From: Saccoglossus kowalevskii
Taxonomy: Eukaryota > Hemichordata > Enteropneusta > Harrimaniidae
NCBI RefSeq assembly: GCF_000003605.2
Contig: NW_003124896.1
Location: 536,373 to 600,372 of the forward strand
Length of the DNA: 64,000 nt
Reading direction: 5' to 3'
The notes under the pieces were generated by a model. That model had not been told where the DNA came from. It saw nothing but the letters and a program-made list of their open reading frames with translations, and made no database searches. Numbering within the stretch: position 1 is the stretch's first letter; each line of letters starts with the position of its first letter. Shown one piece after another: positions 1 through 64,000 of the stretch. The translations under genes and the position numbers were made by a program.

Positions 1-116
1 TGTTAGTACTATTACTACAAATCATGGTACTAATCACAAGCTATAAAATTAAAATCATTTATTTGTTTTCACTGTTTTTAGAGAAAGCAAGAATGTGTTA
101 TATAATTTAAGGATAC

Positions 117-3100
117 ATTGAATCCATCTGATCCACATCTTTCTTGCTAGTATTTTCTTGGCAACTTCTTCAATCATTTCACCCCTTTCAGTTAGCAGTT
201 TTTGTCTGTACCATCGATTGAACCAGTGACTAAGACAGTGGGCCAGTAACTTATCATGGTAGAACTTATCAGCAAATGCTGTGAAAAGATAGTAAGCAAG
301 TGTAAGTAAACAAAATATATAATAATAATTATCTTTATTGCGTTCGTGTTCCTATTAGGATTTTGAATAAAATGCAATACAGATGTGAATAAAGACAAAA
401 CAATTAAAGTGAGAATCAAAATACACACAAGAAAATAAAAAAAAAAAAAATGACAAGCAAACAAAAGTAGAAAAAAAATAATTGTAAAGTAAATTAGATT
501 GTTTTCCATATTTATGTTGATGAATGTAGCTGACTATATTGTTTTCAGTTGTTCCTCTCTTGTTCTCTATGTATATTGCTACCGGTATATATATATGTAC
601 CGGTACATGTCATAAAGACTAGCCAGCGCATGTTACCAGCCTTCAAGTCATCATACCTCTCCCCAATCTGATTAAAATTTGATCTAGGTGGCCTTTTATT
701 ATTTTTTATTTATTTTAAATATTGTTTTTTGTCTCACAAACAAGATCTTCTATAGAAGTTGTTCAGATAATTTGGCTTTTGTAATTAGAAATTCAAAAAA
801 AATTAATTAAAAAAATTAATAAATAAAAATATGATAAAAAAAAAGAATAGTTAAAAAAAGTAAATATCTAGTCACACTAGTTCAGAAGCCCATCTAGTGA
901 AATAATATACATTTGTCAAAAACTCTGCTGACAGTTCAATAATCTCACCTCTTTCATTGTGTTCAATTCTTCTCTGTACAATGTATTCAATCCAACCTTT
1001 ATAAAAACATCTTGACACCAATGACCCATTATAAAACTCAACTGCCTTTATCTCTTTCTGTTTATCTTTGTATCGAAGATTAAATTTCTCTCTCCATATT
1101 TTCCAGGACTAAAAACAGACACACAAACAGAATTGATTTGGAATTTTCTGATTTATGTAACATTTTAATATATTTTGAAAATGATCAGATTATTTTCTTT
1201 AAAATTGATATACTGTATTTCTAGCAGTAGCGCATACGCTTGCATAAATTAAAGGTGTTTCTATAGTAAATAATTCAGTATACCCGGTACAGCCAATGCA
1301 ATTTTTGGATTATATGTTCTTCTATTGAGAGGCGTTTCTTCGAATCGCATGCTCATACATTGCTATGTGTAGTATGGGACCCACATTGAATGCATAACAA
1401 CCACTGCTCTCAACCAATCATCACAAGCCAGTGAAATATTTTTAGATCCAGTTTTCTCACCACTTCCTTACTTCCTGTCACTGTATATATTTTAGAACAA
1501 AACTAGAGGTGTACCAACTGTCAAACTAAATTCCTCACCTTCAATACCATGGCAGTAGCCCAGTGTTGTAATGCATAGTTTTCCACATCATACTGCATGT
1601 ATTTCTTATTCAACTGATACCTCCACTCTAGCCAAGTAGATTTTGTTAATGCGTTGGATGCTTTGTTTCGAGCAATGGCGTACAAATCATTCTTCTTTCG
1701 TCTTGTGAAGACGTAAGTCCTCCAACTTTCAATTACTCTACCAAGAACCTTCTTATCAGCTGTGGGAAAAAAAACAACAGCTGCATTAATATTAAATGTA
1801 AATAAACAAATAAAAGCATATAAAATTATAAGATATATATGCTACGTTTACATGACAGCGTTTTATCACCCAGCGGCTCAAGCCAGCAAAAATTGATGTG
1901 TATATATGTTCAGCTCAAGTGGGCTCAAGCCAAGTTCAGCTCTAATAAACCCAATAGACATGGCTCTAATCGTGTATATGCATCAGGCCGAACAATCAGA
2001 GCCAAAATCATGCCCTCAATCATCTACTTCAAGTAGCTTCTCATTTTAATTATGGTGGAGACAACGTCGTTTGTAATTTCACGTAATTTCAGGTTTGACG
2101 AAGAGGTACACGCCCTAATATCTATTGAGCAGAGTAAAGAAAATTCTATTCTAGCTGCCATGTATCCTGTTTATTCAAGATACGTAAATCATAACACCAG
2201 TAAATTGTCTCAGACTCATGACTTTCTTTTTTTCTCCAGGCTCAACAGCATCTTGACATGTGAAGAAACAACAACATAAGCATGACACAAAAGTATTTAT
2301 ACTAAGTATTTGAGGGCACTATTCCTTTAAGCGCTGATTAACTGAATTGAACTCGGCTCTCATTTGGCCCTGACCGTGTAAACGCTTTGGAGATAATCGG
2401 TGTTAATCGGTGGGAGAAGCAGTAGTTCGGCTCCAATAGAACGCTGCAGTGTAGCAATAGTGAATTTTTAATCCATGGCCATAACTGTATATTTCAGAAT
2501 CAAAGATCTCACCGTGCTGGGTTGCAATGTCCTTTTTAGCATTTTTAATCCTCTGGATAATGACAAAGTGTTTCCATGCCAACCAAACTTTTCTCCATGT
2601 TGAATACCTGAATGGATTGTAATAAAATAAAGTAGTTCATTCAATTCAAAATAATTGTGTGTTATGTAATTCAATTATTGTATCTAAACGACCAACACTA
2701 GTATTTATAACTGTATGCAAGATAATGGCATCATCCCAAACTTAAAGTACACCAGCTGGGCATACTGGATGAGAAAAGATAATCATATGATGTGATATAT
2801 CAATAGTTCACTACCTGTCATGATATTCTGCTCGAACCATTAGTCTCCATTCTTTTCTTTCAGTCCAATACACACTATACCAACCATGGAATGTCTTCTG
2901 TAGTAAGGCACGACTGTAATGATTCCTGCCAGCAGAAATATGGGAACTGTTGTGTAATGTTGACCAAAAATGGAAAATAAAAATGTCCTACTAAATACCC
3001 ACAGGGACCTTGATGACCCCGTGCCAAATCCAATAAGAATGCTTGGACAAGACCCTATGATTTTCGATATGGGTCAAATGACATGATGTGTACGTCACAT

Positions 3101-5598
3101 GCGAAAAAAAAAACATTGATCTTTTGACAGTTGATTAATGCTCATAGTTCTTTCAACTCTAATAAATATGGGCCCTCATAGTTTGTTTTTTCTCAACAGC
3201 ATGACATCATAATTTCTGACAGGATTTCTCTGTATTGATTATATGTAAACAATATTGTAATAAATTGTGCATATCCTTTTGTAATCATTTGTTTTTTATT
3301 GTGTCGTGAATGAAAATTACACCCAACTTGCTTTGTGAAATAATTTTGTATTGCCCCTCCTATTTCAAGACAAGAAATATGCCCCCAAACATGTCACATG
3401 CATGTAGTGAGCAAAAATTGACATTTAGACCATTTTTGAGGGTGTGCTCAGGTAAGCGCCCACCCCTAAAGAAATCATGATTTTTGAATTGAAAACACAA
3501 ACACGGCAAGTGAGGTAATTCAAACGACACTGCATGACTGTTGTACACAACTGTTATTAAGGGGAATGTGGAACCAAAACAAGACCAGGCTTAACGTATT
3601 GTCTGCTAAAGCTGATTTTTCCCTTCATTTTGTTTATCTATGGAGGCTTTCAGCACAGCAAGCAATGTGTTCAATTTCTTTCTCACCTTTATTTCACCAT
3701 TTTTTATAGGTAAGAGACATCACCGTTATCAAGTGCACAAAACTCAGAGAGACCATGATGAATAATTCCTCATTGCTTCATCTGAATGCCTTGATGCCCT
3801 TAAACACAGGCAGATATTTCCATCACAAATTCATTCTTAAAAGTTTTTGCCTTGAAAATTGGTTGCCTTTAGTGAAATGATGTTACTTACCTCACGACTG
3901 AAGGTCTAACTCTACCATATGCATTTCTCATCCAAATGTAGAAATATTTTCTGGCAAGGTTCCTGTGAAAATAATGTCAATACAATAGAGTCACACAATA
4001 CATGCAAGCAATGTGGAAGTCTCCATAATTTTGATCAACAGCTGAGAGGAATATAAAATAAAATTTTGAAATGCACTTTGTAGACTATCATCAAAAAAGA
4101 AAATGCTCAGTTATCACTTTTGGTTTTATTTGTAATCAAATAATAGTTAAACACTTGAATTCAAACGAATACCTGATAAACCCATGAAAGCATGACAATT
4201 TTATGGAAATTCATGAAATATTTATAAAACATTTAGTTTAATCATTTGCTGATTTTGTGCAATGCTCACAGCAGATGTTCTACACAGGCAGTATGCATCT
4301 GCTAAAGTGCTGTAATTGATTAAGCTGTTTTTGAACGTCTTTTGAAATTTATAAACCATTTATATATAATTTATATTAAAAAATATTCATGCCTTCATCA
4401 CATTGAAGGGCATAAAGCCGGGATTGTTATAAATGTTTTTATAAATATACGTTTAAAAAAAATTAAAATGGATCTTAGAATTCAAATTGACTAATTTAAA
4501 AATGCCATTGTGACGTCATCATTAGTTCTAATTAATATTAATGAGTTAGTTTAAAATTGTTAAATTGGCAAGCACTTCATTTTGATGGCATAATGGCTGT
4601 AGACAATATTGAGCTCTTAGCCAATCACTATTAAATATTTGAATTTGAATGAAACCTTTTGATCGGAATTTAAAAATTGTTAAAATTATGTTATTTATTA
4701 GCTTTCCTTTACTGTTCCAATTATCCAGCAAATATACCTTTCTATTATTCACTGCGTCAATTTCTCATCTCATTTGCAATTTCACCTATTATTTTACCAG
4801 TAAAACAAAACTTCTCAAAAACACCAGAATTGTTTTATCATAGGTCTGTTATACATCATAGCAACACACTTACCTAATTCTTAGTTCTTTCAGCCTCCCA
4901 CCTCTATTCCATTCATAGCCTGGGCGATATGTTGCAGGGCGCTGTTGGCGTCTCCGCTCCCTTGCCAAATGTTTAACACCGGTTGGTTTGGATTGGGGTA
5001 CATGTGCTGGCTGTTTGAGGCGAAGAACTGGTATTCTTGAGGGTGGGGAGGTGATAGTAATCACCCTGTCTGACCTCATCTCACTTTCTGGGCTGAAAAT
5101 ATTAATTAATTAACTAGTGTTGTTAATTGGTAATAACAACATATTTGCACAGCAATTCCGGATCACAAAGGAAGTGTGTGTCGACTTCTAACAATGACAC
5201 GTGTTTGAACAGGTTCGATAATGTATAGGTTATTCACATGTATGATGATAACAAAGTTCAAAAAAGTTTACAAGTTAGTTTATGATAAATTAACACAATT
5301 CTCACCCTGGGGAAGAAATTAAAAACCGATGATCACTCAGACCTACGCCTCCTGTTTGGCTGTCATCATACACCACACCTTCATCCAAACCAGTCTTTGT
5401 TTTCAATTTGATTTTTTCGGCCTTCACACGTAATTGCTCATTTAGTTCCTGTAGTATCGCCTGTTTGGTCTTTGCCCGAAGTTCCCGGTCATCTTTCGCG
5501 GCAAATTTATCCGCTTTTGCAGTGGCCTCAACTGCAGATGTATATGGAAGACCGGACTTGAAAATGTTTCTACTCATCGCATTGTCCACAACGTTCAT
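117..5598 (-). CDS. SFI1: SFI1 homologue, centrin-binding repeat protein (5' part, eight exons)
   Basis: SFI1 is a centriole/centrosome protein whose long helical repeats, rich in Trp and basic residues, bind centrins. Coding exons on the minus strand, in order: 5598-5306, 5092-4874, 3962-3891, 2925-2815, 2607-2513, 1759-1539, 1108-949, 278-117. All have AG acceptors and GT donors, and the phases join without a break into about 444 residues. The key match to human SFI1 is the block GGRLKELRIRNLARKYFYIW followed by MRNAYGRV, against human GRLRELRIRCVARKFLYLW. After it come Trp-centred repeats such as WREKFNLRYKDK, WFNRWYRQK and HWATAMVLK. The N-terminal ~95 residues are charged and coiled-coil-like, with no family match that I know. 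The start Met at 5598 is followed by an open exon and has a GCCGCCATTTTG block about 75 bp upstream. The gene runs off the left edge; human SFI1 is about 1240 residues, so roughly two thirds is missing. Confidence 0.88.
1839..2456. mobile_element. MITE-like element in an SFI1 intron
   Basis: A ~620 bp block starts TGCTACGTTTACATGACAGC and ends with the approximate inverted form GCTGCAGTGTAGCA. The inside repeats GGCTC/GCTCAAG-type motifs, and a related stretch lies at about 15010-15140 in SPEF1. The short ORFs inside it are not gene-like. Target-site duplications are unclear, so the exact ends are uncertain. Confidence 0.4.
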
Positions 5599-6195
5599 GG
5601 GTGATAATTAACGAAATGGGTGACGAAAATATCTCAAGAAACCTGGTGAAACTTGTTCAAAACAAGTTCAGACTGCCGCCATTTTGTTTATTTTGGCACC
5701 TTCTATCTTCGTAAAATATCTTAGGATGGCTGCTTTTACAGTACATTTCCAATAATTCAGCACTGATTTTTCAAGTGAATAAATTAAAAATGTATTTTAA
5801 ACTGTGATAGTTTTTCTTAACAAGTGAAGATTTGTTTGTTTCTGTTATATTTTTGCGAAAAAATAACGCAAGTATTTTATTACATGACGTCATCAGTAAT
5901 TGGTAGCCCTTACGTTGTTGTCACAACAACAATAAAAATGGCCGATCTTCAGTGAAGACTGTTGATGAAGCGAGCTCAACAGATCAGGCACGTGTTGGTG
6001 TATCTTGGTGAACTTGTCTTTTCAATATATCTCTGGGTGAAAACAGAATAACGAGTCCCCGTACCAGTAGGTCACTTGGATTTAGTTAGCGCTGTATTTA
6101 AGCGAAACGTCTCCATGAAGCCAGGGGTCACAACGCAGAACGCCGAACCCGAGTCTGTCGCACCTGGTACCAATGCAACCGGAGAGGATGAAAAT
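5599..6195. promoter_or_regulatory. Divergent SFI1/SPEF1 promoter
   Basis: About 600 bp separate the SFI1 start (minus) from the SPEF1 start (plus). Visible motifs are a YY1-type block (TGCCGCCATTTTGT, 5674-5687), a full CRE palindrome TGACGTCA (5885-5892) and an inverted repeat GTTGTTGTCACAACAAC (5914-5930). The last resembles an RFX X-box: two GTTG/CAAC half sites in inverted orientation, but not the canonical core. A short upstream ORF (ATGGCCGATCTTCAGTGA) begins at 5938. The motifs are seen in the sequence; their activity is inferred. Confidence 0.6.
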
Positions 6196-9100
6196 ATGAC
6201 TGAATTGGACGAAGAATCACTGCAGGAACTTTATGCGTGGATCGACGAAATACCGCTTTCGAGGCCGAAACGAAACATTACACGCGATTTCGCCGATGGA
6301 GGTCAGTTTTCTTGTTATACGTGTTGGAAATTGTGTTACAACGATCCGTTCTTGGATTATTGATTTTTTTTATTACAATAGATTGATGAAGCTAACAGGA
6401 TTAAATGGGTTTATTATTAATAAATCACACTGGAATGTTAGGACTTCCACGCCTATGGTAGTTGTAAAAAACATTATTTTTAATAACTGTGTTTACATGG
6501 TGTAATAATATATATTTTATTGCAATCAAATCCACTTTGGCATATTTACTTGAAAGAACAGTAAAGTAGAAATAAATATATACAAAATTAAATACAAATG
6601 TAAAATGTGTGTAGTACCCCTGTAAAATAAATCATTTTTCAGCACCATGGTTAAATGTAAATCAATATCTAATACTATGTTTCAAATACTTATTTTATCT
6701 AGTCAAGTCTAGTCTACTAGTCTAGTCATTCTATCATGTTTATTTGCTGCCTTTTACAACAGGAGTTCACTATAATCTCAATTTAAAGTTGCACTCTGAG
6801 AGCATTTAGGACTATTATTATACTAAATATGTGATAGGCTGAATTTGCACAAATTGGTAGAAATGAAAATGTTGCTTTTCAATTATGTGTTCAAATGCTG
6901 ACAATTGTCTCGTCTTAATTGTGTGTTTGAATTTCTGAGCTAACACTAGTGTTACAATGAACATGCTTTTACAAAAATTTGTTTCTGATGTGATCAACCA
7001 CTGGCCGCAGTAATTTGTATCCTGTTGAATCTTTGTTTGTTTTTCTTGAATCCACTCAAATTTAGACTATCAAACATGTCACATAATAGCTGTGGGCTCT
7101 ATTTAGTTATTTCTGGTACATTTGGTGTCTTTGAAGTTTAATTTTCAGATAGTATTAGTATTTTACTGACATAGAAGGGCTATGGTTCACAACTAACATA
7201 TTATCGGTCATGATAGTTTTGATGGTGAGAGAAAATAGTGATCTTTTATTGATTTTTAGTTTATGAATCTTTTACACTGATGTTATTTTTTTTGCTCATA
7301 GTGATGGCAGCAGAAATAGTTAAACATTTCATTCCGAAGATTGTAGAGATCCACAATTACACACCTGCTAATTCTATGCAGCAGAAGATAAGTAATTGGG
7401 GAACTCTCAACAGGTAAGTGTTAAAATGTCATCACTCATCAACCTCTGAAGTGAATATGTGTTTTTTAAATTATAACTTTTTTGGTAAAATTATATACTA
7501 GGCTAGAAGGCAATTAATTTGAGTACACACTTTAGGTTTCTAATGTCTCCAACAGACTCAAAAGTGATACATGTATTTTTTTAAATTTGTCACTTTGTTT
7601 AGTAAAATTAAATGCACGGTGGTGATAAAGTTAATACACTTTATCTAACTTTGCTTTGAATGTCACACCTAAGTAGGCTATTTAATGTGACAGTTCGTTT
7701 CACAGGCTCATCTCACCTTTGTATGTGTCCACAAGAAGTTTTATATTCTGGTTTTCATTCCATTGTCACTTTCACATCAAATAACCTCTTTTGATGAATT
7801 GGTTGCACTTGGTAATAAAAGGCTATGAATGTATGAGTTATGTATGTACTTTACCTTGGTGCTACCATACCTTTGTCTGTTGTCATACAATGCATGTAAT
7901 TTGACAAGTCAGTAGGTCATTCAAATATTGACACTTCTTTAGTAGGGACGCATCGCTATTGTATTCATTTTTAGTGGTCTTTGTATAGATTTCTATTCTA
8001 TTCTACTTTAATAGAGCATAGCCTGAAAAGTTGACGTAGGTGGCGCCCTGGACTGCTGCGATCCCCACCCACGGGATCGTAGCAATCCAGGGTGTCACCT
8101 ATGCCAACTTGTCAAGCTACTGAGAGCATTGTACGGTTGACAGGGATGTTGAACTGAATTTAAAAAAAACAAACAGATTTACATACAAGCATACATGTTA
8201 CATTGCTGGTTGCCATGTTTGGTGTTAATTTCAAGAAATTATGAGTGTCTTGTGGTGTCAATAGTGCGTGTAAATTCATTGTTTCTTTGTTTGTTTACAT
8301 AAAATTCAACTATCTCAAATTATCAGTTTTATATTACATGTATAACCATTTCTTATTCAAACATTGTTTATTCATATGATTTTTTAATCCAGTGACATGA
8401 CTGATTATTGATTTTCTATTCTTTCATCCACAGGAAAGTTTTTTCCAAACTTTCGTACAATATACCTGAACAGGTAGTGCGTGGCATTTCAGCTTGTAAA
8501 CCGGGAGTTGTTGAAGTGGTTTTAGATCAACTCCGAAAGAAGGTTGATATGTATTTATTAACAAAAAAGAAACCAATTGCTGGTGGTCATCATTTTGGAG
8601 TGTCCAGACCACTGCCTCAGGTATGAAATTGTTCTATTCAACTATAGTTCATACACTGTTGAAATGTAACTTTTCTATTTTTTAGTTTAGATTCCACAGC
8701 AGGATTATAGATGTGCATCCCCTTTGCCATCACTTTATACATGCAGATATTCTCGGATCAACTCTCGGATTGGTATATACATAACAAACAGTGTTTTTAA
8801 TTAGGAAATAAATGATGATGAACTGTCTATAATTGCGTGTTATAAATCACCGCTATCAGAATTAGAAGTTTTATGACATCATGGCTTCACTTTATCATGT
8901 GATAATGTAACATCTATATTTGCTAGTGAATATAAAAAGACTTTAAATTGAACTAAATTTGTTTTATTCTGTGTCTCACCCATTATTGTGCACATCCCCA
9001 TCCTTGTCATGTTATTTAAACATTAATGAATACCTAACATCGTCATGTTGGATTCAGAGAAAGTTTTAGACGTGATAGTATGCTCGGCTTTGTCTCACAC

Positions 9101-12100
9101 AATACCATGACATATACCCGTCTTCTTATCCAATATGGCACTGTGGGGGATTCATTAATGTTTAAATAACATGGGGATGTTCACAATAATGGGTGCGACA
9201 CAGTTGATCAAGCTTATTATTTAAGTGAACATCCTTCATTTGAGCCCAGTTATCAAGCAATATGGGCAGTCTACTATTTCATTTATAAATTCCATGGACC
9301 AATATAAAAATTAATATACTTGCAGTGGTTTATTGATAATAAAGAAATCAACTTTTAGGTTTTACATGTTGTAGAGATTTCTGTGTTAGTTATGCAGTTA
9401 GTTAGTTATTTAATTTTCCAGATAAAAATGACCAGGATGTGAAATATGAAATGGCTTGTTGTTTACCCAATTCATACATTTTTTCCATTCATGTGGTGCA
9501 TAACTTCTCATTTCTGTATTTTCTAAACAACTGCTTATACTTTTCAATTCGTAATGTTCGAAATCTATGGTAATGTTGTATTATTTTGTAACAGCGCCCT
9601 CTATAGCTACACCTCTGAAGTTAAATTTGCTGTACTGTCTATAGTGATTATGACTTCATAATTTTGTTGGAGTTCCAGGAATTTCTTCATGGAGACAAAA
9701 CGTGAATTAGAATATTTATACTCTTATATTTCTAGATTTCACCCGATGGTTACATGAATGGTCAAGAGGTCGGTAGTTACAGACCAGGAAATGACACCGA
9801 TAGGTCAGATAGATCAGACAGATTTAAAGGTAACTCTTCCACTTATTTCATTTGTAATGAATATTTATTTGCATATTGCATCAACTTTTCTGAAATGTCT
9901 TTGTTGGTAACTAAATCAACGTAGTCATCACACATCGAATTTTGTGTAAACAAACATGTATTGTACATGCTTTGTATACATTGTATGGGACTCATTAAAA
10001 AACAAATAATGCGATACAATGTATCATGGGTCTTTAATATCAACTTAGATCACGTTTGTATCATATGTCAATTAATCTCTGGAAGTATATTTTCCATTTT
10101 AACCCTTTGTCACCTTTCATTAAATCTGATCTAATTTTTATCTCCACTGTCGACTTTGTTGACAGAGCGGAGCTGTTTATATTACTGATTGACCACCAAT
10201 GTTCGTCGTCACAACTTTACATTTTTGACTTATTCTTGAGAACGTCAAGTTTGCCTGTTTTGATACTAGGTTTATATCTATCTCCCATGGGTGGACAATG
10301 TCTATATCGAATGAGTACGGTACTACTCAACTTGTCGGGGTGTGGATATCAACGTACATTCAGTTTTACTGGCATTTGTATACATATGATTAGCATTAAC
10401 CCAGTTGAAAATATACATAACTGTAGCCAGTGCGGGATATCTGATATTTCAATTATGGTGTCATTGTTTGTAGGTGCAGGTAGACCGCCCAGACACCATG
10501 GTGGTGGTGGTGGTGGTGGTAATACAAGCCACAGGGGTGTGCCAGTGAACCCTTCTTACAGCAATGCTGACAATACAGGATACAATACTGGGTAAGTCAG
10601 TGTATGATCGAAGCGCTGCAGTAATATTGAATTCTATTTGACATTTGTATTCTTGCAATATATGTCAATTTTTTTTTCAAACTTTAAATATTTCGCTACT
10701 GTTGAAGTCCAATGATTGGGAATTGCATGTTTTTGTGTGTATATGTTTTTTTTTTTTTCAATTTCATGTTTTATGCTTCACTTTCTACAGAGCAAGGACT
10801 TATGCAAGGTAATAATAGAGCAACACAGTGTAAATATTATTAACTCATCTCGTGTAAGGCATGCATGGTTTTGGGTATTAATCTTAAACATTGATAACAT
10901 TAGATTTAATACTGCTCTTTGTTTATAGTAAACATTGAAATCGTTAGACTGACGTGGTGCTCCAAACCCAACACGCACCTGACAGAGTTTTTCACTTCTA
11001 CGACGATTGTCGATACCAATCAAATTGCAGGAACATCAGATAGTGACAGCCATCAAAGAGTAACCATTCACGGCAGAGTTTATTTGTTTGTTCGTGCGAT
11101 AAGGTGCTGGCAAATTTCTGCCCAATGTTTATCATCTTTCTGAAAACAGTCTGTGAATTTAAACCTACCACTGTGTCTGGCGGCAAAGCAGATGTACAGG
11201 AGAAAATCACACATTGATTACTTGGTTTGGCGAGGTGTACTTCACAAACAGTACATGATCTCTGATTGATCGAGAGTTCCAATGTTGTTTTCATGGGGGT
11301 AGTTTTGCTGCTCACGGACTGCAAAAACGGCATGTTTATCAGCACAGTGACTCTTTCTCGTTGCTGTCACGTGTCGTCCACATCTGTAAACACACATTGT
11401 TTACTTTCGATATCTAATCCGCTCTCAAGATTTAAATGGTATTTACTTATCAAGTACCCTAATTTCGTGATTGACAGTGTTACCATGACCACCAAAATGA
11501 ATATTCATTGTAACTCATTGCAAGAAGGCGTGAACTTTGCGAATTCTCAGTATAGATCTTGCCAACGAGACATACATTATTCTGTCAGGTGTTAGTAGGG
11601 TCTGATGCTGTTCGACCAACGAGGGCGCCACTCACACCTACATGTCAGTCTATAAAATCATCGGAAAACAACCAGTCATGGAGTCCACTGTGTACTGAGT
11701 GACCACAGTGGATAACTGTCTAATCTTATCACATATGTAAACGTGTGAACTATCTTAAAATGTCATTAGTAGTGTTCATGCTATAAGAAGTACAGGCTAA
11801 GATTTAAGCTAATCTCATATGTTTGCATTTTAAGCTAATCTCATATGTTTGCATATCGGCTTGAGACAATTACGTTCACACACTGAAAGAAAACAACAGT
11901 TAGTACAGGTTGAGGAACACCGAAACTTGTTAAGAATACATAAATCTTTCGTCCTTTTAACTATGATTACTCAGTACAATAGCTAGGAAGGTATACATGT
12001 TAGTTCTACAGTTATTAAAAAATACCAAAGCAAACTCAGAAAGTGCAGATTGCAGAAAAACAGAAAGAGTGTCACCGTCAGTTCATTTTTTCTCAAGAAC

Positions 12101-15100
12101 GATGTTCCTAATATAATAGTAAATCTTCAAAATGGACATTGAATATAATGTCATTTTGAGTGCTTAGCCCAGGCACGATTACTAGAAAATGGTTAGGAAA
12201 CTAGATATGCTAATTATCCATTGACTTCACTTTGATGTGTTTCTAACCACTATAATGTCATCCCTTATATTCATGTGTGTAAGCCAAAAAATTGACATAG
12301 AAGCATCGCCAACTTCTCTGCGAATGTTGTCAAGGTTTCGTTGTTCTCGAAAAAATGTAAATACAGATAGTTTGTTTTGTTGACAGATTTGCCATCTGAG
12401 AAATTGACCATGGCATTTTGTACCCCAAAAACTCTACGAATGATCTAAAATGATAGTATTCTTTACTACGTTAATGTTTGGGTATTTTAATGTGGAACTG
12501 CAATTATCATAACTAATTTCGATCGTAACTTTAGAAAATAACACTTTTTTTTGTTGAGGTTAGTGACGTCAGCCATTTTGTCTGCATTTGTCAGGATAAT
12601 TCATAATTCAGGATCATTGCTGAAAAATCTGAAGGAATTATATGTTAGTACAATGCATTGTTAAATTAGGATTTATAGTTTACATCGTTTTTTGTAAGTT
12701 ATTATTGAAAATTTTCATCGTTTCAGTAGGGCGATCATAAGTCTGCATCTGCTGATGTACAACATGGCGACAAGATTTTGTACCCTGAAAATGCATCTCG
12801 GAATGTGATAACAATGCTGTAGAAATCAGGAAACTTTTTTAGGAAAAAAACCGGAAAACCCAAATCTATAGAATCATCTTTGACAAATACGTAATTTTAT
12901 GCAAATTATGATTGTTGCAACGTCGGCAATATGTTAATTCTCTTTGTTTTAAATGTTTACCGAGACACGCATTCTAACAAAAGAACCGAGAGAGTTTCTT
13001 AACCTAGTAACTGTGGCAGTAACTCAGACAACCAACCCAAGAGACTGGCAATGCAGCGTTTTCTATTGAAATCATATTAGTAAATGTTGCGGAGTAATGA
13101 GATTATCATTAAATCTCAGAACATAACGCGAAATCTATTCATATTCCAACCAACTATCGCGAGATATCGTGAGACATAAACACGGCAAGTGACACACACG
13201 ACACTAGTGGTCAGTGAACCACAGCAAACTTCGTTATAGGAAAATGCCATTTATGGAAGAATTTGGCGAATCTGAGGACGATAGTTATGACTGGAAAGCT
13301 ATTTTAGGAGAACATTTTGACGAAGAAAATGTTGCGTACTATGTTTACCGCTAACCAGATTACCCTGGTACGCTGAGAGATATCATGTATATGACACCAG
13401 CTATTCCATGTTTCGGTACCCCTGAACACAAAAATAAAACTGACCGAAATGCAGCTATATGCCCTTCTCAAAACAATAAAACCTTCCGCAACAGTGAGAA
13501 ATATGAGAAATAGTGAGAACAGTGAGAAATATCATTTCAAAGTTGCTCATTATATATTCAAAATTTGTTTGAGGTATGTACTAAGACATTCAGTTACTTG
13601 TAACTCACCTAAATGTTGGTCGATTCTTAAAATTCGTACACAGCTGCAAAAGTTAAAATGTCCTGAACGCATCTCCCGTTGTTTTAAAAATGCCTGGATC
13701 TGTTTTACAAAGAAATACTCAATTTCTGAAGAAGCACGAATTTTGCAGAATATCCAGTATTCGGTAAACTTCAACGTTGTCTCTGCCAATACAGCTGAGC
13801 GAGGCACACATGAGTACTGTTCGTACGATACAGATTTAAGCTGATTTAGGCTTATCTCACATGCAATTTGACTATAGACCCAATTACGTCCACTCATTGC
13901 GAGGACCAGTCCTTAGCACGGGCTAAGGGGGGCCATCAGTCGGTGTTCTTTGTTAAGCCACTGTTTACGAATGCCAAATTTCTGCTGCTGACATGTTTCG
14001 TTCTAATTTTGAAGCGACGTGCACAGGAACGCGAGAGAAGATGGACCCAATATATTTGGATGCACATAAACAGTATACAACAGTGTAACAGGATGCAGAG
14101 TTTTTTTAATGCGTGGCATAGACAGCAAACCAAATTTGTCTAAGATTGAGCTGCTGTACGCTCTACTACAGCGATCCAATCAGTGTGAAAGCGTGTGTGA
14201 AGTAATGACTGGTGGGATAGACGAATTTCTTGAAAATCAAAGATGTGCGCATGTCGTTTTGGTGTGTAACATAAATTTGCACGCGTGATATTGTACTTCT
14301 GAGTGTGCCAATCAACGTCACAAAAATAAAATTCCCTTCTATCGACTATCAGCCCGACAAAGCAGTATTTTTGTACCCCAGTCTTTCTACTTCCGGGAAA
14401 GTTGTCTATAGAGTCGTTATACGAACATGGGACAAAGCAACATTCCTCTTAAACTTCAGATTAGATTAACTAATTAACTGTTCGTCTCTTAGATTTGAAC
14501 ATTTTTTTTCTCCAAATCATGCGTCTTCTAGGTTGTTACGTCTGAGCTGGGTTGCCATTTGGAAATGAGAAAGTTGCATATATTTGATCTCGTGCATAAT
14601 ATTCACACTCAAAGGTCGCCACACTTTGTTAGCTCGTGCTAAGGGTCTGGTCTGCGTCTTAAAATCCGATCAGATTTTACCCATACTTAGCATTCCTTAG
14701 CCCATTGTAAGGAACTGTGCATGACTATAGCATATAGAATTAAGCCGATTAACACTGCAATCTGTTTGGGTTTGTTTGTCCATAGAAGGTATTAACGTTA
14801 GTACCTTCCATGGTTTGTCTGAGTTGAAATCAACCAGTCATTGAAGTGAACACAGTGGATATTAAACTTTCTAATCTTATCACATATAAAACCATGTAAT
14901 ATTAATATGTCAAATTTGTGTAGCTAATTTTGCCTGTTATTATAACAATTAAATCTAAACATGCTTGCTCAAACTTGTTAACATTAATTCTTAAATAATT
15001 ACCTAATTTTACAGCCAGCTTCAACCAGCAAAAATGACAACATAAACTGATTCATCTTGATCCTAGTTTGGCTCCAATAAACCATGGAGATCTAAACCCC

Positions 15101-17084
15101 CCAACAAAGGGTGCTGTTCCAGCTCAGCTCTAACAATAACAATAACTTTCATTTGTAATGCTACTTAAATACAAAGGTGTCGGAATGAATGTAAAATGTT
15201 TTAATAAACCTTATTGGTATTTTCAAATAACTAGGAAAAGAGACTTGCATGTCAGATTCAATTGGTAAGAACCTTGACAACAAATTTCTTGGAATTCTCT
15301 CTACTGGTATCGGTACTATCGGTGCTTTATCCAGAAAAAAAATGGCCAGGCTAAAAAAAGTTCTTGTTATGCATTTTAAAGCCTCATGGTTTTGATTATT
15401 GTGTGTGCTTATATGATCTTTCACATGAGAAACAAGAATTTAGTCATGGTCAGATTGGCAATGGTTATTGGGTTCTGTATCTTAATGGTGATCTTTTATA
15501 TGGGAGTAATTAGGTTGTGGTGAGAACTGGATGATAACTCAACTCATCTGTCATAGTCTGCATGGTGTACTAATCGCAGTGTGATTACAGCTGTGTTACC
15601 GCTCTTGTGTCTCAACCATGGTGCCATGCTTGACAAATTTTCAAACATTCAACTATCTCAGTTTTGGCATATATTTGTGTATATTTCAGGCAAATACCAA
15701 GGACAAGGTCACTTCCACATGTCAACGAATCACAATTAAGTCCTGAAATAAGACTTCTATTAGAAGAAAAAGAACAAGCATTATTAGCCTCACAGGAAAC
15801 AGTACAGGTAGGAGCTGACTTTAAATGTTTATTGTTCTGTCGGTATATTATAGTATGCACTGTTATGTGGTCATGTGGGGTTGTCTTGTCTTTTGAACAA
15901 CCAATCACTGACTAGTTTTGTACAACAAAATACTGACTAGTTTTGAACAACCAATTACTGACTAGTTTTGAAAAACCAATCACTGACTAGTTTTGAACAA
16001 CCAATCACTGACTAGTTTTGAGCAAACAACCAATCAATGACATGTGATGAACAACCAATCATTTTAGAGAGGAACTTATCTATTTGATTTCAGATTCTGT
16101 TGGATAAGATTTCTCATGAAGGGGTCAATGAGAGGTTTTTCTACAGATGATACGAAATGGGAATTCAACTTTAATTTGTATTCAATTTGTTGCATATTCG
16201 TAATTGTCGGTACTTTGATTTCATATACTATGCGCAATCTTCCAAGCAGAATTCTATTTTTACGAATATCTCTCTTCCATCACACGATCTAATGCTCACC
16301 ACTGATTGGTTGATGCATCACCCTGCAAGTGATTTTCAAACCCGGCGAAAGTACATGCATTGTTTGTAGATTCTGGCTGTTTTGAAAGAGAGAAGCTCAT
16401 TTTTTACTTTCCGTAACGGTGTAGCAATAGAACGATTTAGTCATCAATACTACTAAGTGCTTTCGTTTGTTTATATTTCTTTGTCTGGCAATCAATAGGA
16501 CCGTAAGCTTAATGAACCTAGTAACACTTTAGTAACCATTATTCCACAATAAAATTATTTTCTTTTGTAAATTATAACTATTTCATCATTTTCAGTGCGT
16601 TTAATAAAAAATTATTATCAGCTATCAATAACATACTTTAAAACTTGTTTACTAGTAAAAAGAAATCAACACTAAACCCCGATAATAACAAAAACATGTC
16701 AAGAATACGCGTAGTAAAAGTCTTGTGGCGTTTCACCACAAAATGGCGGTGTATGGTGGCAGAGATAATTTTGGTGTTCTGGCCACAAAGATCTCTGTGA
16801 AGGAGAATAATATCATGCCATAATTAAATCATGGCATATAACCATGGACATTCTCGATTGCCCATTGACCAATTCAAGACAGCCATGGTTACAAATCTGA
16901 ATAAAAATAACACATATTTGGCTGCATAATCAATATTAAATAATTTTGAATACATTGTTTTGCCTTGTAGATTCTCCAGGCAAAGGTTAGAAGACTTGAA
17001 CATTTGCTGCATTTAAAAGACATTAGAATAGAAGATATATCTAAGAAATTATATCAACGAGATGGGCACGGATATGTCTCGTAA
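6196..17084 (+). CDS. SPEF1: SPEF1/CLAMP, calponin-homology microtubule protein of cilia
   Basis: SPEF1 (CLAMP) binds and bundles microtubules and is a component of motile cilia and flagella. Exons: 6196-6301, 7302-7413, 8434-8620, 9736-9829, 10474-10591, 15690-15807, 16971-17084. All are phase-consistent, giving 282 residues (human 236). The N-terminal calponin-homology domain is very clear: ELYAWIDEIPLSRPKRNITR, then HNYTPANSMQQKISNWGTLN, against human IPLSRPKRNLSRDFSDG and HNYVPANSLQQKLSNWGHLN. The C-terminal coiled coil matches equally well: LLEEKEQALLASQETVQ, then VRRLEHLLHLKDIRIEDISK. The middle linker is low-complexity, with an R/S/D stretch and seven consecutive Gly. I chose the Met at 6196 because it aligns with the human start and has A at -3. 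An in-frame ATG at 6115 would add 27 residues but has a poor context. Confidence 0.93.
8019..8119. repeat. Long hairpin (arms ~45 bp) in SPEF1 intron 2
   Basis: The left arm (8019-8064) and right arm (8073-8119) are imperfect reverse complements around a loop of about 8 bp; for example CTGGACTGCTGCGATCC pairs with GGATCGTAGCAATCCAG. The arms are much more GC-rich than the surrounding intron. Confidence 0.7.
8969..9203. mobile_element. 235-bp hairpin MITE in SPEF1 intron 3
   Basis: It begins CTGTGTCTCACCCATTATTG and ends with the inverted CAATAATGGGTGCGACACAG. The inverted similarity continues inward over about 60 bp (TGTTATTTAAACATTAATGA on the left, TCATTAATGTTTAAATAACA on the right). There is no coding potential. 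It looks like a non-autonomous DNA transposon of unassigned superfamily. Confidence 0.65.
10592..15689. other. Large SPEF1 intron 5, repeat-derived
   Basis: This 5.1-kb intron has two diverged direct repeats about 3.16 kb apart (11671-11762 and 14832-14912, sharing CTAATCTTATCACATAT). It also has an inverted pair around GGACCAGTCCTTAGCACGGG (13911-13937) and its diverged complement (14629-14656). A 37-codon ORF at 13244-13357 starts MPFMEEFGESEDDSYDW. I could assign no element family, so I treat the intron as nested repeats of unknown class. Confidence 0.4.
15891..16049. repeat. 25-bp tandem repeat, about 5.5 copies
   Basis: The unit is TTTTGAACAACCAATCACTG plus ACTAG, with units starting at 15891, 15916, 15941, 15966 and 15991 and a degenerate remainder. 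Most units carry a CCAAT core. The array lies 84 bp after the exon 6 donor of SPEF1. Confidence 0.85.
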
Positions 17085-20000
17085 TTAGGAGACAAAGGAT
17101 CAAATTCAACCTGCCCACCCTATAAACAAGAAACAATGGTATCATCTGATATAAAGTAGTACAAGTTAGGACAAGACCATGTAAAAATGTAGGGGTGGAT
17201 GGATTGAAATTGTCATCAATGACACTATATTTATTGTTGAATAAGAAAGCATTACCTGAATATGTATTTCTGGATTTTTTTGGTATTTTTTTCTTCTAAA
17301 AAGCTCTTTCACTGCTGCATAGCGCTCTCTGAAATTTATTATACATGTATTTATGTAAATCTCTCACAAGTTTATTCCACTCATGTATTTGATGAGGCAG
17401 AAAATAACTGGAAACTGTTGTCATTTCGTGAACAATAAATTATTCTCACAAATTTCATGAGTCAAAAATTTTTGAATCTTACAACCTTGAATCATCAAAA
17501 TCAATGAAATGTTTAGCATGAAAATGTAACGATCTGCAGACATTGACCCTCTGAATACCATAATTTTCCCGCCAAAATTTGGATGCCACATTTTTCTGTA
17601 TTTTTATTTGATTTTTGTTATTTCAGACCACATAGGCAGAATTATCCTTTGACTGCTGATAATGGACAAACTTTTTAAAAAAATATATATAAAAAAAAAA
17701 TTATGCAAATTTATTTTGTGTTGGTGGTAGAAGCTGGTATTAAAATGGTTGATGTTTCAAATCGTCAAAATGTCAAAGATCTCTACAAACTTTTCAAATC
17801 TCATCGCTTGCTTTGCTGATATAATCTGTTGATTTCAAATTTGGTGTTGTATAATAGACTCTCTTTGCAATCATTTTCTAAAATACAGCAACTAAAACAT
17901 TTGATTTCACAAGTACGGTTGTTTTGTTTCTGAGTTATGCATATAGGGAAATTTATATATATATATATATATCTGAGTTTGTTTTGTTTGGGAAGGAGAT
18001 ATTATGGAATATATTTTCACAAAATTTATATACAATACAAAGTGTATTCTCATATTTTCATGTGTGCTAATTTTGTTGTTATCTTCTTTGGACTATATAT
18101 TCAGAAATTTTAATACATACAATTGACATTTTATTTTCAATAATTGTACATGACATTTGCATTTGTAAATTATTTGCTGTAAATATCAATACTCACAGTG
18201 GTCTTGAACCAAGGAGATTAAAAATTAGTATTACCCTTCTGCTGAAAGTGTTAGGGCGCCCTCATAGGGTTATAAATGTAAATACCTTTGTTTCTTAGAA
18301 TATCGTTACTCATCAGTAGTAACTATTCCTCGGTGGATGGGACACCATGACAGAATCAGGGACTCCTAAAGTAATTTTAACTTTTGACAATATTTGACCC
18401 ATGACTTCCTTCCCTATAGCATAAATGATACATGACACAAAATAGTCACCAGTGCAGTATGTATAAAATATTCAAGGTCATTATTTGCTGTAATTCAACC
18501 CACTGCTTCTCAACCTTTGGTGTAATTATATCCTTCATAGGTGGACCAACATATAATCTTGCCAAGTGCATGGCTCAGTTCCCTCCATGATAAGTGTCAC
18601 TTGCAATCCAATTAATCTATGGGAAATGTACACACTAAAAAAAAGTTACAAACTTAAAGAAGGTGATTAATGTTACAATTGACCTTTAACCCTAATGGTG
18701 ACCTTTGTTTATATTTACCATTCCGTCCTAGTTTGCTGTATGATTGTGAAATAAACACATTTTATTAAAATATATTAATGTTTTATTTGTAATTTTTTTT
18801 TATAATGGAGTACTATTCTCACTTTGACTTATTTTCACAGCACAATAAAAACCAGGGAAAACAGTCAATGCACCATGACTTACAATACTGTGTCTGATTG
18901 GCTACCCAACCTTAATACTCAACAGTTAAACCAATCAGAGAGCAGCTTGTTTGGTGACAGTATTTTTTTGTCATAGCAAATTCTGCCCTGCTTCGACTAA
19001 CTAAGAAAACCCCAGCACATCAAGAACAATACCCGTGAATTGGCATACAATTCCTAGACCACCAAATTGAGATTTTCAAATCTCAACTTTGCTGTACTGC
19101 AGTGTTCGAGATTGATGCAATTTGTGTATATACTTATGTTTATAGAATTACGTTCATACAGGTTACCGGGTACCGGTATATATCAATTCTCGACACAGAC
19201 ATCCATGCATTTTCACCCCTTGGCAATCGTCACGGTGAAAACAAAGGCCGAAAACTATCAGAAAATGGTACTTTGGAATAGTTGTTGAGATTCCTCTGAA
19301 CAGTGTAACAAGATTACCCCTGCGTGTGTAACACGTATAAATTTGGTTGTTCAGGATTACTTCTAGGCTCTTCCACAGCAGCTCGCGCAGAGCCCATAGA
19401 AATACATGGTACAGTGGTGCATGTCTTAACATGAACAACTTGTGACGTAGCTCCGCCCGAGGATATATGCTCAAGTCGGCCATCATAGATTATATAATCT
19501 GCAGTATCAATCAAGCGCATATTGTACAACTCAGCTGCCTCTGTCTGTTTCTACCATGGCAGCTGCATGGGGTAGTTGTTTTTATGATATAATTATTTGA
19601 TTTAGCTTGTTTATACATATGTTCTAGATGACCAATTAATATGATTGCTTGATTCATCTGTCCACATGTTTTGGGGGATCGATATGATGGATGCTTTTAT
19701 ATAAGTGACTGAACACGTACTGCTAAGATAGAACATAAACCTAGATTATACATTGTGTATAATCCAGTATTTTGTAAGTATTATCTCATTCATTAGTTGC
19801 TAGGCAACCAGACTCATTCCCAACAAGTCACCCCACAATGGCATTAGTGATTTCAGTAACCAATTGTACCTACATATTCAACAATTCAAGAAACTTTGTG
19901 ATCGGTAATAAATAATTATTTGCTTCGACTAAATAAATAATCAGTAGGAATAATGGCTTGAATAATGCAGATGTTTAATTATAAGGATAGTATAGTGTAT

Positions 20001-21475
20001 TTGGTGATCGGGAAATCATGGTTGCTATGACAACACTTTTTTCAATAACTTATGAGATATGGCCACAATTATTTCAATATTTGGTGGAACATGTGCACGT
20101 TTATACTATCTATGCAGTATAAGACTAGTGAGAATGTACAGTGAACATGATAAAATAGGCGCTTGGCATGTTGTTGCCTTGTTATTGTAGGTCTCATTGG
20201 AACTTCACTCAAACCACTGAACTGTCTAGGTTCTGGTTACTTCATAACCAGACTGAAAACAAAACTCATAAATCACACTTGGCTGTAGATATGTAATCAA
20301 TGTATCAATCATTTATAAAAAAAAAAAATACAATCATTTCTGTCAGAGTTCTCCAAACACTTATAAAACACCTGCATCCTCAATAAAATTGCATTATTAA
20401 TCAGTCTCCATATGCTGAACTGCTCCATTTTTATTAGGGGGGGGGGGGGGTCAAATCTTTACTCAACCACAAAAACACTATGTATATAACTACACTGTAA
20501 AATAACAGCTATAAAAGTTTTCCTTGGGGTATTATAGAGTAGAGGTCCCTAATTTTATCTAAACAATAATACCAAGTTATCAGAATACAACATAGGTAAT
20601 TATCATCTTATATTGTTGTTCAAATTAAGAAATTACTCTATGGTATCAGCTGGGGACAACGCTGGCTTTAACCGTGTGTCAAATAGAAATCAATCACATG
20701 AGCTTTTATGCAACGATCAAAAGATTGTGGGTATGCAAAGATGCCCACAGACATATTTACTATCACCATGGATTTTATTTAGCACCCAAAGACTATAAAT
20801 GTTTTATTGCTTCCAGACAGAGTACTACTGCTCTAATGTGAGAAAAAAGAGATAAAAGTTTGTTGGAGTAAAAATTTGTTAATGCGAATGTCCTCTACTA
20901 TGAGAAGTTTCTGATAGTATTATTAATATTGATATAATAATGAAAAAATCTTTCATTGTTTACAAGTAACAACAATCAACCTTGTTTTAAAGTAACAGAT
21001 TATAAAGTTTAGTATTCACTACAGAGAGTTAGTTTGCAGAATAGTTACAAAGATTTTTGATATCTGATGAAATGATGATGAGAATAAATGACACCTGGTA
21101 GCAGTCCTTTACTACCGGGTAGTAACAGCAATGACACTAACTACTGACTAGAATTGTAATGGTTTTATAGAAATAACAACAAACTGAAGACATGTATAAA
21201 AGTTTGTTTTCTCTGAAACTACAAATTATATACAAATAATACATGTTCACTTCATGAGTTGTCAGAAAACGGGTAAAAATCATACTTTTTACATTAAATA
21301 ATTAACATTTTGTAAAATCTATTCATATTACCCCTAACAGCTAAAAACTCAATCAAATCAAATCTTCACTTTTGATACAGATAATATGTCATGGATAATT
21401 ACAGTAATTCATGTAAAAGTATGTCACAGTCTTTGGTTTTGTTTATATTTTCCTCTGCTATGTCCAATATACAGT
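17085..21475. other. Intergenic DNA between the 3' ends of SPEF1 and LRP2BP
   Basis: The two genes converge here, so it holds both 3' UTRs; AATAAA at 17434-17439 is one possible SPEF1 poly(A) signal. There is a short (TA)n run near 17955 and a 14-base G run at 20437-20450. Two X-box-like palindromes lie at 19796 and 20021. Open frames around 19163-19529 overlap a repeat also found at 27970, so I do not call a gene. Confidence 0.5.
19796..20034. promoter_or_regulatory. Pair of RFX X-box-like sites
   Basis: GTTGCTAGGCAAC (19796-19808) and GTTGCTATGACAAC (20021-20034) are both near-palindromic with GTTGC and CAAC half sites, close to the RFX consensus GTTRCCATGGYAAC. No confident gene start lies next to them. 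They could be distal elements for SPEF1 or LRP2BP, or belong to an unseen gene. Confidence 0.4.
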
Positions 21476-25821
<4,346 letters not shown>

Positions 25822-26378
25822 TGTTAGATTGTTACGGCCTGCAATGAGATATAGATATAAATTGAAATAAAACAAATAAAATGAACAAATAAAACTCAAT
25901 AAAAAATGAATGCCACTGTCACTATTCTCAACGCAAGTGCATGTCCTTTTTGTAAAAATAAAAAAATAATAAATTCAAAATCTCTTCAACTTTAGTATCT
26001 TTCACTCATTTGAATTCAGGAGTGTGTGGCTAATTTAAAACAAGGCTAGGCCGGTCTTTGCAGCCTGTTACTGCGTGTACACACTGAACAGCAGAGCTCG
26101 CAGCAGAGTCAAGTTCGTAACGCAGTTCACATGGTCCAAACAGAGCAATTGAAACGGTCAATGGGCGTGTGCCGAGATAACAACTGAAGCTTGGTGTGAA
26201 TAGATCGATGTTTGTAAATCCTTTATAATAATTGATATAATTGTATTGCGGACATTGACGTGTTAGTGATTGTTGTTTTGATTCTCGAGCACGGTTTGAG
26301 TTCGAGCTATTGAATTACTGAGCTGATCCGAAATGCAGACACTTCAAAAAGATAAGGATAAACGTAATAAACACTTAC

Positions 26379-26500
26379 ACTTTCTTCGTCGCACGAAACA
26401 CTAGTAACACATTTTGGTGACAACTGAAACTATAGAGGTAAAATATCAGTAATTTCAGCATGGAAACAGCATAGTGACTGTAGCGACTGAATGAAGCAAA
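26379..26500 (-). other. LRP2BP: Likely non-coding first exon of LRP2BP
   Basis: On the minus strand a consensus donor GTAAGT starts at 26378, after an exon ending CGAAGAAAGT. The first acceptor of the coding part is at 25839-25840. The upstream end of the exon is only estimated; it should begin near the promoter motifs at 26520-26559. Confidence 0.5.
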
Positions 26501-26519
26501 TGTTCATAGACACACTCTG

Positions 26520-26559
26520 TACGCATGCGTAAGGCAAGCGAAAGAGTCGCCATGGTGAG
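26520..26559 (-). promoter_or_regulatory. LRP2BP core promoter: NRF1-like palindrome and X-box-like site
   Basis: TACGCATGCGTA (26520-26531) is a perfect palindrome close to the NRF1 consensus YGCGCATGCGCR. GTCGCCATGGTGAG (26546-26559) matches 11 of 14 positions of an RFX X-box. Both lie just upstream of the inferred non-coding exon. Confidence 0.45.
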
Positions 26560-26560
26560 T

Positions 26561-28608
26561 GTAACTCCCTAAGCTTGCGAATACATTCCCAGGATGAAGA
26601 ACTGTTTATTTACTGCTTTCAGACAGTGGGCGGGGTAGGTCATCTGGATTACATGTAATATGAGTGACTGTGGGTACAGTTGATACCAGACGCATGTTTT
26701 TTCGAGTAAACGTGTTTCTACGAGGAAGGACGACACTGGGAAAAAAAGTTGCTACAAAAAATACGTACATGGACCAAAAGAATCTTGCCAAAACTCAAAA
26801 AATAACAAGCAAACGTAGGCAATCAAAATCGGGGGGCCACTGCTTCAGAAACAGCTAGTGAATAGTTATGTAAATTCCATTTAACTTTTTTTTGTCCTTT
26901 GACAAAAATATATAAAATATTTACTATCAAGATATATTTTTCTACTCGAGGTTGTATGTAATTGTTTAGTATGATCAGAAAATAATCTGCGGAATAGGAA
27001 ATAGGATTAATAGTAATAGTGATAGTGATAGTAATAGTAATAGTACTTTCCGTCCCCAAGTGCAATATTCACGCTGATATTTTCGTAACTAATTAAAAAG
27101 TATAAATTTGTCATTCATCGAAAGGGTCTTGAAATTGGTAAAATTTTGTCATGCAAATTTCATATAGTGATTACAGTCGTGGTTTTGAAAACGTCCCACC
27201 CAGTGGAATCTTTAGTGCACCGACAGTTACTGCGCCCTCATCGACAGACCCAGTGGCTAAAAGAGATCTGCCATTGAGCTAAAATACTATTTTCAGCTCT
27301 ATGGCCAGACTAACTATTACGTTGAATAGGTGCGATAAGTGGTGAGCAATATTTGGTAATCAAAATTTGGGACAGCAAAAGTTTGTGAGTCACGGAAAAT
27401 ATTATCTACGTTTTGCAGACATGTAGATGATTTACTGATTATTATCTGTGAAATCGAATTTTACGAAACACAGCTTGAAATTGTTGAAAAACATTACCAT
27501 GAAAGGGGCAAGAGGGGTAGCTGGTACAGGTTATAGGATATAAAACAAGGCATTTTACGTTTTTACAGGAAATAAAATGAAAGTTATATTTACAGTAAAA
27601 ATAGTTTTTTACACTTTACAAATAAAGCAAATTCCTAATTACATTTTACATTTTTATAATATATTTGATAATTTGTGTTTATGAATCAAAATACTTTATA
27701 CGCTTACAAAAAATAAGATGTTTTTACAAATTACGGACGTATAAAATAGCTGATCACATGCTTATTTATTTAAATTACATTATTACGAAAATAAAAACAT
27801 TTGTTTACAGCTTACGAAAATACCCCTTGCCGACCCTCTAGGAAGAACTGATTCAACAGTTGTATCTGAAATATGTATCTGAAATAATAGGCGAGCAATA
27901 GGCACTATAATATTTTTAATATTTACTTAGGACAACGATTACCAAATATTATCTACTATGTATCATACTATACCATGTAATTCTATGGGTTCTGTGCAAG
28001 CTGCTGTGAAATGCTGGTCGAACAGCCAGTGAAAACGCTAACGTTGCAGAAACAGCACAAACTCAATTTTGATTTAATCCCGGGCAACTAAATTTATGTA
28101 TGCTGCACAACCACTATTCCAAAATACAGTTTTCTGAGAGTTTTCAGCCTTTTTTTCAAGTTCACCGTCATGGTTGCCAGGCGGTGAAAATTCCAGGATG
28201 TCTGCTCAAGCATGCAGACACAAACGGCAGAAAAATGAACTTGCCAAATGTGATGTCATTGAGAATGAGATACATATCACAACTAAGTGTCAACTATACA
28301 TGAATGAACGGAATCAATTATACTCGATATTCTTACATGATAGTGAATTCCAGACGATCATTGATACTGGCAAATTCAGGTGCATCATGGGTAGTAATAA
28401 TAAACAACTAATAAGTACACATATAGGGCGTATTCAAAATAAAAGATGAACATTATCCAGAGTAATTCAATACACACTGGGACTTCTTATTATTTCCTTA
28501 TTGTTTTTCATTTATAATTAGTATTCTTGTGGACCTCTCTGTTTTGAAGCGAAATTGTGCTTATCACCTGGTGAGCACCGACGGATTTTGCTGACTTGCA
28601 TAATTTTG
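26561..28608. other. Intergenic DNA between LRP2BP and TAPT1
   Basis: No coding region is supported here. It contains a short hexamer run (TAGTAA/TAGTGA, about 27008-27045) and a ~45-bp segment at 27969-28015 that is also present, inverted, near 19380-19430. The short frames at 28100-28449 show no family features. Confidence 0.5.
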
Positions 28609-28895
28609 TTAAAGGGCGGGTGTCGTCGCGCCACGCATGCGCGAGATATGGGTCTCATACTAGTATAAAGAAAGATGGTGGCTTTGACTGTTGCGCAACA
28701 AATATAAACTTAGAGGTTTCCAAGCTTTAATCAGTTCATTTTGTTATGTGATTTGAAGGTATCGAATTAGTCATCGGCGATAATTAGTGCAAGTCGCGCC
28801 CAGGTCAAAACTCGTACTCATGAATTCATTGGAAGAGCGCATTGGATTGTGGGAAAATCAATGTTTATCAACACAAATGTCGCACATGCTCACAA
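28609..28895. mobile_element. TTAA-flanked MITE, copy 1 (0.7 kb upstream of TAPT1)
   Basis: It starts with TTAA (28609-28612), then a GC-rich terminal repeat containing GTCGTCGCGCCACGCATGCG. Its body matches, in reverse complement, the element at 55469-55784 (shared GAAGAGCGCATTGGATTGTG-type and CGCCCAGG blocks). The far terminus decays after GTCGCACATGC, so the right end is approximate. Confidence 0.7.
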
Positions 28896-29008
28896 AAGGT
28901 TTCTAACCGTGAATACTATATATATACAGGTACACAATCCTGTTTTAGCAGTAAACATTTCAGCCATGTTTTGTTACCGTTTTAGTTCTTAGTTCTTAAG
29001 ACAATCGT

Positions 29009-29205
29009 TACTATTGCTATTTCTATTTCTATTACTATTTCTATTACTATTTCTATTACTATTTATATTACTATTACTATTTATATTACTATTTATATTA
29101 CTATTACTATTTATATTACTATTTATATTACTATTTATATTACTATTTATATTACTATTACTATTTATATTACTATTTATATTACTATTTCTTTTATTAT
29201 TTCAC
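29009..29205. repeat. TATTAC/TATTTA hexamer microsatellite
   Basis: About 200 bp of alternating CTATTA and CTATTT units lie 360 bp upstream of the TAPT1 start. The open frame here (all Leu, Ile and Phe) is a product of the repeat. Confidence 0.9.
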
Positions 29206-29566
29206 TGGTGTTAGTCAACAATGAAAAATATATATCGTTATGAATTTATACGCCGTAAGTATTTAAAGATACCAACATCAATTACAGAATAATAAACGCA
29301 AAAATAAATTCAAATCCTACCAATAAATAAGTAGTGACGTTAATGATAAGTAGTGTTATGTAGTAGACACTTATCATTTGAAAAACTAACAATTATGCAA
29401 AACTTCGCTATTTTGAGGACAGTTTTCATAAAACATAATCAGGGCGTTATTATCCTGCAAACAAGCCAAACAACACGGATCTTTGTCACAGTAAAGTTTG
29501 ACCTCAAGTGACCGCAAAACCAGCTGTACTATGGTGACCCCCTAACTTGGTGTTTATTTTAACATC

Positions 29567-32500
29567 ATGGCGGATGACGTGTTTGAAGGAAATAAATGTG
29601 TTCATCGAAAACAAACAACAAATTTCCAGATGGAGCAGCTGCAGGCGAATATTCCGAGTGCAGACGGGCCAGAGGAAGTACCCGAGCCTGGAAAGACGGA
29701 AGAGAGCTCAAACAAAAATAATCCAAGTGAGTAAACTTTGTTCGCGGCGGACCACTTCACAGCACAGCATTGCACAAGCACATATACACATGTACACACC
29801 CCATGAAGAAGGTCTGTATACATAATGTGTATGTTTGCATACAGTTATTTAAGTGGTGAAAAGCTAACTAAGTCGACTTGTACTAATCATTATTAATTTT
29901 AGAAATAACGATAACAAATTTGTAAAAATTAATAATAAATAATACCATTTATTTGGGTTTCCAGTCAGCACGTGACAGCGATAACAATATTAGTACCGAT
30001 ATGCACGTTATTGCAGACAGATGGATTCATAATCCCCCGTCCAGGAAATCTAAAAACATGGCCAGGTGTTCGAATATGGATTCAACCATGGAACTACAAA
30101 CGGTTGGTAGTTCCATGATCCAACACAGAATTGTCAGACTGGGTGGTACATTTGTATTGTAATACATTTGGTTGTCGGCTGCTCACTCAAACACCACCAT
30201 AAATCCTGCTATAGTAAAATAGGATGGACGTCTAAAAAAGAATTCACTCAATACATATGCATACATCAGCAATAACCTATTTTTCATACCCCATGCATGA
30301 GAATTTAATTTAAATTAAGTTTTAACAGGTATAATTAAAGTTTCTGGTCATTTTTAATTTGTATCTGGTTCATCTGTTTGGTCCAAAGCAGTGTTATCTC
30401 TTTTGCTGCGGATCCACCTGATTTTACTGTACAGGATCCAAGGCAATGTTTGAGTGCACAGTCGACAATCACTCGCTCTGACATGGATGCATGACTAAAG
30501 GCCAAATGCACTGTCTCAAATTCATACACTAACAGATGCGACTTTGGGCATACCATACAGAAGTTTTGCATTTGCATTGCTGGTTTTTGTGGCAAATTGC
30601 ACTTAACGTCATACTCAACAGACAATAGTGACATTTGATGTCTAGAGTTGTCTCCTGTCAAATACATTTTTTTTAAATAATAAACAGTTACTGGTAATGC
30701 CATCATGATTAATGCAAAGATTGCTTACTTTGGCTTTTATATGTTTTCCTTGAAAAATGTTGGGTAGCCATTATTTTATCTGTTGTATACTTCACTGCAT
30801 ATTATTGTACATCTTTCAGGTCTACCACTTTTCAAGTATATATCAGCTGAACTGACCAGAGGTTACTTTCTTGAACATGACGAAGCAAAGTATGCCCAAA
30901 AACGAGAAAGACTTTATGCATTTTTAAACATCCCCAAGGAAATGGAAAAGGTTTGTAATCATCAAACGACATGGTGTTAGATATTTGTCGATATCATATT
31001 ACATAAACCATATTTAAGCATGTGCATACCTAAATTTCAAAGGAGTTCTATAGTTAAAATAAATAATATTTTAATTATTAAATGCTTTTGTGGTGTCAAC
31101 GTTGTGACAATATTCATTTAACTTTACACCTACCAAATGATGACCCTCACTTATTTCATAATTTATATTAATATTTAAATGTCAAGTTTGCGAAGCTTAG
31201 GTTTAGTAGAGGGGGAAGGTATGGTATACAAGTCACAGGATATTCAACTTTTATTTAATTAAACTTGAATTAAAATGCAATTGTATTTTGAATTGCATTG
31301 TAATTGAGTTTAATTAATTAAACTCCAATTAAACGCAACCCTATATAGTGCTGTGTTTTAATCCAAACATAATGCATAATTATATTAAATGTTAATCTAA
31401 TGTGTGTCATTACAACGATGGTAAGATGTGTATGCATGTGTTCCACTGATATTTCAAGAACCATATGTTGGTTTTTAATAAAACTTCGTGCATAAATGCT
31501 GTGGGACAATGTGCAGACCTGATTAGTTTGCATGATCATTTTTAGCTGCTCCATGACTGTTCCACTGATATCTGAAGAACCACTCATTGGATTTTGATGA
31601 AACTTGGTACATAGATGTTCTGGGACAATATTTCATAATTTTTCGGTCTTTTCATTGATATCACAAGTTTTAATCACATTTCAATGAAACTTGGTACATA
31701 TATGGTCTGTGGCATTGCACAGACCTTATTAGTTTTACATTAATATATGTGCATATTAACTACCTGATTTGCATAATAATAAGTCTGTTTTCAGCTTTCC
31801 GTATTTCAATGAATCTCAGTACATAAATACTCTAAGACGATGCAATGATCTAATTAGTTTTGGGTTTGAATACATCCTCAATAATAACCAAATTTGCATA
31901 ATAATTTACTTTTCGGATTTCGTGCTTTATTTTAGGAATTAATCACATTATAATGAAACTTGGTACATATGTGCCTTAGAACAATACACAGACCTAATTA
32001 GTCTTGGGTTATAATGTATGCACAATATTTTTTTAATTTGCATAATAATTACCCAATTTTCTATCTAAATCACAAAAGCTAATTATTGCATTTACATAAG
32101 ACTATACAAGTGCCTGGGAACAATACTAAAGACCTGAATACTGTAAAATGACTAATTTTCACTGGGTTTAAATTTCACTGATTTACCATTTCAGGCATAT
32201 TCAGTGGGTTTTAAATTCACGGTTTCGTCATTTAGATAATGTGTTTTATGCTAAATTTTACATATTCACTGTGTTTTAATTTAGCGCATTTTTCCAGTCA
32301 GCGAAATAAGCTAAATTAAAACCCAGTGAATAATTACCCCTTTTACAGTAGTTTTGGATTGAAATTTGAGCATATTAATTTTTATAATCTGCATTGTGCA
32401 TCTCAAGTAGCAGACAAAAATTAGTTGCCAAGTTTCTTGTTTGAAATGAGAATCTTAAATTTTGAATTCATATTTTATAGGCCTCCTCACAAAGAAGTTC

Positions 32501-35500
32501 ATTCTAAGCTATCTTTGATTCGTTTGGTTTTGCTCAACTTCAATTTTGCACTTATCATTATTATGAAAACATACGAAAATACACAGCATGAACATTTTAG
32601 TGAAATATACTTTGGTTAAATTCAACAATGTAGCAAAAGCTACAAGGTCTCGCATCAAATATGTGAAACACGACTGAGAGTGGTCACACACACGTAAAAA
32701 TCACAAAAAACCATTTGCATAATTTTGTTTGGGGGAGGAAGACCATTCCTAATTTACTTGTAGTATTAGACAATGCATCTCTTTTCTTTCAGTTGATGAT
32801 ATATGGATTCTTTCTTTGTATGGATGCCTTTCTTTTTGTATTTACATTCTTGCCACTGAGGGTGCTGTTAGCTTTGTTCGGTTTACTTACAAGACCATGT
32901 CAAGCTCGAAGCGGGTAAGACGTTTTAATAAACCACACCACGTGGCTATATACGTCAATGTCTGGATATAATATTTTGTGTATTTCTTTTAAAAATAATT
33001 ATTGTAAGACTTTGAAAACAATGTTAAATTTGTTAATTAATTAATTTAATTTTTTTATTTTAGGATAGGATATAAAATTGATTCTGATACTTTGGTTTTG
33101 TCACATTTCATAAATCGTTTTTATAATATTAAATTGTACAAGTGTGATTTCTTTTCTGTCTTTCAACACTAGAGGGCGTATATTAGAACCTTCCCAGATC
33201 TGTGACATATTAAAGATGTTTATAATGGTAGTATGTAGTTATCTAATGTGTTTATTAGATTTTTCTATGTTATATCATATCGTGAGAGGACAAGCAGTTA
33301 TCAAATTATATATCATATACAATATGCTAGAGGTGAGTATCGTGGATTACAATATATTTTTTAACTTTTTCTCACCCAAATTTCTCTGCGCTTTTTTTAC
33401 ATTCAAAAATATTTCTGGAAATGAACCCTAATTATGCAGCTAGCAGACAACATTTGAGTCAATTTTCAGTTTTCACTGAACACATTTGGCTATTTTTGTC
33501 CCAATTTTCTTTAGGAAAGTGTTGACTGTAAACGGGACTATTTCGTGAAATTGTGATGAAAAGAAAGAACTGGTGGTGAAAAGGGTAAATGGCGGTTGTT
33601 GTTGCTGCTCTGCATTATGATTTCTATGGGACCCATAGCAATGTATACAACGTGTGTGAATTTGAACATTCACTGTGGGACCACCACTGCCTCTTTAAGC
33701 TTGAAATTATTTTTGCTAATTTACCCCTTAAGTGAGAATAAACTTCAGGTGAAAATAAAGGTGACAATACCATGTATGTTATAAATTATTTATAATGTAA
33801 ATCTCAGTATTGGAACTCAAACGGCAATTACACATTGTAAGAAACGCATATTTAATTGATGCGTGAGTACACATCAGCAGAATGGAGGGAGAAGCCTACC
33901 TCGACAATCCAGTGTCTTATTTGGATTTGAATGAAACTTCATTTATTAAAGGTATATAAAACCCCATGTAATATAACAAGGTTTTGTTGAATTATTTTGT
34001 TATTTTATTATCACACAGATACAGGTATGGTACATCCTAGGTTAACGATTTGAGCACAATAGTAAACCCTTGTCAATACTTGTAAAATAATATCAAAAAT
34101 TTTTTTCATAATTTTGATTAAGATCTTTAGCCAATAGGAAATTATGTCCATTTGGCCCAAAATACACATTTTTGCTGTAGGAACATAGTGTTCAAAAGGT
34201 TAGCAAAGAGTAATTTTTATGAAAGTCGCTGTAACTCCCTTTTTCACGTACCGTACTTCAGTAAACTTATGACCTCCTGACTCATAGAGTTAATTTTTAT
34301 TTCTTCAGGTTGCGGATAGATTATTTTCTTCATTTGGTCAAGATATTTTAGATTCCTTATTTTGGACTGCCACAGAGCCAAGACATAAAAAAAGACATCA
34401 TTTTGGTCTTGTTCCACATCTTCTGCTCGCCATCATTTATGTATGTATCCTTTTTAACTTTCTCACAGCGATCGACATGCCTTGGTAACGACTGGCGACC
34501 ATTTTGTATCTCTAACATGATTTTACTGATTACATTCAACTGACCATGTAAATTATACATGTACACAACCTAATTCAAGATGGCCGACTGAGAGCCATTG
34601 TTGTGTTTAAATGATCTTGGGCCTCCATGGACAGATTTTATTCAAACCTTGTACATTACCAAAGATTTGTCTGAGATTGAACTGCCTCATTTTTTTAATA
34701 AGTCCGAAAACGGGGACTTATAATTCGGTCTCCGTCCGGCGGTCTGTGCGTCCATCCGGAGTCATATCTCAGAATCCCTTGGACCGATTCCGTTCATTCT
34801 TTGCATGTGCCTAGTACTTTATGTGAAACATATGCACATACAGTGGTTTAGTGATTCGATTCAAAATGGCTGACTGGCAGCCATCTTGTTTTTTGAAACA
34901 TGCTTTGTCAGTATTCATTCAAACTTGGTACATATATTATACTTGTTATGATACATGACCATTTCTTTCTCAATTAGATCAAAGATGGCCGACTTGCAGG
35001 CATCTTGTTTTGTTTTTTATATGCGGTATCTTGGACGTGCTCTGTCAGTTTTCATTCAAATTTGGCACATACTTTATACATGTTAGGATACATGACAATT
35101 TGTTTCAAAATCTGATAAATGGCCGATTGACAGCCATCTGACTTTTTGGCCTTACTACTATATTTCCACAATTTATGTACCATTTTCATTCGTATTTGGC
35201 ACATACATCATACATGTCAGTTTGTTTCATAATCAGATCAAAGATGGCAGAATAACGGCTGTTTTTATTTTTGACCATATTACTACTACACTGAACATGT
35301 GTTTTGATGTAAATAAACAATCTGTTATATACGCCACCTGGGACTCAGATTTCAAGGATACACTCGCGACAACCCCTCTGCTTTAATATGACGAGCACAA
35401 AGAGAACTTTAAAAAATTTAACTGGGACTGTGTCATTTTCAATATTTTAATGTTTTAAATATTTTTGTGCCAGATAACATTTCCGAATTTTGAATTCAAA

Positions 35501-38500
35501 GCTGTCTCTCCTGAGTTTCTTGTCTTAGATTCTATTTGCAAGTGCATGTGGGAACCAGTCACAGGAACCTAATACTGTACTCAGATTTATACTACTGTGT
35601 GAACAGTTGGTTTCCTGGTGCATTGTGGGCATGCTAGCCAATGTACCATTTCATTTACTTCTTAGTAAATATCTATCATAAGACGTATGTGTGCTTTCAC
35701 TCCAAGATAACCTTACAATAAAAATGTATGGGGACTGCATAATATCATGACTTGTTTTCTATACTTGGTTATATTCTTAACTATATTTTCAGTTTTTCAT
35801 GCCATTCTAGTTTTATTTCAAGCTACTACGCTAAATGTAGCTTTAATTCTCACAATAAAGCTCTATTAACCATCATGATGTCAAACAATGTAAGTAGAAT
35901 TTATATTTTTAATTCTTACCGTAATCTCTTTTAGCAAACTCCATTTAGACGCCCTCTAATGACATTACAAAGAGATTATTGTGCACTTTTATGATTATGA
36001 CGATTATGAATAATAATAACTAAATATTTATTCATTTATAAATATTAGCTACCATTTTACTGATTCAAATAAAGAGTTACTTTTTCTTCTGGTTTTCTAG
36101 TTTGTTGAATTAAAAGGTAGTGTTTTTAAAAAGTTTGGAAAGAATAATTTGTACCAGATGTCTTGCAGCGGTAAGTATGTCATGACGATAAGATAGTCTT
36201 GTGTTTTGATACAATGTATATGTGTATTTTCACAAAATTTTGAAGTTATACCTTGCTCTATATGTAGATGAAGGGAAAGACAGCTTACCTGCTGGAAAAT
36301 GATCGTAATTGTATCCATTATATGCTTTTATGTGGTTTTAGCTCAACTTTTGTTCATTTTCCCTCATGTAGGAGTTGACCCCTAAAAAGTTGCACATCCT
36401 GGTACTTTCTAGTACAAATTATAAATCATAAATGGCAATTTTGCGATTAAACTCAAATAATGCAAGCAGTTGTCGATGAAATGTACCTTTTTATCTATTT
36501 TCAATGCATGAACCCCCATGCACATTTCACAAGGCCCCTCATGATCCCTGATAAGTTTTTAGTTGGATCCTGACTTTGCGGGGGACCACTGTATTAAATT
36601 CAGTGAACCTTTCACATTTAAAAATGTTATTGTGTTATTTTTTGTAACCAAATTTAATTTGTAATTTTTTAAAAAATTGTTTGTAGATGTGAGAGAAAGA
36701 TACCATTACTGTGTGTTATTATTTATTGTTACGTTAAGAAATATGACTGAATTCAATTGGAATTTTGGTGAGTCTNNNNNNNNNNNNNNNNNNNNNNNNN
36801 NNNNNNNNNNNNNNNNNNNNNNNNNNNNNNNNNNNNNNNNNNNNNNNNNNNNNNNNNNNNNNNNNNNNNNNNNNNNNNNNNNNNNNNNNNNNNNNNNNNN
36901 NNNNNNNNNNNNNNNNNNNNNNNNNNNNNNNNNNNNNNNNNNNNNNNNNNNNNNNNNNNNNNNNNNNNNNNNNNNNNNNNNNNNNNNNNNNNNNNNNNNN
37001 NNNNNNNNNNNNNNNNNNNNNNNNNNNNNNNNNNNNNNNNNNNNNNNNNNNNNNNNNNNNNNNNNNNNNNNNNNNNNNNNNNNNNNNNNNNNNNNNNNNN
37101 NNNNNNNNNNNNNNNNNNNNNNNNNNNNNNNNNNNNNNNNNNNNNNNNNNNNNNNNNNNNNNNNNNNGTCATCTATGTACAGCTATTGAACATCACCTTG
37201 TTTTAGATACTGGCGCTTTATAAATTACGTATTATTATTTTTATTGTCTTCATGGATGAGGACACAGACTACCCTTGATTGATCATTCTTAATTTTCACA
37301 CATTGAATTATGAACACGAGATCAATTTTACAATCGGAGTGAGCAATTTAGTTTCATGTGGTTGTGATTTTTACAGTGTTTCAAATAACTTCTCCTCATC
37401 GTCGCGTGTCTCAAATGGAAAACAGCACCTCACATATTTTTTTGGAAATTCTGTGTTTCGATAAAGTGTGCCACATTTGGTTGAATGGGAGAAATATATT
37501 TTGTTTTGTTTCATAGGATGTTTTGTATGTGCATAAAGCAAAATTTAAGATATGTTAAATGTTGTCATGTATTAAATACTAATTTAAACCACTGCATCAT
37601 TTTAAAATTTTTCTTGGAAAGAAGAAAGGAAACAACATTTTTTTGGCTAATTGGCTCAGGAGTAATATTTTTCATTTAAATGCTTAATGATATTTTGAGT
37701 CATACATTACCTGGCTAAACTCATGAGGGCGGTGCAATCCAATTACATGTTTGATTGTAGATCATTTATGGGAACTGATGCCTGATGTCCTGACTGTACT
37801 AGTGGCTGAAGTCTGTGTAGATTGGGTGAAACATGCATTCATCACAAAGTTTAATGAAATACCTGCTGATGTAAGTTAACATTTTTATTACATAGGTTTT
37901 TTTGTTTACATAAGTATATTTTGTTGCACCTGTTATATTGGCATTTCCATTGTTGATATGCAAATCGGCTAAAATACATAATATTTTAGGATTTTAAAAT
38001 TGCATCACAGAACTATGGGAAATGCAACAAAATGGTTTTAGTCGCGAGTTTGTTGTTATTGATGACATGGCCAAATGACACAACAAAATTTTTAGGTTAT
38101 TGATGAGAAGATTCTTGGAACTTGAGTGTTATGACACCTGATTTAATTTGTTTTATACTTATTTTCATTTCATCAAATTATATATTCCATAAGATGTTTT
38201 TGATAAAATCTGCTTTTAAAATATAATTTCAAGGTGAATTCACTGAATCTACAAATAACTAGATTTTTAAGATGTATGCTAACAGCATGGTCAGGTTTTG
38301 TTTGTGTGGAGCTATAGGGATGGTCACAAAATTACATGAAAGGGGGTTCCACAGTCTTCTTTGTTAAAATGGTTTGGGCTAATGAGTGTTATACCAAAGA
38401 ACGGGATGGGTCTAGAGTACGATGCAGAACAGACGGAAAGTTTTCTTACTTTTGGTAAAGAAGAAGTCAGACTGGAAGATTGTATGACTAGAAATTTAAC

Positions 38501-41500
38501 TCAAAAAATAATTGAAAACCAGTTTATCAACCCTTGATTTGAAATTTACTTTATGCACCAATTAAATATCAACATAGACAGTTGGGAATCTTTTTACAGA
38601 CTACCACTGATAGCAACTATAGATACAAAGCTAAGAGAATTTCAGTTTAAGATCCTACATAATGTTATAACCACAATGTAAAATTATTCAAAATGAAACC
38701 ATCAGGAGTGGAGAGTGCACAATGTACATTCTGTGAATCAGAAGAGGAACCAATGATATACCTGTTTTACAAATGTCACGTGTAGAGATGTTTTGGGGAA
38801 GTCTTTTAATGCTGTGGGGAGGGAAAATAGATTTACTGCACAGACTCAAAGACTGGCAGATTATATTTGGAGATGAATCACTCTCATGTCTCACAATTTT
38901 CTTGTACTGCTAGGAAAATGACATATACCGGTATTATATCTCGGTGTGAAAAAATCAAACCAGATTTTCATGTTTTTAAAACAGTATGTGAAAACAATAC
39001 AAAAAACAGAATTGTACATGCTAAGAGAAAAAACAAAACCAGATCCCCCAACAAAAAATGAAGAAAATATGTAGATAACTTTCAAGATACAATTTAATGG
39101 ACATGAACACTAACTTATAGGAACATTTAAATGAAAATACACTTGTTGGAATTCAAACGAAAAGAAAAACCCAGGTTAACAAACATAGAGACAAGAATCT
39201 ATCTGTAATTATACTTTTTTTAGAAGAAATTGTTATGTAAGTTAAGCATCCAAGAAATGCAACTTTTAAAAGAAAACTCCAATTAAAAGTGATAAAAGAT
39301 GTTTTTGAAATTCTCTGTTTACAAGTTGTACAATTTTTTATTGGGTCACCAGGGAATGAGCATAACTAGGTACATTACTGAAAATCTTTGCATCCGTGAT
39401 GCGTCATATCAAGATACAAAGGTTACGCTAGATGTGACCCAGATATCTCGCATCCAGTATACATCACATGTAGTATAGAAGATCATACTTTGTCAAGTCA
39501 GTCTTGGGTAGTCAATCTACAAATGTAAAAACAAAAACTATCTTTGTATGGAATATTAAAAAATTTTTATTTAACAGTTTTTGAATATTTATACTGAAAA
39601 TATTTAACACGGAATACTTGTAATCCTATGTCCTTACGTGTTCCACTATTTTTTCAATTGCATATTGAGAACAAGTATAAAGTTTGGATGGTGTTTGTTT
39701 TCTAGTGATTGTTGCTTTCATAAATTTATTGCATACTTTCCACTGGCATGGTATCTCTCCTGTTAACGTCTTTGTGTGTTCTTTTAAACTGCTTTGGTAG
39801 TGAAAACTCATGTTACATATCTTGCATTGATACACGTTAATATTGTCACCAGAATTCAGATGTTTTTTCATCATGTGATATTTTAGGTTGGATTTGCGAG
39901 TGAAACTTTTCTCACATTTATTGCATTTGTGTTGCTCATTTGAATGAGCTCTGGTGTGCATGGACAGCGTGCTCTGCTGTGCGAAACATTTACCACATAT
40001 GTTACATTGATATGGCCTTTCACCAGTGTGTATTCTCTTGTGCTGGGACAGGCCGCTTGTTGCTGTGAAACGCATACTGCATATTTTGCATTCATACGGT
40101 TTCTCGCCTGTGTGTATTCTTACGTGTTCTCGTAAAAAGCATCTTCTGGAAAAATATTCACTGCATACCTCACACTGATATAGTTTCTCTCCACTGTGCG
40201 TGTTCTCGTGTCTGTTCAGGTCATATAGGGCGTTAAATGTTTTATCACAGACTGGACAAGTGTATGAACTCTGGCGACAATGTATTCTCACATGCTGTGT
40301 TAGATAGTGTTTGGCAGTAAAACATTTATCACATTTATTGCATTTGAGACCGTCTTCTTTCACTTGAATTTTCGGAGTTGCTGAATTCAATCCACTCAGA
40401 GCAGAGTAGTTCTCTATTGTGTGGACTCTCATGTGTTCTTTTAGGTTTTTTGAAAAAGAAAAACGCAGATCACATATTTTACATTGGTGTTGTTTCTTGT
40501 TTTCATGCGTTTCCATATGTTGATCCAGGGTTGCAGTCTCGGTGAAACACTTGCCGCATATGTCACACATATAGTAGTCAGTATCCATGTTGTAGTCGGT
40601 GTAAATTACTCTGCCACTTCCGAGTCCTATTCTCACTGTTTTCGTCGTGTTTACCTACGTGAATCTCCTCCAGTCTTTACATTCTGGCATCTCATTGACT
40701 CACTACTATGCTATACTTTGGCAGTGACAGTGACAGTGAGGTTGTACAGTTCAAGGTTGTTGTGAGTTAATATCGTCAGAATTTCCTCATATTGTACTAA
40801 CCTTCAGATTAGTTCTATGCACTTACAGTAGCCATTTTGTTTAGTGCCCCCTAGCTTGCTCGCAAAAGAAACCGCTGACTGTATAGTGCCCTTCAGTTAT
40901 ATCATGGAGGTAATTTCTACCTCCATGGTTATATATATTTTATTTTATATATTTATTTTATTGTTTTTTATGTTTTTGTTACGTACTTGTGATTCGGTAT
41001 TTTTTTAACTATCGCCACATACTTCTGAACCAATGCCTATGTAACGAGATTTCAACGAGACCTCTGGCTAGCTAACTGATGACGTCACCGGTCAGAGTCA
41101 GGTCATAAACACATTCAAATAAAATGGCGGATTATACCGATGCTGGCGATGAACGATCGGGAAAACACGGCTTTTCGGTAAGTTTATCCATGGTTTATTA
41201 TTGTCAAATGCAGCGAAAATCATATATGAGTTTTATGATTATATTGTGGCTTAAATCATAATGGTTTCAATTTAGGTCGTTATTTTGCATGGTCTTTCCG
41301 GAAGTGACAATTTGTTTTTATATCGGTTCGGTTAATATATCCATGGAACTATAAACCCTAGATCCATGATATATCCAACTTTTTCCGGTCGCTTGCCATG
41401 GAGACGGGTGATGTTTTGTTGACAATCGGACCAAAAGCGTCCACGGTATTAAAGCCGTAGCTGTAAATATTAATCAAAATATATCAACATAATGTACAAT

Positions 41501-44500
41501 AACTCTTTATTGAAGTAATTGAGCTGAAATAAAATATTTCTTTATATTTGGAACACATCACAGTTGATCAGGAGATATTTTTTTTGCTCCAATGTTCAGC
41601 TCCAATTTAAAATCAGTTTGGGATCTAATTGTTGTATTGTTTACTGTAGCTGTTTTAATACATTGTTCTAATCTACTTCTTTTTTGTTTCCATTTTAGTT
41701 AATTTTGCTCAGTGTTTGGTGTAAAGTTGAAGCGATGACTGAATAAACGAACCTTGGCTGGTGATGATGCAGCAGGAAGTGTGTACATTTGTTGGAAATG
41801 AAAAAAAACATTCATTATATATATATATAATTCAATATATGTATTTATATATTCAATATTATATATTTTTACTTACTTTTTCAACTTGATTGATGTCCAT
41901 AATATTTTCTTTACGGTATCAATAACGTAGTATTCTATTCTATTCAATGTAATGACAAGAATTGTAAAATGCTGTGGAATCTTTTTTGTGAATAATAAAT
42001 ATACTACTAATTTTCTATTAATTTATAGTTGTACATGATTTGGTGGGCAAAATATAATGTACAGGAAAATTGCTCATAGAGTATTGCTACACTAAAAAGT
42101 ATGAATTGCAAAAAAATTTATACTAGAGCGAGAAACTGACACTTTCTCGCAGCTCATCTACACTTGATATCCTCTCCAATAACTGATATTTTTTGACGTG
42201 GTGGTGAATAAAAACTGTTTAATGGCGAGAATCCAAGTTCCAACTGATAAGTGGTGAAAATTATCAAAGGCCAACAAACAATTTGCGACAAAATGTATCT
42301 ACATGGCAGAACAAATTATCACCAATACCGCTGAGAACTGCGAAAAGTGTGTGCTTCTCACACTTTACCAATTTGAGGTGCGAGTGACAGTAATAATAAT
42401 GCAGTCACACTAAATGTTACTGCAAATAAAGTACACAATAGGTCCATTCAAATACATTTGTAAATTCTTTATGTCAAAGAAATTTAAAATATGCAGTTGT
42501 ATTTTTCTGTACTATTGACAAAAAATGTGTCGATCGTAATAGCCAAATAATTCCTGCTGGATAGGGCTTTGGCAATCAACCACACATTTAGATCACCAGA
42601 ACAATGACAATCTAGATGTTACATGTCCATGGCCATGTTTTGTGCAACTCTCAATAAAATATGTTTAAGATTCTAACAACATTTTCCCTGGCCAACTTTT
42701 GATTGAGATGATTGTCTTCAAAATGAAACTCATGCCATGCAACACGATCTTTTTCTTGTTAATTATTTCCTCCAATGAGAACGCTTTTGGCCATTATAAA
42801 AAAAAACTAGCTGTGATTTGAACGGGATTTATATGGGCATGTAACGGTTTTCCCCAAAATGACAAGAATATTCACTAAAATTAAAAAATATAACTTATCG
42901 TCACAAAATGAACAAATCTGTCAAGGTTTCTACATATAAATTATCAAAGCTAGTAGGGTAGCCATTTTCAAGAAGTCAAAAATAGCATTTTTCAAAAATT
43001 CGATAAAATTAGAAAATTGAAGGTATTGTCGAAAATGAACAAATTTTACTAAGGTTCTTTGAAAATGAACAATATTGACTAAGGTCTACATGTTAAATAT
43101 TAAAGCAATTGTTTACAAGAAAATATGGTACTATTTACGAAAAAATTACAAAAATATTCATGAAAATTAGAGCTTTGAAGATATTATCACAAAATGAACA
43201 AATCTGAGAAATCCATCTGCCAGGGGTAATTCTGTTTTTTGAGAAAAACTCAAATATTATGCTTAGAATAGCAATTTAAAAGTGGTTGCCATACTAGACC
43301 ACAATAAAAACGTATTTCATCATTAAAAACCCACTAAAATTAATGTCATTTTTACCATGGCTGTATCATCATAGATGAAGGTTGATGTATACCGATATGA
43401 GGATAATATATTCCCCAGTTATTTTTTGTACGCGTTTTATTTATATTTTTTACAATATTGGTTAAATTTTACCTAAAATTGTCTTCTTTTGTAGTTACAA
43501 TAACACAAACAATTTTAATCTGATCATCTTCAAATTTGGAAATCTTATTATTCACTAAAAAATTTCAACCAAGTTCAATTTTGGTGTAACTAGCAAGTGC
43601 AATATCATGGGGTGAAATTTGACTGAAATAAGACAAAAATTAGACATAGAAATAAGTGGAGAGAATAAAGACATTTGTACTGCCGATAATGAGAACCAGA
43701 TGTAATATTCTCTCCAAGATCCGTTAATTAGATAAAGGTAAATCAATTTTTGTTAGTATAAATCAAAAAAGTGAAAAGTTTCAGTGTTTTCCCACCTTTT
43801 TGAAAACTGGCGAGTATTTTTTTGGCTTTATATATATTGGGTACTGCACTATTATTTGAGAACCTTTATACAATTATTTTACAAGGAACGTTGAGATTAA
43901 TACAACACCGAACATGCTAAGAATCTTTTGATGCGCTCACAAAGTTTATTATTCCGATGTATTTATGATGACAAAAAAGCTGTGAAACAAATACATGAGA
44001 TAAATAGGGTCTTGAAGTTGTGACTGTGTGATATCAGATTCTTTAAATGAGTCGATTCATATGTTTTTCGTCAAAGACTTGGAACATTATTAAAATCACT
44101 AAACTTTAATAAATCTGATATCACATGGTCACTCATGAAATATCCACTAATTATTCAGCATATGGTGAATGCAATTTTGGTTGACGTACACTTTCTATTG
44201 GAGATGGTGTGAAATATTATTTAATCATTTAAACAGAATTATTTTTATAAAATGTTTGCCTGCAATTGATATCTTCTTATTTACTTTTTTGAACTCACTT
44301 TAGGTTTATCAGGAATATCGAGTGAGTCTCGCACGGGATATGATCAGTAGTCGGCAGATAAATGTGAGTATATGGTAACATTAGATCAATAAAATAGTAT
44401 TTTGTTCTCATTAGATTTTACCATAAACAACCATACTGTATGAGTTTTTATTTCACTAGATTTTAGTTTTGCTTATTACACTGATGGCCACCAATGATTC

Positions 44501-47500
44501 TGTTAAATTAAAACCCAGTGAATATTTGTATTTAATAATAGTTTGTATTTGAATTTAAAATGCAGCAAATATCCCTGTAATATCAAATCCACTGAAATTT
44601 AACCCAGTGAATATTTCGCTCTTGTACAGTATGTGTAAAATGTGATGTTTACTGTAATATGCAAATAATATGCATCTTTTTTGAATGAACTACATTTCAA
44701 ATCATATTTGATAGCATAATGTATTTTTTTAAATGGTATTTCTTGTTTTTTCAGGCGTTTTCAGATCATTCAGATCTTGTAGCTCGACGTATGGGATTTA
44801 TTCCACTTCCACTTGGTTGTCTAGTACGTTAATTTAATATATTCTTTACACCAGTTGCCATAGATGAAAACAATCATAAAATTTAACCTGCATCATTTTA
44901 GCGAATAGTAGACCTCTGACTTTATATTTGGTAATAAAATCACTTATTTGAAATATAAAAAAACACTGCGAAATGTTACACAAAAATGTTGCTGTGAAAA
45001 TTATGACATCTGATGGTTTAAGCATTGGACATCATGCATTTGAATCAGCAGCGGATCCAGGGATTGAAACTGAGTACTGCCCAGGACTGAAATATTTGTT
45101 ATGGCATTCAATTTCTGCAGAATTCTTGCTGTTTTTCGTATTTTCTGGTGAATCTACCAGACTACCACACGGACATGAGTGGCCGTATGCCTGAATCCGT
45201 CCCTCTGAATATTATGTTAACAAACAATGTATGATATCTTACGATAGGTAGTGTGTACCCATACAAAAAACAGATAAACAGATGCAGTATGATGACTGAT
45301 TTTTTTTACAACAGGTATATCGTACTGTGAGTCAATCAATGAAGCTACCACCAAATATACTTGGTGTTGTGATTTTGGTGTTGTCCTATTTATGGTGAGT
45401 TTTTACTCAAACTTTTAATGTTTCAAATGACATCACTAAGCATTACATCATGTGGTTAATTATTCATGAAGTCAGATGACATCACTAAGCATTACATCAT
45501 GTGATTAATTATTCATGAAGTCAGATGACATCACTAAGCATTACATCATGTGATTAATTATTCATGAAGTCTGATGACCTCATAAGCATTACATCATGTG
45601 ATTAATTATTCATGAAGTCAGATGACATGACTAAGCATTACATCATGTGATTAATTATTCATGAAGTCAGATGACATCACTAAGCATTACATCATGTGAT
45701 TAATTATTCATGAAATTAGATGACATCACTGAGCATTATATCATGTGATTAATTATTCATAAAGTCAGATGACATCACTAAGCATTACATCATTTGATTA
45801 ATTATTCATGAAGTCAGATGACATTACTAAGCATTACATCATGTGATTAATTATTCATAAAGTCAGATGACATTACTAAGCATTATATGTGATTAATTAT
45901 TCATGAAATTAGATGACATCACTAAGCATTACATCATGTGATTAATTATTCATGAAATTAGATGACATCACTGAGCATTATATGTGATTAATTATTCATG
46001 AAATTAGATGACATCACTAAGCATTACATCATGTGATTAATTATTCATGAAATTAGATGACATCACTGAGCATTATATCATGTGATTAATTATTCATAAA
46101 GTCAGATGACATCACTAAGCATTACATCATAAGATTAATTATTCATGGAGTCAGATGACATCACTAAGCATTACATCATGTGATTAATTATTCATGAAGT
46201 CAGATGACATCACTAAGCATTACATCATGTGATTAATTATTCATGAAGTCAGATGACATCACTAAGCATTACATCATGTGATTAATTATTCATGAAGTCT
46301 GATGACCTCACTAAGCATTACATCATGTGATTAATTATTCATGAAGTCAGATGACATCACTAAGCATTACACCATGTGATTAATTATTCATGAAGTCAGA
46401 TGACATCACTAAGCATTACATCATGTGATTAATTATTCATGAAGTCAGATGACATCACTAAGCATTACACCATGTGATTATTCATGAAGTCAGATGACCT
46501 CACTAAGCATTACATCATGTGATTAATTATTCATGAAGTCAGATGACATCACTAAGCATTACATCATGTGATTAATTATTCAAAAAGATGTTTGAGGCAG
46601 GCAAACAAATGAGTGAACAATAACTAAAATAGCAGCAGATGCGTTAACAACTGTTGTGGATTTGAGGCAATCAAGTTTCTCTCTGGGATTCCCAACAAAA
46701 AGTTGTTGAGTAACGCATTTGGGGATGTGATCAGTTTCAGACACTTGCCAAGTTTATGACAAATGTTGTTTTGTGAGATACAAATTTTACCTCATTTAAC
46801 AACTCAGTGATTATTGTAGCAGGTTCTTTAAACACTTTGAACAAGTTTTTTTTATAATTATTTTTCGTTGATTTCTGACCAAATTAACACCATTTTTCAT
46901 TGCGAACTGTTTTGATCAAAATTGATAGAAATTAATGAAAAGTTAACATTTCTGGTGATGAAAATACAATTTATGTTCAGTATTACAATTAATAGTCAAC
47001 TAATATAGAGATAATTGTTTTGACCATTAATCTATTGCACAGCTTTTCATAAAAAATGCTTTTTTTTACTGGTCTTTCGATCAAAAATTTTGTTTTTGCA
47101 GAAATTGATATGATAAAAATAATATATTGTTGTTAATTTTTACAGTCTGACGACTTTCAAAGTAATGAACAGTATTGTACTGTTTGGTAAAGCATGTGAC
47201 TATGTTGATGAAGTAAAAAGATCTGAACCTGAACCCGAGAAAAAGAAACCTGAACACGGACGAAGTAAAAGTTTTAGCGGCACTCCCACGCAGCAGTCTT
47301 TGTCGACAGAGATACGTGCGGTAGAGTCACTATACTGCAAAGAATCAATGCAGTCCAATAGTTCAATTAGCTTACAGAGTTTTGGACGAGAAGAATTACC
47401 GTCGATACCATCTCTCAATACGTTACCAGAGCAACAGAAAGACGAGGACAAAACAAAAGATTCACTATCTGATATAGACAGGTACACTTTGTGCAGCAAT

Positions 47501-47512
47501 CGAATTGTCTGA
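29567..47512 (+). CDS. TAPT1: TAPT1, multipass membrane protein (DUF747 family)
   Basis: TAPT1 (yeast Emp65-like family) is a multipass membrane protein. In vertebrates it is needed for axial patterning and has been reported at the ciliary base. Exons: 29567-29726, 30820-30950, 32793-32914, 33173-33332, 34309-34444, 35793-35889, 36101-36170, 36687-36767, 37761-37870, 44304-44363, 44755-44823, 45315-45394, 47146-47512. This gives about 547 residues (human 567). Anchors: ELTRGYFLEHDEAKYAQKRE, GQAVIKLYIIYNMLE, NSHNKALLTIMMSNN, KHAFITKFNEIPAD, VARRMGFIPLPLGCL, and the C-terminus IDRYTLCSNRIV (human IDRFTICGNRID). Hydrophobic segments fall where the family has them. Two oddities stand out. The exon 5 donor is GTATCCTTT, a minor-spliceosome type. 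Exon 6 is one base short between TTLNVA and NSHNK; every other exon is intact and conserved, so this is probably an assembly error. The gap 36776-37167 is intronic. Confidence 0.95.
31430..32138. repeat. Diverged ~120-bp tandem array, A
   Basis: Units are marked by TGAAACTTGGTACATA variants near 31480, 31600, 31687, 31811 and 31954, each followed by a GACAATNNNCAGACCTNATTAG-like stretch. Copies differ strongly, so the array is old. Confidence 0.65.
32139..32350. mobile_element. Palindromic TA-ended MITE, copy 2 (TAPT1 intron)
   Basis: This 212-bp element starts TACTGTAAAATGACTAATTT and ends with the inverted TTTTACAGTA. TTTTCACTGGGTTTAAATT pairs with AATTAAAACCCAGTGAA. It belongs to the same family as 24291-24498 and 44434-44641. 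Confidence 0.7.
34490..35290. repeat. Diverged ~121-bp tandem array, B
   Basis: Units carry a GATGGCCGACTTGCAGGCAT-type internal hairpin (near 34583, 34866, 34987, 35109, 35245) followed by TTCATTCAAACTTGGTACAT. The spacing of about 121 bp and the AACTTGGTACAT core are shared with the array at 31430-32138. Confidence 0.65.
36776..37167. other. Assembly gap (392 N)
   Basis: It lies in the TAPT1 intron after the exon that ends at 36767. Exons on both sides join in phase, so no exon needs to be missing. Confidence 0.99.
38340..39110 (+). mobile_element. LINE 3' fragment (L1/Tx1-like ORF2 C-terminus), copy 1
   Basis: Translated pieces read WESFYRLPLIATIDTKLREF, QFKILHNVITT, then CTFCESEEEPMIYLFYKCHV, then a distal CEKIKPDFHVFKTVCENNTK segment. 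This order (resolvase-like helix, Cys-His tail CxxC...H...C, then a basic end) is that of the C-terminal region of L1/Tx1-type ORF2 proteins. Several stops and frame changes break it, and no 5' part is present. It lies in the sense direction in a TAPT1 intron. Confidence 0.7.
39626..40588 (-). CDS. Intronless C2H2 zinc-finger protein nested in a TAPT1 intron
   Basis: Probable nuclear DNA-binding protein of 320 residues. I start at the ATG at 40588 (AACATGG, strong context), giving MDTDYYMCDICGKCF; frames extending further upstream lack an ATG. There are eight intact C2H2 fingers, from CDICGKCF to CNKCEKSF. The ninth (CKICNMSFHYQSSLKEHTKT) ends in Leu where the second His should be. The tail LTGEIPCQWKVCNKF follows. 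TGEKP-type linkers join the middle fingers. There is no BTB, KRAB, SCAN or ZAD domain. It lies antisense inside the 6.4-kb TAPT1 intron between exons ending at 37870 and starting at 44304. Its paralogue is at 50274-51665. The target is unknown. Confidence 0.88.
   Translation of the reverse strand: MDTDYYMCDICGKCFTETATLDQHMETHENKKQHQCKICDLRFSFSKNLKEHMRVHTIENYSALSGLNSATPKIQVKEDGLKCNKCDKCFTAKHYLTQHVRIHCRQSSYTCPVCDKTFNALYDLNRHENTHSGEKLYQCEVCSEYFSRRCFLREHVRIHTGEKPYECKICSMRFTATSGLSQHKRIHTGERPYQCNICGKCFAQQSTLSMHTRAHSNEQHKCNKCEKSFTRKSNLKYHMMKKHLNSGDNINVYQCKICNMSFHYQSSLKEHTKTLTGEIPCQWKVCNKFMKATITRKQTPSKLYTCSQYAIEKIVEHVRT
40589..41123. promoter_or_regulatory. Promoter region of the nested zinc-finger gene and of a divergent transcript
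   Basis: A ~40-bp block (40828-40866; TAGCCATTTTGTTTAGTG then CCCCCTAGC) is nearly repeated upstream of the second zinc-finger gene (51877-51917). On the minus strand it reads as a CTCF-like CTAGGGGGCAC next to a YY1-like CAAAATGGC. Toward the plus-strand candidate gene there is a full CRE TGACGTCA (41080-41087), 36 bp upstream of its ATG. A hairpin (CATGGAGGTA/TACCTCCATG) lies at 40900-40935. Confidence 0.5.
41124..41746 (+). CDS. Candidate two-exon micropeptide gene (33 aa)
   Basis: Exon 1 is 41124-41177: ATGGCGG context, MADYTDAGDERSGKHGFS, consensus donor GTAAGT. Exon 2 is 41699-41746: long pyrimidine tract and TTTTAG acceptor, then LILLSVWCKVEAMTE and stop. The phase is exact. The N-terminal half is acidic and hydrophilic; FSLILLSVW is a short hydrophobic segment too brief for a confident membrane span. 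The stop codon lies inside AATAAA (41742-41747), and a GT-rich stretch follows about 30 bp later, as in a poly(A) site. A CRE lies just upstream. I do not recognise the peptide. Alternatively, exon 1 could be an alternative first exon of TAPT1, since it could splice in phase 0 to 44304. Confidence 0.42.
42840..43225. repeat. Diverged tandem repeat with AAAATGAACAAAT core
   Basis: AAAATGAACAAAT-like cores recur near 42905, 43037 and 43193, followed by CTAAGGTTT/CAAGGTTTCTACAT stretches. The array lies in a TAPT1 intron and is highly diverged. Confidence 0.45.
44434..44641. mobile_element. Palindromic TA-ended MITE, copy 3 (TAPT1 intron)
   Basis: This 208-bp element starts TACTGTATGAGTTTTTATTT and ends GAATATTTCGCTCTTGTACA then GTA. 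AAACCCAGTGAATATTTG and AACCCAGTGAATATTTCG are internal copies of the terminal motif. The copy is diverged. Confidence 0.6.
45427..46582. repeat. 49-bp minisatellite, about 24 copies
   Basis: The unit runs GAAGTCAGATGACATCACTA, AGCATTACATCATGTGATTA, ATTATTCAT. Copies are 85-100% alike, with a few shortened units near 45880, 45985 and 46470. It fills most of the last TAPT1 intron. On the minus strand every unit reads ATGAATAATTAAT, a POU/homeodomain-type site, and each has TGACATCA on the plus strand. Confidence 0.95.
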
Positions 47513-50273
47513 ACTTAATAATTTAGAAAAGTATTTATTTTATTTGGGGTCAAACAGATCAACAGACTTTTTCTAAGCTAGCAACAGACCGACGTTTTTC
47601 AAGTGAATATTTTGAAAAATAAGAACAACTATGTTACTATGATAATACTTCTCTGTATTTGGGGAATATAGCAACACAAGTTGCCATACCCATTCAATTC
47701 ACCAGCAAGCTTTCCACTATTATACTGGTACATGCAGTCAGTATTGCAGCTGTTGTACAACTAAGAATGTCTTCAACATGTAACCCTTCATAAAAATTTT
47801 TTGTCAACAAATTATATTTTTTTCCAATCACTTTAACCTGTTGAACACTTTAATTTCTCTTTCTTTTCCTCTATATAATATCTGTGAATTCTTTGTTAAT
47901 TTTTGACCAAATGTTTTGATTGAAACTTTTGAAAAATGTGTAAAGTGCTTAAAGAGAACTTTCTCAGTTCCTTTACTGTTCAGGTTTTACTATATTATTC
48001 TTGTTTCAATTATGTTTCCCTTTTGAGTGCCAGATATTTTTCCTGCCGAAAATTCAATGGAAATATTTTCACATTTTGCCAAAATTTTCACTAACTTTTT
48101 TCACCAATTTGGACCACACAGACTGTTTCAGATATTTCAGTTTTTGACCAAAAGGTTTGTCAATTTTTATCAACATTTCATGAACAGAGGAGCAGACTAT
48201 AAAATCATTCTGTTGATGGTGGGATAACCATTATAGGCCATACAGACTGTTTCAGATATTGCTTTTAGTTTTTGATCAAAAGGTTTGTCAAAAACAGACT
48301 GTATAAAGTAATTTTTAGATGATGGCAATGGTGCGCAAAGGCTTAATGTCCCACAATAATACAGGTAGTTAAGTGTGAGGGATTAATCGTAGATGGTTAT
48401 ACTTTTTATTGAGAGTATGTATGCCAGTATTACTTTACTGTTGGAGCAAATTAAAAACTTTCAGAATTTATGTGTATATATTTTTCGTTCTGTATTTTCA
48501 ATCACACCAATTGAATAATATATTAGAATTGTAATTGTTTTTGTCTGCTTTATTTATTATATTACTTGGTAGAAAAACAGATTTTTAGATGAGTTATGAA
48601 TGACTGGTTTATATAGTCATTTGAAAATTGTCAATATGGTGAAAATTTCACGAAATTGTGTCAAAAAATGTGCAGTATTATAAAAATAATAATTACAAAT
48701 ATTTATATTTGCAGATATGTTTGTGTTGATACATTTTTATTTTCGCACTTGAACGACTTTGTTTCATTATAATTACAAAATCTATTGTTTGACCCATTAA
48801 ATATCTAAGTAAACTTTTGCCAACTTTACCAGAATAAATTTGCATAATTTTTTAAAAATTTGATACAGACCTGCAAGTTTTAGAACATTATCTGAATTTG
48901 GTCAAAAATTAACTACACATAAGCAATGCCGAGCCAAATTTTTGTGTTCGAAGTATTATTCGTTGGCAGTGTTCTTGTGATATTCTTGTTGTATGTCTTG
49001 TAGATAAAGTGTCTTACTGTACATGTATGAAATGCGACTTATTCTCATTTCTGCCGCTGAGGGTGTAAACAGTCCAAACTAATTGGTCAACTCACATTTT
49101 CGAATAGCACACATAAAACATAGGATCTGGTATTATACACAAACGTACTTAACATTAACGGTAGCTGCAGGTGTACAAAATATTGAAAAAGTTGTTACCG
49201 TATCTGTGTGTGATATATGAAAGAAATTAGGTTGTTCAAACAAAGTACCAACAAAATAACTTAAAAGATTCACCAGTTTGCTTACATTCATCTGCACCTG
49301 TATTTCTGACATGACTGTATCAAACATGTTAATGCTTTACATTTATACGTCTTGGAATATACATTTATTTTACCTCAAGATGCATGAATGGCGGCCATTT
49401 TTAGTGCTAAAAATACACCACAATTTATCACTCAACCTTATGTACTTTTACATTGACTTCACCAAACAAGGAGAAATCTATTATGAGTTTATGTTTTACT
49501 ATTACACAATGGGAACTGTGTCAATTACCTGTTAATTATTCTAATTAGTTGTCATGCTCAGAGCGAATATTTCAAAACACGTTTTGTAGGAGTTAGTCTC
49601 GCTATTAAATTAATGATGTTGTGGTCGATATCTTAATGTTGTATGTGATGAACCGGTAAATGCGGTTTTAATGCAACTTCTACACAACTCTCAATATCTA
49701 TGCATGGAGATGTGCGATCTCATTCCTCAAAGGCCACAACAACTGGACATATTTGACCAATGGAAATTGATTTACAGAACAGAATGGGCTCTTGGAAAAC
49801 TCTGAACTTGGTATGCTACAAAGTGAAGTAGACAACTCTGTGACATACATGGTGTTACAGTATTTACTGTAATAATCTCTAAAGTTTGTTTAATGCAGTG
49901 TTTAGTAACAATGTGGCACATCCTTTGATGCAAATGAGATAGTATACGTTTAACATAAACTAAGTTCAAAATTGTTTTTTCGATAATAAAATAAGGAAAT
50001 CTTTATTGTACGTGGATGTATGTGTGTGGTGACACTGTTGTGTATGGGAGTAAGAATGCAAGTAATGAATGCCTGATGACGTAGTGTTTTGAATAACAGA
50101 AATATTGTTGTTCAAAGCATTGCCATGTGACAAGGTTTCATTTGTCACCAAAAACAAACATTGCGTTTGTGTAATAAATTTCCAGTGTCTTGAGCCAGCC
50201 ATTTTCATGGTTTCGAAGAAACGAATCATGTTCATTTTATGCTATTTTTTTTTTTTATTCTTGGTCAGATTAT
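47513..50273. other. TAPT1 3' region and spacer before the second zinc-finger gene
   Basis: It probably begins with the TAPT1 3' UTR. A ~65-bp segment (ACAGACTGTTTCAGATATT...) is directly duplicated at about 48115-48180 and 48238-48300. One arm of a large inverted repeat lies at 49004-49131. No coding region is supported. Confidence 0.5.
49004..49131 (+). repeat. Inverted repeat arm, left of the second zinc-finger gene
   Basis: About 125 bp match, in reverse complement, 52845-52967 at an estimated 85-90% identity. The core is CATTTCTGCCGCTGAGGGTG then TAAACAGTCCAA. The two arms enclose about 3.7 kb including the zinc-finger gene. Confidence 0.75.
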
Positions 50274-51665
50274 TTAGACTGCAAAATATCTAACACGGTA
50301 TTCTTGTAATCCTGTGTATCTTGTGTATTCTGTTCTCTTTTCAAATGCATAGCATGAGAAAGTACAAGGTGTTTCATTTGTCCGTATTTGTTGTTTTTTA
50401 GCATTTGTATGTTTCAAAAATTTATTGCATACTTTCCACTGGCAGGGTATCTCTCCAGTTAGCGCCTCTGTGTGTTTTCTGAAACTGCTTAGAAAGTGAA
50501 AACTCATATTACAGATTGTACATCGATATATATTGTCATCAGAATTCAGATGTTTTTGTGTCGCATGATATAGTAGGTTAGATTTGAGACTAAAAGTTTT
50601 CTTGCATTTATTACACTTGTGCAGTGGGTTATTTGAGTGAATTTGTCTTGTGTGCCTCAACATGGCACAGTGCGCCCTGAAACATCTACCACATGTATGA
50701 CATTCATATGGCTTTTCATCAGTGTGTATTCTCTTGTGTTCAGACAGGAGATAATTTTTTGAAAAACGTTTGCCGCAGATTTGGCACTTGTGTGGTTTCT
50801 CCCCGGTGTGAATCGTAGCATGTCTCTGTAGATGGGATATTTGTGGAAAATATTTGTTGCAAACATCGCACTGATATTTCTCCGCGGCGGCACGGTGTAT
50901 TCTTGCGTGTTTTATCAAGTAGCGTTCTGCAGTAAAGCACTTATCACATTCATTACACTGAAAAACGTTTTTTCTTGCTCTCGTATCCTTTTCTGAATTC
51001 AGTCGACTNNNNNNNNNNNNNNNNNNNNNNNNNNNNNNNNNNNNNNNNNNNNNNNNNNNNNNNNNNNNNNNNNNNNNNNNNNNNNNNNNNNNNNNNNNNN
51101 NNNNNNNNNNNNNNNNNNNNNNNNNNNNNNNNNNNNNNNNNNNNNNNNNNNNNNNNNNNNNNNNNNNNNNNNNNNNNNNNNNNNNNNNNNNNNNNNNNNN
51201 NNNNNNNNNNNNNNNNNNNNNNNNNNNNNNNNNNNNNNNNNNNNNNNNNNNNNNNNNNNNNNNNNNNNNNNNNNNNNNNNNNNNNNNNNNNNNNNNNNNN
51301 NNNNNNNNNNNNNNNNNNNNNNNNNNNNNNNNNNNNNNNNNNNNNNNNNNNNNNNNNNNNNNNNNNNNNNNNNNNNNNNNNNNNNNNNNNNNNNNNNNNN
51401 NNNNNNNNNNNNNNNNNNNNNNNNNNNNNNNNNNNNNNNNNNNNNNNNNNNNNNNNNNNNNNNNNNNNNNNNNNNNNNNNNNNNNNNNNNNNNNNNNNNN
51501 NNNNNNNNNNNNNNNNNNNNNNNNNNNNNNNNNNNNNNNNNNNNNNNNNNNNNNNNNNNNNNNNNNNNNNNNNNNNNNNNNNNNNNNNNNNNNNNNNNNN
51601 NNNNNNNNNNNNNNNNNNNNNNNNNTGTCTGTGACAAATATGCCAATTTCCACCAGTGACAACAC
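50274..51665 (-). CDS. Second C2H2 zinc-finger gene, broken by an assembly gap
   Basis: The readable part (51008-50274) ends at a stop and encodes five intact C2H2 fingers: CNECDKCF, CDVCNKYF, CQICGKRF, CHTCGRCF and CNKCKKTF. A sixth (CTICNMSFHFLSSFRKHTEA) has lost its last His. The tail LTGEIPCQWKVCNKF is shared almost exactly with the gene at 39626-40588, and the fingers align one to one except for one extra finger there. The 617-N gap hides the N-terminal part. Just beyond it, 51626-51699 contains a stretch read GNWHICHR that aligns with the paralogue's first finger. Gap size is uncertain, so frames across it cannot be joined and the start codon is not located. The readable part shows no intron. 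Confidence 0.82.
   Translation of the reverse strand: MLSLVEIGIFVTDXXXXXXXXXXXXXXXXXXXXXXXXXXXXXXXXXXXXXXXXXXXXXXXXXXXXXXXXXXXXXXXXXXXXXXXXXXXXXXXXXXXXXXXXXXXXXXXXXXXXXXXXXXXXXXXXXXXXXXXXXXXXXXXXXXXXXXXXXXXXXXXXXXXXXXXXXXXXXXXXXXXXXXXXXXXXXXXXXXXXXXXXXXXXXXXXXXXXXXXXXXXXXXSRLNSEKDTRARKNVFQCNECDKCFTAERYLIKHARIHRAAAEKYQCDVCNKYFPQISHLQRHATIHTGEKPHKCQICGKRFSKNYLLSEHKRIHTDEKPYECHTCGRCFRAHCAMLRHTRQIHSNNPLHKCNKCKKTFSLKSNLLYHATQKHLNSDDNIYRCTICNMSFHFLSSFRKHTEALTGEIPCQWKVCNKFLKHTNAKKQQIRTNETPCTFSCYAFEKRTEYTRYTGLQEYRVRYFAV
51009..51625. other. Assembly gap (617 N) inside the zinc-finger gene
   Basis: By comparison with the intact paralogue, this gap should cover the first few fingers. Confidence 0.99.
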
Positions 51666-51917
51666 TGTAACCGTGGTTACAGTGATCGGTCTCGTCCAAT
51701 AGATCTTACAGCAGTGTTACAGACAGTAAAGCTTAATAAATCATAACATTCTTGCATCTCACTAACTCGATACAATATCATAATATTTGGCGGTGACAGT
51801 CAGATTGTATAGTTCAAGGCTGCTGTGACGTCATCATGCAGTGCCCTCACTCCTATAGAAGTTTCACACACTTTCGGTAGCCATTTTGTTTAGTGTCCCC
51901 TAACCTGCTGGCGAAAT
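51666..51917 (-). promoter_or_regulatory. Promoter of the second zinc-finger gene
   Basis: It is similar over about 200 bp to the promoter of the nested paralogue: a GGCGGTGACAGTCAGATTGT-like stretch and the conserved block 51877-51917 with GGTAGCCATTTTGTTTAGTG. The duplication therefore included regulatory DNA. Confidence 0.55.
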
Positions 51918-52844
51918 ACTCTTACCAGTAGATACTTTTTCCGAAATATATTACAGGGTGAAATGTGATAAAAAAGCAAGCAATGTTGCAATAAAGCTAA
52001 TTGTTTTCAAACAAAATAGAAATATCGACACCAGCGGTTTGTAATGATAGATTGTGTATACTCGCTTGCGAAAAAAGTGCACCCGTATCCAACTAGCATT
52101 AGAATCCCGATAAAACCAAGTCACAAAATGGTGTGTTTTCACGAACGTTGATGCTACATTCGGGCCCGTTTTCTGGTAACACCAATTTATAATATTGCTG
52201 TAGTTTATGATACACATTTAAGACTTTAACCAACCATGTTTACACCGAGGGAAACAGTCAATTAATGAGGTGGGCATACAGCATACTAGGAACATGCTAC
52301 TGAAAACAGTATTAAAAATATTCGGCAAGAAAAAGACTATTCTCAGACTTATTTCATAATACTCCCGCATATATTGTAACTTCAAAAGTAGTTTTAGTTA
52401 AATCATGTCTGTTGTAGGCAGCTAACGAGTCATTTTCTTTACCATCGAACTTTCTTATTTTTTTATTTCTGCAGCAACTATAACAATGTCAGGTTCGCGT
52501 GTTTATAGGCTGTTTGCGCCAACAACAATGAGAAAGTCTTGGTATATAAGAAAACGACTCGTTTGCGTTGTAAAATATGTGTGATTCAACTCGAATATAT
52601 TTTAATACTTACGCCCTCTTCATCGAATGTGTGAAGAATATCTTACGGACGTGTATGAAGCAATAAAACAATGTCTGAAAGCACAAGTCATTCATTTATG
52701 TATTTTGGTTGGTTGGTTTATTTCCAAAAATGTTTATTGATGAAAATGAGAAAATCTAAGGGTGAAGTGAAGAGGCCAGACTTTTATCATGTTCTACCCC
52801 GCCTCCTCTTTGTGGAATTGAAGAAAACGATGACATATGAATCA

Positions 52845-52967
52845 ACTAACTCCTGTGTTTTAGGTGTGCTATTTGAAAATGTGAGTTGACCGATTGGACT
52901 GTTTACACCCTCAGCGGCAGAAATGAAAATAAGTCGCATTTCATATATGTACGCAAAGACACTTTAC
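52845..52967 (-). repeat. Inverted repeat arm, right of the second zinc-finger gene
   Basis: Reverse-complement partner of 49004-49131. It could be a terminal repeat of a large element or two independent copies of one dispersed repeat. Confidence 0.75.
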
Positions 52968-53689
52968 CAACGTGGCTAATTAAACATGCAAAGGTATGGA
53001 CGAGCCATGTAGCCTAAAGGGGAACCTTTCAGGCCCAGTGATTGCACCAAAGAATCGTGGGACACTATTGTTTATGTGGTTTACAATGTTAATTTATCTT
53101 TTGTTATCCATTGTAATTTTAATCCAGAAAGTAAATTTGTTGTGAGATTAGGCTTAACTGGAAGTGCCTCTTTAAGCATTTCAAAGTATTCTCGACAAAT
53201 ATTAATAGATCAAATAACTATATATTACTCACACCAAAAGGCAAAAAACACAAATTGTCAAGTTTTTACGAGAGCTGAGTTTGTTGCTGAACTGGGTTGA
53301 GAGACGGACTGAAAGAAGAGATTTACAACGAATCGCTACTCTTTGATGAGTACACTGTGTATTGAACGCAGGGACAGCACACATCTCAGATTAAATGGGA
53401 TTATTTTGCAAATAAAGTTTGTTTCTTACTAGTATTTACTTATTTTTATTTCTAGATTTTATTTTAATTTTACTATGTCTTTCATTATTTTGAAATTAGT
53501 TGTTGCATCAGAAATTGTTAGTTAGCTTGTTAGGTAAAGTTGAAATTAGTATTTGGTATATCCATAATTCTATATGTGTTAAATATGACTGAGCATAATA
53601 TTGATGTTTTGAAGAAAATGAACATTTTTTGTGTGGGTTGGTCCTGATAGGTTTGCCAGGACAGCAATCGGTGGTATTAAAAAAGAGGT

Positions 53690-54260
53690 TTAAATGTCTT
53701 AATGAGAGAGAGAGTACATGCCTGGGAAACTATCTACAAATTACTATACAAAATAACAATAGACACTTTAATAATGACAAATGTAAAACTAAATACAATT
53801 TTGCTTAGATGTTCTTATCTAAAATGTGTACCGTTTCTGTAAAGGGGGAACGGAAACTACTAAGCACCTTATGCTAGGCTGTCCTTTTGTTCAGTAGTTT
53901 TGGTAGAAAATTTCTGAGTGATGGGGAAAACATATAGGGTTGAGAAATACTCTATCTGATGAAACAATTCTGTTTGGAGATCCACATGAGTCATTGTCAT
54001 TATTAGTAGCTAAGCGTTTTATTTTTATCTGAAAATGTATCGGAACAATTCCATGTTTCTAACGTCTTGAACCTTTTGTTTTATAATATTCTCACAGAAG
54101 AATGAATATGTAATTTCCAACAAGAAATGGAAATTGAATGCACCTACAAAGACAGAGGGTCAATGTCTGACTATTTTGACTATGTAAAAATATTTCATAT
54201 GATTGTTCAAGTAAAACTGAAATGTATGTTTTAAGAGATTCAATAATAAAAAAAAATATT
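53690..54260 (+). mobile_element. LINE 3' fragment (L1/Tx1-like ORF2 C-terminus), copy 2
   Basis: Translated pieces include YKLLYKITIDTL, then CRFCKGGTETTKHLMLGCPF and ETILFGDPHESLSLLVAKRF. The CxxC...H...C tail and the ILFG...LL..AKRFIF block are typical of this LINE group. Frames are broken by several stops and shifts. It is the same general family as 38340-39110. Confidence 0.65.
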
Positions 54261-55468
54261 TAAATATAAAAGAGAGACACATGAAACAAATTAAATTCTC
54301 GACGAAGCAATATGCTGGAGATGGACATATAGATAAATTGAAACCTTAAGCCAAGTTATATAGGACATTCTGGATAATCTCCGCAAGTCGAAATGTGATT
54401 GACTCAGAGGAAATCTATAAAAGTAGTCAGAAACCTCACAAACAAAAATTGAGAAACATGAAACAGTCTTTGTTTGGCTACGTCACATGCAATATTTGTT
54501 GGCAACCACAGCCATTGGCCAATTATAGTTTCTTTAACAATATCAACACGGAATTCTACCTCCATAATTGCTTCCAGTGTTATTTTTCCAAACATTTTGT
54601 CCAAGATCTGTAGTCAACGGGGAACTATGTCCATTTAGTCCCAAAATAACGAATAAATTTGATAAAAATACACAAAATTATTACTAGGCAAAACGCCGAC
54701 CATTTTACAATTATTATTAGATTGTGGTAATTGTACATAAAAACAAACATGTCAATTAATTACCACCGAGCTAACCCCAGCGTGTTGCCAACAAATGTAA
54801 CTTCAGATATTATTTGTATTAGTAGATGTGTGCACGCTAGACCGCATTATTATTATCGTTTTCATGTCACGTAATGTCAACTGGTCATTACCGATATACT
54901 TTCACAAACAATTGTGGCGTTATGAATGTGTACCTATATACTCGGCAATACTAAGTATGGAAACTCGGTACTTTCACGATAGTACGTAGTATGCAGTAGC
55001 CGAAATTACTTCTGAAAATTGGATTATCAACATTCCAACAGCGGCTAAATAGTTTATAATAATTAGCAACCTAGGTGGTGTAATGACTGTTTAACAAAGT
55101 AATTATATATACAATTTGATACGATCTACGCGGTTGGGTTGAAATCGAGTATAGATGCCCAGATTGGTGGAGCCGAGAGTGGAGTGTCGGCACAGTGGGT
55201 TGTGTCTGAAATGTCACCTTCTATCCGTGTCGAAATACGCATCTCCCCGATATGAAACCGCTGCGTGGCAAATTACTCCTCAATTATATGCAAAGATTTG
55301 TTTTATTCATTTTCGAGCATAGACCATTTTCGACTTTTAAGTCATTTGTCGAAGCGTGTGAATAGCCGCTAAACTACACCCACAAAATCAAGATGTCATC
55401 ATGGAAATGTTTTTTACCCTGGTCGATAACATACAGATTCCCTGAACTTTTTGGACACATTGTTAATA
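54261..55468. other. Non-coding stretch
   Basis: Nothing recognisable is seen here: short frames only, no repeats with partners in the window. Confidence 0.4.
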
Positions 55469-55784
55469 TTAAAGCGGAGTGGTCGTCGCGCTACGCATGT
55501 GCGACATTTGGGTTGATTAACATTGATTTTTCCACAATCCAATGCGCTCTTCAAATAGAAATCACAAGTATGAGGTTTGACTGGCCTGGGCGCAACTTGC
55601 ACTGAATACCGCCAGTGACTCTTTCGATACCTGCCAATCACCTAAAAATTACCTAATTAAAGCTTGGAAACGTCTCAGTTTGTACTCGTTGTCTGCATAA
55701 CAGTCAAAGTCCGAGTCACCATCTTTGTTTATATGAGACCCATATATCTCGCGCATGCGTAGCGCGACGAGTACCGCACTTTAA
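55469..55784. mobile_element. TTAA-flanked MITE, copy 2
   Basis: It is bounded by TTAA on both sides (55469-55472 and 55781-55784). The terminal inverted repeats are about 32 bp with roughly 25 matches; both contain GTCGCGCTACGCATG. A TTAA target site is the hallmark of piggyBac-type elements, so this is probably a non-autonomous piggyBac-like MITE. The open frames across it are by-products. Confidence 0.8.
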
Positions 55785-56136
55785 GCAAAAGTGTTATCAT
55801 TTTGTCACCAATTATATATTTAATATTTAATTCAATCTGATACACTAATACACAGGTCCGGAAATCTTTAATGCAAAGTAAATATTCCCTGGATTTAATT
55901 TTAACAGCCCGGCGACTCGATGTTGCATAGATAATTAATTCGGTTTGAAATATGCTGGTTTGTGAAAGAAACAATTCTATTCTATTGAATATTCACTCAG
56001 GGTTTAAAACTAACATCCATCTTTATAATTATAACTCTAGGGGGTGTGCGCTTATACATCCGGGGTCTTAATGAAAATGTGAGTATCCAAGACAGATTTC
56101 AACATTTGAACACACGTCGACGTATTTCTCTGGAAG

Positions 56137-56325
56137 ATGTCGTCATCGAAACAGGCGCTCTCAGATGTGGTCAAAATTTGGAATGATACGCGATGTATAC
56201 CAGTTAGTAATGTCAAAATATTCGTCTGGCACATTTATTTCAAGTTAAAACTCCTAGCCAAAGAATCAGGTGTCAACTTGCAGACTATTGCAGTGGTTGC
56301 ACGTGCACTGGTACATTTGTTTTGA
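56137..56325 (+). CDS. Candidate small ORF, 62 aa, unknown
   Basis: It starts MSSSKQALSDVVKIWNDT in an AAGATG context and ends at TGA. GC content is visibly higher than the flanks. The C-terminal half (LAKESGVNLQTIAVVARAL) is shaped like a helix-turn-helix, but this is a weak pattern match. No splice sites or family support it. It could be chance or an exon of an unseen gene. Confidence 0.25.
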   Translation: MSSSKQALSDVVKIWNDTRCIPVSNVKIFVWHIYFKLKLLAKESGVNLQTIAVVARALVHLF

Positions 56326-56985
56326 AGCACGCATACATATATACGACTGGCGAAAAAGTGGTCAATATTGAATATACGATGGGGAATACAGCCAGGACAG
56401 CAGCACACAAACCGTGACACAGGAGCGAAAGCCACAGCGTGAAAATAGGGTTTACATTTTATCAATTTAATCGACGCGATGAACGTCGATACCAAATTCC
56501 GTATGTTACACAATTGCATATGATCACGTGATTATTGCGAGATTAAGCGTTAACTTGTGAACCCAAGCAATTAAACTTTAAACTTTGGGGGAAATACTTT
56601 ACATATTACTAATAAAACCCAGTGTCAATAACAGACGATTACGACATCGTTATTCAAAATAAGTTTATTACTGAACTATTATAAATCGCGAATTTCGCTC
56701 GGTAAGTTTGATATATTTAGATACACCGCGTCATTTTTAATGATATTATGATTAAGCATGGTCACACACCCCGTGAAATAAACCGTTCTGATTTTGATTT
56801 AAACTTGAGAATTATATACTTTAGCATCACACATTTTGGGGGGAAATGTTGTTTGAGGCAGTCCCTTAAGTGTATCCCCAAAACAAAACTTATAAATAAA
56901 TAATGTTAGATACACTGTTATCGCTCCGTAATATTTAGTAAACAGACATATTATAATATCGATGTCAGAATTCCGCTCACGGTGA

Positions 56986-57177
56986 TTAAAATTGAAACAC
57001 TCCTTCACTCGAGACGTTTTTCCTACCGATTACACGGATACACTGTGTATCGGGTTTCAAAAGAAAGGTTTCCCAGTTATCGAACACGCCGAGTGCAGTC
57101 AGACCGTCTTCAACTACGGCGCGCCTACCGTCTTGTTGTCTGCACATTAACATTTTAATTGATGGAATATCTGACAT
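56986..57177 (-). CDS. Candidate terminal exon with fascin-like beta-trefoil motif
   Basis: The minus-strand frame read from the Met at 57177 is MSDIPSIKMLMCRQQDG, then RRAVVEDGLTALGVFDNWET and FLLKPDTQCIRVIGRKNVSS, ending in a stop at 56986. The spacing of RRAVVED...G.F.NWETF.L resembles beta-trefoil (fascin / actin-crosslinking) units, where (Y/R)VVAE...G.WETF.L is typical. CACCCAG just upstream could be an acceptor, making this a last exon. CpG-rich codons support coding. I found no other exons of such a gene, so the call is tentative. Confidence 0.3.
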   Translation of the reverse strand: MSDIPSIKMLMCRQQDGRRAVVEDGLTALGVFDNWETFLLKPDTQCIRVIGRKNVSSEGVFQF

Positions 57178-57231
57178 GATCTGGGTGCTCTTATCACGAT
57201 GGGTCATCAATAATCGACTTGGTTTACCCAA

Positions 57232-59842
57232 TTAATTGCATTATCGAAAGAAATAACTTCAAATCCACTTTTTGAGTATTGACAAATACACCACTAAAGA
57301 GAATCACCCCAGAAAAAATAAATCTAAGACACTCGTATTGTAAGTCAATGTCATTTTTGTTATATTAGTTAGTGTAGATATTATTGTGTTTATTTATTTG
57401 TTTTTTTATCGGTAGATAAGTGACTTTCTGATTTATAAACACGTTGCGAGAAGTGTACACAAACTTCACAACATTGCGTATTTAAAATATACGAGCATCG
57501 GCAAAAAATCGTATACTAGTAATTCAAGTGCAATGTTAACAAATACAAACATTTATGTTGAACTTGGAAGAAAATGTGCATTTCAATGATTGGCATATTT
57601 GAACGAACCCTGAGGTTATGTAGTCTGGAAATGTTCTCGATCTACAAGCATTAAGGAGACAGCCGATTGCGCATGCCCCTGCGGGCATCTCCTTGTTGTT
57701 CAAAACTGTGCGGGTTGTCTGATTATTTTGAAAGATATCAGAAATTGGGGTTTCCTCGCACTAATCAATTTACTAAATAGAGCAATTTGTTTTGTCAGTT
57801 TGAATGTATTTTGGTTTGGATAAGATCAGTTTGTGTGGGTATGTAGTTATCTCAGATGTAATGTGCTAGCTACAAGTCCACTGCCTGTCGACTCCAGTCC
57901 AGCGGAACCGGATGGGTGTGTTGGCAGCGTGAGCGGTTAACCGAGTGGTGGGCGAATATGGGTTTGGGACATGGAGATGATTTAATCGACCATTAAAAGC
58001 TTTGATAATATTTTTGGCCTGAGTAACTAAGACGGAACAGGTAATCGTTAATGATAATGTTAACAAAAACTTGTTAATGATGATCGGCCGGACTTACTGT
58101 CATGGAGGTCCATCGCTACTGTACTCTATCAGTACAAAGCATTCATATCCCACACATCATTTGCATTTAGCGCTTCCAAAATCAGTTATGATAGTACTAA
58201 TAACAAATAAATAACCATAGCAACACATTGATAATTGATACAGATGGTATAGTTTATTGCCGCATACATTGATCACGGAAACGGGCCGGGGAATATACGT
58301 ATACACACATATATTATATATATTATTTCTTTTTTATTGAACTAGGATGTTTTTAACGTGTGTTGGATAGATACCAGAGCCGCTGTTGATGTGTCTTTGC
58401 CTGTGTATGTTATGGTGAAATAGCCTTCCTAACTATATTAGAAATATTTTCAATCGCAATACTTCCAGGCAAACATTGAAAACACATTTAGCCAACTCAC
58501 ATAGTTAGTTTGCTATTTACATACCTGTAGTGAAAAACAACTACCATCAACAAATTTATTGTCAACCGAGTTTATTGCATTTATATTGATTGTTATTTCT
58601 ATTAGATTGTATAAATGTAATTGTATTTCTTAACAAAACGGCCCGCCAAAATGATTATTTAGCTTGGGGAGCAGACTAAGCTATGTTCTGCTGCCCAACC
58701 ATTACTGCTCATCTTATATAATTATATACTATAATTTAATGTGGATTTCCTTATGATTTAATGTGAATTAGTCTTGATTTTATTAGCTATGTATCCTCTA
58801 GCATAAGGGTGAATAAAAGCGATATAAAAACTTGAAATGTTGTTAAAATCAAAACCTCAACTGACGTTGTATCCTTTTCGAAATGTTTTATCCTGGGTAT
58901 GACGTCACTACATATGTGTGGACCGTTTTCGTGACACAACTATACTTGATACGATTGTTACGAAAACACTTTTATACGATCCGAAAATTTCACCCATCTT
59001 CGTATTTTGGAGGGTATAATTTCATTAACAATGAGAGTTTTTAATTAACCTTTTCAGAAAAAAAAATTAACATTATGATAGGAAATATTAGGGTTTAATA
59101 TTTTAAATCACTGCTGTTATAGGCCAATAATATCTCCGGAAAGCGAGTGCCAGGATGTGTGACCTGTCGGTCCAATTTTCTTAGTCTATATCCTGATAAC
59201 TGTTGTAAATCGTATTAAAACTACATTTATATGGTTATTGTGAATCGTAATTAATCTCATATACATAATAATTGCAATTGTATAATTAAAACAAAACTTG
59301 ACGAACTATGTATATTTACTGACAGACAGTTGTACCTAATCGTTCGTATAGCGTTTAGACATAATGAGACGCGTAAATACAGCACATGTCAAACTAATAC
59401 ACGCTATAAACAGAAATAACACCGAATACGTTGTGTTAGCAACAGCTATGTATTCACGATACGTATTTTTTTTTCGAAATACAAACTGTGAGTTCAGTGG
59501 AATAAAACGCAACCTTAAACTATATCAACGACACTACAGTAAATGTGATCCCCGGTTTCACCCCATTTTGATTACTATTTTGACATCAACATTTACTGAA
59601 CAATGAATTATTTATTTTTGGACACCGCAAAGGTTCGCAATATTGTGGTACAACTCATCAAAGGAAATGCCGAATTTAAATATATAATGCAAAAAACAGG
59701 CATTTGGCACCTTCTTAAACTACCCGACAGTCAAAAAATACGAGAACACTTTTAAATCCGGGACAACAACAGCAAGAGTTGAATCGGGAAGAAACTGTTT
59801 TTTTTTTAGTTTTCGGAAGTTGTTTACACCTTTAATCTCACA
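57232..59842. other. Intergenic DNA, no supported gene
   Basis: Only short frames are seen. AATAACCATAGCAAC near 58210 is a weak X-box-like site. An A-box-like stretch at about 57925-57950 does not fold into a tRNA. Confidence 0.4.
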
Positions 59843-59856
59843 GTTGTCATGGCAAC
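59843..59856 (+). promoter_or_regulatory. RFX X-box, 13 of 14 consensus positions
   Basis: GTTGTCATGGCAAC differs from GTTRCCATGGYAAC at a single position. It lies 93 bp upstream of the first ATG of the gene at 59950, the usual X-box distance for ciliary genes. Confidence 0.75.
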
Positions 59857-59949
59857 AAGAAACTGGAGATGGTTTGGGGAGTGATTGTATGCATGGAAGT
59901 AATTTAACCCAGTCACCAAGGTAGTGTTTTTTAAATAAGGGCTCACCTG

Positions 59950-60657
59950 ATGTCTGCAATGGAGAAACGGAGAATTCCACGGCTGACTAGTCAGCGGTCA
60001 CCACTCTCAAGTAAAGATGGCGATAAACAGCGTTACTATATGTCAACACAACTCGTACAGAGTATGGATCTATTGAATTTGTCGCTTATGGACGAGACGC
60101 ATTACAAGACTGGTCGGGGTAATAGAAAAGCTGTCAGTACTTTTCCCCCGTTCCGGTTCGATTCTAGCGATGCCAATATGGAGTTTGGAACAAACCTGCC
60201 GAGTATACGGGTGTTCCCGGCACCGACGTGCAACAGACCCGGAAAAAGAGACCCAAACTCGAAGCGAGAACTCATCACAACTCACGTGGACCCTAAAGAT
60301 GCTAAAGAAATGCTCGGGAGAGCATCGGCTCATGCACCGCTTTCAGCCAGTCATGGTGATCGGTTGAACGCTACCTGGATACCAGAAACTCCAACTGACT
60401 TGAAATATGCCGACAAATTGGACAGAGAATTTCACAACAAGAGCCTTCTCGCCAGAAAAGTGAGAGTGGCCCCGTTAACGGAGACGTACTTAAAAACCCA
60501 GCGCGACGAAGACACTCCGGCCAATCGGACACAAAGAATTGTACATTGGTTAAAAAACGTCACACCAATGCGCCGACCAAGGGAACCCCATATTAGACAC
60601 AGCTCCGATAAAAATACCAAAGACGATGTCGACAGACTACCGACAATTTCATTTTAA
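59950..60657 (+). CDS. Unrecognised single-exon gene, candidate ciliary protein (235 aa)
   Basis: It is an open frame of 235 residues with balanced, GC-richer codons than its surroundings. It starts MSAMEKRRIPRL; the second Met (59959, GCAATGG) has the stronger context and may be the true start. The protein is basic and hydrophilic, without signal peptide or membrane segment. It is rich in Arg, Lys, Pro, Thr and Ser, with short motifs such as FPPFRFDSSDANMEFG, LPSIRVFPAPTC and RIVHWLKNVTPMRRP. I recognise no domain. This composition suits a microtubule-associated or inner-lumen ciliary protein, but that is inference. The main evidence is the X-box at 59843-59856. No intron signals are needed to explain it. 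Alternatively it could be a lineage-specific protein of another kind. Confidence 0.72.
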   Translation: MSAMEKRRIPRLTSQRSPLSSKDGDKQRYYMSTQLVQSMDLLNLSLMDETHYKTGRGNRKAVSTFPPFRFDSSDANMEFGTNLPSIRVFPAPTCNRPGKRDPNSKRELITTHVDPKDAKEMLGRASAHAPLSASHGDRLNATWIPETPTDLKYADKLDREFHNKSLLARKVRVAPLTETYLKTQRDEDTPANRTQRIVHWLKNVTPMRRPREPHIRHSSDKNTKDDVDRLPTISF

Positions 60658-61615
60658 AAATAGAATTTGTTATCAAATTTTACATTTATTATGATAAACG
60701 AGTCACAATTGTGATGAGTTGGGGATTACAATATCAGTTACATTCACGACAGGACGGTCTTGTTGACGGAAACATCGTTTTGCGACCTTTGAGGACATAA
60801 GTGAAACTTCATCCGTTCCCATGGGTTCATGCCTCTCTCAAGCTACAAGGGCGTGTAACTGTCGATGACCAAAGAAATTGAAAATATTTTAATTTAATTT
60901 AAATTATATTATTGTAATAGAAATGTAAACGTTACTGAATGTTTTAGCACAAGAGTACCGTGCATGTAAAGTCACCGCTCATTGAAAAATGCAAAGCGGG
61001 AATTCGGCATATATGGTAGGAAGACGACATATTCCTATTGATAAGCTATTATAGCGGTTGTTAAGCTTCCAGTTATTGATTCAGTAAATGACAAAACAAA
61101 ACAAAATGTTTCACGCTACTCATGTTGAAGTGCTGAGCTGAATCGATTTCCGCTGTTTTATACCAAACAAAAAAAAATTTTAAAACATTTTAAAGTTTGA
61201 AGTTTGTGAGTTGTTTTATTAAATGTTTTGCACCCTCCTGCTAAATTCATTATTATTGAAAATAATGATCTCCGTCCACGGCAATTTTTGCGATATTACA
61301 CTTATCAAACGTCTTAACATATCTTTTACATATAATTTCAAATAACTGCTTGAGTGGTCATTTGCTATTTGAATGGTAATTATCTAATTGATATTACACT
61401 GTCGATGCGTATACGGTTTACCGGAGTGTTTCTCACGCACATACACCGACTGTATTTATTGTGTGATCAGGAGAAAGAAACTTTTTTAAGTTTAATAACA
61501 TAGATATGTATTTTTGTTTCATGTTGTTGATTTCATAGCTTTGTAAATACAGATTATATTTTTAAAAAAACTGGAGCGTTGTTTATATTTTAAATGTGAC
61601 TAGTTTCGACAAGTG
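60658..61615. other. Region downstream of the X-box gene
   Basis: It should contain that gene's 3' UTR. The rest is AT-rich and without recognisable elements. Confidence 0.4.
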
Positions 61616-61753
61616 TATATAAAGTTTGGCCTATTTAGTGCGAGCACGAGTGAATACAAGCACAGTATTGTATACAGAGAGATGGAGTTGTTCCACTTCA
61701 CCAAACCATTGTTTCGGTCTTTGTTTGTAGTCGCTGTGGCGAGAGAAACATAA
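61616..61753 (+). promoter_or_regulatory. TATA-type promoter candidate with a 23-codon ORF
   Basis: TATATAAA (61616-61623) is followed at the usual ~30-bp distance by a possible start region, and at 61682 by ATGGAGTTG, giving the 23-residue MELFHFTKPLFRSLFVVAVA-type frame that ends at 61753. A plausible donor (ATG then GTAAGA) lies downstream near 61911. The evidence is weak but the motifs are spaced sensibly. Confidence 0.25.
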
Positions 61754-62105
61754 TCAGGTGCGATTGTGATCGCCTATTGGTTTCGTTGTCAAAACATTCT
61801 TAAGTTACCCCTATATTGAGATTATTGCGATTCTGTTGGAGTTCATTGTGGAAAATCTACTAGAATGTCTATCCGATATAGTCAACCGAGATTGTTGCCA
61901 TACCAAATGGTAAGAGAAGCCGATGTGAAGTTTCCTTTCCGAGGATTGGTTTTCCTGCCTGCCAAACTTACAATGCATAAAACGAGGTCGTCTTTGTTCG
62001 CTCTCGCTACATCTCACTAATCACAGGTGAAGCCGTGCCGTGTGATATTGATCCAATCGTTTTCATGATACGTACCCCGCAAAGCTGTCAAACTGTGATT
62101 TCCAG

Positions 62106-62226
62106 TGGTCACGAAACGCCGTGATTTGACCATACCCACCTATCCCCGGCTGTCACAACAACAACAGGAAGAAATGATTCAAATCATACGTAATGATCTG
62201 ACTGTTAGTGATAATAATATGATACG
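62106..62226 (+). CDS. Candidate internal exon
   Basis: Between a TTTCCAG acceptor (ending 62105) and a GTATTT donor, the frame reads TKRRDLTIPTYPRLSQQQQE then EMIQIIRNDLTVSDNNMI. The composition looks like protein, but there is no family match and the donor is weak. The N-gap 195 bp downstream could hide linked exons. Confidence 0.2.
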
Positions 62227-62421
62227 GTATTTTATTTGTTTGTCCCCCCGTTTACTGTATACTTTATATGTACAGAGTAGTTCTTTCGTAGCTGATACCT
62301 GTTACCCATGTCACGGTTCGCTGCTTCCGGCTCGGCCGCTCTTCGGTAATCGGGGCGATCTCGATAAAGCGGCTTCAAAGATCTACTGCCACACATTTTA
62401 TACGTTTGAATAAAATATGCC

Positions 62422-62702
62422 NNNNNNNNNNNNNNNNNNNNNNNNNNNNNNNNNNNNNNNNNNNNNNNNNNNNNNNNNNNNNNNNNNNNNNNNNNNNNNN
62501 NNNNNNNNNNNNNNNNNNNNNNNNNNNNNNNNNNNNNNNNNNNNNNNNNNNNNNNNNNNNNNNNNNNNNNNNNNNNNNNNNNNNNNNNNNNNNNNNNNNN
62601 NNNNNNNNNNNNNNNNNNNNNNNNNNNNNNNNNNNNNNNNNNNNNNNNNNNNNNNNNNNNNNNNNNNNNNNNNNNNNNNNNNNNNNNNNNNNNNNNNNNN
62701 NN
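62422..62702. other. Assembly gap (281 N)
   Basis: It lies among weak candidate exons and may hide coding sequence. Confidence 0.99.
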
Positions 62703-63399
62703 TGCATCCGTATTTACGGAAGAAGTGTAGAACCCACGCTAACCATTGGCGAGGTATATACTAGTATACGACTTGACCCATGATAATCACAACACATTGG
62801 ACATCCGCTCATGGACTGAATAACAATCAAAGTTGATTCCCCAAAAAACAACAACCTAATGTAAATCGTAAATACGATAGCTGATTTGAGCCAAAATACG
62901 TTCAAGTGTTTACCATCGTACTTCTTTGTTTTTGTTTTTATGAGCGGGAATTATGAGAAAGTTGAAGGACTAACCAAAAGTCGCGGACAGTATTTCTAAC
63001 GCTAGTCGCTGAAATAGCACACATATTATTACTGGTTGTTATACAAGAAATCCGTTATTAGCTCACCCACGCATGGCCGATGCATCAATTTATGTTCATT
63101 GGGCGAGAAACAATAAGTTCTAACATGCATACGTAAATATTAATTTTAAAATTGGTGAAAGCTTCTAGAACCGATAAATAAAATATATAGATATTGGTGG
63201 TTTCGGACGAAATATCTTTTCGCAATGATAGATTTGAATGATGATAAATATCCCCGAAACGTTTGGTTAGGGGTATATTGAATAATGACCAAAGACTACG
63301 ATTACGTACATAAATATACGTTTGCTGATTGGTAAACACACCGGCTTTATTTTTATAATACTATCTAGCGTGGATGTTGTGGATACACCTATACACATG

Positions 63400-63729
63400 G
63401 CCTTGAACGATCGACTTATCAAGTACCAATTAACATATCTCTCCCAAATGAAATATAACTATGTCGCTGCGCGTGAACGATTCTTTATTATCCTGGTACG
63501 AAAATGTCGTAGCGTAACGGAGCTAGCAACATATATTCCCCGGCTTATCTCAATGATATACTATTACAAGCAGAAATAGGGATATGCAAGACAGTACGAG
63601 CGCGCCAGATATTCTACACTCAGTCCAAAGCCAATTGAAGTACGCCGACTTGTTTGCAAACTCCCGTTGAAACGCGTTCCGCAACTCGAATGCGAATCTA
63701 ACACGGCGTGGATGTGGAACGGAAATTAT
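63400..63729 (+). CDS. Candidate coding exon(s) with one in-frame TAG
   Basis: A frame from ATGGCCTTGAACGATCGAC (63400) gives MALNDRLIKYQLTYLSQMKY and so on for 60 residues, to TAG at 63577-63579. The same frame then stays open for 50 more codons (PKPIEVRRLVCKLPLKRVPQ, NTAWMWNGNYP) up to a perfect GTAAGT donor at 63730. GC content is raised and CpGs are frequent. It may be two exons, a small ORF plus an unrelated exon, a decayed gene, or chance. I do not recognise the protein. Confidence 0.28.
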
Positions 63730-64000
63730 CCGGTAAGTGGAAACAAGGGAACTGCTTCGCGATGTAACATGCAATTGCTAATTTAATAGACTTGAAACAC
63801 GACTCTTGTGTCAATTTGCGACTTCTAGACGCGAAAATTTGACGAGTTAAGGGGCCTTGATATTACGAGGGCGTTTATGAATGAGCCACAATGCGTGTGC
63901 CGTGATTGGCCAACGGAGATGACGTCGTTGAAAGTTAACTTATATCAACGAAGTTAGCCGTGAATGGTAGTACATATGTTCACTTCTATGAATGATCCGT

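Follow-up and report, generated by a model that had tools for sequence, protein, structure and literature searches.

The closest described systems are the RFX/X-box ciliary targets, exemplified by worm DAF-19, fly dRfx and frog Rfx2. In worm, the preferred X-box region runs between -50 and -200 bp relative to the ATG, as given in PMC1794439. For genes of frog multiciliated cells, the promoter analysis in PMC5245798 ranks Rfx as the top enriched motif within 100 bases of the start site, and Rfx motifs are also enriched in the orthologue promoters of human, mouse, zebrafish, fly and Nematostella. In a choanoflagellate, RFX regulates ciliary genes and serves ciliogenesis, by the account in PMC10530576. 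The Drosophila comparison in PMC2375033 assigns an X-box seen in a single genome (loose consensus, ≤3 kb upstream) no predictive value for RFX dependence; an X-box conserved in a second species predicted better there (70% of targets versus 23% of negative controls). An earlier, sequence-only reading of the DNA studied here took an X-box at about 100 bp to mark a direct RFX target, mostly a cilium gene. The worm range and the frog enrichment agree with that premise, whereas the Drosophila single-genome result does not.

The locus lies in a 64,000-nucleotide stretch of Saccoglossus kowalevskii DNA, the whole of which was analysed (the window). A putative RFX site, GTTGTCATGGCAAC, precedes an open frame on the same strand (Table 1). 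This X-box departs from the palindrome GTTGCCATGGCAAC at 1 of 14 positions and is the only site in the window with at most one mismatch to the palindromic X-box. The gap to ATG 59950 is 93 bases and that to ATG 59959 is 102 bases, placing a consensus-type X-box 93 or 102 bp upstream of the start. The 13-of-14 match and both spacings claimed previously are therefore reproduced. The genome encodes RFX proteins, with seven exon matches to the RFX DNA-binding domain distributed over four contigs, all above the Pfam cut-off. We propose, with a probability of about 0.5, that the locus is an orphan RFX target, a real single-copy gene with an X-box-driven promoter and most likely a ciliated-cell product.

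Table 1. Predicted features of the promoter and the open frame, in window positions
Feature	Position	Strand	Remark
Forkhead-type heptamer TGTTTAC	59821..59827	+	15 bp upstream of X-box; probably coincidence
Putative RFX site, X-box GTTGTCATGGCAAC	59843..59856	+ (readable on both strands)	1 mismatch to palindrome
Other ATGs opening short frames	59849, 59889, 59893	+	upstream of main frame
Short upstream frame, 12 codons	59869..59907	+	translated only if transcription begins before it
Predicted single coding frame, 235 aa (ATG to TAA)	59950..60657	+	length, G+C island, single genome match
Weak poly(A)-signal variant GATAAA	60693..60698	+	

The frame comprises 235 codons. Shuffling the whole window 60 times and the local 909 bp 1000 times, the latter with local dinucleotide content preserved, never produced an ATG frame of at least this length; the 235-codon frame noted earlier thus exceeds every shuffle made. 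Its G+C content is 0.475; the 1-kb flanks reach 0.336 and 0.325. The codon score ranks first among the window's 49 frames of at least 85 aa and exceeds those of the other five reading frames of the same stretch. The codon test is crude, trained on 1123 codons from other frames of the contig, and 276 of 2000 same-composition shuffles do as well; most of the signal is thus compositional, and it adds little. A protein search of the genome (572 Mb, 4830 contigs) recovered the frame alone, and the 310-bp promoter stretch before it (59640-59949) has itself as sole genome match and no sign of a repeat. These two single matches speak against a transposon or repeat.

ATG 59950 carries C at -3, and ATG 59959 carries G at -3 and G at +4; the second is the likelier start codon, giving 232 aa. 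A simple pattern search revealed no donor-like splice site within the frame, which makes one coding exon likely. Outside it, a donor-like site at 59919 and a T-run with AG ending at 59809, upstream of the X-box, indicate that a 5′ exon or intron may be present. The single-exon gene proposed earlier therefore probably holds for the coding part, with the 5′ end possibly divided. On its sequence, the frame is very probably a real gene.

The opposing view, in which no gene is present and a long open frame has arisen in a G+C-richer stretch, with the X-box acting as a distant control element of a forkhead gene, appears highly improbable. The weak codon bias is compatible with it, as are the absence of AATAAA from 60658-62400 (ATTAAA is present at 61218) and the same-strand forkhead gene at the window end, whose ATG may be that at 63964, 63976 or 63988. 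The frame length, matched by none of the 1000 local dinucleotide-keeping shuffles, and the top score among the six reading frames of the stretch argue against it. The forkhead gene could in principle be the one served by the X-box, which lies ~4.1 kb from that gene's start versus 93 bp from the start of the orphan frame. The forkhead domain is encoded in the adjoining part of the contig (L051:3-914; Pfam Forkhead, 2.7e-39). Window bases 63964-64000 constitute the start of this gene, which continues in L051:1-914 and which is apparently FoxI-like by its sequence features.

The frame's nearest visible neighbours are TAPT1 and the forkhead gene. DUF747 was detected in a TAPT1-type exon (1.4e-17); one TAPT1 exon lies at 33.1 kb (Pfam), and the last exon is presumably that at 47.1 kb, ending at ~47.5 kb, judging from the protein's C-terminus. 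The CH_2 matches of two SPEF1-like exons (E 6e-6 and 4e-5) both fall slightly short of the curated cut-off. Four SFI1-like frames were searched against Pfam with no match, so that the SFI1 identity is one of appearance only. Among the three neighbours named in the sequence-only reading, the SPEF1-like gene (with its sub-cut-off CH_2 matches) and the TAPT1-type gene thus have Pfam matches, and SFI1 does not. The argument that this setting fits a ciliary gene is weak, because more than 50 kb separates SPEF1 from the frame, and TAPT1 and the forkhead gene are the closest seen.

Further coding stretches were observed on the opposite strand of the window. Sel1-repeat exons at 22237-25974 (-), one above and one below the Pfam cut-off, presumably belong to LRP2BP. 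A C2H2 zinc-finger frame occupies 39629-40654 (-), within the TAPT1 span. A stretch at 50660-50940 (-) resembles, by eye, a broken C2H2 zinc-finger region, and the one frame tested there has no Pfam match. A coding-like stretch is common, by eye, to 19166-19489 (-) and L013:2567-2968 (-) and is probably a repeat element.

The X-box is unlikely to be a product of chance. When the window was dinucleotide-shuffled 400 times, 5 of the shuffles contained a site with at most one mismatch. Across the genome, GTTGYCATGRCAAC occurs 425 times versus 156 times for a reversed-pattern control, a 2.7-fold excess that need not be wholly functional, since some sites are apparently copies within repeats. At the control rate, an X-box is expected in a given 250 bp with a chance of ~7e-5; this value overstates the surprise, the site having been chosen after the window was read, and is no strict P value. 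In our judgement, the putative site is probably functional.

Ciliary genes elsewhere in the genome provide a comparison. Four contigs carry tektin exons, all four including an N-terminal match. The upstream DNA (~0.9 to 1.3 kb leading up to the likely ATG, one stretch partly N) contains a palindromic X-box at ≤2 mismatches in 0 of 4 cases, the start being taken as the first likely ATG, so that an unseen 5′ exon would shift the promoter elsewhere. Three-mismatch sites are present in two of the four stretches, ~0.3 kb before the ATG in L067 and within the coding frame in L065. A near-perfect X-box is thus no badge of a ciliary gene and is dispensable for ciliary genes in this genome. The contig bearing BBS2 (C5) seems to have no near-perfect X-box among the matches listed, which span C2 to C10 and are taken as contig-ordered. 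For IFT46, the 3 kb upstream of the matched exon holds no palindromic site at ≤3 mismatches; the first exon probably lies further off, and this gene is left uncounted.

These comparisons bear on the alternative that a real gene stands next to a chance X-box, with RFX exerting no control over it. The 156 control-pattern sites show that such sequences arise in this genome, some X-box sites are apparently repeat copies, and the four tektins do without a near-perfect one. Against this stand the low expectation per 250 bp, for a site picked after the fact, and the single-copy promoter stretch, and we consider a chance X-box quite unlikely.

Other X-boxes were inspected at 50 listed loci of the 425. 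One locus (L004) has an ATG frame of at least 200 aa within 400 bp with a purine at -3; this frame contains low-complexity stretches, and the scan would miss genes with short first exons. Perfect X-box pairs, 312 and 308 bp apart, occur on two contigs (L009/L010; L048) and are perhaps repeat-borne. Within the window, two strong matches with no gene assigned, GTTGCTAGGCAAC at 19796-19808 and GTTGCTATGACAAC at 20021-20034, are 225 bp apart. A looser X-box, GTTGTCACAACAAC, at 5917-5930 lies between the SFI1-like gene (-) and SPEF1 (+) in a possible shared promoter; the first SPEF1 ATG (6115) follows 184 bp further on. The loose consensus yields 20 rows within the window, so this site proves little.

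The forkhead-type heptamer beside the X-box was considered as a partner site and dropped as support. Heptamer/X-box pairs number 4 genome-wide, which does not exceed the ~5.3 expected from the heptamer frequency in the window. The reversed-pattern control, with fewer X-box-like sites (156 versus 425), gave 0 pairs; this may favour the heptamer, but the counts are too small to decide. Forkhead sites near X-boxes beyond chance, the expected sign of FoxJ1/RFX co-regulation, were thus not detected in the genome-wide pair count. In the frog data presented in PMC5245798, promoters bound by Foxj1 show a depletion of forkhead motifs. The worm study PMC10393296 describes a forkhead factor that binds near ciliary-gene X-boxes, with peaks reported as free of the canonical forkhead motif. 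In light of these worm and frog data, the heptamer neither helps nor harms the ciliary reading.

The predicted protein, in its 232-aa form, has a mass of 26.7 kDa and a pI of ~10, with 42 K/R, 29 D/E and 19 P. It is rich in R, L, T, P, S and D and contains one cysteine and two tryptophans. Searched as a whole, it reaches the cut-off of no Pfam family (two sub-threshold rows, best E 0.041), has zero NCBIfam matches and retrieves zero PDB chains at E 10 or better. Residues 101-214 alone gave one PDB row, a bacterial regulator at E 1, taken as a chance match. Ten pattern stretches in GTDB contigs and one in IMG/VR were found, none confirmed, and zero in plasmids; these collections are non-eukaryotic and could reveal contamination only. 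The earlier description of a basic protein that cannot be assigned is thus accurate, as no credible relative emerged from Pfam, NCBIfam or the PDB.

Single-sequence searches of Pfam and the PDB likewise revealed no homology to a known ciliary family. As a positive control, a tektin exon from this genome finds solved tektin chains with E values down to 4e-23, which gives the silence of the PDB for the orphan protein some weight. A short, fast-evolving inner-microtubule protein could nevertheless escape a single-sequence search, and such proteins are presumably often missed that way. None of the small human ciliary proteins considered, FoxI-neighbour genes included, is known to resemble it. A single-sequence AlphaFold model has a pLDDT of 42.6 and a pTM of 0.16, with a few short helices. 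At this pLDDT the model is unusable and fold matches would mean nothing; the protein is probably mostly unstructured. Residues 193-197 (RIVHW, 232-aa form) fit the PP1-docking pattern, a short motif of low weight.

These properties equally suit a DNA- or RNA-binding protein, and the gene may be real and its X-box working while the product acts outside the cilium, for instance in the nucleus or the cell cycle. This interpretation, which we regard as somewhat unlikely, gains from the absence of an axonemal sequence relative in a PDB that includes solved tektins and other axoneme chains. RFX factors also have other targets and are not cilium-only, RFX7 regulating tumour suppressor genes according to PMC11344851. 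On the other hand, PMC2375033 and PMC5245798 describe start-proximal X-boxes chiefly at ciliary genes.

The case for a ciliary role of the protein comes entirely from the promoter, and we place it at about even odds. The assertion that the product is a ciliary protein is not supported as such, given no ciliary homology, the near-perfect X-box missing from all four tektin stretches and the non-predictive single-genome X-box in the Drosophila data of PMC2375033. The absence of a credible relative, the tektin result, the forkhead pairs at chance level, the weak codon bias, the poor prediction by single-genome X-boxes in flies and the non-ciliary targets of RFX proteins all count against the orphan RFX target. 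Frame length and composition, single genome matches of frame and promoter stretch, X-box quality, the 425-versus-156 excess, the encoded RFX domains, a spacing within the worm range, the Rfx enrichment in frog and its conservation to cnidarians, and the choanoflagellate RFX data count for it.

As an orphan RFX target, the gene would be single-copy and intron-poor, with no detected relatives. An RFX dimer seated on the palindromic X-box, ~100 bp before the start codon, would switch the promoter on and drive transcription. The product is predicted to be a small, basic, mostly unstructured protein, perhaps with a few short helices. Expression would most likely occur in ciliated or flagellated cells, such as those of multiciliated epithelium, sensory cells or sperm; there the protein may act as a fast-evolving accessory that contacts microtubules or the centriole via its basic stretches. 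In an unlikely variant, the protein would be axonemal or centriolar but confined to one lineage, would have no sequence relationship to any solved axoneme component and would have joined the ciliary programme when its gene gained an X-box, a young gene in an old organelle.

If confirmed, the orphan would extend the set of RFX targets by one that belongs to no family, and would let the entry of a new or rapidly evolving protein into the ciliary gene battery be put to the test. If not, the locus would illustrate how little a single-genome X-box proves, in a genome with a 2.7-fold X-box excess yet 0 of 4 tektin upstream stretches carrying a near-perfect one.

The locus can be set beside three known systems. 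Taxon-restricted orphan genes form an established class, with which it shares a short single coding frame, one genome match, a basic product and no family found. Microtubule inner proteins of the SPMIP, CIMIP and CFAP groups are small, basic axonemal accessory proteins; the orphan protein resembles them in size, basic charge and low-confidence short helices, a generic resemblance, and no PDB chain matches the whole protein even at E 10. Unlike the RFX/X-box ciliary targets of worm DAF-19, fly dRfx and frog Rfx2, the orphan has no known ciliary product and its RFX control is putative; like them, it has a palindromic X-box near its start codon, and its genome also codes for RFX domains.
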